Assembly (NCBI RefSeq): GCF_005473905.2
Contig: NZ_CP061336.1
Location: 2,100,501 to 2,164,500, forward strand
DNA: 64,000 nt
Origin: Ruminiclostridium herbifermentans
GTDB taxonomy: Bacteria; Bacillota; Clostridia; Acetivibrionales; DSM-1351
Direction: 5' to 3'
The translations under genes and the position numbers were made by a program. Under the pieces are notes generated by a model. The model was given only the letters and a program-made list of their open reading frames with translations. It was not told the origin of the DNA and searched no databases. Position 1 is the stretch's first letter. Each line of letters begins with the position of its first letter. Shown here piece by piece: positions 1-64,000 of this stretch.

Positions 1-121
1 TTGATAAGTCTAAAAAACTTAAATTGCAACTAGGAAAGATGAATTAATGTAATAAGTTGCTTACACCTTGATATGCAAATTAGTATAACACAAGAGATAT
101 GTTGTGTAAAATATTACCAAA

Positions 122-1021
122 TTATAAGCCCATTATTTCCAAGACACTTTTTATATCTTCAGGAAGCTCAGCATTAAAAATAATTTCTTTTTTAGTTTCT
201 GGATGAAGAATTTTAGTAGTGTGAGAATGTAAAGCTTGTCTTGAAATTAGAAAATCTCTGTTATCTGAATACAGTGTATCTCCATAAATGGGGAAGCCCA
301 TTGCTTGACAGTGAACTCTAATTTGGTGTGTTCTGCCAGTTTCTAACTTAAATTTAAGCAAAGCTGTATTGTATTGTGGAGAACTCTTTAACACCTCATA
401 GTGAGTAATAGATGGTGCCCCAGTGACTGAAATCCATCTTAGCATAATGCTTTCAGGCTTTCTTTCTATAGGTAGATTTATTGTATCCTTTTTGTTGACA
501 GGAATACCTTGAACAATGCCTAAATACTCTTTTTCGAATATTTTATCTTGCATTTGTTGTATTAAAACATCTTGCGCAAACTGATTTTTTGCAAATATTA
601 TGATGCCGGAGGTTTCTCTGTCAAGTCTGCTAACTGGTCTGACTTTTTTTGTAATTCCTTTTTGCTTAAGATAATAAACAATTCCATTGGCAATAGTTGA
701 ATTGGGATGATTAAAGGTTGGATGAACAACAATTCCTGGCTGTTTATTAAGTACTAGAAGGCAATCATCCTCATAGATAATATCTATAGGAATATTTTGA
801 GGTTCAATATTATCGCAGTCTTCTTCAAGTTCAAGTTCAGCTTTAAGTACCTCATTTTCGCTTACAATATAATTGGTTTTAACAGGTATATTATTTATCG
901 TAATTTTGTTTTGTAGTTTTAGTTTATTGATAAACTTTGTGGAAAGCTGCAACCTATTTCTTAAAATAAACCTTACAGGCTTTCCTACATCATTTTTGTC
1001 TATAGTATGTTCTAATATCAT
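122..1021 (-). CDS. RluA-family RNA pseudouridine synthase
   Basis: Isomerises specific uridines in rRNA or tRNA to pseudouridine. An N-terminal S4-like RNA-binding segment (about residues 5-70) precedes the catalytic domain. The active-site motif SRLDRETSG carries the expected catalytic aspartate, and GRTHQIRVH lies near the C-terminus. The frame could open 10 codons earlier, but the ATG at 1021 has AACCTCC (GGAGGTT on the coding strand) at the right distance, so I place the start there, giving 299 aa. It is a single gene facing left. A second family member lies at 24276. Which position it modifies cannot be told from sequence alone. Confidence 0.9.
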   Translation of the reverse strand: MILEHTIDKNDVGKPVRFILRNRLQLSTKFINKLKLQNKITINNIPVKTNYIVSENEVLKAELELEEDCDNIEPQNIPIDIIYEDDCLLVLNKQPGIVVHPTFNHPNSTIANGIVYYLKQKGITKKVRPVSRLDRETSGIIIFAKNQFAQDVLIQQMQDKIFEKEYLGIVQGIPVNKKDTINLPIERKPESIMLRWISVTGAPSITHYEVLKSSPQYNTALLKFKLETGRTHQIRVHCQAMGFPIYGDTLYSDNRDFLISRQALHSHTTKILHPETKKEIIFNAELPEDIKSVLEIMGL

Positions 1022-1562
1022 ATTAACCTCCATGCCATATATTGCACTCACGTACTATTTCAATAAAACATTGGTATATAGAAAATGTTATTTTTTCAAC
1101 CCATTTACTCAAAAATGCACAATGCCAGCACTAACTTTAATTTCGAGTTGTAAAGTATTTTGCTGGTGCTAACAGCAATGAAAAAATAAGTGAAAAGACA
1201 CTTGTGGCTTTACTCTACTCAAAAAAGCACAATGCTGTCACTAACTTTGTTCTCGAGATGTAAAGCATATTTATTATACAGTTTAAAAGCCGTTATGAAA
1301 AGAAGCTGGAAGAACAATATTATTAAGTTATTTCAATTGAGTTATTTCAGCATCAATAGTCATATTTGATTTTTTCTTAATAATGTGATAATTTATAAAA
1401 CTGCAGAAAATATAAAGATAAAATATGGTTATATACTTGGCAATGGTATATAATGCTTATAGGAAAAATGCTCAACATTAAAATGGTTTAATTATTATAA
1501 TTTTCGATATAAATTTAAGTATGGGCAAAGCAAAAACTAATAGAAAAAGAGGATTGTATTAA
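1022..1562. other. intergenic region with two direct repeats
   Basis: This is the divergent gap between the pseudouridine synthase and the PLP enzyme. It holds two 55-bp direct repeats at 1104-1158 and 1214-1268, about 82% identical by eye. Both begin with an ACTCAAAAA-type run and contain GCACAATGC, CACTAAC and TCGAG. Between them lies ACACTTGTGGCTTT, the core of a dispersed repeat seen again near 23.5 kb and 33.9-34.3 kb. The rest is AT-rich and shows no gene. Confidence 0.7.
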
Positions 1563-2852
1563 ATGAATTCAAGCACAATAGAATATCTAAAGAAAAATTT
1601 TGAAATAGACGATAAGGTTATTGAAATGGCAGAGCAGGCAGAGAAGGATGCAAAGCTTGTATTTGAACGTATAGATGAAATTAAGCAAATAAATCAGCTA
1701 AAAGTAATTAAGGCAATGCAGGATAATAAACTCAGCGATTCACATTTTAATGGAACAACGGGCTATGGCTATGACGACAGAGGAAGAGATGTGTTAGACA
1801 GCGTATATGCTGATGTGTTTTGTGCTGAGGACGCACTTGTAAGACATCATATTGTTTCAGGAACTCAAGCATTAGCATTGTGTCTGTTTGGAAATTTAAG
1901 ACCAGGTGATGAACTGGTTGCTGTTACAGGAAAGCCATATGATACACTTGAAGAGGTAATTGGCATTAGGGGAGAAAACTGTGGTTCCCTGAAAGAATTT
2001 GGAGTAACCTACAAACAGGTGAACTTAATGCCGGATGGCAAACCTAATTTAGAGCAAATTAAAGCTACTGTTTCTCCTAAAACAAAAATGGCTATGATTC
2101 AGCGCTCTAGAGGCTATTCATGGAGAGATGCACTGTGCATTGAGGATATAAAAAATATAGTTGATACTATTAAAGCAATAAATACAGATATTATTATAAT
2201 GGTGGACAATTGCTACGGTGAATTTGTTGAAGAGGTTGAGCCAACTCAAGTTGGAGCAGATATTATTGCAGGTTCACTTATTAAAAATCCCGGGGGTGGA
2301 CTGGCAGTTACAGGAGGCTATATTGCTGGAAAGCGCCAATTGGTTGAGCAATGTGCCTATAGATTGACGTCACCAGGCTTAGGTAAAGAGGTTGGCGCAT
2401 CTCTTGGAAACAATAGGCTAATGTTTCAGGGATTATTTATGGCGCCTCATGTAGTGTCGGAGAGCCTTAAAGGAGCAGTATTTTGTGCTGCACTAATGAA
2501 ACTAGCAGGCTTTGAAATATTACCGTCACTTGAGGCAAAAAGAAGTGACATAATACAGGCAGTCAAGTTTAATAATGCAGATAGCTTAATTGCCTTTTGT
2601 CAGGGGATTCAAAAGGGCTCTCCTGTTGATTCCTATGTAACACCTCAGCCGTGGGACATGCCAGGTTACGATTCACAGGTTATTATGGCGGCAGGTGCCT
2701 TTGTTCAAGGCTCTTCAATAGAATTAAGTGCAGATGCGCCAATTAAAGAGCCTTATATCGCATACATGCAGGGTGGATTAGTATATGAGCATGTCAAATT
2801 GGGAAACATGATAGCATTACAGAAGCTAATTAATCAAGGAATGGTAAAATAG
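1563..2852 (+). CDS. methionine gamma-lyase family PLP enzyme (aluminium-resistance protein family)
   Basis: A 429-aa protein of the fold-type I PLP family annotated as methionine gamma-lyase family or aluminium resistance protein (YnbB of Bacillus). The PLP lysine is probably the one in GSLIKNPGGG, with HHIVSGTQA and the DNCYGEF stretch upstream as cofactor-binding elements. Length matches the family. AGAGGA precedes the ATG. The substrate is not established for this family, although a role on sulfur amino acids is usually assumed. The next gene starts 23 bp downstream, so the two may be co-transcribed. Confidence 0.88.
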   Translation: MNSSTIEYLKKNFEIDDKVIEMAEQAEKDAKLVFERIDEIKQINQLKVIKAMQDNKLSDSHFNGTTGYGYDDRGRDVLDSVYADVFCAEDALVRHHIVSGTQALALCLFGNLRPGDELVAVTGKPYDTLEEVIGIRGENCGSLKEFGVTYKQVNLMPDGKPNLEQIKATVSPKTKMAMIQRSRGYSWRDALCIEDIKNIVDTIKAINTDIIIMVDNCYGEFVEEVEPTQVGADIIAGSLIKNPGGGLAVTGGYIAGKRQLVEQCAYRLTSPGLGKEVGASLGNNRLMFQGLFMAPHVVSESLKGAVFCAALMKLAGFEILPSLEAKRSDIIQAVKFNNADSLIAFCQGIQKGSPVDSYVTPQPWDMPGYDSQVIMAAGAFVQGSSIELSADAPIKEPYIAYMQGGLVYEHVKLGNMIALQKLINQGMVK

Positions 2853-2875
2853 ATTTTATTTTAGGAGGCAAGCAA

Positions 2876-4129
2876 ATGAAGGGTGTATTCAAAAAGCAGA
2901 GTGTTAAAATAGGTACACTTATTTTGATAGTGTTTTTATTGATATACCTTCCAGCATTGCTCTATATTGTTAATAGTAATGGCGTTAAAACAGATTTACT
3001 GAGAATTGGAACAATAGAAGAAATACAAAATATAGATGGTGTTTTTGTGCGAAATGAAGAGGTTATTAATTCACCAGATACAGGTAGCTGCGTTATGGAT
3101 GCTGCTGAAGGGGAAAAGGTACCTGCCTATTATAGAATTGCATCGGTAGTTAAGAATGTACCTGTTTCCACGTATGAAGAATTAAAAAAGAAGGAATTAG
3201 AAATAGCTAGAGCACAAGAGGCACAACGGGAGAATGTATCCAAGTTTTCAGGCGATTTAAATAAAATGGATAACGAAATAATAAGCAAGGTAAAGGAATT
3301 AGCCCAGCAATCAGTTAGAGGAAGCTTGGTTGAAAGCAATGATACAATTAATAAAATAAACAGTATTGTTTATAAAAAGTCAGATGTTTTTGGTGATAAC
3401 AGTAAATCAGCAGCATATATTAACAAATTGAAAAATGAAAAGGCTGCTATTGAAAACAAATTAAATAAAAATATTGTAGAAGTAAAAACAAATTCAGCAG
3501 GTTTAATATCCTTTGCGGTTGATGGGTATGAAAGCGTTCTGACTCCTGATTCTATAAGAAATACTACTCCCAAAACATTAGATATGATAATTACAAAAGA
3601 GACAAACAGAGATTTTAATATAATAGATGCTAAGAAGGGAAAACCTATAGCAAAGCTGGTTAAGGGCTTAGAAAGTTATTTTATAGCAGCAGTAAATGAA
3701 AGTGAAAGCAGCGATTTTGCCTTAGATAGAAATGTAACAATTAGGATAAATGATACAGGTTACAGCATGGATTCAAAAATAATTTACAGTTCAGATGTTA
3801 TTGATGGTAAAAGAATTATTGCATTTAGATTTGATACTGGACTAAATGAAACTGTTGGGCTAAGGAGAATAAATGCTGATATTGTTTTATCAAGTTCAAG
3901 CGGATTAAAGGTTCCACACAGCTGCTTGATGAACATTGATAAGAAAAATAGGACTGCTGAAATATTCTTGGTAGATGGTATGACTGCAAAAAAAGTAAAA
4001 GTTCGTATTAATGGCATGAATAGCGATGCAGTAATTATTGATGAGATTGATGGACAAACATCAGTTTTATTATACAAAAAATATATATTAAATCCATTAA
4101 ATATACAGGAGGGGCAGATAATAAATTGA
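2876..4129 (+). CDS. HlyD-like membrane-anchored protein
   Basis: A 417-aa protein with one N-terminal membrane segment (about residues 12-34), followed by a lysine- and glutamate-rich, probably coiled-coil stretch (about 95-205) and a beta-rich C-terminal part. This matches the HlyD-like adaptor-domain proteins of clostridia found next to yggS and sepF. AGGAGG precedes the ATG. Its stop codon overlaps the TTG start of the next gene, so the two are translationally coupled. The location suggests a link to the cell envelope or division, but no transporter partner is seen and the function is inferred. Confidence 0.75.
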   Translation: MKGVFKKQSVKIGTLILIVFLLIYLPALLYIVNSNGVKTDLLRIGTIEEIQNIDGVFVRNEEVINSPDTGSCVMDAAEGEKVPAYYRIASVVKNVPVSTYEELKKKELEIARAQEAQRENVSKFSGDLNKMDNEIISKVKELAQQSVRGSLVESNDTINKINSIVYKKSDVFGDNSKSAAYINKLKNEKAAIENKLNKNIVEVKTNSAGLISFAVDGYESVLTPDSIRNTTPKTLDMIITKETNRDFNIIDAKKGKPIAKLVKGLESYFIAAVNESESSDFALDRNVTIRINDTGYSMDSKIIYSSDVIDGKRIIAFRFDTGLNETVGLRRINADIVLSSSSGLKVPHSCLMNIDKKNRTAEIFLVDGMTAKKVKVRINGMNSDAVIIDEIDGQTSVLLYKKYILNPLNIQEGQIIN

Positions 4130-4833
4130 TTGATTTAAGTATTAAAGAAAATCTAGACAATGTATTGTCAAGAATTAAGGCGGCTGCTGAGAAAAGCGGA
4201 AGAAAAGCCGAAGATATAAAATTAATCGCTGTTACAAAGACTGTTGATGTTGAAAGAATTAAAAGTGTATATAATTATGGAATTTTAGATATGGGGGAAA
4301 ATAGAGTTCAAGAACTTCTTGAAAAATATGATAAGCTTTCATCTGAATGCAGATGGCATTTAATTGGACATTTACAGACAAACAAAGTCAAATATATTGT
4401 CGATAAAGTGGATTTGATACATTCTGTAGATAGTATCCAATTGGCTAAAGAAATCCACTCTAGAGCATCAAAAATTGGCAAAAAAATGAATATTTTAGTG
4501 CAGGTAAATGTCTCTGGTGAGGAGAGTAAGTTTGGCATTAGTCCTCAGGAGGTAAATGAATTTATTAAAATAATTTCTGAATATGGTAATATTTCCGTAA
4601 GAGGATTGATGACAATTGCTCCATATGCTGAAAATACAGAGGATATAAGGGATGTTTTTAAAAAACTTTATAGCATATATATTGACATAAAGCAGAAAAA
4701 ATTAGATAATGTTAGTATGGATTATCTTTCCATGGGTATGAGTAACGATTTTGAAGTTGCAATTGAAGAGGGTGCGAATGTTGTCAGAATTGGTACTGAC
4801 ATATTTGGAAAGAGAGATTATACTAAAGTGTAA
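4126..4833 (+). CDS. YggS-family PLP homeostasis protein
   Basis: A 235-aa single-domain PLP-binding protein of the YggS/YlmE/PLPBP family, which acts in PLP balance and has no known catalysis. The family's lysine is in IKLIAVTKTVD (about residue 38). Other family motifs are ENRVQEL, WHLIGHLQTNK, VNVSGEESKFG, GLMTIAP and LSMGMSNDFEVAI. It starts at TTG inside the stop of the upstream gene, with GGAGGGG 10 bases before. It opens the ylmE-sepF-ylmG-ylmH-divIVA order known from Gram-positive bacteria. Confidence 0.93.
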   Translation: MIDLSIKENLDNVLSRIKAAAEKSGRKAEDIKLIAVTKTVDVERIKSVYNYGILDMGENRVQELLEKYDKLSSECRWHLIGHLQTNKVKYIVDKVDLIHSVDSIQLAKEIHSRASKIGKKMNILVQVNVSGEESKFGISPQEVNEFIKIISEYGNISVRGLMTIAPYAENTEDIRDVFKKLYSIYIDIKQKKLDNVSMDYLSMGMSNDFEVAIEEGANVVRIGTDIFGKRDYTKV

Positions 4834-4914
4834 TTTACATTTTACAAGATAAATTACATAAGGATCACATAAGGATAAAAATATAATTTACAAAAGATGC
4901 AGGAGGTATTTGAA

Positions 4915-5376
4915 ATGTCAAAACTTCTTAATAAGGTGTTCAATTTCGTTGGATGGGAAGCTATAGATGATGAGGATTTAGATCTTCAGGAAGAAACCTA
5001 TAACGATACCAAAAACGAGCCTATTCAAACACACTTTTTTAACAATTCTAAGAAGCAGCAGTCTGGTAAGGTAGTAAATATTCATAATGGAAATCAGTTC
5101 AAGATGGTTGTTGCTCAACCAGATACCTTTGATGATGCAAAGTATATTTGTGATCACTTAAAGAGCAATAAGCCTGTTGTTATCAATCTAGAGGGAATTG
5201 AAAAGCAGGATGCTCAGAGGATTATTGATTTCTTGAGCGGATCTATTTATGCACTTGATGGTTCAATCCAGAAGGTTTCCTGTGATATATTTGTAATAGC
5301 TCCAAACAGTGTAGATGTTAGTGGAGATTTAGATGACGAGATTAAAAACAAGACAGTTTTTCCATGGGCTAAATAG
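4915..5376 (+). CDS. sepF: cell division protein SepF
   Basis: SepF binds FtsZ polymers and the membrane and helps to build the division septum. The protein is 153 aa. It has a short N-terminal amphipathic membrane-binding start (MSKLLNKVFNFVG), an acidic linker, and a SepF core from about residue 58 to 140 (VVNIHNGNQFKM, KPVVINLEGI, RIIDFLSGSIYALDG). The frame opens six codons earlier, but the ATG at 4915 follows GGAGG with correct spacing and restores the conserved amphipathic N-terminus. It sits between yggS and yggT, as in Bacillus. Confidence 0.94.
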   Translation: MSKLLNKVFNFVGWEAIDDEDLDLQEETYNDTKNEPIQTHFFNNSKKQQSGKVVNIHNGNQFKMVVAQPDTFDDAKYICDHLKSNKPVVINLEGIEKQDAQRIIDFLSGSIYALDGSIQKVSCDIFVIAPNSVDVSGDLDDEIKNKTVFPWAK

Positions 5377-5405
5377 TTTATAATGTAATTATTGGAGGAT
5401 ATTTG

Positions 5406-5693
5406 ATGTACGCAATTTATATAGCAGTTGACTATGTATTAAAGATATTTGAAATTGCTCTTATTGCAAGAGTGTTATTGTCATGGCTGCCTATATCCAA
5501 AAACAATAAGCTTGTGGATTTGCTGTATATGATTACGGAACCTATACTAGCCCCTATACGTGGTATGCTCAGAAGATCAAGTTTTTTGAACAACTCAATG
5601 TTGTCAATGATTGATTTTTCTCCGATAGTTGCTTTTTTACTATGTGATGTGGTTAGGAATTTGATAATTATGGTTTTTAGATTATTATGGTGA
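5406..5693 (+). CDS. YggT-family membrane protein (YlmG)
   Basis: A 95-aa protein with two hydrophobic segments, about residues 1-25 and 65-93. Between them lie the family motifs RVLLSWLP and ITEPILAPIR. YggT/YlmG proteins are small membrane proteins encoded in division clusters, and their exact role is unsettled. I chose the ATG at 5406, seven bases after GGAGGA, over the TTG just before it. It lies between sepF and ylmH in a tight run of genes. Confidence 0.9.
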   Translation: MYAIYIAVDYVLKIFEIALIARVLLSWLPISKNNKLVDLLYMITEPILAPIRGMLRRSSFLNNSMLSMIDFSPIVAFLLCDVVRNLIIMVFRLLW

Positions 5694-5716
5694 TTTTTTA
5701 GATATTAGATAAATAT

Positions 5717-6502
5717 ATGGATAAAAATATACTAATTAAAATGGTTTCAAAGATTGAGGATAAGGTACTGGTTTCCAGACTTTTAGATAAAGTTGAACAA
5801 TGCCGTTATTCCTCTTTTGTGTACTCGGATTTTCTTTCTCCTTATGAAGCGGCTATTGCCAAGCGCATTTTGGACAAGGTAAGTGATGTTTTTTATACGT
5901 TTACAGGCGGATATGAGGGTGCAGAAAGAGTGATAGCTGTAATTAGCACTGATATTATTGATCAGGATATTGTGCTTAGCAATTCTCCTTTGAGTTTTTT
6001 AAGAATTACTCCTTCAATGGAGAAACCATTATCTCATCGAGACTATTTAGGTTCTCTGATGGGACTTGGCATAAAAAGAGAGAAAATTGGCGATATTTTA
6101 GTTTGCCAATCTCATGCAGATGTTTTTTTAATTGATAAAATTGCAGAATATATTTTATACAATTTGGACAAAATTGGGAATGTAAAGGTTAGCTGTGAAT
6201 TATTGAACTTGTATGAGTATACTCCTCCTCAAAAGAAGGAAAAAGTTATTAATACCACAGTAGCTTCCCTAAGAGCTGATTCAATTGCAGCTAGTGGATT
6301 TGGTGTTTCAAGAACAAAGGTCTTAGAATATTTTAAAGCGCAAAGAGTTAATGTTAATTGGGAAGTTGTTCAAAATCCTTCAAAGCAATTATCAGAAGGA
6401 GATACAATATCTATTCGGGGTAAAGGCAGGATAGTTTTAGAAAAAGTAGTTGGAACTACCAAGAAGGATAGAATTAGTATAGTGATTAAAAAATTTGAAT
6501 AA
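5717..6502 (+). CDS. YlmH-family S4-domain RNA-binding protein
   Basis: A 261-aa protein related to YlmH of Bacillus, which is encoded with the division genes and binds RNA or ribosomes. The N-terminal two thirds contains RDYLGSLMGLGIKREKIGDI, typical of the family. The C-terminal S4 domain (about 180-255) contains DSIAASGFGVSRTKVLEYFK and LSEGDTISIRGKG. No strong Shine-Dalgarno sequence precedes the ATG, which suggests coupling with yggT or weak initiation. Family members act in division-linked or ribosome-rescue processes; which applies here is not shown. Confidence 0.9.
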   Translation: MDKNILIKMVSKIEDKVLVSRLLDKVEQCRYSSFVYSDFLSPYEAAIAKRILDKVSDVFYTFTGGYEGAERVIAVISTDIIDQDIVLSNSPLSFLRITPSMEKPLSHRDYLGSLMGLGIKREKIGDILVCQSHADVFLIDKIAEYILYNLDKIGNVKVSCELLNLYEYTPPQKKEKVINTTVASLRADSIAASGFGVSRTKVLEYFKAQRVNVNWEVVQNPSKQLSEGDTISIRGKGRIVLEKVVGTTKKDRISIVIKKFE

Positions 6503-6624
6503 ATAATGCCAACAAAAATATTCTATTTAGATTTTTTTAGATTAGCAAGTTTTTTGCGAAAACTTTTACACATACATTCACTCAATCAACCTAAAATTTT
6601 GCATTTATGAAAGGATGCGTGACT

Positions 6625-7089
6625 ATGAATTATACTCCTAATGATCTTGACAATATGAAGTTTAAGAAGAGTTTTAGAGGTTATGATGAAGACCAGGTTA
6701 ATAGTGTTTTAGACAATGTAATTCAGGATTATGAGCTTTACATAAAAGAAAATATAGAGCTTAAAGATAGGATTTCTGTTTTAAATGAGGGAATTCAACA
6801 CTATAAGAACATTGAAGAATCTCTTCAAAACACTTTGATAGTTGCACAGCAAACAGGTGAGGAAATAAAGAAGAACTCATATGAGAAGGCTGAAAATATA
6901 ATCAAAGAAGCTGAACTCAGGGCTCAAAAGATAATAAATGATGCAAATCAAGAAGTAATAAAAATCCGTTTTGAGTATGAGGAAATGAAGAAGAGACTTC
7001 ACCTTTTCAAAACTAAATCTGAGACTTTAATATTATCTCAGCTTGAGTTATCAAAACAATTATTTAGTGATGATACTGATTTAGAGTAA
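6625..7089 (+). CDS. divIVA: DivIVA-domain septum/pole protein
   Basis: A 154-aa coiled-coil protein that marks curved membranes at septa and poles. The N-terminal DivIVA signature is clear (MNYTPNDLDNMKFKKSFRGY, then DEDQVNSVLD), followed by long heptad-rich helices to the C-terminus. An upstream in-frame ATG at 6607 exists, but the internal ATG at 6625 gives the conserved N-terminus and has GAAAGGATG upstream. It ends the ylm cluster. A gap of 122 bases separates it from ylmH, enough for its own promoter. Confidence 0.9.
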   Translation: MNYTPNDLDNMKFKKSFRGYDEDQVNSVLDNVIQDYELYIKENIELKDRISVLNEGIQHYKNIEESLQNTLIVAQQTGEEIKKNSYEKAENIIKEAELRAQKIINDANQEVIKIRFEYEEMKKRLHLFKTKSETLILSQLELSKQLFSDDTDLE

Positions 7090-7640
7090 TTATATTTGAA
7101 TTATGTTTGCTAATATAAACTTTGGATTAAATATTTGTAATTGTTTTATGTAATATAGGAAATTTATATATACAACCTACGCGAAATTATTTTAATAACA
7201 TGCGAAGGGGAGTTGAAGATAAACCCCATTATTTTTATATTGTAATTAGTTAATCATTTTTTGTAACAATGTAAAGATTGATAAATTTCCTTTATTTAAT
7301 ATATTATGGTTTTATCGTGTTGGTAAAAAATATCATTTAATGTAAGTATTTCCTATATATGAGGTATCAATTGAGTTTTCTTTTAAGTGTAAATAACTTC
7401 TGCCTTGTTTACACGTTGCTGGTGTAATGAAATTTCTTAAAAGAAAAAATTTTATATAGTATTTTGATGCTAATAGTAATTTTTAAGGTTTAATAAATAA
7501 TTGTGCTACTGTGCCTTAAATTAGCTAATGTTCTTTATGTTTTTTTATTATAGTTTTATCGTTCATTAACTCATATTTGAAATTGTATATGTAATTATCA
7601 ATTCAGGATTAAATCTTTGATTAGTGAAAAGCTGTTTTGT
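7090..7640. other. AT-rich intergenic region, no gene seen
   Basis: About 550 bases lie between the converging ends of divIVA and the HEAT-like gene. I see no open frame with a ribosome binding site and no convincing terminator. A GTTTACACGTTGCTGGTGT stretch near 7403 resembles one end of the dispersed repeat found at 23.5 and 33.9 kb and may be a decayed copy. Confidence 0.5.
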
Positions 7641-8267
7641 TTAGCAATTTGATGTAAGCTGCAATAACAATTCGATTTGTTTTTTTGTTTTCTTATCAAT
7701 TATTCCACCTAAAAGAGCTTTATTAATGTAATTTTCAATTTCATTGTTAGTTTGGTATTTCCTGATTTCAATAAGAACTCCTAATATATCTGTAAGTATA
7801 GGTTTTCGCATAGTTTCTTTAATATCAAGTATTTCTATAGACATAAGTTTTGCGGCAATTAAAATATGAAGATGTTTTTTAAAAGGTATTATTTTGTTTA
7901 GAGATTGAATGCATTGACGAATTGTTATTGGCTTCTCATCATTTAAAAGCATTAGGTAACTGGAAATACTATTATTAATTTTGTTTTGGCTATCCCATCT
8001 TACGTTTTCGGCGAGAAGCATTGCGCCTAGACTTCTTTGATATGAGTTTTCATTTTTCAGCTTCTCATTAAATGTATCCCAATATAAATACACATCATTA
8101 CAATAAATAGAACGATTTTGAAGTAAAAGAAAAGCAGCATATCTTATTTTATCATTTTTCTCATTAAGGAGTTCAATAAGAAGAGAAATATCATTTTTGT
8201 CAATTGTTTTTGCTAGTTCTGGCAATTCATCCTTTTCAAGAGAAAGAAGTATGTCAACTTTTTTCAT
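7641..8267 (-). CDS. HEAT-repeat-like protein of unknown function
   Basis: A 208-aa, almost entirely helical protein with repeated helix pairs such as IELLNEKNDKIRYAAFLLLQ and YLMLLNDEKPITIRQCIQSL. This is the pattern of HEAT/ARM repeats, which usually serve as protein-binding scaffolds. AGGAGG precedes the ATG at 8267. It faces left between two rightward genes. I do not recognise a specific family and see no signal peptide or membrane segment. Confidence 0.7.
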   Translation of the reverse strand: MKKVDILLSLEKDELPELAKTIDKNDISLLIELLNEKNDKIRYAAFLLLQNRSIYCNDVYLYWDTFNEKLKNENSYQRSLGAMLLAENVRWDSQNKINNSISSYLMLLNDEKPITIRQCIQSLNKIIPFKKHLHILIAAKLMSIEILDIKETMRKPILTDILGVLIEIRKYQTNNEIENYINKALLGGIIDKKTKKQIELLLQLTSNC

Positions 8268-8550
8268 AGCTATTATCCTCCTAAGCTAATTATGGTTATA
8301 AAAATGATGATTACTAGCGGAGATACTAAGATATAAAGAAGTAAGTGATTTTTGCAGTATAAATTAATTCTTGCGGGCTAAACACATTTTCTCTGCTATT
8401 AAGTTATTCATTTTTAATGTTATTTCCATAATTATACACTATTATATTAAAATGGAACAAGTTGCATCATCAATTTTATGTTAAAGTTTATAAAAGCATT
8501 TGCCGAACATTGTACTATAAAATACTGAATAGTAACAATTGTTAGTAAGG

Positions 8551-8617
8551 TTAGTTGGAAGGCATAAAACCCGTGTTGGTTGGGTGGTCCAAAACTGTTG
8601 GTTGGGCAGCCCAAAAC
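8551..8617. repeat. short tandem repeat with small hairpins upstream of ftsK
   Basis: Two adjacent 22-bp units (8574-8595 and 8596-8617, pattern TGTTGGTTGGGyrGyCCAAAA) differ at three positions. A third, more diverged unit lies at 8551-8573. The second unit holds a perfect small hairpin, TTGGG-CAG-CCCAA. The repeat ends about 27 bases before the putative ftsK -10 element. Confidence 0.75.
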
Positions 8618-8643
8618 CCGTTCTAGATAATAAGTGAGAAATG

Positions 8644-8652
8644 TGGTATAAT
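8644..8652 (+). promoter_or_regulatory. probable extended -10 promoter of ftsK
   Basis: TGGTATAAT is an extended -10 element about 75 bases upstream of the chosen ftsK start. No good -35 hexamer is visible 17 bases upstream, which fits an extended -10 promoter. This is sequence-based only. Confidence 0.45.
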
Positions 8653-8727
8653 TTCGTTTGAATGTTACATAGCCAAACTAACATAGCTATTAAGCTAATA
8701 CTGTTAATAAATATGAGAGGTGCACAA

Positions 8728-11343
8728 ATGCAAGTCAAAAAAACACAAAAGAAGAGAAAATATAGAAGAGTTGAAAGTGGTTTTTCAAAATACAAAAATG
8801 AAATATTGGGCTTAATTCTATTTGCATTTGGGATTTTGGCGCTGTTTAGCTTTATTTTTTCAAATTCCATGGGTGTTTTTGGTAATGGAATTACTAATTT
8901 AATGCTTGGATTTTTAGGTATAACGGCTTATGTATGCCCATTTATATTTATTGTATATGGGGTTGCAATGATATTTAAAAAGAATACTCATATATTTGAA
9001 CTACGAGTTATTTATTTTAGTGTATTAATTGTTTTATTATCAGCGTTTATGCAGGTGGCAATATTTGATTATGATGAATATACAGGAAGAACATTTTTTA
9101 GAAGTATTGCTAATTTTTATAGTCAGGGAACAAAAGCTGAAGGTGGCGGAGTATTAGGCGGATTGCTTAGTTTACCTTTGTTGATGACATTTCAAGTTTT
9201 AGGTACAATTATTATTTTGACAACCATATCAATAATTGATGTTATTTTATTAACAAATGTTTCGATGGCTGCATTTCTTAGAAAGGTATCTGCATATTTT
9301 TCAAAAAAAATTAAAGCTTCAAATGAGAAAAGAAAAATAAGAAAAGCTGAAAGGCAAAAAGAAATTGAAGAATACACTGAACTTGCTGATGAAGCAATAC
9401 AAAATGAAGATCTTGATAACAAGAAAAAGATAATTAATTTCAAAATAGAGAGAGAAAACAGAGCAAATAAAGTGCGTAAAAAGTTAAGCCAGGATGAAGC
9501 TGCTGGCGAATCAGATGGTTCTGTCTCAATTGATGAAGCTTCCGATATTATTAATGAAAACAATGAGCATGAGGAATTTACAGTTAGCTTTACAGGCTTT
9601 AATGAACTTGCTGATGAGCTGGTTATTTCGGATATTAATAAAGCAAACTTTTCTAATGACAATGACGATAACCTAAACCAAAATGAAGATAATAACCACA
9701 ATGATTATATAGAGAATAATCAAAATGAAAAGGATATATTGGAAATGGATACAGATTCGACTGCTTCCAACATGTCTGATAATGAAATTCTAACTAATTC
9801 AAATGATGATAATGCTCAGGACGACGGTGAAGTGACAATACCGCCTATTGAGGTAAAACCAATAGTATACAATTATCCTTCTGTTGATTTGTTAGATGCA
9901 AGCAAAGAAGATTTATCTAATGTTAAGGCGCTAAAAAATATTGCACTAGAGGGTGCAAAGAAGCTTGAGGATACACTTAAGAGCTTTGGAGTTGAGGCAA
10001 GAGTTATAAATATCAGCCGTGGACCAGCAGTTACAAGGTATGAACTGCAGCCTAGTCCTGGTGTTAAGGTAAGTAAGATTGTAAATCTATCTGATGATAT
10101 AGCGTTAAATCTTGCTGCTGCTGGTGTTAGGATAGAGGCTCCAATTCCAGGGAAAGCAGCTGTAGGAATTGAAGTGCCAAATAAAGAAATGTCGGCGGTT
10201 TTATTAAGGGATATTCTTGAGTCCAAAGAGTTTACAAATCATCCATCAAAGCTTGCATTTTCTGTTGGAAAAGATATTTCTGGAGAAACGGTTGTAGCTG
10301 ACATCGGAAAAATGCCTCATTTATTAGTAGCAGGTGCAACTGGTTCAGGAAAGAGTGTTTGTATAAACAGTCTTATTATGAGTATTTTATTTAAAGCATC
10401 ACCAGAGGAAGTAAAGCTTTTATTGGTAGACCCAAAGGTTGTTGAGTTGGGTATTTACAATGGAATTCCTCATTTACTTATTCCTGTGGTTACAGACCCT
10501 AAAAAGGCAGCGGGGGCTTTAAATTGGGCTGTACAGGAAATGATTAATAGATATAAGTTGTTTGCAGATAAAGGAGTTAGGGATTTAAAGGGGTATAATG
10601 CTATGCTCAAGGCAAATGATGAACAAGGCATATTACCTCAGATTGTTATAATTGTAGATGAACTTGCTGACCTTATGATGGCAGCACCAAACGATGTTGA
10701 GGATGCAATATGCCGATTAGCTCAGATGGCAAGAGCGGCTGGAATGCATTTAGTTATAGCCACACAGAGACCTTCTGTAGATGTAATAACTGGTGTTATC
10801 AAAGCCAATATACCATCAAGAATCTCTTTCGCAGTATCTTCTCAGGTAGACTCTAGAACAATACTTGATATGGGTGGAGCCGAGAAGCTGCTTGGCAGGG
10901 GAGATATGCTCTTTTATCCTGTTGGAGAACCAAAACCTTTAAGAGTTAAAGGTTCATTTGTATCTGATACTGAGGTTGAAAGAGTTGTTGAGTACATAAA
11001 AACGCAGGGATACTCGTCATATGATGAAAATATTATTGAAAAAATAAATGACAGCAATGTGGGAAATGATGCTAATTCAGGTGATAATGATGCTCTCTTG
11101 AATCAGGCAATAGATATGGTTGTTGATGCAGGACAAGCATCTGTTTCTCTTATACAAAGAAAGTTTAAGGTTGGATATTCTAGAGCAGCGAGGATAATTG
11201 ATCAGATGGAAGCGAGAAACATTGTTGGTCGCTTTGAAGGCAGTAAGCCTCGTCAAGTGCTGATTACCAAGCAGCAATGGATTGAGATGCAAATGAGTGA
11301 ACAAAAAAGTGAAAAACAGGAAACTCAACAACAAGCAAAGTAA
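8728..11343 (+). CDS. FtsK/SpoIIIE-family DNA translocase
   Basis: An ATP-driven pump that moves double-stranded DNA through the septum at division or sporulation. From the ATG at 8728 (after AGAGGTG) it is 871 aa. The N-terminus has about four membrane segments (residues 20-175), followed by a long Asp/Asn/Glu-rich linker (about 200-390). The motor domain has Walker A GATGSGKS (about 536), Walker [12 protein letters not shown] and [20 protein letters not shown]. The C-terminal gamma domain ([20 protein letters not shown]-like) reads the orienting DNA sequences. A longer frame from 8662 is disfavoured because it would overlap the promoter. Whether this copy serves as FtsK or SpoIIIE cannot be decided here. 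Confidence 0.95.
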
Positions 11344-11493
11344 ATATTATTTCCCCAAAATTAATATAACTGCAATATTCGGAATATATATCATAGTAGA
11401 ATTTTTTACAATGCAAAAAGCATTGGCAAAAAAGTGTTTCAACTAGCTGTAATTTGCAAAAGATTCTAATAAAATACACGCGGGGGGTGCTTT

Positions 11494-13284
11494 ATGTTCC
11501 TATTAACTTCATTCAATATGCTTATAATAGTTTTATTAATTGCATATGTGTTTTACAGGCTTATTAAAACTAAAAGTATTGTTTCGCTCATTTCATTTAC
11601 ATTGCAGTTATCGGCTCTGACAATTGTACTGCTTTCAGTAATAAATGGAGTTCAAACAAGTACAGGGGTGGAACTTTTTTATATTACCTTTGGAATAGTT
11701 ATTCCATGCTGTATAGTAGCTTTTGATTATTACACAATGATTAAAAAAGTTAAGGTAAAAGGAAGCTATGAAGGCTTAATAACAGTTGATAAAAGTGAAA
11801 AAAATGAAATTAATAGTTCTTCTGAAATAATGAGTGTCTTACCAAATGATTTATTTGTAGATGAAACTATATCAGAACTTGTACGACTTCAAGAAGATTT
11901 ACTTAAGGGCATGAAAAAAAAGTTGGTACAAGCTGAGGCGTATTATAATGACAGTAATTACGATGCTGCATATGAAATTAATAGCAATCTTATTGGCCTT
12001 TGCAGCACATCGTCAAATTTATATTTCAGCTTAGGCAACGCTAGCTTCAAGAAGGGTCTTCTTAGCGAAGCTCTTTCACATTATAGAAAAGTACTTGAAC
12101 TTAATGAACAACTACTCTCCAAAATCCAGAAAACCAGTTCCGTGGATTCTTCAACTAAAGAGTATGTTTCAAATATTAAATTTAAAGAATATCTTGTTTA
12201 TTATAATATTGGAGTTACATATTTAAATATGGGGAAAGTAGATTTTGCCCTAGAGAATTTTGAAAAATCCTTGAAAATTAATCCTTCATTTGATAGTGCA
12301 AAGGAAGGCGTTGGAAGGGTACTAGTGCAAAATGGTAAAAACAGCGAAGCAGTCAAATATTATGAAGATATTCTTGAAAAGGATAGCAGTAACTATACAG
12401 TAGGGCTATTGTTGGGTAAACTGTTTGTTGATATGAAAGATGCTGACAGAGCTCAAGAGTGCTTTGAACAGTGTATAAAAAATAAGCCTGATGTACCAGA
12501 TGCTTATACAGAGCTTGGCAGGCTGTTTATGTCTCAGAAAAAATTTGCAAATGCTGCTAAATTATATAAAAAGTATATCGGCATAAGGGAAGATGATTTC
12601 AACGGGCACTATAACCTTGCAGGTTGCTATTATCAGACTCAAGAGTATAAAAAAGCTATTTCAGAGTATCAGAAGGCAATTATGTTGAATGCTAAGAGCT
12701 ATAGCAGCTTGTTTAATATGGCTTTAATATATGAAGAAACAAAGGAATATGATAAGGCTATTGAATGTTATGAAAATTCAATATCAATAAAACCCGATTT
12801 TATAGATGCTTATAACAATCTTGGTATTTTGTTTTCTAAGCAGCACAGGCAGTTTGAGGCTTTGGCAATTTATGCAAAGGGCATAAAGGCAAGTCCAGCA
12901 AACTATAAATTATACTATAATATGGGCGTTGTGCTATTTGATTTGAGAAGGTATGAGGATGCAGCAGATGCATTCAATAGGGCAATTGAGATTAATCCTG
13001 AGGACAATGAAGTTTACTATTATCTTGGTGCTGCATTAACAGAACTAAAACAGTATGACAATGCTATTAAGGCATATGGAAAGGCTCTTAACGAGGATAT
13101 GACTGATGGCGAACTATACTATAATATTGCAGCGGTTTATGCATTAATGAAAAAGCAGGATATTGCAATTGATAATTTGAAAAAGGCCATAAACATTAAT
13201 CCAAATATAAAGAAGGAAATCTTTCAAAATAGAGTGTTTGACTATATATTGATGAATTCGGATTTTATGGAGATGATATCATAA
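11494..13284 (+). CDS. membrane-anchored TPR protein
   Basis: A 596-aa protein. Two or three N-terminal hydrophobic segments (residues 1-90) are followed by about eleven tetratricopeptide repeats from roughly residue 150 to the end, for example YYNIGVTYLNMGKVDFALENFEKSLKINP. TPRs make scaffolds for protein complexes, so this is probably a membrane-bound assembly factor exposed to the cytoplasm. GGGGGG lies just upstream of the ATG. It follows ftsK by 150 bases. No partner is evident and no specific function can be assigned. Confidence 0.85.
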   Translation: MFLLTSFNMLIIVLLIAYVFYRLIKTKSIVSLISFTLQLSALTIVLLSVINGVQTSTGVELFYITFGIVIPCCIVAFDYYTMIKKVKVKGSYEGLITVDKSEKNEINSSSEIMSVLPNDLFVDETISELVRLQEDLLKGMKKKLVQAEAYYNDSNYDAAYEINSNLIGLCSTSSNLYFSLGNASFKKGLLSEALSHYRKVLELNEQLLSKIQKTSSVDSSTKEYVSNIKFKEYLVYYNIGVTYLNMGKVDFALENFEKSLKINPSFDSAKEGVGRVLVQNGKNSEAVKYYEDILEKDSSNYTVGLLLGKLFVDMKDADRAQECFEQCIKNKPDVPDAYTELGRLFMSQKKFANAAKLYKKYIGIREDDFNGHYNLAGCYYQTQEYKKAISEYQKAIMLNAKSYSSLFNMALIYEETKEYDKAIECYENSISIKPDFIDAYNNLGILFSKQHRQFEALAIYAKGIKASPANYKLYYNMGVVLFDLRRYEDAADAFNRAIEINPEDNEVYYYLGAALTELKQYDNAIKAYGKALNEDMTDGELYYNIAAVYALMKKQDIAIDNLKKAININPNIKKEIFQNRVFDYILMNSDFMEMIS

Positions 13285-13430
13285 ACTAAGTAAACTGTTA
13301 CGAGTATACAACTTTAATAAATTGGATACTTGATTAAAGATATTGCTTGAATTTGTGGGTGAAAAATAGTTGATTCTATCAGTAGCTGTAGCAAAACAAG
13401 AAATAATATATCAATAATAAAAATCGCAAG

Positions 13431-13478
13431 AAATAGTACTCCCGAGCAATAGATATTTATTGCTCGGGAGTACTATTT
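13431..13478. repeat. perfect 21-bp inverted repeat (dispersed repeat family 2)
   Basis: The arms 13431-13451 and 13458-13478 (AAATAGTACTCCCGAGCAATA and its exact complement) flank a six-base loop. It could act as a hairpin at the 3' end of the TPR gene, but no T-run follows. The outer part, read on the minus strand as TAAACTGTTTAAATAGTA, recurs at 33939-33970 and 62511-62543, so it belongs to a dispersed repeat. Confidence 0.85.
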
Positions 13479-13619
13479 AAACAGTTTAATCGGTATACAG
13501 ATAATTTTGTTTTGCAAACTCCAGCGAAACAATGAAGCATGAATGTACTATATTTTACCCTGCAAGGTTCATAAGATATTTTGAACATTTCTAAACTTTT
13601 TGTGGTAGTTTTATTTTTC

Positions 13620-14097
13620 AGTAACCTTTGAAATATCCTCTTCAGTGATTATAATAGGATAATATTTCCGTTTTTTAACTCATCCAAAGCCTTTTGTCTG
13701 CACTGCCTTTCGAAAGCTTTCATATCTTTAACACAGCTGTCATAGGACACTTTTGCTGTTCATATCGGTGCCGAAAAGTCTCCTTAAATCTGTACTTCAA
13801 GTTCTGCAGCAGCTTCTGCAGACATATCCTTTGCATAAGTTTTGCCAGAATACTTTGCAAGCTACACCCGATAAGCAGCTTTTGCGTAGCCATTTGGTTC
13901 AACGGATTATTGTAAATTGCTGTCTTCTATGTTATATGTGGTAGGAATTAATTGTGTCTTGTTGACTACTGCTGCCTTTACCGAATTTGTAATGCCGATG
14001 AAAGTCAGAGTACAAATGACAATTGCTGAAATGGTCCCGACTGTCCTGTAAGTTCATTAATAGGCAATTCATCTTCAACAATTAGGATATTTGCCAT
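13620..14097 (-). pseudogene. decayed gene: response-regulator start joined to secreted-protein remnants
   Basis: Read leftward from an ATG at 14097, preceded by GGAGG, the frame encodes MANILIVEDELPINEL, the start of a two-component receiver domain. It loses identity within about 20 codons. The following sequence encodes a hydrophobic stretch (ISAIVICTLTFIGITNSVKA), then pieces such as KDMSAEAAAELEVQ and KDMKAFERQCRQKALDELK. These lie in shifting frames and are broken by several stops. The region therefore looks like a deletion-fused relic of a regulator and a neighbouring membrane or secreted protein. Short open frames on the opposite strand here have no ribosome binding site. Confidence 0.65.
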
Positions 14098-14438
14098 GTT
14101 TCATCCTCCTGTTCATTTTTATTATAATACTATTTTCTATATAAAAATATCATATAGTTATTACAAAGTTGTAAAAACTATAAATATTCCAATATGAAAG
14201 AGAACTTTCAATATTACAGATTTTTATAGTTGGATTAATATGCCTCAAATTACCTATAGGATAAGAGTCTTTTATACCTACTATTATTCTTTTTTGGTCT
14301 TTAGTAATTGATTTATATATTATATAATAGTTAATATTATGTTCTAACGTTTATCAATGCTTTGATAATCAGTGTTTATAAAAGAGTAAAGATTTAGTAA
14401 ATAATATAAATAATAATTTTGGAAAGCATGAGGTGCAA

Positions 14439-16532
14439 ATGAGTTTTTTACCAATAAGTTTTGAGGATATGAATGAAAGAGGCTGGAAACAGCTTGATTT
14501 TTTGTATATAAGCGGTGATGCCTATGTGGATCATCCTAGCTTTGGACATGCTATTATAACCAGAGTACTTGAGAGTGAAGGTTTCAAGGTTGGAATAATT
14601 GCACAGCCCAACTGGAAGAACAGCGATGATTTCAAAAGGTTAGGACGTCCTAAATATGGAGTTCTTGTCTCTTCAGGTGTTATTGATTCTATGGTCAATC
14701 ACTATACAGCAAGTAAAAAGAAAAGGTCGCAGGATTTGTATTCGCCGGGAGGAAAAGCGGGACTTAGACCTGATAGAGCTGTAATTGTTTATGCCAATAA
14801 AATTAAAGAAATATTTAAGGATACGCCAGTTATTATAGGAGGAATTGAGGCTAGCCTCAGGAGATTTGCACATTATGATTATTGGGATGACAAGGTAAGA
14901 AGATCAATTCTTGTTGACTCAAAAGCAGATTTATTGCTATATGGGATGGGCGAAAAATCAATTGTGGAGATAGCAAATCTTTTAAAGAAAGATATACCAA
15001 TCACAAGTATAAGGAATGTCGCTGGAAGCGCATATATAGCAAGATATGATGAACTTCCGCTTGATATAAAAAATGCTATTGATTCCAAAGGCACAAAAAA
15101 AATTGCTGTACTTCCGTCTTATGATGAGGTTTTAAATGACAAGAAAGCATATGCAGAGGCATTTAAAATACAATATAATGAGCAGGACGCAATTAATGGA
15201 AAGATACTTGTACAACAGCATGGCGACAGGTATCTAGTTCAAAATACGCCTTCAATGCCTATGTCAGTAAGTGAATTGGACAGGGTTTATGCACTGCCCT
15301 ACGAGAGAACATATCATCCTGTATATGAGAAGTATGGTGGAGTGCCAGCAATTACTGAGGTTGAATTTAGCATTACCAGTCAAAGAGGCTGCTACGGAGG
15401 ATGTTCCTTCTGCGCTTTAAATTTTCATCAAGGAAGGGTTATTCAAAAGAGAAGTCAGGCTTCAATTATTAATGAGGCTAAAAAGCTTACGTGGCTTGAA
15501 GGCTTTAAAGGATATATACATGATGTAGGTGGTCCTACTGCTAATTTTAGAAATGTAGCATGCAAAAAGCAGATAAAGCATGGTGTATGTAAGGATAGAC
15601 AGTGTTTGTACCCTGAACCCTGCAAGAATCTTATAGTTGACCATACTGAGTATTTAAGCTTGCTAAGAAAACTTAGAGAACTTCCTAATGTTAAGAAGGT
15701 CTTTGTTCGTTCGGGTATCAGATATGACTATTTGATGTATGACAAGGATGATACCTTCTTTAGAGAACTGTGTGAGCATCACGTCAGCGGTCAGCTTAAG
15801 GTTGCACCAGAACATGTGGTGGACAGAGTTTTAGACAAAATGGGAAAATCTAAGCGTCAGCTTTATGATAGATTTGTAAAGAAATTTTATGATATTAACA
15901 AAAGGATTAATAAAGAGCAGTATCTTGTTCCGTATTTAATGTCAAGCCACCCTGGAAGCGACTTGAATGCAGCTGTGGAGTTAGCAGTATATTTAAAAGA
16001 GAACCATATAATGCCTGAGCAGGTACAAGATTTTTATCCTACTCCAGGGACATTATCTACCTGCATGTTTTATACAGGCTATGATGCTAGAAATATGAAG
16101 AAGGTCTATGTTCCTAAGACTGTGAAAGAAAAAGCTATGCAGAGAGCTTTACTGCAATATAGGAAAAAGGAGAACTACCATATTGTTATTGAGGCCTTAA
16201 AAGAAGCTAATAGAGAGGATTTAATTGGATTTGGTCCGCATTGTCTTGTGAAGCCATTAAGAGGTATGGTAAAAGCAAATTCTGATTCTGAGAAATCTTC
16301 AAAAAAGCAGAATTACAATAAGAATGGCAACAAGAAAAAACAAGAAAAAGTAACTGCTGCTCACAAAAAAACAGCTCGAAACAGTACTTTGGAAAAGAAG
16401 AAAAAAAGCAGTTCAAAACTTAATAATAATGAAATGAATAAAAATGAGAAAAAAGTTAAAAAGGGCTATGATGACGCTAAGGTACAGAATAAGCAAAAGA
16501 GCACAAAGCAATTGACAAGAAAAAGGCGATAA
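14439..16532 (+). CDS. YgiQ-family radical SAM protein
   Basis: A 697-aa protein of the UPF0313/YgiQ radical SAM family. The N-terminal region has [11 protein letters not shown] and [18 protein letters not shown]. The iron-sulfur motif is GCYGGCSFC (CxxxCxxC, about residue 317). After it comes a second conserved cysteine cluster ([16 protein letters not shown]). The last ~85 residues are a Lys/Asn-rich disordered tail, probably RNA- or surface-binding. The reaction is unknown. I start at the ATG at 14439; a GTG two codons earlier, six bases after GGAAAG, is also possible. Confidence 0.9.
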
Positions 16533-16703
16533 ATTAAAATGTATTAGTAAAAATTATCAAAAATTACTTAGGAATACTATTAAATTACTCAATTTTCGTT
16601 GCAATAATTATGCAATAAACATTGAAAAGTGTTAATATTGATAGACTTTTCATTTGAAAGGTGAGTTATATAAGTATTTCTTTGATACAGAAAGGAAAAA
16701 TAT

Positions 16704-17558
16704 ATGTCTGCAAAAGTATTAAATGGAACAGAACTAGCTGGAAAAGTAAAAGAAAGATTAAAACAAGAGATTGAAGCATTAAAACAGAAAGGCATTAACT
16801 CAGGTCTTGCAGTTATCATAGTTGGTGATGATCCTGCTTCAAGGGTTTATGTAAATCATAAAAAAAATGACTGTGCTGAAATAGGAATTAAATCCTTTGA
16901 GTATGCATTACCTGCAACTACTACAGAAGAAGAATTGCTGAGTTTGATTGACACATTAAATAACGATCCTACTGTTAATGGAATACTGGTACAGTTGCCA
17001 ATTCCGAAGCATATTAACGAGGATAAGATTATTGCAGCAATTAATCCATTAAAGGATGCTGACTGTTTTCATCCTGTAAATGTAGGAAATCTTATGATTG
17101 GCAAGCCTACATTTTTACCATGTACACCTGCTGGAGTTGTGGAACTATTAATGGCAAATGATATACCAATTGAAGGTAAAAATTGCGTAGTAGTGGGAAG
17201 AAGCAATATAGTGGGAAAACCACAGGCAATTTTATTATTAGCAAAGAATGCAACAGTTACAATATGTCATTCAAAAACTACTAATATTCAGGAAATATGT
17301 AAAAACGCTGATATATTAGTATGTGCAATAGGTAAAGCAGAGTTTATAAAGCCTGAATTTGTCAAGCCGGGCGCCGTTGTAATTGATGTTGGTGTATCAA
17401 GGGGTGCAGATGGCAAGCTGGTTGGAGATGTGCAGTTCCAAACTGTTTCAGAGATTGCTTCTGCTATTACAAAGGTTACAGGCGGAGTAGGGCCAATGAC
17501 TAGGGCAATGCTAATGCAGAATACTGTAAAAGCAACTCTAATACAAAACAATATGTAA
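16704..17558 (+). CDS. folD: bifunctional methylenetetrahydrofolate dehydrogenase/cyclohydrolase
   Basis: FolD interconverts 5,10-methylene-, methenyl- and 10-formyl-tetrahydrofolate with NADP(H), supplying one-carbon units for purines and other products. The protein is 284 aa, the usual length. Family motifs are YVNHKKNDC (with the catalytic Lys), GILVQLPIPKHI, PCTPAGV and GRSNIVGKPQAILLL for the dinucleotide. GGVGPMTRAML is near the C-terminus. AAAGGA precedes the ATG. It stands alone between ygiQ and rny. Confidence 0.96.
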   Translation: MSAKVLNGTELAGKVKERLKQEIEALKQKGINSGLAVIIVGDDPASRVYVNHKKNDCAEIGIKSFEYALPATTTEEELLSLIDTLNNDPTVNGILVQLPIPKHINEDKIIAAINPLKDADCFHPVNVGNLMIGKPTFLPCTPAGVVELLMANDIPIEGKNCVVVGRSNIVGKPQAILLLAKNATVTICHSKTTNIQEICKNADILVCAIGKAEFIKPEFVKPGAVVIDVGVSRGADGKLVGDVQFQTVSEIASAITKVTGGVGPMTRAMLMQNTVKATLIQNNM

Positions 17559-17986
17559 TCAAGTTTGTCTATTAGCTTAACTATAGTTAGTTTACTTAAA
17601 TTATGATTTTTATGAAAATGTCACAAAAAAGGTATGTTAAATTTGTGATAAACTTTTTAATTCTTGACATAAAAATCAAAAACGATTAAAATTAAATTGT
17701 CACGGCATTAAGTTGGTTGTATTGTATAATTAATCATTGAATTATTAAGCTTGTTTAGGCTATTTTATATATGCAGTTTGTAGTTTATTTTTACATCTCA
17801 TATCGAATACTAGTACACCTTAGTTTGTATTAGTATAGCCCTAGTATGTATGCTTAGTTTTTGATTATAGGTATATTGTTACGATACAGAAAGTTCACTG
17901 TATTTTTTCCAACTTTAATTCCAGATACTTAATTATTAAAAAAATGAATTGTGAAATTTGAGCATTGAAAACTGAATAAGGAGGAG
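17559..17986. other. long leader region upstream of rny
   Basis: The region has no gene. A consensus promoter lies at 17663-17691, so rny would have an untranslated leader of about 290 bases. The leader contains a loosely repeated CTAGTA...TTAGTTT stretch around 17808-17862. I could not identify a known riboswitch in it. Confidence 0.5.
17663..17691 (+). promoter_or_regulatory. consensus sigma-A promoter for rny
   Basis: TTGACA (17663-17668), then a 17-base spacer, then TAAAAT (17686-17691). This is a near-perfect vegetative promoter and is the only strong one upstream of the RNase Y gene. Confidence 0.75.
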
Positions 17987-19549
17987 GTGTGCGACATAGA
18001 ATTATTTCTTGGATTAACTATTGGAATAGTTATTGCAGTTATTGCTTCATTTATATTTTACAAAAGAGGATTTGAGGCTAGAAAGAAACAAGCTGAAGCC
18101 ATTATCGGAAGTGCTGAGCAAGAAGCACAGAGGATTGTGGGTGAGGCGTTGAAGCAAGGGGAGAACAAAAAGAGAGAAACACTGCTTGAAGCTAAGGAAG
18201 AAATCCACAAGACTAGGATTGAAATTGATAGAGATATCAAGGAAAGAAGAAATGAATTCCTAAGGCAGGAAAGAAGATTGGTTCAGAAGGAAGAATCCCT
18301 TGACAAGAAAGTAGAAGCACTTGAGCAGAAAGAGGAAGCTCTGAACAAAAAGACAAAAGAGCTTGAACTAATGCAAGAACGCACAGAAGAACTTGTTAGA
18401 AAGCAAACAGAGGAACTGGAGAGAATATCTGGTTTGACTGTTGAAGATGCTAAGGAGTATTTACTAAGAAATGTTGAAAATGAAGTAAAGCACGAATCTG
18501 CTGCTCTTATCAAAGAGATTGAAATGAGTACTAAACAAGAGGCAGATAGAAGGGCCAAAGACATTTTGGCTACAGCTATTCAAAAATGCGCAGCTGATCA
18601 TGTATCTGAAGCCACAGTTTCTGTTGTACCTTTGCCTAATGATGAGATGAAGGGAAGAATTATTGGTCGTGAAGGAAGAAATATTCGAACTTTGGAGACA
18701 TTAACAGGAATTGATTTAATTATTGATGATACACCTGAAGCTGTTATTTTATCAGGATTTGACCCTATTCGCAGGGAAGTTGCAAGATTAACTCTTGAAA
18801 AATTAATTCTTGATGGACGAATTCATCCAGCTAGAATAGAAGAAATGGTTGAAAAGTCTAAGAAAGAAGTAGACAATACAATCCGAGAAGCCGGTGATAA
18901 CGCCGCATTTGAAACAGGTGTACATGGTTTGCATCCTGAACTTATAAGACTGCTTGGTAAGTTAAAGTTTAGAACCAGTTATGGACAAAATGTACTTAAC
19001 CATTCAATTGAAGTGTCTTATCTAGCAGGCGTTATGGCAGCTGAGTTAGGAGTCGATATCCCTCTGGCCAAAAGAGCGGGTTTGCTTCATGACATTGGTA
19101 AAGCAATTGACCATGAAGTTGAAGGTTCACATGTCACTATTGGTGCTGACATAGTTAAGAAGTACAAAGAAGGTGCAGATGTTATTAATGCAATCTTGTC
19201 TCATCATGGAGATGTTGAGGCTACAAACATTATTTCTGTGCTGGTTCAGGCCGCTGATTCAATTTCTGCTGCTAGACCTGGAGCTAGAAGAGAAACATTA
19301 GAGTCATATATCAAACGTTTAGAAAAACTCGAGGAAATTGCAAATTCCTTTGAGGGAGTTGATAAATGCTTTGCAATTCAAGCAGGAAGAGAAATTAGAA
19401 TTATGGTTAAGCCTGAGATTGTAAATGATGCTGATATGGTTCTAAAGGCAAGAGAAATAACTAAGAAGATTGAAGATGAGCTTGAGTATCCTGGACAAAT
19501 AAAGGTTACTATGCTTAGAGAAACTAGAACTATTGAATATGCTAAATAA
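17987..19549 (+). CDS. rny: ribonuclease Y
   Basis: A membrane-anchored endoribonuclease that begins mRNA decay. An N-terminal membrane helix ([19 protein letters not shown]) is followed by a long charged coiled coil (residues 25-195). The KH domain has [14 protein letters not shown] and the HD domain [12 protein letters not shown]. Length (about 520 aa) is normal. The start is unusual. The GTG at 17987 lies inside the Shine-Dalgarno run AAGGAGGAGGTG, too close for use, while an in-frame ATA at 17996, six bases after it, would give the family-like N-terminus (M)[10 protein letters not shown] report the GTG as the only standard codon. ymdB follows, as in Bacillus. Confidence 0.93.
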
Positions 19550-19556
19550 TTTATTT

Positions 19557-19600
19557 AAATAAACAAGAAAGCGTGTAAATCACGCTTTTTTGTTTATTTA
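19557..19600 (+). terminator. strong intrinsic terminator after rny
   Basis: The stem AAGCGTG-TAAAT-CACGCTT is extended by AAATAAACA/TGTTTATTT and has a T-run inside the 3' arm. It separates rny from ymdB. Confidence 0.85.
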
Positions 19601-19719
19601 AATATGTAATTACTTTTTATGGTATTATGTATTATAATACTATATGGAAAAATAATAATTATCAATATAGAAATAAACTATATCATTATACTAATTTGCA
19701 TTTATATGGAGGAAATCAA

Positions 19720-20505
19720 TTGAATATACTTTTTATAGGAGACGTATATGGAAATTCAGGAAGGAAAGCAGTAAAAGAATGTGTTCCAAAACTTAAAAAG
19801 GATCTCAAAATAGATTTTTGCATTGCTAACGGAGAAAACTGCGCTGCTGGCAGCGGCATAACATATATAATTGCCCAAGAGTTATATAAAGCTGGTGTGG
19901 ATTGTATAACGATGGGAAATCATACTTGGTCAAAAAAGGAAATATTAAACTTTATTGATTCTGAGGATAAAATTGTAAGGCCCGCTAATTATCCTGCCAA
20001 TGTGCCGGGCAGAGGCTACACCATTATAAAATCAAACGGAATGGAATTGGCTGTATTAAATCTAATGGGCAGAGTATACATGGATTCCATTGAATGTCCG
20101 TTTTTAACTGCCGATAGAATAATCCAAGAAATAAAATCTAAAACAAAAGTTGTTTTTGTAGATATGCACGCAGAAGCTACGTCTGAAAAGATAGCGCTTG
20201 CTTGGTATTTAGATGGTAGGGTATGTTGTCTTGCAGGTACACACACTCATGTACAGACGGCCGATGAGAGAATCTTGCCATTTGGTACAGGGCTAATATC
20301 AGATGTTGGGATGACTGGACCTTATGATGGAGTAATTGGTGTAGAAAAAGATTTAATTATTGAAAGATTCATAAATAGAATGCCTCAAAAATTTGAAGTG
20401 GCAAAAGGTAGAATTCAATTTAATGCTATTTATCTTGAGGTTGATGAAAAAACAGGAAAGTGTCTGAAAATAGAGAGAATATCTGAAATTATTGAAGATA
20501 ATTAA
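19720..20505 (+). CDS. ymdB: YmdB-family metallophosphoesterase
   Basis: A 261-aa calcineurin-like phosphodiesterase of the TIGR00282/YmdB family, reported in Bacillus to act on cyclic nucleotides and to affect biofilm and motility choice. Metal-binding motifs are FIGDVYGNSGR, NGENCAAG, MGNHTW, DMHAEATSEK and AGTHTHVQTAD. I use the TTG at 19720, which directly follows GGAGGAAATCAA and gives the conserved start (M)NILFIGD; the earlier open frame has no ribosome binding site. The rny-ymdB order is conserved in Firmicutes. Confidence 0.92.
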   Translation: MNILFIGDVYGNSGRKAVKECVPKLKKDLKIDFCIANGENCAAGSGITYIIAQELYKAGVDCITMGNHTWSKKEILNFIDSEDKIVRPANYPANVPGRGYTIIKSNGMELAVLNLMGRVYMDSIECPFLTADRIIQEIKSKTKVVFVDMHAEATSEKIALAWYLDGRVCCLAGTHTHVQTADERILPFGTGLISDVGMTGPYDGVIGVEKDLIIERFINRMPQKFEVAKGRIQFNAIYLEVDEKTGKCLKIERISEIIEDN

Positions 20506-20530
20506 AACTTATTTAACTCAGCTTTCCTAG

Positions 20531-20575
20531 TTGAAAATTACAAATATTCAAGCTTATCAATCGTAAAGCTGAGTA
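20531..20575. repeat. inverted repeat downstream of ymdB
   Basis: ACTCAGCTTT pairs exactly with AAAGCTGAGT about 25 bases later. No T-run follows. It may be a weak 3'-end hairpin of ymdB. Confidence 0.5.
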
Positions 20576-20797
20576 ATTTAATGAAATAAGTTATTTTATT
20601 TCTTAACAAACTATTGGTAAGCTTAAGAGCAGTTTGGCTTTTTCATTCTAAAGTCGAGTTAAAAACTTTTTATTTGATATTGCTATCACACCAGAAATTA
20701 CTAGGCTTTAAGCAGTGTTTTCAATTGTAAAGTTTAAGGTAATGAAAATGGCACATGCTTAAAGAATAAAAGCAATTTATTAAGGGGGCATTAGGTT

Positions 20798-21664
20798 ATG
20801 TCATTTCTTTCAAGTGTTTTTTCGGAAGGCTCTGAAAATAGACAAATTAATGAAAATACTATTTTTAATAAGGTCGGAGATTTAGTATACTTGGAGTTTA
20901 AAAATCTGAAAAAATATGATAATATATTAACCCATTGCTTTACTACCAGACTTGGTGGTGTGAGTGAAGGTGAGTGTACTTCACTGAACTTAAGTTTTAA
21001 TAGAAAGGACAATAAAGAAAACATTTTAAAGAACTATAGAATTATTGCAGATGCAATAGGTGTTGACTTTGATAAAATTGTTTTGTCCAATCAGGTACAT
21101 GACAACAAAATAAGGGTAGTGCATTCAGCAGATGCAGGCAAGGGGCTAGTTGCTGAAAGTGACATAATTGGTTTCGATGGACTGTCTACAAATGAGACTG
21201 GAATTCCTTTAGTGACTTTTTACGCAGATTGTGTACCTGTATTAATGCTAGATCCTGTTAAGAAGGCTATAACTGCAGTTCATTCTGGATGGAAGAGCAC
21301 TGTTAAAAATATTTCATACGAAGCCTTGATGCTAATGAAAGATACTTATGGAAGTAATTTTGAGGACATACAGGTTGCAATAGGCCCATCAATCTGTAAG
21401 GATTGCTTTGAAGTGGATTTTGATGTATATAATTGTTTTTTGCATAAATTTAATTGGTGTAAAAAGTATACCGATTTCAGAGCAGGAAAATATCATATTG
21501 ATTTGCAGAGGATAATTAAGCAGGTTTTAGTTGAGGCAGGGGTACCAGAGAACAATGTTGTTATTAGTGATATCTGCACTAAATGCAATAATGATGTTTT
21601 TTTCTCGTATAGAGGTGACAACGGAAAAACAGGAAGCCTTGCTGCAATTATGATGTTAAAATAA
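20798..21664 (+). CDS. pgeF: peptidoglycan editing factor PgeF (multicopper polyphenol oxidase family)
   Basis: A 288-aa member of the YfiH/PgeF (DUF152, laccase-domain) family. In E. coli this protein removes wrongly incorporated serine from UDP-MurNAc peptides; family members also act on purine nucleosides. The zinc and active-site triad is present in NQVHDNKI (His), YADCVPVLM (Cys) and AVHSGWKS (His). AGGGGG precedes the ATG. It may be co-transcribed with the lipoprotein 58 bases downstream. Confidence 0.92.
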   Translation: MSFLSSVFSEGSENRQINENTIFNKVGDLVYLEFKNLKKYDNILTHCFTTRLGGVSEGECTSLNLSFNRKDNKENILKNYRIIADAIGVDFDKIVLSNQVHDNKIRVVHSADAGKGLVAESDIIGFDGLSTNETGIPLVTFYADCVPVLMLDPVKKAITAVHSGWKSTVKNISYEALMLMKDTYGSNFEDIQVAIGPSICKDCFEVDFDVYNCFLHKFNWCKKYTDFRAGKYHIDLQRIIKQVLVEAGVPENNVVISDICTKCNNDVFFSYRGDNGKTGSLAAIMMLK

Positions 21665-21722
21665 TGTTTTTTTAGCGTAAAATATTGATAAAATATTGAT
21701 AAGGTAAGTACGGAGAGAAGGA

Positions 21723-23420
21723 ATGAAAAAACAAGCAAAGATTATTACGTTTTTAGTTTTGATTAGTATACTGCTTAGTGCATGTTCTTTAAATAAAAAA
21801 GTTGAAATTGATAATGATAATGATGTTTATGAAGATAAATATGAAGTTATTGATAAGGGACCTGTAAAGGGCGGAACAGTTAAATTGTTTACAACTCCAA
21901 TAGATACACTGAATCCTATCTTGACTAACAATATGTATGTACAGGATTTTCTTGGGCTAATATTTGAAGGCTTATATAAGCTTGACCATACAGGACAACC
22001 TGTTCCAGTCTTAGCTAAAAGTTCATTATTATCTGCAGATGGATTAACGTTGACAGTTTTTCTAAAAGATAATATTAAGTGGCATGATAAGATGTCATTT
22101 AAGCCTGAGGATGTTGTTTTTACAATAAATACAATAATGGATGCTAAGAATAACAGCATCTATTTGAAAAATGTGAAAAACATTGCGTCTGTTGATGTTG
22201 GGAATTCCAACTCAGTTATAATAAAGCTTAAGCACCCATATTCATTTATTAAAAATGAATTAGTTTTTCCTATTATTCCTGCGCATCACTTTCTTAATGA
22301 GAAGATTAGCGACAAAAACTCAGAAAAGAATCTATTGCCTATTGGGACAGGTCCTTACAGTTTTATTTCCTATGACCCCAAAACATCTATAAAACTAAGG
22401 CAAAATGAACAGTGGTGGTATTCTACTGGACTTAATGATAATGTTGATACAACGGCTGAAAAGGTTAATGCTAAAGAAAATTATTCTGTATTGCCGCCTT
22501 ATATTTCTAAAGTGGAAATAAAGATATTTAAAAATTCTAGTACTGCATTTAATTCATTTCAAACTAGGGATATTGATGCTATACCTGCTAGTTACAGTGA
22601 ATATAGAAAATATATAGGGCGAACAGATATTGTATTAAAGAGATTTGTTGGCAGGAATTATGAGTTTTTATCTTTAAATCTTCATAAGGGTCCGTTTGCT
22701 GATAAACGTGTTAGAAATGCAATTAATTTAATGATTAATAAAAAACAGCTAATAGATTCTTCAGCTATGGGTATTGCAGTGGCAGCTGAAATACCAGTAA
22801 TGCCTAGTTCATGGGTATACCAACTGGTGGATTTTGAACATGATAATGATATAGAAAAAGCAACAGATTTGCTTGAACAAAGTGGATATGTATTTAATTC
22901 TGAGATTAACAAATATGTTAAGAAGACTACGAAACAACCATTGTCAATAAAGCTTATTGTTAATGATGATAACAATCTTAGGAATACAGTGGCTAAAGAA
23001 ATTGCTTCTCAATTGAATAAAAATGGAATTAGTGTTGAGGTATCAAAAATTCCTTGGGAAAGTGTTCAAAAAACCATAAAGACAGGCAATTATGATATGG
23101 CACTAATGGGATATAGAATTTCATCTATTCCTGATTTGTCCTTTGCATATTCTACTGATGAAATTAACAGTGGATTGAATGTTGCAGGCTACAGCAATCC
23201 TAACGTGGATAATATTCTTAAAAGCATATTAATTGACAATAATATAGAATCTCAAAAAGCTAGCTATATCAATCTAATTAATGTAATATCAGAGGATAGA
23301 CCGTATATAGGTTTATTCTTCCTAAATGAGAGTGTTATGTATAACAAGAGTGTTAGAGGGGCAATAAACCCTTATGTGTGGGATAAGTATAATAATATTT
23401 CGAAATGGTATAAACCCTAA
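21723..23420 (+). CDS. ABC transporter peptide-binding lipoprotein (SBP family 5), orphan
   Basis: A 565-aa extracellular solute-binding protein of the oligopeptide/nickel class. It starts with a lipoprotein signal (LLSACSLN, lipid-modified Cys at about 21). A GGTVKLFTTPIDTLNPIL-type beginning of the mature domain and LSADGLTLTVFLKDNIKWHD are typical of the family. No permease or ATPase gene is near, so it is either an orphan receptor or works with a transporter elsewhere. GGAGAAGGA precedes the ATG. Confidence 0.88.
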   Translation: MKKQAKIITFLVLISILLSACSLNKKVEIDNDNDVYEDKYEVIDKGPVKGGTVKLFTTPIDTLNPILTNNMYVQDFLGLIFEGLYKLDHTGQPVPVLAKSSLLSADGLTLTVFLKDNIKWHDKMSFKPEDVVFTINTIMDAKNNSIYLKNVKNIASVDVGNSNSVIIKLKHPYSFIKNELVFPIIPAHHFLNEKISDKNSEKNLLPIGTGPYSFISYDPKTSIKLRQNEQWWYSTGLNDNVDTTAEKVNAKENYSVLPPYISKVEIKIFKNSSTAFNSFQTRDIDAIPASYSEYRKYIGRTDIVLKRFVGRNYEFLSLNLHKGPFADKRVRNAINLMINKKQLIDSSAMGIAVAAEIPVMPSSWVYQLVDFEHDNDIEKATDLLEQSGYVFNSEINKYVKKTTKQPLSIKLIVNDDNNLRNTVAKEIASQLNKNGISVEVSKIPWESVQKTIKTGNYDMALMGYRISSIPDLSFAYSTDEINSGLNVAGYSNPNVDNILKSILIDNNIESQKASYINLINVISEDRPYIGLFFLNESVMYNKSVRGAINPYVWDKYNNISKWYKP

Positions 23421-23743
23421 GATAAATATGTTTTTCAAACATATTTATTTTAGAGTAGCAAAAATCCAAAGGCTTTTTGACGGTTTGAGTTGTGAAAACA
23501 AGGTGCTTTTTGAGCCACAAAAACCACAAGTGTTTTTTTTGCAGTGTTGCTGTTGTATAAACATATCTTTACGGTAGCAAAAGCCTTGGCTTTTTAAAGG
23601 TATAGGTGATTGTGTAATAGAGTTTATTTTGTTATTGTGTAGGCAAGTGGAATTGCACAAAAATGCAGTTAGACTTAGTTGTACAAAGGTCTGTACGATA
23701 GATAATTTATATTTTATGCCGAGAGTTGGCGTGGGAGGTTTTT
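23421..23743. other. repeat-rich gap upstream of lspA
   Basis: This gap holds a dispersed-repeat element at 23489-23562 and two imperfect copies of a GTAGCAAAAnCCnnnGGCTTTTT motif, at about 23455 and 23573. I see no gene here. Confidence 0.6.
23489..23562 (-). repeat. dispersed short repeat element, family 1 (copy near lspA)
   Basis: A 74-bp element bounded by GTTGTGAAAAC and GTTGTATAAAC-type ends. Read on the minus strand it contains ACACTTGTGG followed by CTCAAAAAGCAC. The same order of motifs occurs at 1104-1268, 33844-33916 and 34263-34317. Confidence 0.6.
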
Positions 23744-24229
23744 ATGATTTGGGCTATTATAGTTATTTTAGGATTTATTCTTGACAGAGCTTCAAAGGTG
23801 TGGGCAATTGATGCATTAGCAGACAAGCCAATAACTGTTATTGATAATTTTTTCTATTTTAGATATCTTGAAAATAAGGGTGCAGCCTTTAGTATATTAC
23901 AAGGCAAAACAACATTTCTTATTATAATGACCTCACTGGTATCTCTAGCAGTACTTTTTGTTATTTTTAAATACAAAGATAAATTTTTACGAGTTACTTT
24001 ATCGTTAATACTCAGTGGGGCATTGGGCAATTTGTATGATAGAATAGCTAAAGGAAGTGTTACAGATTTTATAGATTTCCATTTTGGCTCTTATGTATTT
24101 CCAACTTTCAATGTAGCAGACATGCTTGTTGTTGTGGGAACTATTTTCTTAGCAGTATATATTCTCTTTATTTATAAAGAGGACAAGCCAGTTGAGGAAC
24201 AGAGTACGGAGACTATAGAAGAGAAATAA
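23744..24229 (+). CDS. lspA: lipoprotein signal peptidase (signal peptidase II)
   Basis: An aspartic membrane protease that removes signal peptides from lipid-modified prolipoproteins. The 161-aa protein has four membrane helices. It has RASKVWAID near the start, and the two catalytic aspartates lie in GALGNLYDRIAKGSVTDFID and FNVADMLVVVG. The frame opens earlier, but the ATG at 23744 follows GGAGG with good spacing. The pseudouridine synthase follows 46 bases later, the usual lspA-rluD pairing of Firmicutes. Confidence 0.95.
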   Translation: MIWAIIVILGFILDRASKVWAIDALADKPITVIDNFFYFRYLENKGAAFSILQGKTTFLIIMTSLVSLAVLFVIFKYKDKFLRVTLSLILSGALGNLYDRIAKGSVTDFIDFHFGSYVFPTFNVADMLVVVGTIFLAVYILFIYKEDKPVEEQSTETIEEK

Positions 24230-24275
24230 TAGAAATACTGGAAGTATTTAATTGATAGAATTTTGGAGGGTTATA

Positions 24276-25190
24276 GTGAAAGAAATAATATTAGAATGTG
24301 ATATAGATGATGCAAGAATAGATACTTGGCTTTCATCAAATATGGAGGACTATTCCAGAACCTATATACAAAGGCTTTGTCAGGATGGGAATGTAGCTGT
24401 AAACGGAGAAAAGGTAAAGCAGAATTTTAAGCTAAAAGCTGGAGATAATATAGTTGTTAATGTACCTGAGCCTGAAATGCTGAATATTTTAGCTGAGGAT
24501 ATACCATTAGACATTGTATATGAGGATGAACATATTATTGTAATTAATAAACCAAAGGGAATGGTTGTACATCCGGCAGTTGGCAATTATACAGGTACAT
24601 TGGTTAATGCTCTGATGAAACACTGCGGAGATAGCTTGTCGGACATTAATGGAGTGATTAGACCAGGTATCGTTCATAGAATTGATAAAGATACTTCAGG
24701 ACTTCTTGTAGTTGCAAAAAGCAATAAGGCACATGAAAAACTTTCGGAAGATTTGAAAACCCACGATATTCGAAGAGAGTATATTGCTTTGGCAGAAGGC
24801 ATTATTTATGAAAACAATGGCAGAATTGATGCACCAATTGGCAGACACCCTGTAGATAGAAAAAAAATGAGTGTCAATCTGAAAAACGGCAGGGAAGCTA
24901 TAACTCATTTTACAGTACGTGAGAGATTTTCTACTGCAACCTATTTGGAACTTAAGCTTGAAACAGGCAGAACGCATCAGATAAGAGTGCATTTATCCTA
25001 TATAGATCACCCAATAATTGGGGATGCCGTATATGGCAGAAAGAAACAGCGATTTAAGACCCATGGTCAGGTTTTGCATGCGTTCAGATTACAATTTAAA
25101 CATCCAATTACTGGTGAAGAAATGCAATTTGAAACGGATGTACCAGATTACTTTCAAAAGCTTGTAGAAGAATTAAGAAATTTGAAATAA
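24276..25190 (+). CDS. RluD-like 23S rRNA pseudouridine synthase
   Basis: A 304-aa RluA-family enzyme with an N-terminal S4 domain (ARIDTWLSS, RTYIQRLCQDGNVAVNG). The catalytic motif is HRIDKDTSGLLVVAK, and GRTHQIRVHLSYIDHPIIGD follows. I use the GTG at 24276, six bases after GGAGGG, rather than an upstream TTG that has no ribosome binding site. Its place next to lspA matches ylyB of Bacillus. The RluD-like role in 23S rRNA is inferred from the family. Confidence 0.93.
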   Translation: MKEIILECDIDDARIDTWLSSNMEDYSRTYIQRLCQDGNVAVNGEKVKQNFKLKAGDNIVVNVPEPEMLNILAEDIPLDIVYEDEHIIVINKPKGMVVHPAVGNYTGTLVNALMKHCGDSLSDINGVIRPGIVHRIDKDTSGLLVVAKSNKAHEKLSEDLKTHDIRREYIALAEGIIYENNGRIDAPIGRHPVDRKKMSVNLKNGREAITHFTVRERFSTATYLELKLETGRTHQIRVHLSYIDHPIIGDAVYGRKKQRFKTHGQVLHAFRLQFKHPITGEEMQFETDVPDYFQKLVEELRNLK

Positions 25191-25286
25191 ATTTATAGAC
25201 AACCTTAATTTGTTATGATATTATTACTTTTAGTAAAAACTAAGCTTCAATATATAAATATTGAGTTAAGTCAATAATGTATTTTT

Positions 25287-25318
25287 ACCTTTAAATTTGT
25301 CCAGAGAGGCAATAAGGT
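25287..25318 (+). promoter_or_regulatory. PyrR-binding RNA loop (anti-antiterminator) of the pyr operon
   Basis: ACCTT (25287-25291) pairs with AAGGT (25314-25318). Inside, TTG pairs with CAA and CC with GG, leaving a bulged U and the loop AGAGA. This is the conserved PyrR target (UCCAGAGAGGC). UMP-bound PyrR is known to hold this form and favour termination. The 3' half GGCAATAAG can instead pair with CTTCTTGCC of the terminator's 5' arm, which would be the antiterminator. Confidence 0.85.
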
Positions 25319-25401
25319 GAGATTTTAAACAGACATTATTTTGTATAATCGTTTATACATCTATATGATTATATATGTGAGATTATATTTGTGATATGTT
25401 T

Positions 25402-25432
25402 AAGCTTCTTGCCTTTGGCAAGAAGCTTTTTT
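25402..25432 (+). terminator. attenuator terminator upstream of pyrR
   Basis: A perfect 12-bp stem, AAGCTTCTTGCC / GGCAAGAAGCTT, with a three-base loop and a following T-run. It lies between the PyrR-binding loop and pyrR, and is the regulated terminator of pyrimidine attenuation. Confidence 0.92.
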
Positions 25433-25516
25433 AACGTATAAATACATTTTTCTATATGAATACATAAGTTTAAAAAAATTAGGCAAATATCATAGGTAGA
25501 GGAAAGGAGATTTGAT

Positions 25517-26053
25517 ATGCAAATGACAGAAATAATGGATGAAAGTGCTATTTCAAGAGCAATAACAAGAATATCCCATGAAATTATCGAAAAGAACAAG
25601 GGTGTTGAAAACCTTGTTTTAATGGGTATTCAAAGAAGAGGTGTACCTCTTGCACGAAGAATTGCAGCAAAAATTAAAGAAGTAGAAAATACTGAAATTC
25701 CTGTAGGTATATTGGATATTACTCTCTACCGTGATGACTTGAGTTTGCTAAATGAACATCCGGTTATTAACGGCACAGAAATTAATTTTGATATTGCAAA
25801 CAAAAAAGTAGTATTAGTTGATGATGTTATTTATACTGGAAGAACTGTTAGAGCTGCAATTGATGCACTTATGGATATTAACAGACCTCAGATGATACAG
25901 CTGGCTGTTATGATTGATAGAGGACACCGGGAACTGCCTATCAGAGCGGATTATGTAGGTAAAAATGTACCAACCTCTAGAAGTGAAATAGTTCATGTTA
26001 ATGTGAAAGAGATTGATGGCGAAAATAGTGTTACTATTACAAACAAAGAATAG
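25517..26053 (+). CDS. pyrR: pyr operon attenuator protein / uracil phosphoribosyltransferase
   Basis: PyrR binds pyr mRNA when UMP is high and causes early termination; it also has uracil phosphoribosyltransferase activity. The protein is 178 aa. The PRPP-binding motif is [17 protein letters not shown], and [14 protein letters not shown] and the [20 protein letters not shown] region are characteristic. AAAGGAG is seven bases before the ATG. Its own RNA target lies in the leader immediately upstream, so it is autoregulated. pyrB follows after 12 bases. Confidence 0.97.
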
Positions 26054-26065
26054 GAGTAATGGAGT

Positions 26066-27007
26066 ATGAATTTGAAATCTAAGGATTTACTTGGACTTAG
26101 AGATATTTCAGCTGAGGAGATACAATATATATTGGAAACTGCCAAGACAATGAAGTATATTGTAACTTCAAACAATAAAAAAACTGCTCATCTACAAGGA
26201 AAATCAATTATAACTCTTTTTTATGAAAATAGTACTAGGACAAGGCTTTCCTTTGAACTTGCTTCAAAATATATGGGAGCAAGTGCTGCAAATATATCAG
26301 CATCAAGCAGCAGTGTTTCAAAAGGAGAAACTCTTATTGATACTGGAAATACAATTAATATGATGGGTTCGGATGTTGTTATTATTAGACACCCAATGTC
26401 AGGAGCACCACATCTTCTTGCTAAAAATATTAAAGCTTCTGTTATTAATGCAGGCGACGGAATGAATGAACATCCAACACAAGCTCTTCTAGATATGTTT
26501 ACTATACTTGAGAAAAAGGGAACAATAAAAGGATTGAAAATTGCTATTATTGGAGACATCCTACATAGCAGAGTAGCTAGAAGTAATATATGGGGACTTA
26601 CTAAGCTTGGAGCAGAGGTTAGCATATCAGGGCCGGCAACATTGATTCCAAGAGATATTGATAAATTGGGTGTTAAGGTATATAGCACAGTTCAGGAAGC
26701 AATTTTAGATGCTGATGTGGTTATGGGGCTTAGAATTCAGTTAGAGCGTCAGAAAAAAGGATTATTTCCTACAATAAGAGAGTATTCAAGATTCTTTGGC
26801 ATTGATGACAAGAGACTGAAGCTTGCAAAAGAAGATGCTTTGGTTTTACATCCTGGACCTGTAAATAGAGGAGTAGAGCTTGCATCTTCAGTCATTGACG
26901 GAGAGCAGTCTTTTATAAATGAACAGGTTACAAATGGGGTTGCAATCAGAATGGCTCTACTATATCTTTTGACTAGGAGGGGCACAAATAATGAAGTTAC
27001 TAATTAA
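26066..27007 (+). CDS. pyrB: aspartate carbamoyltransferase catalytic subunit
   Basis: Joins carbamoyl phosphate and aspartate to give carbamoyl aspartate, the committed pyrimidine step. The 313-aa protein has the carbamoyl-phosphate loop [10 protein letters not shown], the [12 protein letters not shown] helix and [11 protein letters not shown]. There is no pyrI regulatory-subunit gene beside it, as in Bacillus, where control is through PyrR. Its last 17 bases overlap pyrC. Confidence 0.97.
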
Positions 27008-28277
27008 AAATGGACGTATATTTGATGGAAAATCTGCAACTAGCAGAATTTCAGATATTCTTATAGAAGATGGAATTATAGTTGAAATAGAGAATGAAAT
27101 AGAATCAACAGGCTGTGAAATTATTGATGCAAAGGAAATGTATGTTTTACCGGGACTTGTTGATGCACACTGTCATTTAAGAGAACCAGGTTTTGAGTAT
27201 AAAGAAGATATAGAATCAGGAACTAGAAGTGCAGCGAAAGGCGGTTTTACTTCTATAGCATGTATGCCTAATACTAATCCTGTTTTAGATAATGAAGCAA
27301 TGATAATGTATATTATAAATAAGGCAAAAACTGATGGAATTGTGAATGTATATCCTATTGGAGCAGTAACAAAAGGCTTAAAGGGTGAAGAACTCAGTGA
27401 AATAGGTGAAATAAAGTTTGCTGGAGCAGTTGCACTTTCTGATGACGGCAGACCTGTCAACAATTCAGCTTTAATGAAAAAGGCTATGCAATATGCATCT
27501 ATGTTTGATATAACAATAATTTCGCATTGTGAAGACTTAGATCTTGTTGATGAGGGTCTTATGAATGAAGGCTACTATTCTTCAATACTTGGATTAAAAG
27601 GTAACCCTGCTCCTGCTGAAGAGGTAATGATAGCAAGAGACTTAATACTCGCAGAATATACAAAAGCAACTGTTCATATAGCACATGTGAGCACTGAACT
27701 TGGAGTAGATTTGATTAGAAATGCTAAAAGAAGAGGAGTTAATGTTACAGCAGAGACATGTCCACATTACTTTTCACTGACAGAGAAAGCTTGCGAAGGC
27801 TTTAATACTAACGCAAAAGTTAATCCACCTCTTAGAACTCAAAAAGATGTAGAGGCAATTATTGAAGGCTTAAAGGATGGCACTATTGATATAATTTCAA
27901 CTGACCATGCTCCTCATCACATAGATGAAAAAAATGTTGAATTCAAGCTCGCAGCTAATGGTATGGTTGGTTTTGAAACAGCCTTTCCGTTAGCAATAAC
28001 ATATTTAGTAAAACCTGGGCATCTTACAGTTGAAGAACTAGTTAACAAAATGTGTGTAAATCCTTCAAAAATGCTGGGCTTAAATAAAGGAACAATAGAA
28101 ATAGGTAAATCTGCAGACATTTTAATTTTTGACATAAATGAACAATATACTGTAGATACAAGTACATTTGAATCAAAAAGTAAAAATTCACCTTTTGATG
28201 GATTCAAACTCTATGGACAGCCGCAATATACAATTGTAAACGGAAATCCAATAGTTAGAGAAAAGGTACTTTTGTAA
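26991..28277 (+). CDS. pyrC: dihydroorotase
   Basis: Cyclises carbamoyl aspartate to dihydroorotate. The 428-aa type I zinc amidohydrolase has the metal motif [10 protein letters not shown], a second-site carboxylate region [25 protein letters not shown] and the catalytic STDHAPH. It overlaps the end of pyrB. AGGAGG inside pyrB precedes its ATG. Confidence 0.97.
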
Positions 28278-28387
28278 TCATAGAATGTGTAGTCCCCGGT
28301 CATGGGCTGCTTATTATCACTTAATGCTCAAAATTAGTGGTGGTAGGCATCGGATAAAATGATATTGAGAAAACGGAGGAAGTTAAG

Positions 28388-29341
28388 ATGTTTATTGACA
28401 GATTAATAGAAGGTATTCAAGAAAAGGATAATCCAACAGTAGTTGGCTTAGATCCAAAAATGGAATATATACCAGCGTTTATAAAGGACAAAACCTTCAA
28501 GGAATACGGTTTAAATTTGAAGGGCTGTGCAGAGGCAATTATTGAGTTTAACAAAATGATAATTGACGCAATATATGATTTGGTTCCTGCTGTAAAGCCT
28601 CAGCTGGCATATTATGAAATGTATGGTGTTGATGGTATTTATGCCTTTGATGAAACTTGCAAATATGCTAAGAGTAAAGGTTTAATAATTATAGCTGATG
28701 GCAAACGTAATGATATTGGTACCACTGCTGAAGCATATTCAAATGCATTCTTAGGAATAACAGAAATTGACAAGCAAATTAAACAAAAGGCATTTGATGT
28801 GGATGCACTAACAGTAAATCCATATTTAGGTGAGGATGGCATCAAACCTTTTATAAATGATTGTATAAATAATGAAAAAGGTATTTTTGTTCTTGTAAAG
28901 ACTTCAAATAAATCTTCAGGTCAGCTTCAAGATCTTGTTACTCAAAATTGCAAAAGTATATATGAAATTATGGCTGAATATGTATATGAGTGGGGAAAGC
29001 CAGTTACGGGTAAATATGGGTATAGCAGTGTTGGTGCTGTTGTAGGTGCTACTTATCCCAATCAGGCAAAACTGCTTAGGTCAATAATGAAGAAAGCATA
29101 TATATTAGTTCCTGGCTATGGAGCTCAGGGAGGTACAGCAAGAGATTGTGTAAATTCATTCCAAAAAGATAGGCTTGGGGCAATAGTAAATGCATCAAGA
29201 AGTGTAATGTGTGCATATAAATCCGATATTTGGAAAAATGAATATAATGAACAGAAATTTGCCGATGCTTCAAGAGCTGAAGTAATTAGAATGAAAAATG
29301 ACCTTAATTCGGCATTAAATGAAGGTTTAAATCAAAAATAA
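28388..29341 (+). CDS. pyrF: orotidine 5'-phosphate decarboxylase (type 2)
   Basis: Removes CO2 from OMP to make UMP, the last step of the pathway. At 317 aa it is the longer 'type 2' form, with GLDPKMEYIP, the catalytic IIADGKRNDIGTTAEAY, TVNPYLGEDGI and PGYGAQGGT for phosphate binding. GGAGG precedes the ATG. A 110-base gap follows pyrC; it has no PyrR loop that I can see. Confidence 0.96.
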   Translation: MFIDRLIEGIQEKDNPTVVGLDPKMEYIPAFIKDKTFKEYGLNLKGCAEAIIEFNKMIIDAIYDLVPAVKPQLAYYEMYGVDGIYAFDETCKYAKSKGLIIIADGKRNDIGTTAEAYSNAFLGITEIDKQIKQKAFDVDALTVNPYLGEDGIKPFINDCINNEKGIFVLVKTSNKSSGQLQDLVTQNCKSIYEIMAEYVYEWGKPVTGKYGYSSVGAVVGATYPNQAKLLRSIMKKAYILVPGYGAQGGTARDCVNSFQKDRLGAIVNASRSVMCAYKSDIWKNEYNEQKFADASRAEVIRMKNDLNSALNEGLNQK

Positions 29342-29480
29342 GAGGTTTAGCTTAAGAAATAAATTAATATGGATATTATATTATGTAAAGTTATTTTCTT
29401 ATTTATAAAAATATAATAGACAAATTAATTTTTTATAGATGAAACGGTTAAGGTGTAAAAAATATATATAGGGGTGGAAT

Positions 29481-30560
29481 ATGAAGGCTTTTTTATTACT
29501 GGAAGATGGAACAGTTTTTGAGGGAAATAGTTTTGGAATGGAAGGGGATGTAGTTGGAGAGGTTGTATTTAATACTGGTATGACAGGATATCAGGAAGTT
29601 CTTACAGACCCATCCTATTGTGGACAAATTGTATGTATGACTTATCCTTTAATAGGTAATTACGGTGTCAATTTAGATGATGTAGAATCTTTTAAACCTC
29701 AGGTTAAGGGCTTTATTGTAAGAGAACTTTGCCAAACGCCAAGCAATTGGAGGTCAATAGAAACTTTAAATGAATATCTTAAGAGAAATGAGATAATTGG
29801 CTTAGAGGGAATAGATACAAGGGAACTTACAATAATTTTAAGAGATAAAGGTACCATGAAGGGTACTATAGTTACAGCTGAAAATCTGACTGAAATTGAA
29901 GAAAAGCTGGAAAAGCTAAAGAAATATACTATAAGTAAACCAGTTCTGCAAGTGACTACACCTGAAGTAAAGCATTATTCAGGTGATGGTTATAGAATTG
30001 CTCTTTTGGACTATGGCTTGAAGAAGAACATAGTAAGGTCATTATTAAGCAGGAAATGTGATGTTACTATTTTCCCTGCTACATCTAATGCAGATGAGAT
30101 ATTGGCTATTAATCCAGATGGTATTATGCTTTCAAATGGACCTGGAGACCCTCAGGATTGCCAATTTCAAATAGAAACTATTAAAAATCTTATAGGTAAA
30201 AAGCCAATGTTTGGGATATGCTTAGGACATCAGCTGACAGCATTGGCAAATGGAGCAAAGACAGAAAAACTTAAGTATGGACATAGAGGTTGTAATCATC
30301 CTGTTAAAGATGTTGAAAAGGACATGACTTATATAACCTCACAAAATCACGGATACACAATTATTGAGTCTTCACTTAACAAAGAAATAATGAGTGTAAG
30401 TCATATTAATATGAATGATGGAACTATTGAAGGAATTAAATATAAAAACGCACCGTTGTTTACTGTACAGTTCCACCCAGAAGCATCTCCAGGACCAGGT
30501 GACACAGCATATCTATTTGATGAATTTATTTATATGATTGAACAATCAAAAAGCAAGTAA
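29481..30560 (+). CDS. carA: carbamoyl-phosphate synthase small subunit
   Basis: The glutaminase subunit that feeds ammonia to CarB. The 359-aa protein has the small-subunit N-terminal domain (DGTVFEGNSFG, FNTGMTGYQEVLTDPSY) and a class I amidotransferase domain with the catalytic Cys in MFGICLGHQL and the His/Glu pair in VQFHPEASPGP. GGGTGG precedes the ATG. carB follows 54 bases later. Placement in the pyr run suggests the pyrimidine-specific enzyme (pyrAA of Bacillus). Confidence 0.97.
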   Translation: MKAFLLLEDGTVFEGNSFGMEGDVVGEVVFNTGMTGYQEVLTDPSYCGQIVCMTYPLIGNYGVNLDDVESFKPQVKGFIVRELCQTPSNWRSIETLNEYLKRNEIIGLEGIDTRELTIILRDKGTMKGTIVTAENLTEIEEKLEKLKKYTISKPVLQVTTPEVKHYSGDGYRIALLDYGLKKNIVRSLLSRKCDVTIFPATSNADEILAINPDGIMLSNGPGDPQDCQFQIETIKNLIGKKPMFGICLGHQLTALANGAKTEKLKYGHRGCNHPVKDVEKDMTYITSQNHGYTIIESSLNKEIMSVSHINMNDGTIEGIKYKNAPLFTVQFHPEASPGPGDTAYLFDEFIYMIEQSKSK

Positions 30561-30614
30561 CTCAGTATAGAATTTTTAACTTTAATAAAAATTTTTAGGG
30601 TGGAGGAATATTAA

Positions 30615-33600
30615 ATGCCTAAACGTCAAGATATACACAAGGTACTGGTTATTGGATCAGGACCAATTATCATAGGACAAGCTGCAGAATTTGACTATGC
30701 CGGAACGCAAGCATGTCAAGCACTTAAAGAAGAAGGAATCGAAGTTGTATTAGTAAACAGTAATCCTGCAACAATAATGACTGATGCAAATATTGCAGAT
30801 AAAGTATATATAGAGCCACTCAAGGCAGAAGTGGTTAAAAATATTATTATTGCTGAAAAACCTGACAGTATATTGCCAACTCTTGGAGGACAAACCGGAC
30901 TAAACTTGGCAATGGAATTAGCTGAATCGGGTTTTTTGCAGGAACAGGGAGTTAAGCTTTTAGGTACTGCAACTGAAGCTATTAAAATGGCTGAGGACAG
31001 ACAGGATTTCAAGGATACCATGGAAAGAATAGGTGAGCCTTGTATTGCAAGTAAAGTGGTAACAACTATTGAGGATGCAATTGCATTTGCCAATGAAATA
31101 CAATATCCTGTTATTGTTAGACCTGCATATACACTAGGAGGAACAGGCGGCGGTATAGTAAATAACGAAAGTGAACTTAGAGAAATTGGTGAGAATGGAC
31201 TGAGACTAAGCCGTGTTCATCAGGTTCTTATAGAAAAATGTATTGCCGGCTGGAAAGAAATTGAATATGAAGTAATGAGGGATAGTAAGGGTAATGTTAT
31301 TACTGTATGTAACATGGAAAATATAGACCCTGTAGGAGTACATACGGGAGACAGTATAGTTGTTGCACCATCTCAGACCTTGGCTGATAAAGAATATCAA
31401 ATGCTTAGAACCTCGGCACTAAAAATTATATCTGCTTTAGGGATACAGGGAGGATGTAATGTACAGTTTGCTCTTCACCCTACAAGCTATGAATATGCAG
31501 TTATTGAGGTTAACCCTAGAGTTAGCAGATCCTCTGCATTAGCATCAAAGGCAACAGGCTATCCAATTGCAAAGGTTGCTTCAAAGATTGCTATTGGATA
31601 TGGTCTAGATGAAATTAAAAATGCTGTTACAGGTAAAACATATGCTTGCTTTGAGCCTACTTTGGACTATGTAGTAGTTAAAATACCAAAATGGCCATTT
31701 GATAAATTTGTTAAAGCGCAGAGAACTCTTGGCACACAAATGAAAGCAACTGGTGAAGTAATGGCTATAAGCAGTTCCTTTGAGGCTGCCTTAATGAAAG
31801 CTATTCGCTCACTTGAATTAGGATTATTTACATTAGAGCAGGATATATACAAGCAGCTTGATGGTAATGAGATTGTGAAAAAGCTTGAGGATGTTAATGA
31901 TGAAAGAATTTTTGTCATTGCAGAAGCTATACGCCGTTCAGTTGAACTTGATGAAATTCATAATATAACTAAAATTGATTACTTCTTCCTTTGCAAGATA
32001 AAAGAACTTGTGCTTATGGAAGAAAAACTTAAATCACTTAAAATTGATCAGCTGGACAAAGCTGTATTAAGAAGAGCAAAGAAAATGGGCTTTACAGATA
32101 GCATAATTGCTAAATTCACTAATTCAACAAAAGAAGAAATTACTGAATTAAGAAAGAAAGAAGGAATTGTTGCAACCTACAAAATGGTTGATACCTGTGC
32201 AGCTGAGTTCGAAGCTCAAACCCCATACTACTATTCAACTTATGATAATTATTCTGAGGTTAAACCTTCAAATAGAGAAAAGATATTAGTTTTGGGCTCA
32301 GGTCCAATAAGAATTGGTCAGGGTATTGAATTTGATTATTGTTCAGTTCATTCTGTATGGGCCTTAAAGGATATGGGATACGAGACTATAATAGCAAATA
32401 ACAACCCTGAGACAGTAAGTACAGATTTTGATACATCAGACAGGCTTTACTTTGAACCACTTACTCCTGAGGATGTAATTAATATTGTTGAAGCAGAGAA
32501 CCCAAAGGGTGCTATTGTACAATTTGGAGGTCAAACTGCAATTAAGTTGACAAAAACTCTTGATGATTATGGAGTTAAATTGTTTGGTACAGAAGCAAAA
32601 AGTGTTGATGCTGCTGAGGATAGAGAAAAATTTGATGAGATACTTGAAAAAACTGGCATTCCAAGACCACAGGGAAGAACAATATTTACACTTGAGGAAG
32701 CATTAGCTGCTGCAAATGAGTTAGGATATCCTGTGCTTGTAAGGCCATCCTATGTACTTGGCGGTCAGGGAATGGAAATAGCCTTCAGTGACAAAGATGT
32801 TATTGAGTTTATGGAAATAATTAATAGAACTGTTCAAGAGCATCCTATATTGATAGATAAGTATATGATGGGTAAGGAAATTGAAGTTGATGCTATTTGT
32901 GACGGTGAAAATATGCTTATTCCTGGCATTATGGAGCATCTTGAAAGAGCTGGAGTTCACTCTGGTGACAGTATTTCCGTTTATCCTTCACAGACAATTA
33001 GTGAAAAAACTAAAGCTATTATCGTTGATTATACAGAAAGATTGGCTAAAGCACTCAATGTAGTAGGTTTGGTTAATATTCAATATGTTTTATATAATGA
33101 TGAGGTTTATGTAATAGAGGTTAACCCAAGATCAAGTCGTACAGTTCCGTATATAAGCAAGGTTACAGGTATACCTATGGTAGATTTAGCCACTAAAGTT
33201 ATGATGGGTAAAAAACTCAGTGACTTTAAATATGGTACAGGTTTGTATAAAGAACCAAATTATGTTTCTGTTAAAGTTCCTGTATTCTCATTTGAAAAGC
33301 TTCATGGTGTTGATACCACATTAGGTCCTGAAATGAAGTCTACAGGAGAGGTTTTAGGTATAGCAGACAATTTCCCAGAAGCTCTTTATAAAGGAATAAT
33401 TGCTTCAGGTATAAAATTGCCTCAAAAGGGTGATGGAATATTAATGACAGTAAGAGATACTGATAAGCCTGAGTTAGCAGAGATTGCAGAAGGCTTTGAA
33501 AAGCTTGGCTTCACACTATATGGTACAGGAAAGACTGCAAATATGTTAAATCACAAAGGTATTGCTACTAATGCAGTTAAAAAGCTTGATGAAGGCTCAC

Positions 33601-33827
33601 CAAATATTTTGGATTTGATTCAATCAGGTAAAATAGGTTTAATAATCAATACTCCTACAAAGGGTAGAAAGCCTGATAGAGATGGCTTCAAGATAAGAAG
33701 AAAGGCAGTTGAAATGTCAATACCATGCTTAACTTCACTTGATACAGCAAATGCAATATTAAAGTGCTTGAAGCTGGGTAAAACTTTGGGAGAACTAGAT
33801 GTGTTGAACTTGAGTATTTTTGAGTAA
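30615..33827 (+). CDS. carB: carbamoyl-phosphate synthase large subunit
   Basis: Makes carbamoyl phosphate from bicarbonate, ammonia and two ATP. At 1070 aa it has the expected two homologous ATP-grasp halves, each starting with a [22 protein letters not shown] motif. A C-terminal allosteric MGS-like domain (from about 935) includes [13 protein letters not shown]. The sequence appears intact. It ends the first pyr block; a 522-base repeat-rich gap separates it from pyrK. Confidence 0.97.
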
Positions 33828-33843
33828 CAGCTTGAAAAAGCTA

Positions 33844-33916
33844 GTTTATACAAACATTGTGCTATTTCGAATATCAAAAGCCACAAGTTTTTTACCAGTG
33901 TGGTAGTTGTGTAAAC
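33844..33916 (-). repeat. dispersed short repeat element, family 1 (copy after carB)
   Basis: A 73-bp element with inverted ends, GTTTATACAAAC on the left and GTTGTGTAAAC on the right. On the minus strand it contains ACTTGTGGCTTTT and AGCACAATG, as in the copies near 1.2 and 23.5 kb. Confidence 0.65.
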
Positions 33917-33938
33917 AAGAAACATTAGTATATCTATT

Positions 33939-33985
33939 GTAAACTGTTTAAATAGTACTCACGTGCAATATATATCTATTGCTTA
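33939..33985. repeat. dispersed repeat family 2 (copy between carB and pyrK)
   Basis: TAAACTGTTTAAATAGTACT, followed by a mutated hairpin (ACGTGCAATA...TATTGCTTACACG), matches the perfect hairpin at 13431-13493 read on the minus strand. Confidence 0.65.
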
Positions 33986-34262
33986 CACGAATTGATGCTG
34001 AAATAGTTATGGTTAATAACAAGCACTTCTGCCGAATTTTTTACAAAGACATCCTGTCTTGGGGGCAATGCTCGCAGCCACTAACTTCTGATGTGTAGGG
34101 TGCAATACTTGTTCTTCACCTAATATTTCTAGCATCAATTTCTAACTAAATTTCGCAAGTAGATATATATTACTGCTTAGTACTTTTTCATGCAATAATG
34201 CATCGGTATGCAGAAAGTGTTGTTTTGTATTAGCTACGTTAAAATTAGTTTGGGTGATTTGT

Positions 34263-34317
34263 ACTAACATAGTGCATTTTCAAGCCACAAAATGCAAGTG
34301 CTTTGCCAGTGTTAGTG
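34263..34317 (-). repeat. dispersed short repeat element, family 1 (diverged copy upstream of pyrK)
   Basis: The ends ACTAACA and TGTTAGT form an inverted pair. The interior on the minus strand has GCACTTG, TGTGGCTTG and AAAATGCAC in the same order as the other copies. Confidence 0.5.
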
Positions 34318-34349
34318 GAGAATTATAAAAGAGGAGGCGGAGGATAATA

Positions 34350-35144
34350 ATGTCCAAAGTTTTAAAGGAACAAATTGATAATATGGAAATGCTTTGTCAG
34401 GACGTATTTAAAATGACTATTAAGTCTGAGTATGTTGCTGCAAATGCATTGCCCGGGCAATTTGTTAATGTTAAATGCGGTGGAATAGATGCTTTGCTAA
34501 GAAGACCTATAAGCATTTGTGATGTTGATAAAGCCAAAAACACCTTTGATATTGTGTTTCAAATAAAAGGCAACGGCACAGAAAAGCTATGTCACAAATG
34601 TGCAGGCGATGTTGACATAATGGCCCCTTTAGGGAATCCATTTTTGATAGATGACAAATATAAAAATATCTGTGTTGTTGGTGGTGGAATAGGAACTTTT
34701 CCTCTGCTATATTTACTCAAGAGCAGTAAAGCAGAAAACAAGACAGCTCTGCTGGGCTTTAGAACTAAAGCTGCTGTTGTGCTGGAAAACCAGTTTAGGG
34801 CCGCAGCACAAAATGTGGAAATAGCTACTGATGATGGAACATATGGGAGCAAGGCTTTTGTGACTGACTTGCTGGAGCAAAGGATACTTGAACTTAGCAA
34901 GCTGGGACAAAAGCTGGATTTGATTTATACTTGCGGCCCTACGCCCATGATGCGCAAGGTAGCAGCTATAGCAGAAAAAAATAATATAGCATGCCAAGTG
35001 TCGATGGAACAGAGAATGGGCTGCGGTATTGGTGCTTGTCTGGTATGTGCTTGCAAAACAAAGCAAGGAGAAGATGAGTGGGGCTTTAGTCATGTTTGTA
35101 AAGACGGCCCAGTATTTTGGAGCACAGATGTCTGCTGGGAATAA
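34350..35144 (+). CDS. pyrK: dihydroorotate dehydrogenase electron-transfer subunit
   Basis: PyrK carries FAD and a [2Fe-2S] cluster and passes electrons from PyrD to NAD. The 264-aa protein has the FAD motif LLRRPISICD and the nucleotide loop VGGGIGTFPLLYL. The cluster cysteines are in GCGIGACLVCACK plus one in GFSHVCKDGPVF. GAGGAGGCGGAGG precedes the ATG. pyrD follows 156 bases later. Its presence shows that PyrD is the NAD-linked class 1B enzyme. Confidence 0.95.
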   Translation: MSKVLKEQIDNMEMLCQDVFKMTIKSEYVAANALPGQFVNVKCGGIDALLRRPISICDVDKAKNTFDIVFQIKGNGTEKLCHKCAGDVDIMAPLGNPFLIDDKYKNICVVGGGIGTFPLLYLLKSSKAENKTALLGFRTKAAVVLENQFRAAAQNVEIATDDGTYGSKAFVTDLLEQRILELSKLGQKLDLIYTCGPTPMMRKVAAIAEKNNIACQVSMEQRMGCGIGACLVCACKTKQGEDEWGFSHVCKDGPVFWSTDVCWE

Positions 35145-35300
35145 TGGTTACTATTTTGCAAATAAAAAGCAGCATTTGTACAGAACATGCTTTCATATTT
35201 TCTAGTTGAAAATTATTTGACTTTATATTTTTATTTAATATTAAAATATAAAGTTAGCTTATATAAATATTGACCTTTGCTTTAGGAGGCAAAATTAATT

Positions 35301-36218
35301 ATGAATAAAGTAGATTTAAGTGTAAAAATTGCCGGAATAGATTTTAAAAATCCGCTTATTATGGCATCAGGCACTTATGGCTTTGGAAAAGAATACAGTG
35401 AATATGTTGACTTGAATGAACTTGGTGGTATATCTGTTAAAGGACTTACATTAAAGGAAAGAAAGGGCAATCCTCCGCCAAGAATAGCAGAAACTCCTGC
35501 TGGTATATTAAATAGTGTTGGATTACAGAATCCAGGTGTTGATGCATTTATCAAGGATGACTTACCGTTTCTGAAACAATATAAAACAAAAATAATTGCA
35601 AACATAGCAGGTAATACAATAGAAGAATATTGTGAAATGGCTGAAATTCTTGGGTCTTCAGAAATTGATGCAATTGAACTTAATGTTTCTTGTCCAAATG
35701 TAAAAGCAGGATGTCTGGCTTTTGGAACTACGCCAAAGGGGATAGAGGAGATAACCTCAAATGTAAAAAAATATTGTAAGCAGCCATTAATAGTAAAGCT
35801 AACGCCAAATGTATCTGATATCAAGTCAATAGCAATGGCAGCTGAAGCAGCTGGGGCGGATTGTATTTCATTAATAAATACAATACTAGGTTTGGCTATT
35901 GATATACACAAAAAAAGACCTATTTTGGCAAATAATTTTGGAGGTATGTCAGGTCCAGCAGTAAAGCCAATAGCATTAAGAATGGTTTATGAGGCTGCTC
36001 AAGCAGTTAAAATACCTGTTATTGGTATGGGAGGTATTTCCACCAGCGATGATGCAATTGAATTTTTATTGGCAGGTGCATCGGCTGTAATGGTAGGAAC
36101 TGCTAATTTTGTTAATCCGTTATGTCCAATTGAAATTAAAGAAGGAATCGAACAATACTTAAAGAGGTATAACTATAATAGTATATATGATATCATTGGA
36201 AAACTAGAGCTTAATTAA
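35301..36218 (+). CDS. pyrD: dihydroorotate dehydrogenase, class 1B catalytic subunit
   Basis: Oxidises dihydroorotate to orotate with FMN. The 305-aa protein has the catalytic Cys in ELNVSCPNVKAG, PLIVKLTPNVSDI, NTILGLAIDI and the phosphate-binding IPVIGMGGIST. The pairing with pyrK and the Cys, rather than Ser, base define class 1B. TAGGAGG precedes the ATG. It closes this block and is followed by a terminator. Confidence 0.96.
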   Translation: MNKVDLSVKIAGIDFKNPLIMASGTYGFGKEYSEYVDLNELGGISVKGLTLKERKGNPPPRIAETPAGILNSVGLQNPGVDAFIKDDLPFLKQYKTKIIANIAGNTIEEYCEMAEILGSSEIDAIELNVSCPNVKAGCLAFGTTPKGIEEITSNVKKYCKQPLIVKLTPNVSDIKSIAMAAEAAGADCISLINTILGLAIDIHKKRPILANNFGGMSGPAVKPIALRMVYEAAQAVKIPVIGMGGISTSDDAIEFLLAGASAVMVGTANFVNPLCPIEIKEGIEQYLKRYNYNSIYDIIGKLELN

Positions 36219-36230
36219 TTATAATAAAAA

Positions 36231-36284
36231 GGTTGACTGCTAATTTACATTTATAGGAATATAAAAAAGTCAGCCATTTTTATT
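36231..36284 (+). terminator. intrinsic terminator after pyrD
   Basis: GGTTGACT pairs with AGTCAGCC across a loop of about 28 bases and is followed by ATTTTTATTTTATTT. It is the likely end of the pyr transcript. Confidence 0.65.
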
Positions 36285-36497
36285 TTATTTGAAGAAGGCT
36301 TTTAAGTTGCTGGACATATTTTTGATTAGGCTTATGCTTTTACACTAACTTAAGATATATAATTTATACATTAGTTTTTAAAGGCAAAAGTACTTCTTGA
36401 GTTATACCATTTGTAAGTGCTACATATGTTATTGCATAATAATATAAATTTTAATAATAATAATTTAACATGATAAGTAAACATTTGCTATCAGATT

Positions 36498-36506
36498 TGA
36501 TATAAT
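36498..36506 (+). promoter_or_regulatory. probable extended -10 promoter of the histidine phosphatase gene
   Basis: TGATATAAT lies about 37 bases upstream of the ATG. No clear -35 is seen. Confidence 0.4.
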
Positions 36507-36542
36507 TAATAAACATAGAATATATGTCGCTTTGGAGGTAAC

Positions 36543-37244
36543 ATGAAGACAAGGCTAATATTTGTACGACATGCAGAAGCAGAAGGTAATTTACAAAGAG
36601 TATTTCATGGATGGTATGATAGTAAGATTACTGAAAAAGGCCATAAACAGGCTAAGAAAGTAGCTGAAAGATTGGCAGATATTCCTATTGATATTATATA
36701 TTCAAGCAGTTTGACTCGTACATTACAGACAGCTCAGTATATTGCAGATATAAAGCAGCTACCCATAATTCGAACCGATAAGATGAAGGAAATAAATGGT
36801 GGAGACTGGGAAAATATATCATTTGATGATATTCCTAAATTATATCCAAAAGAGAACTATACATGGGAAAATGAACCCCATCTTCATCAGATGCCAAATG
36901 GTGAGAGTACTGTTGAATTATATGAGAGACTTATAAAAGAAGTGAAAAGTATTATCTCAAATAATTTGGGTAAGAATATTTGCATTGTAACGCATGGTGG
37001 AGCGATACGTACAATGCTTTGCAAATTTTACGGATGTACACTTGAACATATGAAAAATATATATTGGCATGATAATACATCTGTTACAGTAGTTGATTAT
37101 GATAATGAAAAAGATGAATTTGAAGTATTGATGGAAGGTGATGCTGATCATCTTGATTTTGAGTTGAGTACAGTTCAGAATCAACAGTGGTGGCAGGAGT
37201 TTATGGAAAAGAAAAGAAAGCAAAAGAAGCTTAGTGATTTTTAA
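36543..37244 (+). CDS. histidine phosphatase family protein (phosphoglycerate mutase-like)
   Basis: A 233-aa enzyme of the histidine phosphatase superfamily. The phosphohistidine motif is FVRHAEAEGN. YSSSLTRTLQTAQYI, the catalytic Glu region MKEINGGDWE and a second His in IVTHGGAIRTML complete the active site. The substrate cannot be told. Members range from phosphoglycerate mutases to cobalamin or nucleotide phosphatases, and nothing nearby points to one. GGAGG precedes the ATG. Confidence 0.9.
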   Translation: MKTRLIFVRHAEAEGNLQRVFHGWYDSKITEKGHKQAKKVAERLADIPIDIIYSSSLTRTLQTAQYIADIKQLPIIRTDKMKEINGGDWENISFDDIPKLYPKENYTWENEPHLHQMPNGESTVELYERLIKEVKSIISNNLGKNICIVTHGGAIRTMLCKFYGCTLEHMKNIYWHDNTSVTVVDYDNEKDEFEVLMEGDADHLDFELSTVQNQQWWQEFMEKKRKQKKLSDF

Positions 37245-37332
37245 TATAATACGAAAAATTCATCTGGAAAGTTAGTAAATAATAGTATTTGTGGATTAAG
37301 AGGATTACATTGTGAAAACATAATAAAAGTAA

Positions 37333-37390
37333 ATATATTAAAAGAAATCATATTAAAGAAACTATATTAAAAGAAACCATATTAAAATAA
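37333..37390. repeat. four short imperfect tandem repeats
   Basis: ATATTAAAAGAAAyC-type units of 13-16 bp are repeated four times, about 50 bases upstream of the orotate phosphoribosyltransferase-like gene. Confidence 0.7.
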
Positions 37391-37444
37391 GTAATGTTTC
37401 AATAAAGAATACCATAATAATAATTTACATTTAGGAGGAGAAAA

Positions 37445-38299
37445 ATGGATAATAATAAGCTAGTAACTTGGCTCTTTAAAACAGATGCAGTTAGAGTTTG
37501 TCCTGAAAATAAACCTTTTTGGTATACATCGTCTAAAATAGGTCCCTACTATATAAATACACACTTTCTATACGGTAGTGAGGAAAAGGCAAATAGCTTG
37601 CTTAAGGTTATTGATGTATGCAAGGAAAACAAAATGGAGTGCTCAGAGGTAATTCTTGAACTTGCATACAAGAATTTTGAATCAGATGAAATATATAGAG
37701 GCCTTATTTCATCAATGTGTGATTATATTAAGGAAAATATAGATTTGAAAAATATAGATTATATATCAGGCGGAGAAAGAAGAGACTGGTTCTTTTCATT
37801 AATAATTGCTAATTTATTAAAATTGCCTCATATTACAATATTTAAAGATTTGTCAGCAGTTTTATATCAAAATGGAATTTCTTCTGAAATAAAGGATTTA
37901 AAAAATGCAAATGTACTACATATAGCTGATATTATTACAGAAGCATCAAGCTATATAAGAGCATGGATACCAGCTATTACTGCGCTAAACGGAAACTTGA
38001 AATATAGTCTTGTTGTTATTGACAGGCTGCAGGGTGGAGCAGAAAAGCTAGAGAGTGCTGGTGTTGCATCACATGCTCTGATGAAGGTTAATGAAGATTT
38101 GTTTGATGGTGCGCTAGAGGAAGGACACATTACAGCAACTCAGCACCATATGCTGATGAAATATTTAGATGACCCAACAGAGACAATGAGGTCCTTTTTA
38201 AAGGAACACCCAGAGTTTTTAGAGAATTCATTGAAATCAGATCCTAAAACAGCGGAGCGTGCAAAAATCTGTATTGAACAAAACATTTATGGATTATAA
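37445..38299 (+). CDS. divergent orotate phosphoribosyltransferase-like protein
   Basis: A 284-aa protein with a type I phosphoribosyltransferase pattern. YISGGERRDWFFSLIIANLL resembles the pyrophosphate-loop region, and VLHIADIITEASSYIR (about 158-171) sits where the PRPP motif VDDVITTGGS is expected. The acidic pair is reduced to one Asp and the glycines are replaced. It is about 70 residues longer than typical PyrE. No other pyrE lies in the window, and it follows the pyr genes, so it may supply the orotate-to-OMP step; alternatively it is a regulatory or altered relative. AGGAGG precedes the ATG. Confidence 0.65.
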   Translation: MDNNKLVTWLFKTDAVRVCPENKPFWYTSSKIGPYYINTHFLYGSEEKANSLLKVIDVCKENKMECSEVILELAYKNFESDEIYRGLISSMCDYIKENIDLKNIDYISGGERRDWFFSLIIANLLKLPHITIFKDLSAVLYQNGISSEIKDLKNANVLHIADIITEASSYIRAWIPAITALNGNLKYSLVVIDRLQGGAEKLESAGVASHALMKVNEDLFDGALEEGHITATQHHMLMKYLDDPTETMRSFLKEHPEFLENSLKSDPKTAERAKICIEQNIYGL

Positions 38300-38402
38300 A
38301 TCAACTTTTGAATATAATTCATTATTAATAATATATGATTAATTAAGTAATTTAACAATTTTAAATAAGTAGTGTAAAAATTAGCTATTTAAAGTAAAAA
38401 TA

Positions 38403-38456
38403 GGAGTTTCTTAAAATGCTTTTACAAGTAATTTAAGGGCTCTTTTATTTTGTTAA
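38403..38456 (+). terminator. probable terminator after the orotate phosphoribosyltransferase-like gene
   Basis: GGAGTTTCTTAAA can pair, with G-U pairs, to TTTAAGGGCTC, and is followed by TTTTATTTTG. It is moderately convincing. Confidence 0.5.
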
Positions 38457-38665
38457 TTTAAAAAAATTGGAGTGTTATTAAATGTTTGTTAAGAAAGCAA
38501 ATAATTAAAATTGAGAAAGGGCTATTTTAATAAATTCTTTTTTTCTTAATGGGGACAATATTGATGATAATTAATATTTAGATTCAAATAATTGTTAAAA
38601 ATTTTGTTTTTATTAGTAATAGTTAAGAAGTATATATCATATATTATTTCGAGGTGATTAAGTAT

Positions 38666-38842
38666 ATGGATAACATAATAGAAAAACAAAAAAAAAGTAC
38701 AGAGTTAAATGAAGGCGATCGCAAAGTACTATATAAATACGCTAGTCATCATTCTGAAAGAGTTACACAATTACAAAATGTAGAAGACAATAAAACGCTT
38801 AACAATAGTATTAGTTATACAGAAAAGCAGTATTATTATTAG
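38666..38842 (+). CDS. small protein of unknown function (58 aa)
   Basis: A short charged protein beginning MDNIIEKQKKSTELNEGDRK. GAGGTG lies nine bases before the ATG, which supports translation. It has no membrane segment or recognised motif. It could be co-transcribed with glgC 122 bases downstream. I recognise no family. Confidence 0.5.
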   Translation: MDNIIEKQKKSTELNEGDRKVLYKYASHHSERVTQLQNVEDNKTLNNSISYTEKQYYY

Positions 38843-38964
38843 TATTGCTTTCTAAATAATGCTAAATATTGTAAGAATTATATCGAAAAATTTTGTATTT
38901 ATTTTATTTTCAGGAATGTGTGGTTTTACAACATAAAAAATTACTACAAAGGATGATAGCGAAT

Positions 38965-40098
38965 ATGACTAAAAAAATGTTAGCGATGGTGTTAGCAGGT
39001 GGAGGAGGCGAAAGATTAAAGCCTCTTACAAAAAAATTAGCGAAACCTGCAGTACTTTTTGGTGGCAAATATAGAATTATTGATTTTGCTTTAAGTAATT
39101 GTATTAATTCAAATATATATACAATTGGAATTGTTGTTCAGTACGAGCCATTAGTTTTAAATTCCCATATAAATTCAGGCGGTATTTGGGATATGCATAA
39201 TGGCAGAGGACAAATAACAATACTTCCTCCATATATGAACGAAAAAGGAGGCTGCTGGTATAAAGGAACTGCAAATGCTATATATCAAAATCTTGAATAT
39301 ATAGATATGCATAATCCAGAATATGTTATTATACTTTCGGCGGATCAGGTATATAAAATGGATTATTCTAAAATGCTTGATGAGCATATAAAAAAGTCTG
39401 CAGATGTAACGGTTGCAGTTACAAGTGTTGAATGGAAAGAAGCAAGTAGATTTGGTATTATGGAAGTAAATGACAATGGTAAAATAATTAAGTTTGAAGA
39501 AAAGCCAAAAGAACCAAACAGTAATCTTGCATCTATGGGAATTTATATTTTTAATACTGATTTTCTTAAGAAATGTCTTATAGAGGATGAAAAGGATGAT
39601 AATTCATCAAATGATTTTGGAAAGAATATTATTCCGAAGCTAATGAACTCAGATGCTAATGTTAATTCATACAAATTTGATGGATATTGGATGGATGTTG
39701 GAACTGTCAACAGCTTTTGGAAAGCACATATGGATTTACTGGAAGAAGACAATAAATTGAATCTTTATGATCCTTCGTGGAAAATTTATTGCGAACATAT
39801 TACTGTACCGCCCCTATATATTAATCATACCGCTAAAGTAAATTCTTCTATGCTTGGTGAGGGCTGTTATATACTTGGAGAAGTAAATAACTCTGTTATT
39901 TTTCCAGGTGTATTTGTTGGAAGAGGAGCTGTTATAAGGGATTCTGTTATAATGTCTAATGTAAGAATAGAGGATAATGTAACTATTAACAGAACAATTG
40001 CAGGTAGTAATTCATGGATAAAATCTCCAATAATAAGTAATGAAAATAGTTCAGATAGTAAAATTTACTATATAGACGAGGGGCAGATTATCGAATAG
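38965..40098 (+). CDS. glgC: glucose-1-phosphate adenylyltransferase (ADP-glucose pyrophosphorylase)
   Basis: Makes ADP-glucose for glycogen from glucose 1-phosphate and ATP. The 377-aa protein has the nucleotidyltransferase start MVLAGGGGERLKPLTKKLAK, then FGGKYRIIDFALSNCINS. GIYIFN and DGYWMDVGTVNSFW are typical. The left-handed beta-helix repeat is at the C-terminus. I start at the ATG at 38965, after AAAGGATGA. There is no glgD or glgA next to it, unlike many clostridia, so it is isolated from other glycogen genes. Confidence 0.92.
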   Translation: MTKKMLAMVLAGGGGERLKPLTKKLAKPAVLFGGKYRIIDFALSNCINSNIYTIGIVVQYEPLVLNSHINSGGIWDMHNGRGQITILPPYMNEKGGCWYKGTANAIYQNLEYIDMHNPEYVIILSADQVYKMDYSKMLDEHIKKSADVTVAVTSVEWKEASRFGIMEVNDNGKIIKFEEKPKEPNSNLASMGIYIFNTDFLKKCLIEDEKDDNSSNDFGKNIIPKLMNSDANVNSYKFDGYWMDVGTVNSFWKAHMDLLEEDNKLNLYDPSWKIYCEHITVPPLYINHTAKVNSSMLGEGCYILGEVNNSVIFPGVFVGRGAVIRDSVIMSNVRIEDNVTINRTIAGSNSWIKSPIISNENSSDSKIYYIDEGQIIE

Positions 40099-40248
40099 GA
40101 CTCATGATGAGTAACAGATTTTTGCATATTCTAGATATAAAAATTTAGTTGTATAGAAATCAATTTATAAATATAATAATAAAACAAGGAAATTTTTTAG
40201 TTTATAGATTTGGCATTTTAGCTGTTAAAAGGCAGTTGGAGTGATTGG

Positions 40249-40947
40249 ATGAATAATAAATTATTAATAGCGTCAATTGCATTAACAATATGTGTAGCAG
40301 CATTTTTATGTTACAATTATATTGTTTTTCATGACGCTTTTTTCTTTGTAAAAAGAGAAGTGGTAATTGATAAAATTATTTGTGAAGGTGATATGGACAA
40401 TGACGGAATTTCTGATATGGATGATATTGTACAGGGAGCCAGATTAGAGATATTAAATAAAACAAAGTATAAAAGCAATTATTATGAAGGAGGATACCCC
40501 CCTAAAACAGAAGGGGTTTGTACTGATGTTATTTGGAGAGCACTTAAGAATGCAGGCTATGATCTAAAGTCAAATATGGATAAAGATATTTTAGAAAATA
40601 CTAAAGATTATATTAACGGAGTGGTAATTCCTGATCCCAATATTGACTTTAGACGTGTTAAAAATCAACATGTTTTTTTTGAAAAGTATGCTGTCAGCTT
40701 GACAACAGAAGTTAAGCCATATAATATTAAAAATTTATACCAATGGCAAGCTGGAGATATTGTAGTTATAAGAAATAGTGATCATGTAGCTATAATATCT
40801 GATAAAAGAAAGAAAAATGGAGTACCATATATTATACATAATTCAAGTACTTATCCAATGGAAGAAGATTTATTACAAAAATGGAGTAAAGACAAACGAA
40901 TAGTTGGGCATTACCGTTTTCCTATTCCTGAAAATTTATTAGAGTAG
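40249..40947 (+). CDS. DUF1287-family secreted protein with an EF-hand-like loop
   Basis: A 232-aa protein with an N-terminal membrane or signal segment (about residues 6-26). The family's core YEGGYPPKTEGVCTDVIWRA has a conserved cysteine at 91, and a late His lies in NSDHVAIISD; together these suggest an NlpC/P60-like cysteine hydrolase fold, which is my inference. Residues 48-59 (DMDNDGISDMDD) form a calcium-loop-like EF-hand sequence. GGAGTGATTGG precedes the ATG. Confidence 0.82.
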   Translation: MNNKLLIASIALTICVAAFLCYNYIVFHDAFFFVKREVVIDKIICEGDMDNDGISDMDDIVQGARLEILNKTKYKSNYYEGGYPPKTEGVCTDVIWRALKNAGYDLKSNMDKDILENTKDYINGVVIPDPNIDFRRVKNQHVFFEKYAVSLTTEVKPYNIKNLYQWQAGDIVVIRNSDHVAIISDKRKKNGVPYIIHNSSTYPMEEDLLQKWSKDKRIVGHYRFPIPENLLE

Positions 40948-40961
40948 ATAGCAATATTTTG

Positions 40962-40970
40962 TGTTATAAT
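40962..40970 (+). promoter_or_regulatory. probable extended -10 promoter upstream of ybaK
   Basis: TGTTATAAT lies about 45 bases upstream of the chosen start. Confidence 0.4.
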
Positions 40971-41014
40971 TTAGAGAAATTGACAAGATATGTTTCTAAG
41001 GAGGAATGAGCCAT

Positions 41015-41491
41015 ATGGCAACAGTAAAAACAAATGTAATGAGGATATTAGATAGTGCACATATAAAGTACAATACATATACATATGATAATAAAGATGG
41101 TGCGATAGATGGTGTATCTGTAGCTTCAAAAATTGGACAACCAGTTGAAAGAGTGTATAAAACATTAGTTACCAGAGGGGCTAGCAAAGCTTTTTTTGTT
41201 TTTGTAATACCTGTAAGCAAAGAGTTAAATTTAAAAGCTGCAGCTAGGGCAGTTGGAGAAAAATCAATTGAAATGATTAGGATGGATGAAATTAACAAGG
41301 TAACAGGATATATCAGAGGAGGATGCTCTCCAATTGGTATGAAAAAGGATTACAAGACTGTAATAGACAGTTCATGTGAAAATATTGAAACAATCATATT
41401 TAGTGCAGGTAAGATTGGTTTTCAGTTAGAACTGCCTCCCCAGACCTTGATAGACTTCATAAAAGCTGAAGTTGCTGATATTGCTGAATAG
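41015..41491 (+). CDS. ybaK: YbaK/EbsC Cys-tRNA(Pro) deacylase
   Basis: An editing enzyme that hydrolyses mischarged Cys-tRNA(Pro). The 158-aa protein has LKAAARAVGEKSIEMI and the GYIRGGCSPIGMKK motif of the YbaK family. Two in-frame ATGs compete. AAGGAGG ends two bases before the first (41006) and ten before the second (41015), so I chose the second. Confidence 0.92.
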   Translation: MATVKTNVMRILDSAHIKYNTYTYDNKDGAIDGVSVASKIGQPVERVYKTLVTRGASKAFFVFVIPVSKELNLKAAARAVGEKSIEMIRMDEINKVTGYIRGGCSPIGMKKDYKTVIDSSCENIETIIFSAGKIGFQLELPPQTLIDFIKAEVADIAE

Positions 41492-41498
41492 CAAAATA

Positions 41499-41852
41499 TC
41501 AAAATTTCTTAAAGGCGAAAAATACAGCACCTAGTATGCAAAAAAATGATAATAAATAATTAAGCTTAAAGCTTTCCTTTAAGTATAAAACAGAAAAAAC
41601 ACCAAAAACTACAAGAGTAATGGCTTCTTGAATTATTTTTAGCTGAGCAGTATCAAAATTTTTTGATGCTATCCTATTTGCTGGTATCATAAAGCAATAT
41701 TCGAAGAAAGCGATACCCCAACTTATAAGTATAATTATAAATAAAGGGGTTGAAGCATTTTTAAATTTTAAATTGCCATACCATGCAAAAGTCATAAAAA
41801 CATTAGATACAACTAGTAGTAAAAAGGGCCAAAATTTCACAATTGAATGCAT
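41499..41852 (-). CDS. DUF486 family small membrane protein
   Basis: A 117-aa protein with four membrane helices. The family pattern FMTFAWYGNLKF, the central SWGIAFFEYCFMIPANR and the C-terminal YLKESFKLNYLLSFFCILGA identify DUF486, distantly related to small drug/metabolite exporters. Function is unknown. It ends eight bases from the end of ybaK, facing it. Confidence 0.88.
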   Translation of the reverse strand: MHSIVKFWPFLLLVVSNVFMTFAWYGNLKFKNASTPLFIIILISWGIAFFEYCFMIPANRIASKNFDTAQLKIIQEAITLVVFGVFSVLYLKESFKLNYLLSFFCILGAVFFAFKKF

Positions 41853-41965
41853 ATGTAATACCTCACTATAAAAACTATATTATAAAAAAAGCACAAATAT
41901 CATTATAAGCCAATATTAGAGTTTTTCAAGTAAAATATGCAATAAAATTACAGCAACGGAGGAAA

Positions 41966-42463
41966 ATGATGATGACATGCAAAATTAAAAGTGCTATTAC
42001 AATAGTCAGTGTCTTTTTAACGTTACTTACTGGCTGCGCATCAGATCCTGTAGCAGATGATTTAACATATTATATGAATAATCAAATGCAAGCTGTATCA
42101 AAAATCCAAAACACATATTTAACCTTATTGAATGATATTAGTAACTCTGAAGATTCTGATATCCAAACTGTGATTACTAAAATACAGGAGGAAGTGCTTC
42201 CTAGTTCAGATAATTTAATTGCAGAGGCTAAGAAAATAGTTCCTGCAACACAAGAGGTAAGAAATCTTCACAATAAGTATATATCAGCTATGACAAAGCA
42301 AAAAAATGGATTAGCTATAATACTTGACGGACTTAAAAATAGCAACAATGAAACTGTATCTGCTGGCAGTAAAATAATTACAGAAGCTAATTCCGAATAT
42401 GCTTTATTCATAAAAGAACTGAATGCTCTTGCAAAAGCCCATGGGTTGGAAGTTCAGAATTAA
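41966..42463 (+). CDS. small helical lipoprotein of unknown function
   Basis: A 165-aa protein with a lipoprotein signal (LLTGCASDP; lipid-modified Cys at about 24), followed by an all-helical region without further motifs. Three ATG codons follow each other after GGAGG; the second (41969) or third (41972) has the better spacing, so the true start may be one or two codons later. It is surface-exposed by inference. It is divergent from the DUF486 gene and followed by a strong terminator. Confidence 0.75.
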   Translation: MMMTCKIKSAITIVSVFLTLLTGCASDPVADDLTYYMNNQMQAVSKIQNTYLTLLNDISNSEDSDIQTVITKIQEEVLPSSDNLIAEAKKIVPATQEVRNLHNKYISAMTKQKNGLAIILDGLKNSNNETVSAGSKIITEANSEYALFIKELNALAKAHGLEVQN

Positions 42464-42570
42464 TTTTCAATATATTATTTTAACTTAATAAAAATTTAAC
42501 TTTATAAAAATTAAAATAAATTTTATCAAAAAGCCTATTTGGGCAAGCAAACTTAATATTTTTTCTATCA

Positions 42571-42632
42571 ATAATTGCATCAATTAGTAATGATTTATGT
42601 ATCATCACTAATTAATGCAATTATTTTTTTCA
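42571..42632 (+). terminator. strong intrinsic terminator after the lipoprotein gene
   Basis: The long imperfect stem ATAATTGCAT-AATTAGT-ATGAT pairs with ATCAT-ACTAATT-ATGCAATTAT and is followed by seven T's. Confidence 0.88.
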
Positions 42633-42708
42633 ATTTTCTAATTATTTATTTAACATATATATTTTTAAGTGCTTAGAAGATTATATAAAAATATACCAAA
42701 TAATGTAT

Positions 42709-42792
42709 TTGTCGAAAATGTATTAAATATTGTGTCAAAAACATATATAAAATGTCGAAAAGATATTGATAAAAAGTCGAATATGGTATAAT
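42709..42792 (+). promoter_or_regulatory. putative promoter with a cluster of Spo0A-box-like sites
   Basis: TTGTCGAAAA (42709-42718), TGTCGAA (42753-42759) and a degenerate AGTCGAA (42775-42781) match the 0A box. They surround a possible TTGATA (42766) and TATAAT (42787-42792) pair with a 15-base spacer. The transcript would run through the tandem repeats into the GGDEF-EAL gene about 930 bases downstream. Binding by Spo0A is inferred. Confidence 0.5.
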
Positions 42793-42911
42793 ATTAGTAT
42801 AGATAAATCAATGATATGAATTAATTAGCTATTTATATATTTTTTATAATAGACGCAATTAATACCTATACTAATGAGAAAAGTCGATAGAGATAAGATT
42901 GACATTATACT

Positions 42912-43690
42912 AATTGTATTTAAAGAAATCTAATACCTAATAATAAGGATAGTATTATCAAAAGTTGGATAAGCTTTAGAGACTAGTTGAAATTAATATA
43001 TTTAATTAGTAAAGAACAAAAGATAAAACATCATTAATAGTGAGTACAGAAAAACTCTAAAAACAAGCTTAATTAACGAATTTAAATAGCAAAAAACAAA
43101 AGATACGACATCAATAGTGTGGACGAATAAGTTCTAGAAAAAAACTTATTAAACCTATTTAAATAATAAAAACAAAAGATAAAAACATCATTAATAGTTG
43201 GTGCAGAAAAACTCAAAAAACAAACTTAATTAACGAATTTAAAATAGCAAAAACAAAAGATAAAAATATCAATAGTGGGTATAGCAAAACTCTAAAAAAT
43301 AAACTTAATTAACGAATTTAAATAGCAAAAGAACGAAAGATAAAATCATCAAGAGAGGAACGAATAAGCACTAAAAACTAACTTAATTAGCGGATTTAAA
43401 TAGCAAAAACAAAAGATAAGATCATCAATAGTTGGGGACAGATAACTCCAGAAACTAGCTGTAATTAACCGATTCAACTTGCTAAAAATCAAACATAACG
43501 ACATCAAGAGTGATATGGATAAACGCCAGAAACTAACTGTAATTAACCAATTCAATATGCAAAAAAATTAACATAACTACAATAAGGGTGGGACGGATAA
43601 GCTTATAAACTAACTTAATTAACGGATTCAATTAGCAAAAATCGAAAGATGACAGCATCAAGTGTGTGATGAAATGTGTTCGAGTTTTAC
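42912..43690 (+). repeat. ten-unit degenerate tandem repeat, period about 78 bp
   Basis: Units begin at 42912, 42991, 43071, 43148, 43228, 43307, 43385, 43463, 43541 and 43617 (spacings 76-80). The best-kept part is AATTAACGAATTTAAATAGC; after it come CAAAAGATAA, CATCAATAGTG and a GGACGGATAA-like stretch ending in AACTAACTT. No frame is open across it, and the varying spacing argues against coding. The array ends about 40 bases before the start of the GGDEF-EAL gene. I recognise no known repeat or riboswitch class. Confidence 0.9.
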
Positions 43691-43729
43691 TATTGATTGG
43701 ACTATTATAGAAACATGAGGTAAGCAGAT

Positions 43730-45475
43730 ATGAGAGTAAAAATTTTTTCAAAGGTACTTATAGCAGCTTTTACAGTAGCTATTTTAGTTACCATGATGTA
43801 TTTATTTGGTAGCTATATTAATAATCAGGAAAACGCTCGTGTATCAGACAAAAATAGTTCCTTGAATAGAATTTCATTGTTTACTATGGCACCATTTGAG
43901 ACTGATCAAAATGAAATGTCTTTTTTTACTGCAAATAAGGAACAAACTATTAGCATATTTATTTTTGCATCCATTCTAATTGTGATTATTGCAGCTATAG
44001 TGTATAGAAAGAAAACAAAAATTATAAAAGAACAGCTTTTAATTGTAAACGCTGAACTAGCTAGTATGAATAGTAAACTGCAAGAAGTATATAATGAAAT
44101 TAATCTCAAACGGAATGAAGTTAAAGTGATTCAAGAAAATCTAAAGGAGAGCGAGGAAAGATATACTCACCTTGCTCTTCATGATGTATTGACTGGGCTG
44201 CCTAATAGACAAGCGCTTTATGAAAATGCTTCTCAGCTATTTTCAGATTTGCCTGCAAAAAAAGCAGCACTAATACTTATTGATTTGGATAATTTCAAAT
44301 ATATAAATGATACAATGGGACATGATTTTGGAGACGAATTAATAAAGAAAGCAAGTGAAAGATTATTATTAAATATGAATAACAAAGGTATTCTTTATAG
44401 ATTAGGCGGAGATGAATTTGTTATTCTGCAAGCATTAAATGAAAAAGAAGCAGAAAGCTTAATTACAAATATTTTAAATAGCTTTAGAAAAGAGTTTGTA
44501 ATAAAAAGCTGCAATATACATATTAGTCTTAGTATTGGATTAGCAGTGTATCCCGAACATGGAGAGAGTATAAGTAAACTGATGAAAGCTGCAGATATTG
44601 CTATGTATACCTCCAAAGAGAGTGGAAAGAACAGATATGAAATTTATCACGACAGTATGAATGTAGCTTTTAGTGAAAGGATGAACTTAGAAAAATATTT
44701 GTATATAGCAATGGAAAAACGAGAATTTGAATTATACTATCAACCGCAGTTAGATTTAAATAATAATAGTATAACTGGTCTTGAAGCATTGATAAGATGG
44801 AAAAGCCCAGAATTAGGGAATGTATCTCCAATGGATTTTATAAAGGTTGCAGAAGATACTCATTTAATAATTCCTCTAGGTGAATGGGTATTAATTCAAG
44901 CATGTGAATTCTTAAGTCAATTACATAAAAGCGGAAATCAAAATATGACAATGTCAGTTAATATTTCGCCTATTCAGATTTTACAGGAAGATTTTACTGA
45001 TAAGGTAATAAAAATTCTTAAATATTATAATATTGCTCCAATGTGTCTTGAATTAGAATTAACGGAAACAATTTTAATTGAGTCATTTGAAAATGTTTAT
45101 AAAAAGTTGCAGATGCTTAGTGATATAGGAATACGAATCGCACTTGATGATTTTGGTAAGGGTTATTCATCACTGAATTATTTGAGGCAGCTGCCTATAC
45201 ATACATTAAAGATTGACAAGTGTTTTATAGATAATGTTTCCTTTGAGACTGAAAATAAAACTATTACAAGACATATTATTTCAATGGGTAAGTCAATGGG
45301 ATTGTCTGTTATTGCTGAAGGGGTAGAAGTTCAAGGACAATTAGACTATTTAAAGAAGTATAATTGTGATAAGATGCAGGGATATCTTTTCTCAAGGCCA
45401 TTACCAAAAAGCGAAATAGCAAAATTGGTTAAAGCACCAGGGTTGAAAATAAAGTCCATACAAAGAGGAGCATAG
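43730..45475 (+). CDS. membrane GGDEF-EAL cyclic di-GMP protein
   Basis: A 581-aa protein with two membrane helices (about 9-30 and 73-92) flanking a short outside loop, a coiled linker (about 97-145), then GGDEF and EAL domains. The cyclase motif GGDEF (226-230) is intact; an RxxD inhibitory site just before it is absent. The EAL motif (352-354) and the later ELTET, DDFGKGYSSL, KIDKCFID, IAEGVE and QGYLFSRPL motifs are intact, so both synthesis and breakdown are possible. It follows the tandem-repeat region, with GAGGTAAG as ribosome binding site. Confidence 0.95.
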   Translation: MRVKIFSKVLIAAFTVAILVTMMYLFGSYINNQENARVSDKNSSLNRISLFTMAPFETDQNEMSFFTANKEQTISIFIFASILIVIIAAIVYRKKTKIIKEQLLIVNAELASMNSKLQEVYNEINLKRNEVKVIQENLKESEERYTHLALHDVLTGLPNRQALYENASQLFSDLPAKKAALILIDLDNFKYINDTMGHDFGDELIKKASERLLLNMNNKGILYRLGGDEFVILQALNEKEAESLITNILNSFRKEFVIKSCNIHISLSIGLAVYPEHGESISKLMKAADIAMYTSKESGKNRYEIYHDSMNVAFSERMNLEKYLYIAMEKREFELYYQPQLDLNNNSITGLEALIRWKSPELGNVSPMDFIKVAEDTHLIIPLGEWVLIQACEFLSQLHKSGNQNMTMSVNISPIQILQEDFTDKVIKILKYYNIAPMCLELELTETILIESFENVYKKLQMLSDIGIRIALDDFGKGYSSLNYLRQLPIHTLKIDKCFIDNVSFETENKTITRHIISMGKSMGLSVIAEGVEVQGQLDYLKKYNCDKMQGYLFSRPLPKSEIAKLVKAPGLKIKSIQRGA

Positions 45476-45968
45476 ATTATTTCTATGCTTTATCTATAAA
45501 TTAGGAATTAACTGTTAAAACTTGTTTAAAAATAAATTGAATATTATTTTGCAATATAAGAAATATAATTATTTGTTTATGTAGATAATAATTCTAAATA
45601 AACTAATTACTCAAACTTCACAGTTGGATATACTGATTGAAACTGAATAATATCAGTTTTGGCAACATTATCAAATTAAATGTAAATATTTATATAATAA
45701 GTTTGCTGCATAAAAGGCCTTTGATAATCTAAAGTATAGATCTGCTTTTCATTTGAAAGTTTGGGTTATAAATAATTGTATAAATTAGTTGTATGAAAAG
45801 TTTGCATACGCAATTTCACCGAACTAATTAAATTTTATGTATAAAGTTTAAGTAATATAGCAGCTAATGTTTAAAATTATAAATATAAGGAAACTTTTAA
45901 ATATGAGTATTAATAATTGATAGGCAAATAAAATGCATAAGTGTAATATAAAAAAACGAGGTGATAGA
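45476..45968. other. intergenic region, little seen
   Basis: A short hairpin, GCATAGA-TTATT-TCTATGC, with a TTTATC tail overlaps the stop of the GGDEF-EAL gene and may be a weak terminator. The rest is AT-rich without a gene or recognised element. Confidence 0.45.
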
Positions 45969-47156
45969 ATGAGCGATGAAGTATGCAACTGTGGAAATTC
46001 AAATTGTGAAAGTGAGAGTTGCGAAGGTTCATGTTCCACAGGCTGCGGAAGAGAAGAAAATAGTTTTATTGAAAAAACCCACGAGCTTAATTCCATAAAA
46101 AGAGTAATTGGTGTTGTTAGTGGAAAGGGTGGAGTAGGTAAATCATTAGTAACATCTTCTTTAGCAGTTATGATGAGAAAAAAGGGATACAATATTGGTA
46201 TATTAGATGCTGATATAACAGGTCCTTCTATTCCTAAAGTTTTGGGCATAAATGATAAAGTAAAAGGAAATGAAGAGGGAATGTATCCTCAAAAGTCAAA
46301 TAATGGAATACGTGTTATGTCAGTAAATCTTTTACTTGATAAAGATGAATCTCCAATAATATGGCGAGGACCTGTAATTGCTGGAGTTGTCAAACAGTTC
46401 TGGACTGATGTTATATGGGGTGATATTGATTATTTATTCTTAGATATGCCTCCTGGGACTGGAGATGTACCTTTGACAGTTTTTCAGTCTATACCTTTAG
46501 ATGGTATAATAATTGTTACTTCACCTCAAGACCTTGTTTCAATGATAGTTAAAAAGGCATATAATATGGCTAAAGCAATGAATATACCTATTTTAGGCAT
46601 TGTTGAAAATATGAGTTATCTCAAATGTCCAGATTGCGGTAAGAACATTAAAATTTTTGGTGAAAGTAAGATAGATGAAATAGCAGAAGAATTAGGTATA
46701 ACTGTACTTGGAAAGATTCCTATAGACCCTCTTGTTGCAGAATTATGTGATAAGGGAGAGGCAGAGAAGATTAACAATAACTATCTGTCAAATGCTGTTT
46801 CAACAATTGAAAAGAAATTAGGCGTTGGAAAGGTAATAAGAACATTAAGAGTTGCCATTCCAACAGATGGAAACAATATAGCTTCACAATTTGTGAAGTG
46901 TGAAAATTTTACATTTTTTGATATTGAGAATAATATTATAAAGAAAAAATCTGAAGTATCTACAGCGGGAAACTTACATGGATTACTTCCTACTTTTCTT
47001 TCGGTTAAAGGTGTTAAGGCCGTAATTATTGATGGAATAGGTGACAGTGCAAAGAAAAATCTAATTAAAAATAATATAGAAGTTATATCTGGAGTGAGTG
47101 GAGATATAGATCAAGCTATAAGTGCCTATCTTGAAGGTACTTTAGCATCAAAATAA
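45969..47156 (+). CDS. Mrp/NBP35-family ATPase fused to a NifX-like domain (MrpORP type)
   Basis: A 395-aa protein. A Cys-rich N-terminus (residues 6-26, seven Cys) is followed by a P-loop ATPase with GKGGVGKS (52-59), an LDMPPGTGD motif and the cluster-carrying YLKCPDCGK. The C-terminal ~110 residues (from RVAIPTDGNNIASQF) form a NifX/NifB-like dinitrogenase-cofactor domain. This matches the MrpORP fusion of anaerobes, a carrier of Fe-S or mixed-metal clusters. I start at 45969, after GAGGTGATAGA. Confidence 0.92.
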   Translation: MSDEVCNCGNSNCESESCEGSCSTGCGREENSFIEKTHELNSIKRVIGVVSGKGGVGKSLVTSSLAVMMRKKGYNIGILDADITGPSIPKVLGINDKVKGNEEGMYPQKSNNGIRVMSVNLLLDKDESPIIWRGPVIAGVVKQFWTDVIWGDIDYLFLDMPPGTGDVPLTVFQSIPLDGIIIVTSPQDLVSMIVKKAYNMAKAMNIPILGIVENMSYLKCPDCGKNIKIFGESKIDEIAEELGITVLGKIPIDPLVAELCDKGEAEKINNNYLSNAVSTIEKKLGVGKVIRTLRVAIPTDGNNIASQFVKCENFTFFDIENNIIKKKSEVSTAGNLHGLLPTFLSVKGVKAVIIDGIGDSAKKNLIKNNIEVISGVSGDIDQAISAYLEGTLASK

Positions 47157-47221
47157 TATTGTAAAAATAATTTGAATTTTGATAAGTTATCCCCAAAAAT
47201 TATGATACTAAAAAAAATATA

Positions 47222-47264
47222 AAAAGTGAGCTTTGTTTTAAATACAAAGCTTACTTTTTTTTGT
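47222..47264 (+). terminator. strong intrinsic terminator after the mrp-type gene
   Basis: AAGTGAGCTTTGT pairs with ACAAAGCTTACTT across a short loop and is followed by eight T's. Confidence 0.9.
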
Positions 47265-47324
47265 TTATTATGTAATAATATAACTATAATTATATACCAC
47301 TAATAGAAGGAAATAGAACATTTA

Positions 47325-47402
47325 TGTCGAATTGTCTGAGTGGGAATATAATGGGAGTGTTAATAGGTTAAAAGAACTCACAATTATAGTTATAATGTCG
47401 AG
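47325..47402 (+). promoter_or_regulatory. two Spo0A-box-like sites upstream of the AAA ATPase gene
   Basis: TGTCGAA (47325-47331) and TGTCGAG (47396-47402) lie 117 and 46 bases before the start. The match to the 0A core is short, so this is tentative. Confidence 0.35.
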
Positions 47403-47447
47403 TTATTAATACTTTAAAATTAGTACACTTAAAAGGAGAACATCAAT

Positions 47448-48818
47448 ATGAAAAGTTTTAGGCTAAAAAACATTAAAGGCTTTATAGATACTGGTGAAAT
47501 TGAGATTAAGCCTATAACAGTTTTTGTAGGTGAAAATGGCTCTGGGAAAAGCAGCATTTCTAGGTTCCCATTAGTTTTGAAGCAAACATTTATTGATGCC
47601 ACGTCAGTGCCTGTGCTGTTTTATGGAAGTTCCATTGATTATGGTAATTATGAAGATGTTGTTTATAATCATAGAAAGGGGGAAGCAATAGAGTTTGAAG
47701 TCGTATTTAGCTATAATGAATTTAGAAGGTCTAGCCTTAGACCATTAATTGTGCAGGATCAATTTGATAAATTTATGGACTCTGATATGATTTTAAAGAC
47801 AAGTATAGCTCATAAGGATGGAAAACTTGTGGTAAACGAATTTGTTCTGAGTTTAACCTCAAGAGAGGAACCTATTGTGGAGTTTACCTCAAATGACTAT
47901 ACAAGCAATCTAATATTTAATATTAATGGGTATGAGGAACATTTAATTGATCCAAATGAATACTTTTTTGATAAATTCATTCCAGATATTAGATGTATGC
48001 TAGATACGTCCAACACTGAAAAAGTGAATAACCCAAAATATAATAGTAATTTGGAATTGGCATCTCAGATATGCAATACTCTTCAAAATTATTTTAGTAT
48101 GTTAGCTAACAAGATTTTTTATATAGACTCATTAAGAAAGACGCCTGAGAGGTACTATAGGTATACAGATAGCGTAGTTGATTCTGTGGGAAAATGTGGA
48201 GAGTATACCTCAGTAATATTGGGGCAGGATTACAGGCATGGTAAAAGTATAATCAATAAGGTATCAGATTGGTTGTCCACTTACATGAACTTTTCTCTTG
48301 ATATTGAGGACTTAGAGGGTCAATTATTTAAAATAATGATTCGCGATTTAAAGACTAATGCAAGAAATAATATAGTTGATATGGGTCAGGGCTTGTCTCA
48401 GCTGATACCTATTTTAGTACAAACATTTATAATTAAAAATAATAAAGAATGTTCAAGAATTAGTAGAACCCCTAATTTTACAGTGGTAGAACAGCCGGAA
48501 CTATATTTACATCCTTCAGCACAGGATTGCTTAGCTGATTTGTTTGTTGAAACAATTAAAAATAATAATGAGAGTTTCTTAATTGAAACACATAGTGAAC
48601 ATATGATTCGCAGATTAATTAAATTAATGGATGATGGTATATTAGCAAACGATCAAATTGCTATATACCTGACAGAAAAGGATTATAGCGGAGATAACAA
48701 GATTAGGAAATTAAATATGAATGAGTTTGAAAAAGTAGCTAGCTGGACAAAGGATTCTTTTTTGAAAGGCAGCCTTGAAACTGATGAGCAAAAGGTGATT
48801 AGCCTTAAAAGAAAGTAG
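47448..48818 (+). CDS. AAA-family ATPase (SMC/RecF-like, DUF3696-type), orphan
   Basis: A 456-aa ABC-type ATPase related to the AAA15/DUF3696 group. Walker A is GENGSGKS (28-35). A DMGQGLSQLIPIL signature-like stretch precedes VVEQPELYLHPSAQDCLADL (Walker B) and LIETHSEHMIRRL (the switch His). Such proteins occur both alone and as the sensor or motor half of phage-defence pairs. Here no nuclease or other effector lies beside it. AAGGAG precedes the ATG. Confidence 0.85.
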   Translation: MKSFRLKNIKGFIDTGEIEIKPITVFVGENGSGKSSISRFPLVLKQTFIDATSVPVLFYGSSIDYGNYEDVVYNHRKGEAIEFEVVFSYNEFRRSSLRPLIVQDQFDKFMDSDMILKTSIAHKDGKLVVNEFVLSLTSREEPIVEFTSNDYTSNLIFNINGYEEHLIDPNEYFFDKFIPDIRCMLDTSNTEKVNNPKYNSNLELASQICNTLQNYFSMLANKIFYIDSLRKTPERYYRYTDSVVDSVGKCGEYTSVILGQDYRHGKSIINKVSDWLSTYMNFSLDIEDLEGQLFKIMIRDLKTNARNNIVDMGQGLSQLIPILVQTFIIKNNKECSRISRTPNFTVVEQPELYLHPSAQDCLADLFVETIKNNNESFLIETHSEHMIRRLIKLMDDGILANDQIAIYLTEKDYSGDNKIRKLNMNEFEKVASWTKDSFLKGSLETDEQKVISLKRK

Positions 48819-48933
48819 GATTAAATAATTTCTAACAATTATGCTTTTGTCATATTTTAAATGATTTACTTGTGGTTGATGAACTGCAGCAAAAGCAATT
48901 GATACATGACATATTAAAATTGTTTTATTATGG

Positions 48934-48976
48934 GACGAATTCTGTTAATAGGCAGAGTTTTGTCCTTTTTGTTTAA
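48934..48976 (+). terminator. intrinsic terminator after the AAA ATPase gene
   Basis: GGACGAAT-TCTG pairs with CAGA-TTTTGTCC across a short loop and is followed by TTTTTGTTT. It ends the preceding gene as a single-gene unit. Confidence 0.65.
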
Positions 48977-49136
48977 AAATTTAAACAAATATCTTTAACT
49001 GAATAACTTATCTATCTAAATTGTACTCGCGTACCTATAAAAGTAATAATTTTATATCTGCAAGTTAAGTTAGATTTTACCGCTAAATAATTGTTTGAAC
49101 TGTTAATGGTACATACTAGAGGAAATTAATAATATA

Positions 49137-49143
49137 TGTCGAA
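49137..49143 (+). promoter_or_regulatory. isolated Spo0A-box-like TGTCGAA upstream of the GH39 gene
   Basis: A seven-base match to the 0A core about 170 bases upstream of the start. Alone it is weak evidence. Confidence 0.25.
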
Positions 49144-49239
49144 TATCCTTAAAATGGGCTTTAATGAAGTTAGCAATTTTTCTATTTTAATCACAATTGC
49201 TTTTTGGTAGTGTGTAAGTGATTTGTCAAAAGGCATTAT

Positions 49240-49256
49240 CCTCTGCTAAGCAGAGG
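49240..49256. promoter_or_regulatory. 17-bp perfect palindrome, operator-like, before the GH39 gene
   Basis: CCTCTGCTAAGCAGAGG is symmetric around its central base and lies about 55 bases before the ATG. It is too short of T's to be a terminator. A transcription-factor operator controlling the glycosidase is the natural reading. Confidence 0.5.
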
Positions 49257-49311
49257 TTATTATAAATGTTTTATTAAATTTAAGTTCCCAAATGTGGAAT
49301 AGGAGGTTAGA

Positions 49312-50832
49312 ATGAGTAAAGAAAAGAGAATTCTGGTTAATCAGGAAAATGAGATACCTTTTCACAATGGTATGGATTTTTGTGTTGGAACAGGACGAAT
49401 GTTTTTGGCGCTGCACAAGGAATATTATGAACAATTAAAGATGGTACAGGAGGCAATAGGCTTTAAATATATTCGTGGACATGGCTTGTTCTTTTCTGAT
49501 ATGTCCATTGTTCATACCTATAAGGATGAATTGGGCAGAGATGCTGTTGAGTATAATTTCACCTATTTAGACAGGGTTATTGACAGTTATCTAAGCCTTG
49601 GAATACGACCATTCTTAGAATTGACTTTTATGCCGGAGCACATGGCTTCTTCTGGAGAAACTACTACATTTGAATGGAAGGCAAATATTACACCTCCAAA
49701 AAACCACAAGGAATGGACAGACATGGTGCAGGCAACTTTGAGACATCTCCTTGAACACTATGGAAGGGAAGAGGTACTGAAATGGCCTATTGAGGTGTGG
49801 AATGAACCCAATCAAGAGGATTTTTGGAAGGATGCCGATATGCAGTCTTATTTCAAATTATATGAGCATACTGCACTTGCTATAAAGGAAGTAGATCCAG
49901 ATTTTATTGTTGGCGGGCCTGCAATTAGTGGTCAGTTGGATGAGATTTGGATGAGAGCATTTCTAGAATTTGTTCGTGATAAGAAGCTTCCTTTGGATTT
50001 TGTATCAAGACATAATTATATACCGCATCCTCCTGATAAAGTGGGGCGCTATTCATATGTAAAGCTTTGTGATATTGATTTTTGGCTTGAGCCGTTAGAT
50101 AAAACAAAAGCAATAATTGAAAGCTTTCCTGAATTCAAGGGAATTGATATACATATAACAGAATACAGCACTTCATATTTACCTAATTGCACAATCCATG
50201 ATACCAATCTGAATGCAGCTTATATAGCAGCAGTTTTATCACGTTTAGGAGATAAACATGTATCATATAGTTATTGGACCTTTAGCGATGTTTTTGAGGA
50301 AAAAGGGGTGCCTTTCACTCCGTTTCACGGCGGTTTTGGAATGGTAGCTAATAACTGTATTCCAAAGCCTACCTTCTGGACATTTGCCTTCTACAAAAAA
50401 CTTCAGGGAAAATGCGTACATCGTTCTGAGGAGGCAATTATTATGCAATTGCCAAATGAGAACTATCGCGGTGTTTTGTGGAATATTGATTTTAAGTATA
50501 ACGGTGAAATAATGGAGCTTTTGTTGCAATTACCAGTAAAATATAACGAATATTGTTTAATTACCAAAACGGTTGATGAAGAGTGCTGCAATCCTCTAAA
50601 ACTCTGGCATGATATGGGAGAACCAGCTAATTTGTCTGCTGAACAGACGGCTATATTAAAAGAACACGCAGTACCGTTGATAAAATCAGAAAGTATTGTA
50701 CCAGTTAATTCTATAACAGAAATTAAAGTAACTCTAAACCCAAATGCAGTTATTTATTTTGAGTTAAACAGAGTAGAAAGAAAGACCGATAGGGGATATT
50801 CTTACGAAAGAACTTTAAAAGGAGAACTATAA
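49312..50832 (+). CDS. glycoside hydrolase family 39 (beta-xylosidase-like)
   Basis: A 506-aa enzyme of the GH39 type, whose usual activity is release of xylose from xylo-oligosaccharides. The acid/base Glu is in EVWNEPNQ (E165) and the nucleophile Glu in HITEYSTSY (E284). The first ~340 residues form the TIM barrel and the remainder a beta-sandwich. No signal peptide is present, so it should act in the cytoplasm on imported sugars. GGAGG precedes the ATG. There are no neighbouring sugar transporters. Confidence 0.9.
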   Translation: MSKEKRILVNQENEIPFHNGMDFCVGTGRMFLALHKEYYEQLKMVQEAIGFKYIRGHGLFFSDMSIVHTYKDELGRDAVEYNFTYLDRVIDSYLSLGIRPFLELTFMPEHMASSGETTTFEWKANITPPKNHKEWTDMVQATLRHLLEHYGREEVLKWPIEVWNEPNQEDFWKDADMQSYFKLYEHTALAIKEVDPDFIVGGPAISGQLDEIWMRAFLEFVRDKKLPLDFVSRHNYIPHPPDKVGRYSYVKLCDIDFWLEPLDKTKAIIESFPEFKGIDIHITEYSTSYLPNCTIHDTNLNAAYIAAVLSRLGDKHVSYSYWTFSDVFEEKGVPFTPFHGGFGMVANNCIPKPTFWTFAFYKKLQGKCVHRSEEAIIMQLPNENYRGVLWNIDFKYNGEIMELLLQLPVKYNEYCLITKTVDEECCNPLKLWHDMGEPANLSAEQTAILKEHAVPLIKSESIVPVNSITEIKVTLNPNAVIYFELNRVERKTDRGYSYERTLKGEL

Positions 50833-50914
50833 TTTATAGCATTTAGCCTTTTTTCTAAATAAAAATATGTAATAAAAAGTTTTCAAATTGTTTTGTTTTT
50901 TATTAATAAATTTG

Positions 50915-50923
50915 TGGTATATT
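50915..50923 (+). promoter_or_regulatory. possible extended -10 promoter of the rubrerythrin gene
   Basis: TGGTATATT, with a TTGTTT 19 bases earlier. It is followed by an inverted repeat, GTTCTTTAT/ATAAAGAAC (50955-50983), that could be a regulator site or leader hairpin. Confidence 0.35.
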
Positions 50924-51081
50924 TATTTAAAGTCAGTTAATTTAAGTCTATAGTGTTCTTTATACAATAAATAGCATAAAGAACTCGCTAAATGATAATA
51001 ATACAAACTAGTTTGAAGAATAAGACTTCAAGGTAACTGAATTTATTAAATACTAATTATTATAATAGGAGGAATGATAAA

Positions 51082-51624
51082 TTGAGTAATTTAAAAGGTT
51101 CAAGAACAGAAGCAAATTTAAAAGCAGCATTTGCAGGTGAGTCTATGGCTCATAACAAATATTCATACTATGCATCAAAGGCAAAAAAGGAAGGTTATGA
51201 ACAAATAGCTGCAATATTCACAGAAACTGCACACAATGAAAAGGAACATGCAAAAATTTGGTTCAAGCTTTTGCATGACGGCGGCATTGCAGATACTGCT
51301 ACAAACCTTAAGGATGCAGCAGAAGGCGAAAACTACGAGTGGACTGACATGTATGCAAAATTTGCTAAAGAAGCAAAGGAAGAGGGATTTAATGATATAG
51401 CTCGTCTTTTTGAAGGTGTTGCTAAAATTGAAAAGGAACATGAAGAAAGATACCTCGCATTGTTAAAGAATGTTGAAGGAAACACAGTATTTATTAAAGG
51501 TGAAAAGGTTATTTGGCAGTGTGCAAACTGCGGACATATTCATATCGGACAAAGTGCACCTAATATCTGTCCTGTTTGTGCTCATCCACAAGCATATTTC
51601 CAACTACAGGCAAAGAATTATTAA
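51082..51624 (+). CDS. rbr: rubrerythrin
   Basis: A non-haem iron peroxidase that protects anaerobes from hydrogen peroxide. The 180-aa protein has a ferritin-like diiron four-helix bundle ([34 protein letters not shown] supply the Glu/His ligands). A C-terminal rubredoxin-type site follows ([19 protein letters not shown]). It starts at TTG, eight bases after AGGAGG; no better ATG exists. A terminator follows, so it is a single-gene unit. Confidence 0.95.
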
Positions 51625-51676
51625 AATTGATTTTTAGATTGATAGTATAAATTAATATAGTATAAATTAATAAAGA

Positions 51677-51723
51677 AGAGTCCAATCCGAAATTTTTACA
51701 CGCGGCTATTGGATTCTTTTTTT
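51677..51723 (+). terminator. intrinsic terminator after rubrerythrin
   Basis: GAGTCCAAT pairs with ATTGGATTC across a loop of about 20 bases and is followed by eight or more T's. Confidence 0.85.
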
Positions 51724-51913
51724 TATTGTTCTATTTCAATAGTAGAGTAGAACTGTAAACAAAAATTCTAGAAGGATTGATTTCTTTTTTATTGATAATA
51801 TTAGTTTTAAAATTATTATATAATATATTAAGGTTAAATTTACTAAGAAACAATATATAGCCATTTAATAGGTATCAGAAAGTTAACGTTAAAAACGCTA
51901 ATTGGAGGTTTTT

Positions 51914-52552
51914 TTGAAAACATTAAGATATTTACTTACAATAGGATTACCTTTTGCAATATTTATTTTTATTATGATTATGGTATTAACTCAAAATACT
52001 GATAAATTTGACAGCTACGTGTATGATGAGATATCAAAAATTATATCGCCAGAATTAACAGAGATTGTTAAGCTTATTACTTTCTTTGGCTCATCTAAAT
52101 TATTAAAATATTTATCGGGAATTCTCCTTATTTCTATACTTATAAATAAAAAGTATTCATTTAATATTTCAATGATTATTATTAATATCATGCTATCAGC
52201 AATGCTAAATGAAGGCATTAAAAATATTATTCAAAGAAGTAGACCAGATATTTTAAGGCTTATTGAAATTAAAGGATATAGCTTTCCTAGCGGGCATTCA
52301 ATGATTTCTATGAGCTTTTATGGCTTGCTTATTTTTTTATGCCTTAGAAATTGCAAATCTAAATGGAAGTACATCATAATTTCATTATTTTTATTACTAA
52401 TTCTACTTATCGGATTTAGTAGAATTTATTTGGGGGTGCATTATGCAAGTGATGTTTTAGGCGGATATAGTCTTGGTATTGCATGGATAGGTGCTTTTAG
52501 TATTGTTATTGATTTGAAATATAAGAAATATAAGTGCCAAAACAAAGCATAA
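51914..52552 (+). CDS. PAP2-family membrane phosphatase
   Basis: A 212-aa protein with about six membrane helices and the three PAP2 motifs: KNIIQRSRPD, SFPSGHSM and SRIYLGVHYASDVLGG. Members remove phosphate from undecaprenyl pyrophosphate or phosphatidic/phosphatidylglycerol phosphates; which one applies here cannot be decided. I start at the TTG at 51914, five bases after GGAGG. The long T-run between the two is unusual but workable. Confidence 0.9.
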   Translation: MKTLRYLLTIGLPFAIFIFIMIMVLTQNTDKFDSYVYDEISKIISPELTEIVKLITFFGSSKLLKYLSGILLISILINKKYSFNISMIIINIMLSAMLNEGIKNIIQRSRPDILRLIEIKGYSFPSGHSMISMSFYGLLIFLCLRNCKSKWKYIIISLFLLLILLIGFSRIYLGVHYASDVLGGYSLGIAWIGAFSIVIDLKYKKYKCQNKA

Positions 52553-52794
52553 AAGAATAGCCTTGAATAAATTGATTTTATATAGTCTGTATCAATTAAA
52601 ACGATTTATTTTTGATATAGAGGAAATTGTATATAAATAATAGAATTATATAAAATGATATAAATGTAAATATAATAGGTTTATTATGGGTCCAAAGGAT
52701 GGAATATACTTAAGGCCCTTAATGTTTTTACTAATTGCGTAACACATTTTTGACAATCAAACATAGAACATATAAATAAAAGGTGGAAAAATAA

Positions 52795-53412
52795 ATGAGA
52801 TTAATTGATTTATCGCACACAATTGAAAATGGTATGCCAGTATATCCTGGAGATTCAGGCTTAAAATTGGTACAAACTCGGATATATAGCTCAGATAATT
52901 ATAATAATCACAGCATTGAAACTGAAATGCATGTAGGTACTCATTTGGATGGGCCTATGCACATGCTAGATGTAAATAAATATTTATGTGATTTTGAATT
53001 GGAAAACTTTTGTGGCAAAGGGTGTATTATTCGTTCTCATAATGAAAACTTAATCAAGCTAAAAGAGTCGCATTTAGATATAGTTAATGGAGCAGAAATT
53101 GTCCTTCTCCATACTGGAATGGATAAATTTTATGGATTGAAAGAGTACTATTCTAAGCATCCTATATTAGATATGAGTTTTTGTGAAATGCTAGTTAGAA
53201 ATAAAATAAAAATACTTGGCATTGATATGCCCTCACCAGACAGATTTCCATTTGATGTTCATAAATATTTGCTGAGCCACGGTGTTTTAATATTGGAGAA
53301 CCTTACTAATTTAGAAAAGATTAATGATGAAGACAGTTTTGAGGTGATGGCATTTCCTTTGAAAATTAAGACCGATTCTTGTATGGTAAGGGCAATTGCC
53401 AGAATTCTATAA
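52795..53412 (+). CDS. cyclase family metal-dependent hydrolase
   Basis: A 205-aa member of the cyclase/kynurenine-formamidase (KynB-like) family. The metal motif HVGTHLDGPMH, the start LIDLSHTIENGMPVYPGD and GIDMPSPD are characteristic. Members hydrolyse small amides or act on isatin-like rings. No tryptophan-breakdown genes are near, so the substrate is unknown. AGGTGG precedes the ATG. Confidence 0.9.
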   Translation: MRLIDLSHTIENGMPVYPGDSGLKLVQTRIYSSDNYNNHSIETEMHVGTHLDGPMHMLDVNKYLCDFELENFCGKGCIIRSHNENLIKLKESHLDIVNGAEIVLLHTGMDKFYGLKEYYSKHPILDMSFCEMLVRNKIKILGIDMPSPDRFPFDVHKYLLSHGVLILENLTNLEKINDEDSFEVMAFPLKIKTDSCMVRAIARIL

Positions 53413-53710
53413 TAGTCTGAGAACTATAAATAACTGGAATACAAATTTATATAATTTATATATTGTAATAAAAACATTTTGATTTTTTGGTGCATACTAA
53501 CTGTTTTTGGTATTTTAATACCATTGCTGATAAGTATTTCTGGCTTAAAATAGATGATAAAAAAAATCCAAGGATAAAATGTATTCTACAATCGAAAAAA
53601 TACATTTTTAATCTAGGCATAATAATGAAATTATATCGAGGATATAGTATAATTTGTATAGTCTATTGAATGAACTTTTAATTTAATAAGAGGACTTAGG
53701 GAGGAAACAT

Positions 53711-54133
53711 ATGCCAGAATTAAGAGATGCACAAATCAGAAGAAAAGAACTTGAACAAAAAAAGAGGAATGAAAAACTCGAAAAAGAATTTACAAATGAA
53801 CAGGAACTCCAAAATAGGACTTTTTCTACCATAGAAAAGTACTCAGATTCATTAAATAAAGCTCAAATAATTATAGATGGGAAACTGCAGTCTTTGTATA
53901 TTGGCTTGATAGACAGTGACAAAAGAGAGCATAAAACAGTATTGTTGTCTTCTGATGACTATAAGGCATTGTTTAGTCAGATAGATTCAATAGAAGGTGC
54001 GATAATAAAAAATAATCTTTTTGAATATGTTGATAATCATAAAGATATAAAGCAATTATATGATAATAAGTATCATGTTATTTATGGATGGTCATTATTG
54101 GCAGATAAAATATATTTAGAAGTTATATGGTAA
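53711..54133 (+). CDS. hypothetical protein, 140 aa
   Basis: Residues 1-40 are a highly charged helix (RRKELEQKKRNEKLEKEF). The rest is a mixed alpha/beta domain ending YHVIYGWSLLADKIYLEVIW. AGGGAGG lies before the ATG. No membrane segment or known motif is seen, and I do not recognise the family. Confidence 0.6.
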   Translation: MPELRDAQIRRKELEQKKRNEKLEKEFTNEQELQNRTFSTIEKYSDSLNKAQIIIDGKLQSLYIGLIDSDKREHKTVLLSSDDYKALFSQIDSIEGAIIKNNLFEYVDNHKDIKQLYDNKYHVIYGWSLLADKIYLEVIW

Positions 54134-54309
54134 TACTCTATACTGAATTTATTTCAGCGAATATTTCGAGATTATCCGTAAATTATTTGCACCAGCGTAC
54201 TTTTTATGTGCTTTTCTGTTGATTACATTATTTTTGTTTATATAGACAATTATGATAGTGTATCTTTCCAAAATCAATGAAAACTAAATTGGTTTTAATT
54301 GTGGTACAA

Positions 54310-54405
54310 TAAAGTAGCTGGTATAGGTTTAAGGGGATTGGTACTGCCGATTCTGTGTGTAGCTGTTCTATAGATGTGTTTTTAGGCCAGTCTCTTTATA
54401 CTCAT
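54310..54405 (+). ncRNA. possible structured RNA downstream of the hypothetical gene
   Basis: After a TACAAT -10-like element at 54304-54309, the segment GGTATAGG...GGGGATTGG can pair over most of its length with CCAGTCTCTTTATAC about 50 bases later. This gives a long imperfect hairpin with a branched tip. No T-run follows and no -35 is clear. It matches no RNA family I can name. Confidence 0.25.
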
Positions 54406-54456
54406 TTTCTATCATTATTTTATATTAGTAAAAAATAAAAAATTTGAGAATACAAA

Positions 54457-54482
54457 AAACTCGCTAAAACAGCGAGTTTTTA
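54457..54482. terminator. bidirectional terminator after the tRNA pair
   Basis: AAAACTCGCT-AAAAC-AGCGAGTTTTT works on both strands. On the minus strand it ends the tRNA-Lys transcript. Confidence 0.88.
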
Positions 54483-54489
54483 CATATTA

Positions 54490-54565
54490 TGGTGCGCCAT
54501 CAGGGATTCGAACCCGGGACACCCTGATTAAGAGTCAGGTGCTCTACCAACTGAGCTAATGGCGC
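54490..54565 (-). tRNA. tRNA-Lys (anticodon CTT), copy 2 in transcript order
   Basis: A 76-base tRNA on the minus strand with the CCA end encoded. The acceptor stem GCGCCAT/ATGGCGC, D-arm TTAGCTCAGTTGGTAGAGC, anticodon arm CCTGA-CTCTTAA-TCAGG and T loop TTCGAAT are all readable. The anticodon CTT decodes AAG. It is identical over its full length to the copy at 54643. Confidence 0.97.
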
Positions 54566-54642
54566 AAGATTAATAAAATAATATAACTAAAAAAAGCTTT
54601 AATATGTAATTACAAAATATCAAATAATCAAAAAAATTATTG

Positions 54643-54718
54643 TGGTGCGCCATCAGGGATTCGAACCCGGGACACCCTGATTAAGAGTCAGGTGCTCTAC
54701 CAACTGAGCTAATGGCGC
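54643..54718 (-). tRNA. tRNA-Lys (anticodon CTT), copy 1 in transcript order
   Basis: Identical in sequence to the copy at 54490-54565, which lies 77 bases away. It is directly downstream of a consensus promoter on the minus strand. The two genes form one transcription unit ending at the terminator at 54457. Confidence 0.97.
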
Positions 54719-54762
54719 ATTTATTAGTGCTCAACTCGGACATCTCGTCTAAGCACTTTTAC

Positions 54763-54791
54763 ATTATAAGAGGTTAGTTGGGTATTGTCAA
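54763..54791 (-). promoter_or_regulatory. consensus sigma-A promoter of the tRNA-Lys pair
   Basis: On the minus strand TTGACA, a 17-base spacer and TATAAT match the consensus exactly, as is usual for tRNA operons. A possible leader hairpin, GTGCTTAG...GAGCAC, lies between it and the first tRNA. Confidence 0.92.
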
Positions 54792-54868
54792 CACTTATTT
54801 AAAAAAATTTTAGTAAAAAAGTCTTAACTTATTTGAAAAGTTATTAGTCTTGTAGTTATAAAATAATT

Positions 54869-54912
54869 CTCCTTCTTGAAAAATTAGAAATAAATATTGT
54901 CAAGAAGGAGAT
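54869..54912. repeat. 12-bp perfect inverted repeat between tRNA promoter and degS
   Basis: TCTCCTTCTTGA and TCAAGAAGGAGA flank a 20-base AT-rich loop. There is no T-run on the plus strand. It lies about 290 bases upstream of degS and could be a hairpin in its leader or an operator. Confidence 0.65.
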
Positions 54913-55201
54913 TTGTATATTATCTTTAATAAAGAATTGAAAAAAGCATAGTAGTTTGAAATTAGCTGAAAGTTATGTTAATGGTAAAACTGTCCGTATC
55001 TTTCTGAAAAAGTTGAGAAAGTTATATAATATGTGGTGTGTTGGCTGAACAATCAGATTTAAAATTAATTGTGTGGTATAGTTATAAAAATATGTAAATG
55101 TATTGTGGACAAATGAGTTATTAGGTAGAATATATCTATAATGAAATGGTACATAACAGTTTTTTATATACATTTATACAAAAACAGAGAGTGATAAAAT
55201 A

Positions 55202-56386
55202 ATGTTAAACTACAAACATAATGCAATTGAAATGGATAAAATCATTAATGACTCAATCAAGGCTCTTGATATGGGCAAAAAAGAAATAATAGAAATTGCA
55301 GAAAACACAAGGTTAGATAGAAAAAGGCTTGAAGACGAACTAGAAGTATTAAAAAGAGAGGTTTTTGAAATCATAAGTGAAATCGAAGAACTAGAACACG
55401 ACTTAAAGCAAAGTAAGAAAAAGCTCTTCGATGTAAATCGAGATTTTAATAAATATAGCCAGAGTGAACTGGAAAAGGCGTATCAAGATGCTGATAATTT
55501 GCTTGTCAAGCTTGCCGTAAGGCGTGAACAAGAGAGATTTTTGATCAAAAGACGTAATGATATTGAGGTGAGAATTAAAGATTCAACAAAAACTCTAAAA
55601 CGTGCGGATAATCTGATAGGACATGTTGGGATAGCTCTTGAGTATTTAAGCGGAGAGCTAAAAGATGCTGGAGAAGAACTTGATAATTTACAGCAAAAGC
55701 AGTATTTGGGTATTAGAATTATAGAAGCACAGGAAGATGAAAGAAAGCGTTTTGCTCGTGAGATTCATGATGGACCTGCTCAATCTATGTCTAACATAGT
55801 AATTAAAGCAGAAATCTGTGAAAAGCTTATTGACAAGAATATCGGTGAAGCAAAGGACGAACTGCGTAATCTAAAAAAGATTACAAGAGATAGCCTTCAA
55901 GAAGTTAGGAAGATAATTTATAATCTTAGACCGATGGCACTTGATGATTTAGGGCTTTTGCCTACATTGGAAAGGTATGTTATATCTTTTAAAGAGGATA
56001 CCAATATAGATGTTACATTAAAAGTTAGAAATGTTGATGTGGAATTAAAGCCTGCTATCTCACTTACTGTATTCAGAATAGTTCAAGAGGCTTTAAATAA
56101 TATTTTAAAGCACTCAGAAGCAAAATCTGCTTCAATCCTCTTAGAACGTGTTGAACAGAGGCTGATAATAACCATTATTGATAATGGAGTTGGATTTGAC
56201 ACTAAGGCAGTACGAGTTAATAAGAAAAAGAACAAGTCTGATTTAAGCGGAGGATTTGGGCTTTACAGTATGAAGGAGAGAGTAGCATTACTTGAAGGTG
56301 AATTTGAAGTGAAATCAGAAATAGGTAAAGGAACTACACTTAAAATACAAATACCGCTCATAAATGAAGAGGAGGCTCCTAATTAA
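55202..56386 (+). CDS. degS: DegS-like cytoplasmic sensor histidine kinase
   Basis: A 394-aa kinase without membrane helices. The N-terminal half is a coiled-coil DegS sensor domain (about 1-170). The HisKA_3 motif RFAREIHDGPAQSMSN carries the phosphorylated His189, and the HATPase domain has NNILKHSEA and SGGFGLYSMKERVALL. Paired with the response regulator that starts at its last base, it probably controls secretion, biofilm or competence-like switches as in Bacillus. The ribosome binding site is weak (AGAGTG). Confidence 0.92.
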   Translation: MLNYKHNAIEMDKIINDSIKALDMGKKEIIEIAENTRLDRKRLEDELEVLKREVFEIISEIEELEHDLKQSKKKLFDVNRDFNKYSQSELEKAYQDADNLLVKLAVRREQERFLIKRRNDIEVRIKDSTKTLKRADNLIGHVGIALEYLSGELKDAGEELDNLQQKQYLGIRIIEAQEDERKRFAREIHDGPAQSMSNIVIKAEICEKLIDKNIGEAKDELRNLKKITRDSLQEVRKIIYNLRPMALDDLGLLPTLERYVISFKEDTNIDVTLKVRNVDVELKPAISLTVFRIVQEALNNILKHSEAKSASILLERVEQRLIITIIDNGVGFDTKAVRVNKKKNKSDLSGGFGLYSMKERVALLEGEFEVKSEIGKGTTLKIQIPLINEEEAPN

Positions 56387-57036
56387 TGGATAAAATTAGA
56401 GTAATGATTGCGGATGACCATGCTATGGTTAGGCAAGGTCTAAAGACTATTATTGAACTAGAGGATGACATAGAGGTTGTATCTCAGGCAGCTAATGGAG
56501 AACAGGCAGTATTGCTTGCTAGGCAGGATAAACCTGATATAATTTTAATGGACATTAATATGCCTGTATTAAATGGTCTGCAAGCAATAAAAATTCTTAA
56601 GGAAGAAAATTGTGATTGTAAAATTATTGTACTAACCCTTCACCAAGATAGAGAATATTTGTTCAGAACTATACAACAAGGCTGTGAAGGCTATGTGTTA
56701 AAAGATGCGGAATCATCAGTATTAATAGAAGCAATTAGAAGTGTTTATCATGAAAAGACATATATTCAACCAAACATGACAGGTGAACTGGTTAAGGAGT
56801 TTAATAGGATAACACTTATTGAGCATGATAACTCTATTACAAAAAATCTTACAAATAGAGAAATAGAGGTTTTGAAATTAATTGCAGATGGATTAATAAA
56901 TAAAGAAATTGCAAAAAAACTATTTATTAGTGAAAAGACTGTAAAAAATCATATTTCCAACATATTCAAAAAGCTTGATGTAAATGATAGAACACAAGCA
57001 GCCATTTATGCATTTAAACATAATATTAAAACTTAG
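56386..57036 (+). CDS. degU: DegU-like NarL-family response regulator
   Basis: A 216-aa transcription regulator. The receiver domain has VMIADDHAMVRQGL and the phospho-acceptor Asp56 in IILMDINMP. The C-terminal LuxR helix-turn-helix is LTNREIEVLKLIADGLINKE, then KTVKNHISNIFKKL. The ATG overlaps the stop of the kinase by one base, so the two are translationally coupled. GAGGAGG sits inside the kinase end. Confidence 0.94.
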   Translation: MDKIRVMIADDHAMVRQGLKTIIELEDDIEVVSQAANGEQAVLLARQDKPDIILMDINMPVLNGLQAIKILKEENCDCKIIVLTLHQDREYLFRTIQQGCEGYVLKDAESSVLIEAIRSVYHEKTYIQPNMTGELVKEFNRITLIEHDNSITKNLTNREIEVLKLIADGLINKEIAKKLFISEKTVKNHISNIFKKLDVNDRTQAAIYAFKHNIKT

Positions 57037-57233
57037 AGATAATAAATAATATAGGATTATTGAGATTAACATAATATTAATATGTGTTTTTATGTCTAAA
57101 ATTAGAAATTAAGCTAAATGGTTGAACTTTACATATTTCATATTATATATTCAGATTGTATATATTCATAATAACCTGATGCAACCAATTTTAGCTTCAA
57201 GTCAATTAATTTATGTAAGGAGTCACATATTTA

Positions 57234-59156
57234 ATGAAAACCAATTTTACAAATTCTCTAATTAAATACTTAATTGAGAAATATAGTTTTAATTTAATAA
57301 ATACAAATGATGAAGCACTAGATTTTAGTAATGGTTCAGCAGGCTTAATAAAAAATTATCAAGGTACTACAGTATTTCTTGAAGTGATTGATGCAGATAG
57401 GTTTGATAATGTGCAATTGGCTCGAATTATGGAAAATTCATCTGCTATGCTAGATAGTATAAATGGCAGAAATGCATATGTATTAAAGCTATTTTTATTT
57501 GACAATGCACCTAATGATGAAGTGTTAGATATAATTGAAAAGAGTCAGATAGATAATATAACAGAAAAGAAATTTTTTAAGTGCATGTCAGTTGATATTT
57601 CAAATAAAATTGTTAGAAAGCATTATAATGAGCCAACTTTCGATGGAAATATCGTTAAAGCAATAAATAAATTTTTTGCAAAAAATCTACATGAAAAAGA
57701 GACATCAATAGAAGACATAAAAGAATTATTAGTGAAGAGGAGTAAAGATTTTCAAATTGAATTTAAGGCAAAAACACCTTGGGTTACTTATGTCCTAATA
57801 GCTGCAAATATATTGGTATGGCTCCTTTTGAGGATATTATCTTTTACAACAAATACAGAATATGTTAATCTTTTAGCTCCATTTGGTGCTAAAATAAATT
57901 TGTTTATATTAGAAGGGGAATATTGGAGATTTATTTCAGCAATGTTCTTACATTCAAACGAAGTACATCTGTTGTTAAATTGCTATTCACTTTATATGAT
58001 AGGAACTCAGATTGAAAGATTATTTGGGCATGTAAAAATGATTGTAATTTATTTCGTAGCAGGTCTAGTTGGTTCTATTGCAAGCTTTGCTTTTAATATT
58101 TATCCAGCAGTAGGAGCATCAGGTGCAATATTTGGACTACTAGGAGCAATGCTGTTTTTTGCAATAAAGAGACCTTCACTATTAAAAAGCAGTTTTGGTG
58201 CTAACTTGTTAACTATATTGGTAATAAACCTTGTCTATGGTGTTATGAATGAGAGAATAGACAACAGCGCACATCTTGGTGGGTTAGTTGGAGGCTTTTT
58301 AACTACTGGTGTGGTTTATACTGCTAAAGAAGAGACTTCTAAGGACAGGCTTGTTAGAATTGGCTCGCTAATATTGGTGTTTTTAGTAACGATTGGAGGG
58401 CTTTTTTACAGCTTTAACAATGAAAGTAATAGGCTTATTTCTCAAATTGTTTCTTTAGATAACTATTATGCTCAGAAAAATTATGCAGAAGCAGAAAAGA
58501 TTGCAGAACAAATACTTAATCAGGATTTTCAAGATGATGAATTAAGAATAAGTGTTTTGAAAATTTTAATAGAATCTGAAAATTCTCAAGATAAATATAA
58601 TGAGAGTGAAAAGCATGCGGAAGAGTTGTTGAAATATGATATTGATAATAATACCAAAATAAATGCTCTTTTTAGCGTAGTAAAATCAGAAAATATTCAA
58701 GGTAAACATAACGAGTGCGAAGAACATGCAGAAGAATTATTAAAAATGAATCCGCAAAATTCTAATATATTAATTGATACATTAGTGTTTCTTAGTGGTT
58801 CGGAGTTAGCTCAGGGTAAATATAACGAGAGCGAAGAGCATTCAGAACAATTATTAAAGCAAGAACTTGATACCGATAAAAAGTCACAGGTATTATGGAA
58901 CTTATCCTTATCAGAAGCTGCTCAGGGCAATCCTGTAAAATTTACTGAAGCTGAAGAACATGCAAACCAATTAATAGAATTAAGCCCGAAACATGGACAT
59001 TTTATTTTGGGCGCAATTTACTATAACACACAGGATGCTAAAAATTTAGATAAGGCAAAGGAACATCTTCAAAAAGCCAAAGAACTTGATTCTCCCAATA
59101 TGAATGCTATTAACAATATGCTTTCTGACATAGAAAATATACAGAAGAGTAAATAG
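57234..59156 (+). CDS. rhomboid-family protease with TPR-like C-terminus
   Basis: A 640-aa protein comparable to GluP/YqgP of Bacillus. It has an N-terminal soluble domain (1-180) and a rhomboid core (180-400) with the catalytic Ser296 in GASGAIFG and His347 in SAHLGG. The C-terminal tetratricopeptide-like region (about 410-635) has recurring KYNESEEHAEELLK units. It cleaves membrane proteins within the bilayer; GluP acts in membrane quality control and magnesium transport, and the same role here is inferred. AAGGAG precedes the ATG. Confidence 0.92.
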   Translation: MKTNFTNSLIKYLIEKYSFNLINTNDEALDFSNGSAGLIKNYQGTTVFLEVIDADRFDNVQLARIMENSSAMLDSINGRNAYVLKLFLFDNAPNDEVLDIIEKSQIDNITEKKFFKCMSVDISNKIVRKHYNEPTFDGNIVKAINKFFAKNLHEKETSIEDIKELLVKRSKDFQIEFKAKTPWVTYVLIAANILVWLLLRILSFTTNTEYVNLLAPFGAKINLFILEGEYWRFISAMFLHSNEVHLLLNCYSLYMIGTQIERLFGHVKMIVIYFVAGLVGSIASFAFNIYPAVGASGAIFGLLGAMLFFAIKRPSLLKSSFGANLLTILVINLVYGVMNERIDNSAHLGGLVGGFLTTGVVYTAKEETSKDRLVRIGSLILVFLVTIGGLFYSFNNESNRLISQIVSLDNYYAQKNYAEAEKIAEQILNQDFQDDELRISVLKILIESENSQDKYNESEKHAEELLKYDIDNNTKINALFSVVKSENIQGKHNECEEHAEELLKMNPQNSNILIDTLVFLSGSELAQGKYNESEEHSEQLLKQELDTDKKSQVLWNLSLSEAAQGNPVKFTEAEEHANQLIELSPKHGHFILGAIYYNTQDAKNLDKAKEHLQKAKELDSPNMNAINNMLSDIENIQKSK

Positions 59157-59175
59157 ATTCTATTTGAATAAATAT

Positions 59176-59216
59176 TACTCATGTCTTAAAATTGCTTAAG
59201 GCATGAGTTTTTTTAT
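59176..59216 (+). terminator. intrinsic terminator after the rhomboid gene
   Basis: ACTCATGTCTTAA pairs with CTTAAGGCATGAGT and is followed by seven T's. Confidence 0.88.
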
Positions 59217-59234
59217 TGAATTGTAGCTAATAGA

Positions 59235-59273
59235 TGGTTCAAAGCCTTTATCTATAATGACAAAGGCTTTGAA
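59235..59273. repeat. 13-bp perfect inverted repeat
   Basis: GTTCAAAGCCTTT and AAAGGCTTTGAAC flank a loop of about 13 bases, between the convergent ends of the rhomboid gene and pdxT. There is no T-run, so its role is unclear; it may help end the pdxST transcript. Confidence 0.65.
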
Positions 59274-59361
59274 CGCTTCTAGGATGTATGTTATTTTTGG
59301 TGAGGCTTAGCCTAAAACAAACATATAAACCAATTGATTGGGGGAGACTTTTCATTTAATA

Positions 59362-59940
59362 TTAACTTGCCTTAATCAAATCCACAAAATACTTATGAAA
59401 GCTTAAATCCTCTGTCAGTTCTGGATGGAAGGAGGTAGCTAGCATGTTTTCCTGCCTGCATGCTACAATTTTATCATTTACACGCAATAGAACCTTTACA
59501 TTGGGGGCTGCATTTACCACATATGGCGCTCGTATAAATACCAAAGGAATCTCATTGGCTGATAATTCTGGTAAATTCACTGTGGTGGAAAAACTGTCTA
59601 TTTGTCTTCCGTAGCCATTTCGCATAACTTCAATATCCATGACCTCCAAATGGCGTCTTTCATCGTTGCATAGCTTTTTTGCCAAGATTATCATTCCTGC
59701 ACAAGTTCCCCATACAGGCATTCCTGAAAGTATTCTGGATTTTAAGGTACTGGTTAGTTCAAAATCAGCTAAAAGCTTTCCAATAGCTGTACTTTCACCA
59801 CCAGGGATAATTAAAGCATCGACAGCTTCTATTTCATTTTTGTATTTAACTACAAGGGGCTTTACGTTTTCTAACTTGGCAAGTCTATCAACATGTTCAG
59901 AAACAGCACCTTGCAAGCCTAAAACACCTACTTTTTTCAT
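59362..59940 (-). CDS. pdxT: pyridoxal 5'-phosphate synthase glutaminase subunit
   Basis: Releases ammonia from glutamine and channels it to PdxS for PLP synthesis. The 192-aa class I amidotransferase has LGLQGAVSEH, IIPGGESTAI, the catalytic Cys in WGTCAGMIIL and the His/Glu pair in SFHPELTED. AAAGGA precedes the ATG at 59940. It follows pdxS by 116 bases in the same transcript. Confidence 0.96.
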   Translation of the reverse strand: MKKVGVLGLQGAVSEHVDRLAKLENVKPLVVKYKNEIEAVDALIIPGGESTAIGKLLADFELTSTLKSRILSGMPVWGTCAGMIILAKKLCNDERRHLEVMDIEVMRNGYGRQIDSFSTTVNLPELSANEIPLVFIRAPYVVNAAPNVKVLLRVNDKIVACRQENMLATSFHPELTEDLSFHKYFVDLIKAS

Positions 59941-60056
59941 AACAGATATTCCTTTATAAAAAATTTTTTTGGTTTTGGTTATTTATTTACCTTCTATAAC
60001 CTCAGAAGTTTACCAATACTTATAGTTTAAATATAGATATATCTATTTTAGATATA

Positions 60057-60935
60057 TTACCATCCTCTTGAAGCTAAAAGGCTATTGCCTGACAATTCTC
60101 TTATGTCCAATGAATCCATTGCAGTTCCTAATTCTTCCGATACTTCGGCAATAACTTGCGGGTCATTGTAATAAGTAGTGGCCTTAACAATTGCTGCAGC
60201 TCTTTTTATAGGATCAGAAGATTTAAAAATACCTGAGCCTACAAATACTCCGTCACAGCCCAGCTGCATCATAAGAGCTGCATCAGCAGGGGTTGCAATT
60301 CCACCAGCAGCGAAGTTGATTACAGGCAGCTTTCCATTTTCGTGAACATATAAAATCAGATCGTATGGAGCGCCCAATTCTTTTGCAATAGTCATTAATT
60401 CCTGTTTAGAAGCGCTTTGAACTTTTCTGATGTCAGCAGTTACTGTTCTCATATGTCTAACTGCTTCTACTACATTTCCAGTACCAGCTTCACCTTTAGT
60501 TCTTATCATTGAAGCACCTTCTCCGATTCTTCTTAAGGCTTCTCCTAAATTTTTGGCACCACAAACAAATGGAACTTTAAAGCTATGCTTGTCAATGTGA
60601 AATTCTTCATCAGCAGGAGTTAAAACTTCACTTTCATCTATGTAATCAATATTCAGGGCTTCTAAAACTTGAGCCTCAACAAAATGTCCTATTCTAACCT
60701 TTGCCATTACAGGAATTGATACAGCACTTTGAATTTCTTTTATCATCTTAGGGTCAGACATTCTTGCAACTCCACCCATTTTTCTAATGTCAGATGGAAC
60801 TCTTTCAAGAGCCATTACAGCTACAGCACCTGCTTTTTGAGCAATTTCTGCTTCTTTGGCATTTACAACATCCATTATTACTCCGCCTTTTAGCATTTGT
60901 GCGAGATTCTTATTTAATTCATATCTTTCAGACAT
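60057..60935 (-). CDS. pdxS: pyridoxal 5'-phosphate synthase lyase subunit
   Basis: Builds PLP from ribose 5-phosphate, glyceraldehyde 3-phosphate and ammonia. The 292-aa protein shows the highly conserved [34 protein letters not shown] (catalytic Lys), [10 protein letters not shown] and [20 protein letters not shown]. It is divergent from the pdxR-type regulator across 142 bases, the usual arrangement for control of B6 synthesis. Confidence 0.97.
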
Positions 60936-61026
60936 AGTTGGTCTCCTTTACATTATTAGAAATTTTTGTTATACTTAATTGTATCGTAACAGATTAGTAT
61001 CAAATCAAATTAATTTTGAATATTTT

Positions 61027-61044
61027 TACACATTATATAGTGTA
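61027..61044. promoter_or_regulatory. imperfect palindrome in the pdxS-pdxR intergenic region
   Basis: TACAC-ATTATATA-GTGTA lies between the divergent genes. Two GTATC words, about 14 bases apart, lie nearer pdxS (about 60980-61000). MocR-type PdxR regulators bind direct repeats in such regions, so these are candidate sites only. Confidence 0.35.
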
Positions 61045-61077
61045 TGTCAATATGATTTAATAAAATTGGAGGATAAA

Positions 61078-62502
61078 ATGATAAATGTATCGATACAATT
61101 TACTGAGTCGGGTCAGCCTAAGTATATGCAGTTATTTGATTATTTAAAGAAATTAATTGCTGAAGGTCAGTTAAAAACTGGGGAGAAGCTGCCTGCAATT
61201 AGAAGCTTTGCTGAGATGTTAGGGGTAAATAATGTCACTGTTATAAATGCTTATAAGCAGCTAGAAAATAATAAATATATTACTGCTAAAAAGGGAAGCG
61301 GCTATTATGTATCAGGTAGCAAATTGCATGAGGAAGAGTTATTTTCTTCAAGTGACATAGGTATATCAGATAAGACTTCTATAATCAATTTTGCAAGTGC
61401 AACGCCGCATCCTTCAATATTCCCGATAGAATCCTTTAAAGAATGTATAAATGAAGTTATAGAAAGGGATAAGGGCTTTGCTTTTGGATATCAAGATAGT
61501 AAAGGATTCAAACCACTTAGAAAATCTTTACTTACTTACTTGAATAATAAATATTCAATAAAAATGGAAAATGAAGATAATATTCAGATAGTATCAGGGT
61601 CACAGCAGGGAATAGATTTGATAGGAAAGGTGCTTATAAATTCAGGAGACTATGTAATTACAGAAAACCCAACTTATGATGGAGCAATAGCTGTTTTTAA
61701 ATCAAGAGGAGCAAGAGTAGTAAGAGTAAATCTTGAACAAGATGGAATAGATTTAATTGATTTGGAAAAGAAAATCAGGATATGTAAGCCAAAGCTAATT
61801 TATGTTATGACAAGCTTTCAAAATCCTACTACTATATCTTACAGTACTAATAAGCTGAAGGATTTGCTTGCACTTGCTCGAAAATATAATACTTATATTG
61901 TTGAAGATGATTCTATGTCGGATCTTTGCTACGAAAACAAAAGGTTGGAGACACTTAAGGCTTTAGATACAAAAAATGAATATGTCCTGTATTTGAAAAG
62001 CTTTTCAAAAATACTAATGCCAGGACTAAGAGTAGGTTGTATGGTAATTCCTGATTTGCTGATTAGTGATTTTACTAAAATAAAACATGCCAGTGATATT
62101 TCATCCTCTGGACTTATACAAAGGTCGCTAGAAAGATATTTTGAAACTGGAAAATGGGATGAGCATCAAAATTATATGCGAGAAATATATAAAGGCAAAT
62201 ATGAGTTTATGCTTAGCAGATTAGAAAAACTAAGTTCTTATGGCATTAAGTACAATAAGCCTAATGGGGGCTTGTATTTCTGGATTAGAGTGCCAAAATA
62301 TATGTCAGCCAGAGAAATATATGATGAGTGCAAAGCCAAAGGACTTTTACTAATACCTTCTAGTATTTTTTACGACATCAATAATGAAAATAGAGATAAT
62401 TATATAAGACTTAGTTTTGCATCATCTGATATTGAGCAGATAAGAGAAGGTATGACAATTTTAGAGAAATGTCTGGCAGAAAATCAAAAATGTACAAAAT
62501 AA
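61078..62502 (+). CDS. pdxR: MocR/GntR-type aminotransferase-like regulator, probable PdxR
   Basis: A 474-aa protein. The N-terminal GntR winged helix (about 5-75) has LKTGEKLPAIRSFAEMLGVN, and a fold-type I aminotransferase domain follows, with the PLP lysine in YLKSFSKILMPGLRVG. PdxR proteins sense PLP and switch pdxST. The divergent pdxST pair makes that role likely, although not proven. The ATG at 61078 follows GGAGG; the longer frame from 60979 would start inside the control region. Confidence 0.9.
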   Translation: MINVSIQFTESGQPKYMQLFDYLKKLIAEGQLKTGEKLPAIRSFAEMLGVNNVTVINAYKQLENNKYITAKKGSGYYVSGSKLHEEELFSSSDIGISDKTSIINFASATPHPSIFPIESFKECINEVIERDKGFAFGYQDSKGFKPLRKSLLTYLNNKYSIKMENEDNIQIVSGSQQGIDLIGKVLINSGDYVITENPTYDGAIAVFKSRGARVVRVNLEQDGIDLIDLEKKIRICKPKLIYVMTSFQNPTTISYSTNKLKDLLALARKYNTYIVEDDSMSDLCYENKRLETLKALDTKNEYVLYLKSFSKILMPGLRVGCMVIPDLLISDFTKIKHASDISSSGLIQRSLERYFETGKWDEHQNYMREIYKGKYEFMLSRLEKLSSYGIKYNKPNGGLYFWIRVPKYMSAREIYDECKAKGLLLIPSSIFYDINNENRDNYIRLSFASSDIEQIREGMTILEKCLAENQKCTK

Positions 62503-62510
62503 ATCAACAG

Positions 62511-62543
62511 TAAACTGCTTAAATAGTAACAATTTACGCAATA
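62511..62543. repeat. dispersed repeat family 2 (diverged copy after pdxR)
   Basis: TAAACTGCTTAAATAGTA, followed later by ACGCAATA, matches the left part of the copies at 33939 and 13493-13431. It adjoins the start of the gene remnant that follows. Confidence 0.55.
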
Positions 62544-62546
62544 ATA

Positions 62547-62827
62547 ATCATAAAATTTACACTATAAGTGTTTCTGACTACTACTTTGCTGATGTAGATT
62601 CAAACGGTGATGGAATTGCAGATACATCTGAGAACTGGATTGATGCAAATAACAATGGTATTTTTGAGGTGTCTAGTGTTACTAACGGAGTAAGAACACC
62701 TTTAATTACTGAACCTGACATGTTCTATGGCAGAATTGATGCTGGTGTCAAGTCAAGCACTGCGACAGGGCAAGCACAGATAATAAATAATTATTTAAAT
62801 AAGCTGCATAATATGAATACCCAATAG
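62547..62827 (+). pseudogene. C-terminal remnant of a secreted or surface protein
   Basis: An open frame without a start codon runs into a TAG at 62825-62827. It encodes VSDYYFADVDSNGDGIAD, then WIDANNNGIFEV, and ends in YLNKLHNMNTQ. The DVDSNGDGIAD stretch is a calcium-binding-type loop as in extracellular proteins. No ribosome binding site or signal peptide remains. The remnant starts right at a family 2 repeat, so the 5' part was probably lost in a rearrangement. Confidence 0.65.
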
Positions 62828-62859
62828 AAGTGGGTTATTATATATTGCAAATATAAAAT

Positions 62860-63366
62860 TCAGAAGTAATGTATTGGCTTGTATTTTTTAAAAAACCTAT
62901 TGTAACCATAGAACTTTTTAAAAATATTATGTGTTAATCCATAGTCAATTATCAGTGGAACATTATTTATAAGACCCCAACTAGAAACTCTGTATAGGTC
63001 GTTCCTGCTTAAGTTATTTTCATGTATGTCACTGATAATAAGCTTATCTTTGTAAAAAAGGGATTTGATGCTTTTTACACGATAATACCTTAAAACAGTA
63101 TTAATATTTTTTATTCTTTCTGCTTTTGGCATAATCAAAAAGCGATTATCTTCAGAAATATCTATTACTTCTGCAAAAAGAACGGATTTATGAGATAAAT
63201 AGGTTTTATGTTCAGCTTCATTTTGAAAAATTCCTCGGATGTCCTTAGCAATTTTAACAACAAAGCCATCGTTTAAATCATAGACTATCCTTGATGAGCC
63301 AATACCTAATCTGCTGTGCTTACCGTTTTTTATATTTAAAATTATTTTATTATAATCATAGCCCAT
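62860..63366 (-). CDS. miniature protein-kinase-fold protein
   Basis: A 168-aa protein with a compact kinase-like order of motifs: a Gly-rich loop GIGSSRIVYD (about 21-30), VVKIAK with Lys38, a helix Glu50 in QNEAEH, hinge-like FLIMPKA, catalytic-loop-like SDIHENNL (Asp113, Asn118) and a metal-site DYG at 141-143. It is far shorter than standard kinases, lacking most of the C-lobe. Activity and substrate are unknown. GAGAGAAT precedes the ATG at 63366. Confidence 0.6.
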   Translation of the reverse strand: MGYDYNKIILNIKNGKHSRLGIGSSRIVYDLNDGFVVKIAKDIRGIFQNEAEHKTYLSHKSVLFAEVIDISEDNRFLIMPKAERIKNINTVLRYYRVKSIKSLFYKDKLIISDIHENNLSRNDLYRVSSWGLINNVPLIIDYGLTHNIFKKFYGYNRFFKKYKPIHYF

Positions 63367-63535
63367 AATTCTCTCGTTTCAAGTTTAAATCACACTACAT
63401 AGTATTCATTTGGCTGGACTTATGTGAATTGCATTGTGAATTACATTATGTATGATAAAATAAGATGTATAAGGACTGCTTCATAGCTAGAAAGCTTGAG
63501 TAGGAATATATTTTATATGTAAAGGGTACAAAGAT

Positions 63536-63682
63536 ATGCTGGGTGATATAATTATATTAATCTTAGAAAGCTTAGGTTTTAGAATAGGTGAAAAGGTGAG
63601 AGTAAAAAAGGGGAGACTTAAAATACTACTTATACTTGTAATTGTATTAGCAATTGGGTTGGTAATTACTAATTTTAAATAA
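63536..63682 (+). CDS. tiny membrane protein (48 aa)
   Basis: The frame reads MLGDIIILILESLGFRIGEK, a basic stretch, then one hydrophobic helix (about 29-45) ending ITNFK. AAAGGG lies eleven bases before the ATG. It is plausible as a small membrane protein. Conservation would be needed to be sure, and the overlapping opposite-strand frame has no ribosome binding site. Confidence 0.45.
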   Translation: MLGDIIILILESLGFRIGEKVRVKKGRLKILLILVIVLAIGLVITNFK

Positions 63683-63710
63683 GACATGTATTGTTTTTAG
63701 ATGAACCACC

Positions 63711-63739
63711 TTGACGAAAATATTTCGTTGATGTATTAT
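63711..63739 (+). promoter_or_regulatory. sigma-A promoter of the T-box transcript
   Basis: TTGACG (63711-63716), a 17-base spacer and TATTAT (63734-63739). The T-box begins about 65 bases further on. Confidence 0.65.
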
Positions 63740-63805
63740 AAATAGTAATTGTGATGAAAATTTCCATATTTAATGGGAAGAATTAATAAATAAATATGTT
63801 AATAA

Positions 63806-64000
63806 TGATGATTGGAAAGAGTAAAAAACAGTTGGCTTCAAAGAGAGTGAGAGTTTGGTGAAATCTCATAAGTTCAAGTTTTTGAAAATCATCCATGAAT
63901 TGCAGCCTGAAATTTTATTAGTGTAAGGTGTGCCGGTTAATAAGCCGTTATATAATGAAGTGATTGTGTATATGCTTTAGTAGTTGGATTGTAAGCTTTA
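63806..64000 (+). promoter_or_regulatory. T-box leader riboswitch, cut by the window edge
   Basis: Stem I hallmarks are readable in order: GGAAAGAGTA (K-turn and AGUA side of the specifier loop), AAGAGAGTGAGAGTTTGGTG then AAATCTC, GAAAATCATCCATGAATTGC and CAGCCTGAA before the specifier region. A later CCGGTTAATAAGCCGTTA resembles the stem II/III part. T-boxes sense uncharged tRNA and control synthetase or amino-acid genes. The antiterminator (GGTGG motif) and the gene lie beyond the window. The specifier codon is uncertain; ATT just after CTGAA is one reading. Confidence 0.85.

What the first reader, a model, noticed from the sequence alone, without database searches (positions are those of the whole stretch)
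42912..43690. Ten-unit ~78-bp non-coding tandem array in front of a GGDEF-EAL gene
The units keep a steady 76-80 bp period but have diverged. They keep a conserved AT-rich block plus an AGTG/GGAC-like block and contain no long open frame. The array ends about 40 bases before a cyclic di-GMP enzyme and starts about 120 bases after a putative promoter, so it would form a roughly 0.9-kb structured leader. Such arrays could be repeated protein- or RNA-binding sites, a chain of small RNA units or a decaying selfish repeat. I know of no named class that fits. This is the best candidate in the window for an undescribed element.
Basis: partly seen in the sequence, partly recalled or inferred. Interest (0 to 1): 0.75.

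Follow-up and report, generated by a model that had tools for sequence, protein, structure and literature searches.

The report
Decaying minisatellite in a gene leader
A stretch of about nine worn 78-base tandem repeats has grown between the promoter and the start of a cyclic-di-GMP enzyme gene in one clostridial species; it looks like an ordinary, slowly decaying local repeat, not a new RNA element.

Summary
The tandem array is real: eight full ~78-bp units (43015-43640, 68-94% identical pairwise), one decayed unit (42944-43013) and a third of one more (43643-43668). It lies between a conserved promoter with four Spo0A-box-like sites (-10 at 42787) and a GGDEF-EAL gene (ATG 43730), so the gene probably has a ~0.93-kb leader. 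The sister species G003 has the same upstream gene, promoter, ribosome-binding region and gene but no array: 96 bp from -10 to ATG instead of 937. Model searches found no significant relative of the unit elsewhere in this genome, in 10 congeners, in 58 genomes of the order or in a 391-genome class sample (each tally includes this genome; not every candidate was scored). Units show no consensus RNA structure, no excess folding stability and no detectable constrained block; neighbouring units are more alike. An 800-kb sample of the same genome holds nine other long intergenic array loci beside unrelated genes; four congeners show three in 1,600 kb. At both of the two checked, G003 again lacks the array. 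Best reading: a local minisatellite grown by slippage or recombination inside a 5' leader, now decaying, with at most a modest effect on expression. Nothing found ties it to c-di-GMP or to a structured RNA.

The parts
41966..42463 (+). Upstream gene, 165-aa putative lipoprotein; the 5' flank shared with G003
   Evidence: ORF; 67% DNA identity over 481 bp with G003; no Pfam match at E 0.001
42575..42620 (.). 20-pair terminator-like hairpin; the scan reported it on the - strand; on the + strand it is also followed by a T run (read from the sequence), so it may end the upstream transcript
   Evidence: + strand T run
42710..42781 (+). Four Spo0A-box-like sites: 42710 TGTCGAA, 42733 TGTCAAA, 42753 TGTCGAA, 42775 AGTCGAA
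   Evidence: 0A-box core TGTCGAA from PMC3485338 (passages); in G003 three counterparts match as box words (TGTCGAA, TGTCGAA, AGTCGAA) and the fourth reads AGTCCAA
42787..42792 (+). Putative -10 (TATAAT); TATAAA at the same place in G003
42793..42943 (+). Unique AT-rich sequence between promoter and array; no convincing match in the G003 locus
42944..43013 (+). Decayed unit U0
   Evidence: 20.7 bits, E 1.7e-6; mean identity to the eight units 0.65, shuffled U0 0.49 +/- 0.05, best of 100 shuffles 0.73
43015..43640 (+). Eight full units U1-U8, starting at 43015, 43095, 43171, 43252, 43332, 43408, 43487, 43565 (76-81 bp)
43643..43668 (+). Partial unit U9 (model positions 3-28 only)
   Evidence: 8.6 bits, E 0.01
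43683..43729 (+). Pre-start segment with GAGGTAA at 43717, conserved in G003: right flank of the species-specific stretch
43730..45475 (+). GGDEF-EAL gene, 581 aa
   Evidence: ortholog in G003 69% identical over residues 134-581

Best explanation
It is a local minisatellite. A ~78-bp stretch of leader DNA was duplicated head-to-tail (slippage or recombination between neighbouring copies) after this species split from its sister G003, grew to about nine or ten copies, and is now decaying by point mutation and small indels, most at its two ends. Shown: the array, its absence in G003, no significant relatives where searched, no structure, no detectable constraint, neighbour similarity, and other intergenic arrays in the same genome. 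Inferred: the duplication mechanism, and that RNA polymerase starting at the Spo0A-box promoter copies the array as an A-rich, unstructured ~0.93-kb leader that leaves the ribosome-binding site intact. Any effect on the c-di-GMP gene would then be one of leader length (transcript decay, chance of termination, delay) and not of a specific signal.
For: Array-less sister locus with conserved flanks. In all nine other congeners the ortholog also has a TATAAT-like -10 roughly 70-110 bp before its start (read by eye), so the short leader looks ancestral. Unit at one locus only: own genome and 10 congeners (best hit outside the array E 0.15 in the own genome, 0.098 in a congener); 1 of 58 genomes of the order and 1 of 391 in a class sample, the one being this genome; no match in plasmids or phages, no exact match of one 27-base pattern in viral contigs. 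No pairs in the consensus fold; 0 of 32 unit windows with z < -2, mean z 0.26. No significant rate heterogeneity or clustering of conserved columns. Neighbouring units more alike: Mantel r 0.41, p 0.01 for 9 units; r 0.36, p 0.034 for 8. End units most decayed: identity to the consensus 0.66 (U0) and 0.53 (U9, counted over a full unit length) against 0.75-0.90 for U1-U8. Same genome, 800-kb sample: nine intergenic loci with long arrays, five of them with units that have no or only marginal matches elsewhere in the sample; two of two checked lack the array in G003 (argR-recN gap ~100 vs 963 bp; the L140 gap ~350 vs 1,481 bp).
Against: Strain variation in copy number could not be seen (one genome per species). 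The constraint test has only 62% power, and a third of the simulations with constraint fell at or below the observed value. ATG is scarcer in the array than in shuffles (3 vs 8.9, p 0.004) and stops commoner (73 vs 63.5, p 0.015), which could mean selection against upstream starts, though units share ancestry and are not independent. The first DNA search gave short weak matches to array letters in four other genomes (G024, G025, G052, G008; 33-99 bp, E 1e-4 to 8e-4), which the model searches did not bear out. Model searches scored only part of the first-look candidates (150, 82 and 12 per genome). U1 and U3 (94%) are more alike than U2 between them to either, so growth was not strictly unit by unit, and U1, near the 5' end, is the best-preserved unit, so decay is not a smooth gradient. 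Counting only the five arrays without dispersed relatives, the excess over congeners (5 in 800 kb against 3 in 1,600 kb) is not compelling.
Confidence: 0.77

Rival explanations
1. Repeated binding sites: each unit holds a site for a DNA- or RNA-binding protein (Spo0A, CsrA or an unknown regulator), and copy number titrates it or tunes the c-di-GMP gene.
For: Place between a regulated-looking promoter and a signalling gene; TTAATTAAC recurs 4 times (0.02 expected in shuffles), which repetition alone explains; two csrA matches in the genome; short VNTRs in the clbR leader of E. coli change expression about two-fold (PMC7364221, passages).
Against: 0A-like boxes not enriched in the array (1 vs 1.5 expected), GGA 10 vs 8.0 and A-N-GGA 4 vs 4.0; no block shown to evolve slower than the rest; absent from the sister species, which keeps the promoter.
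Confidence: 0.12
2. A chain of small structured RNA units, for example decayed c-di-GMP-I (GEMM-I) riboswitch copies sensing the enzyme's own product.
For: Units loosely recall GEMM-I to the eye (GGGACG, AAGC, CTA, GGA); the genome has three GEMM-I riboswitches over the family cut-off elsewhere.
Against: No Rfam match to GEMM-I at E 10. A model built from 13 genus riboswitches gives at best 8.6 bits in the array, below 12.2 bits at the end of the coding gene, filters off. No consensus pairs; units no more stable than shuffles.
Confidence: 0.02
3. Remnant of a selfish or mobile element that arrived as a tandem block.
For: Species-specific block with conserved flanks; the genome also carries a dispersed repeat family, some copies of it tandem.
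Against: No second place with the unit in the genome, no match in plasmid or phage records or, for one exact pattern, viral contigs; no inverted repeats of 14 bp or more flanking the array; no coding frame over it; no match to the dispersed family.
Confidence: 0.08

Closest known systems
Bacterial minisatellites / VNTR loci in intergenic DNA
   Same: Head-to-tail units, local, species-specific, neighbours more alike, decaying; minisatellites are treated as one class of small variable segments in bacterial genomes (PMC2884548, passages seen).
   Different: Units more diverged (68-94%) than the 90% identity which that paper used as its cut-off; copy-number variation between strains not testable here.
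clbR 5'-leader VNTR of E. coli (PMC7364221)
   Same: A tandem repeat inside the untranslated 5' region of a regulated gene, behind its promoter; there 20 repeats gave two-fold higher reporter output than 5 (passages seen).
   Different: 8-bp units, 2-20 copies, variable among strains; here 78-bp diverged units, no expression data.
c-di-GMP-I (GEMM-I) riboswitch, RF01051
   Same: Unit of similar length before a c-di-GMP gene; a few short words in common.
   Different: No match by covariance model, no structure.
Minisatellite inside a MITE of Porphyromonas gingivalis (PMC4596501; search listing with start of abstract only)
   Same: A bacterial minisatellite.
   Different: That one sits inside a transposable element; this one is single-locus without flanking inverted repeats of 14 bp or more.

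Membership tests
Bacterial minisatellite (VNTR-type locus) | Head-to-tail array of units longer than ~10 bp | tested here: met
   TRF period 78, 8.5 copies; model matches
Bacterial minisatellite (VNTR-type locus) | Locally grown: unit without relatives elsewhere, array absent from the orthologous site of a relative | tested here: met
   (searches scored part of the candidates); G003 site without array
Bacterial minisatellite (VNTR-type locus) | Neighbouring units more alike than distant ones | tested here: met
   Mantel r 0.41, p 0.01 for 9 units; r 0.36, p 0.034 for 8 units
Bacterial minisatellite (VNTR-type locus) | Copy number differs between strains | not testable with these tools
   one genome per species is held
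Structured RNA leader or RNA unit chain | Consensus secondary structure with covariation | tested here: not met
   0 predicted pairs; fold z-scores near 0
c-di-GMP-I riboswitch RF01051 | Match to the family model | tested here: not met
   no hit at E <= 10; 8.6 bits with a genus model, less than a hit at the end of the CDS
CRISPR array | Constant repeats separated by unique spacers | tested here: not met
   differences are spread along the whole unit, no constant block
MITE / mobile element | Dispersed copies and terminal inverted repeats | tested here: not met
   single locus; the two inverted repeats found do not flank the array
Spo0A-controlled promoter (of the gene, not the array) | TGTCGAA boxes near the -35/-10 region, kept in a relative | tested here: met
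   four boxes with at most one mismatch; three as box words in G003; none in the ~460 bp before the ortholog in the other nine congeners; binding itself not testable

The most novel reading that the evidence does not exclude
The array is a tunable leader: changes in unit number lengthen or shorten a Spo0A-controlled ~0.93-kb leader and so vary c-di-GMP enzyme output between cells or strains, in a species whose intergenic DNA is generally prone to growing tandem arrays (nine loci in an 800-kb sample against three in 1,600 kb of four congeners).
Probability: 0.1. Interest if true: 0.5.

Novelty: new member of a known kind. Interest (0 to 1): 0.22.

Why it matters
The main result is negative: the window's best-looking candidate for an undescribed element is a local repeat without structure, known relatives or detectable constraint. 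Two things keep some value. The repeat sits between a conserved Spo0A-type promoter and a c-di-GMP enzyme, so a leader ten times longer than the sister's is a natural test of whether leader length matters. And the genome as a whole seems to hold more intergenic tandem arrays than its relatives do.

Tried and rejected
GEMM-I riboswitch ancestry: suggested by eye, rejected by Rfam and by a model built from 13 genus riboswitches. CsrA or Spo0A sites inside the array: not enriched. Coding repeat: most unit lengths are not multiples of three (two of eight, 81 and 78, are) and stops abound. Conserved blocks inside the unit: not supported. Loss of mismatch repair or SbcCD as a cause of the genome's arrays: mutS1 and sbcD are over the cut-off in 11 of 11 genus genomes. 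Weak BLAST matches of the unit in the samples of G003, G002, G007 and G009 are equalled or beaten by 19, 84, 97 and 6 of 100 shuffles. Short matches to array letters in four relatives in the first DNA search were not borne out by the model. Orthologs in the other nine congeners have a different N-terminus (open frames of 853-867 aa); my first look at their upstream sides was on the wrong side for the four loci on the - strand (L017-L020) and was redone. A global MAFFT alignment of the G000 and G003 leaders misplaced the insertion; local BLAST is the basis for the statement on flanks. RNAalifold on the dispersed family found no pairs, I think because MAFFT misaligned the second stem.

Rows dropped before counts: in the array census, rows with period under 30, score under 150 or overlap with a better row were left out, and 'non-coding' means an open frame over less than 75% of the array (24 arrays, 15 non-coding, 11 of these with score 300 or more, in G000). 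L202 was then left out of the nine loci because long frames cover it, and the two L195 arrays were counted as one place; L201 10045 fell to the open-frame rule (0.78). The three control loci are L209 961-1389, L229 (two rows counted as one) and L240; whether these are coding was not settled, and they were kept, which works against my reading.

Full report
What is there. Tandem Repeats Finder places an array with period 78 (or 157) at 43000-43661. A sequence-only model built from the eight clear units scores U1-U8 (43015-43640) at 54-63 bits, finds a decayed unit at 42944-43013 (20.7 bits, E 1.7e-6) and the first third of another at 43643-43668 (8.6 bits, E 0.01), and otherwise hits of 4.9 bits or less in 42400-45600. 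So the array is 8 full units + 1 decayed + 1/3, not ten. Pairwise identity of U1-U8 is 68-94%.

Where it sits. Upstream are a 165-aa putative lipoprotein gene and a terminator-like hairpin (42575-42620), then four sites matching TGTCGAA with at most one mismatch (42710, 42733, 42753, 42775), the core of the Spo0A box (PMC3485338, passages), and TATAAT at 42787. Downstream are GAGGTAA at 43717 and the ATG of a 581-aa GGDEF-EAL protein at 43730. The -10 to ATG distance is 937 bp. The promoter is a reading of the sequence; the consensus scan found no more promoter-like sites in this region than shuffles do (9 vs 10.2).

The sister species. A search of 60 genomes (this one included) found in G003 a match to the promoter and, about 60 bp further on, a match to the pre-start region. 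Reading that locus and comparing it shows the same upstream gene (67% over 481 bp), the same promoter (81% over 63 bp), the same pre-start region (73% over 123 bp) and the orthologous gene (69% over residues 134-581), with 96 bp from -10 to ATG. The array and about 150 bp of unique sequence before it are therefore extra in this species, or were lost in G003. In the other nine congeners the ortholog has a different N-terminus and no box words in the ~460 bp before it, but in all nine a TATAAT-like -10 lies roughly 70-110 bp before the start (read by eye), so the short leader looks ancestral.

Relatives. The array occurs at one locus of the own genome. The model finds nothing else significant in 11 genus genomes (best other hit in the own genome E 0.15, best in a congener 0.098), in 58 genomes of the order or in 391 of the class. 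These searches scored 150, 82 and 12 first-look candidates per genome, with stricter filters in the last two, so weak relatives could be missed. The first, plain DNA search gave short matches to array letters in G024, G025, G052 and G008 (E 1e-4 to 8e-4), which I take for chance in A-rich DNA since the model did not confirm them. Plasmid and phage records gave no match, and one exact 27-base pattern none in viral contigs.

RNA structure. RNAalifold predicts no pair on the unit alignment. Single units fold like shuffles (z -0.93 to 1.18), and in four registers 0 of 32 windows had z < -2 (mean 0.26). The whole leader has z = 0.07 (20 shuffles). Rfam gives one trivial sub-threshold match. A riboswitch origin, which the letters suggest to the eye, fails with a model of 13 genus GEMM-I riboswitches: 8.6 bits at best inside the array, 12.2 bits at the end of the coding gene.

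Constraint. Adding rate variation to the substitution model gains almost nothing (LRT 1.09; 95% of uniform simulations lie below 1.45), and conserved columns are not clustered (p 0.23 and 0.36). Simulation gives 62% power to see 30 of 74 sites at one fifth of the rate, and a third of such simulations fell at or below the observed value, so mild or local constraint is not excluded. Candidate sites (0A boxes, GGA) are not enriched; ATG is scarcer than in shuffles (3 vs 8.9, p 0.004) and stops commoner (73 vs 63.5, p 0.015), but the units are copies of one another, so these p-values overstate.

How it grew. Neighbouring units resemble each other more (Mantel r 0.41, p 0.01 with U0; r 0.36, p 0.034 without), and the end units are the most decayed, as expected of an array grown by slippage or recombination between neighbours and no longer homogenised at its edges. 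U1 and U3 share 94% while U2 between them shares 72-75% with either, so at least one duplication or conversion spanned two units; this would also explain the 157-bp period. U1 is the best-preserved unit (0.90), so the gradient is not smooth.

The genome around it. In an 800-kb sample of the same genome (40 x 20 kb) 24 arrays pass the filters, 15 of them non-coding, 11 of these with TRF score of at least 300. After leaving out L202 (covered by long frames) and merging the two L195 arrays these are nine intergenic loci, for example 65 bp x 17 next to L140 16247-17623 and 65 bp x 9 between argR-like and recN-like genes (gene names recalled from the translations). Samples of 400 kb each from G003, G002, G007 and G009 gave 0, 0, 1 and 3 rows, that is 3 loci in 1,600 kb; 9 against 3 has a one-sided p of 0.004. 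G003 is a 60-contig draft in which arrays may be collapsed; the other three are single contigs. Of the nine loci, four (L137, two in L194, L195) have units with many matches elsewhere, to a dispersed repeat family; five (L129, L134, L140, L192, L193) have none or one to three marginal ones, and 5 against 3 is not a compelling excess. In two of two checked cases G003 lacks the array: argR-recN gap about 100 bp against 963 bp (about 35 bp in G002, G007 and G009), and the L140 gap about 350 against 1,481 bp (in G002, G007 and G009 the right-hand neighbour of the L140 gap was not found within the fetched stretch). So the window's array is one of several such arrays, and nothing found ties it to c-di-GMP.

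Verdict. A species-specific minisatellite inside the 5' leader of a probably Spo0A-controlled GGDEF-EAL gene, unstructured, A-rich (51% A) and decaying. Leader VNTRs can matter: in the clbR leader of E. coli 20 copies gave two-fold higher reporter output than 5 (PMC7364221, passages). Such an effect is possible here but untested. I searched for papers on repeats in that genus and on intergenic minisatellites and leader VNTRs; going by the titles and abstract starts listed (10 of 16, 0 of 0, 5 of 4,837, 12 of 89 and 12 of 41 papers), none describes this array. The library holds open-licence papers only.

Noticed in passing
window 1070-1159(+), 23407-23491(-), 33820-33909(-), 34233-34319(-); L201 10125-10693, L137 4227-5004, L194 17277-17365, L200 10764-11020 and others: A dispersed repeat family of about 65-90 bp: a terminator-like hairpin (AAAAACnGCTTGCnGTTTTT) followed by a second hairpin (CTCGAAAAT...ATTTTCGAG) with a conserved loop GCACCATGTnTGCAC. 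49 BLAST hits (tandem copies included) in the 864 kb of this genome looked at, in 33 separate places by another query; 3 places in 400 kb of G003, none in the 400-kb samples of G002, G007 and G009. 23 of 47 distinct copies fold with z < -2 (mean -1.74). Stems seem to change together by eye, but RNAalifold on a MAFFT alignment of 19 copies found no pairs. Rfam matches in five 20-kb stretches holding copies were rRNA and tRNA only. Possibly a terminator-linked or MITE-like structured repeat.
   Followed up: partly
L129 7007-7868, L134 8905-9509, L140 17794-18871, L192 3352-3728, L193 11613-12136: Other long intergenic tandem arrays with units without clear relatives; an apparent tendency of this genome, whose sampled G+C is 33% against 37-38% in samples of four congeners.
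   Followed up: partly
window 42710-42792: Cluster of four Spo0A-box-like sites in front of a GGDEF-EAL gene, largely kept in G003; suggests sporulation or stationary-phase control of c-di-GMP in this pair of species. The other nine congeners have orthologs with a different N-terminus and no such box words in the ~460 bp upstream.
   Followed up: partly
L185 5330-5824 and window 41966-42463: Two putative lipoproteins with similar starts (GCGSDPVQDDLINYINNQ / GCASDPVADDLTYYMNNQ), no Pfam match for the window one, each next to a tandem array; probably coincidence.
   Followed up: no
window 42788-42801 / 42906-42919 and 42793-42802 / 42866-42875: Inverted repeats near the expected transcript start could close a hairpin at the 5' end of the leader; by a rough estimate of mine, not a tool result, near what chance gives in such AT-rich DNA. 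The first pair is, the second read by eye.
   Followed up: no
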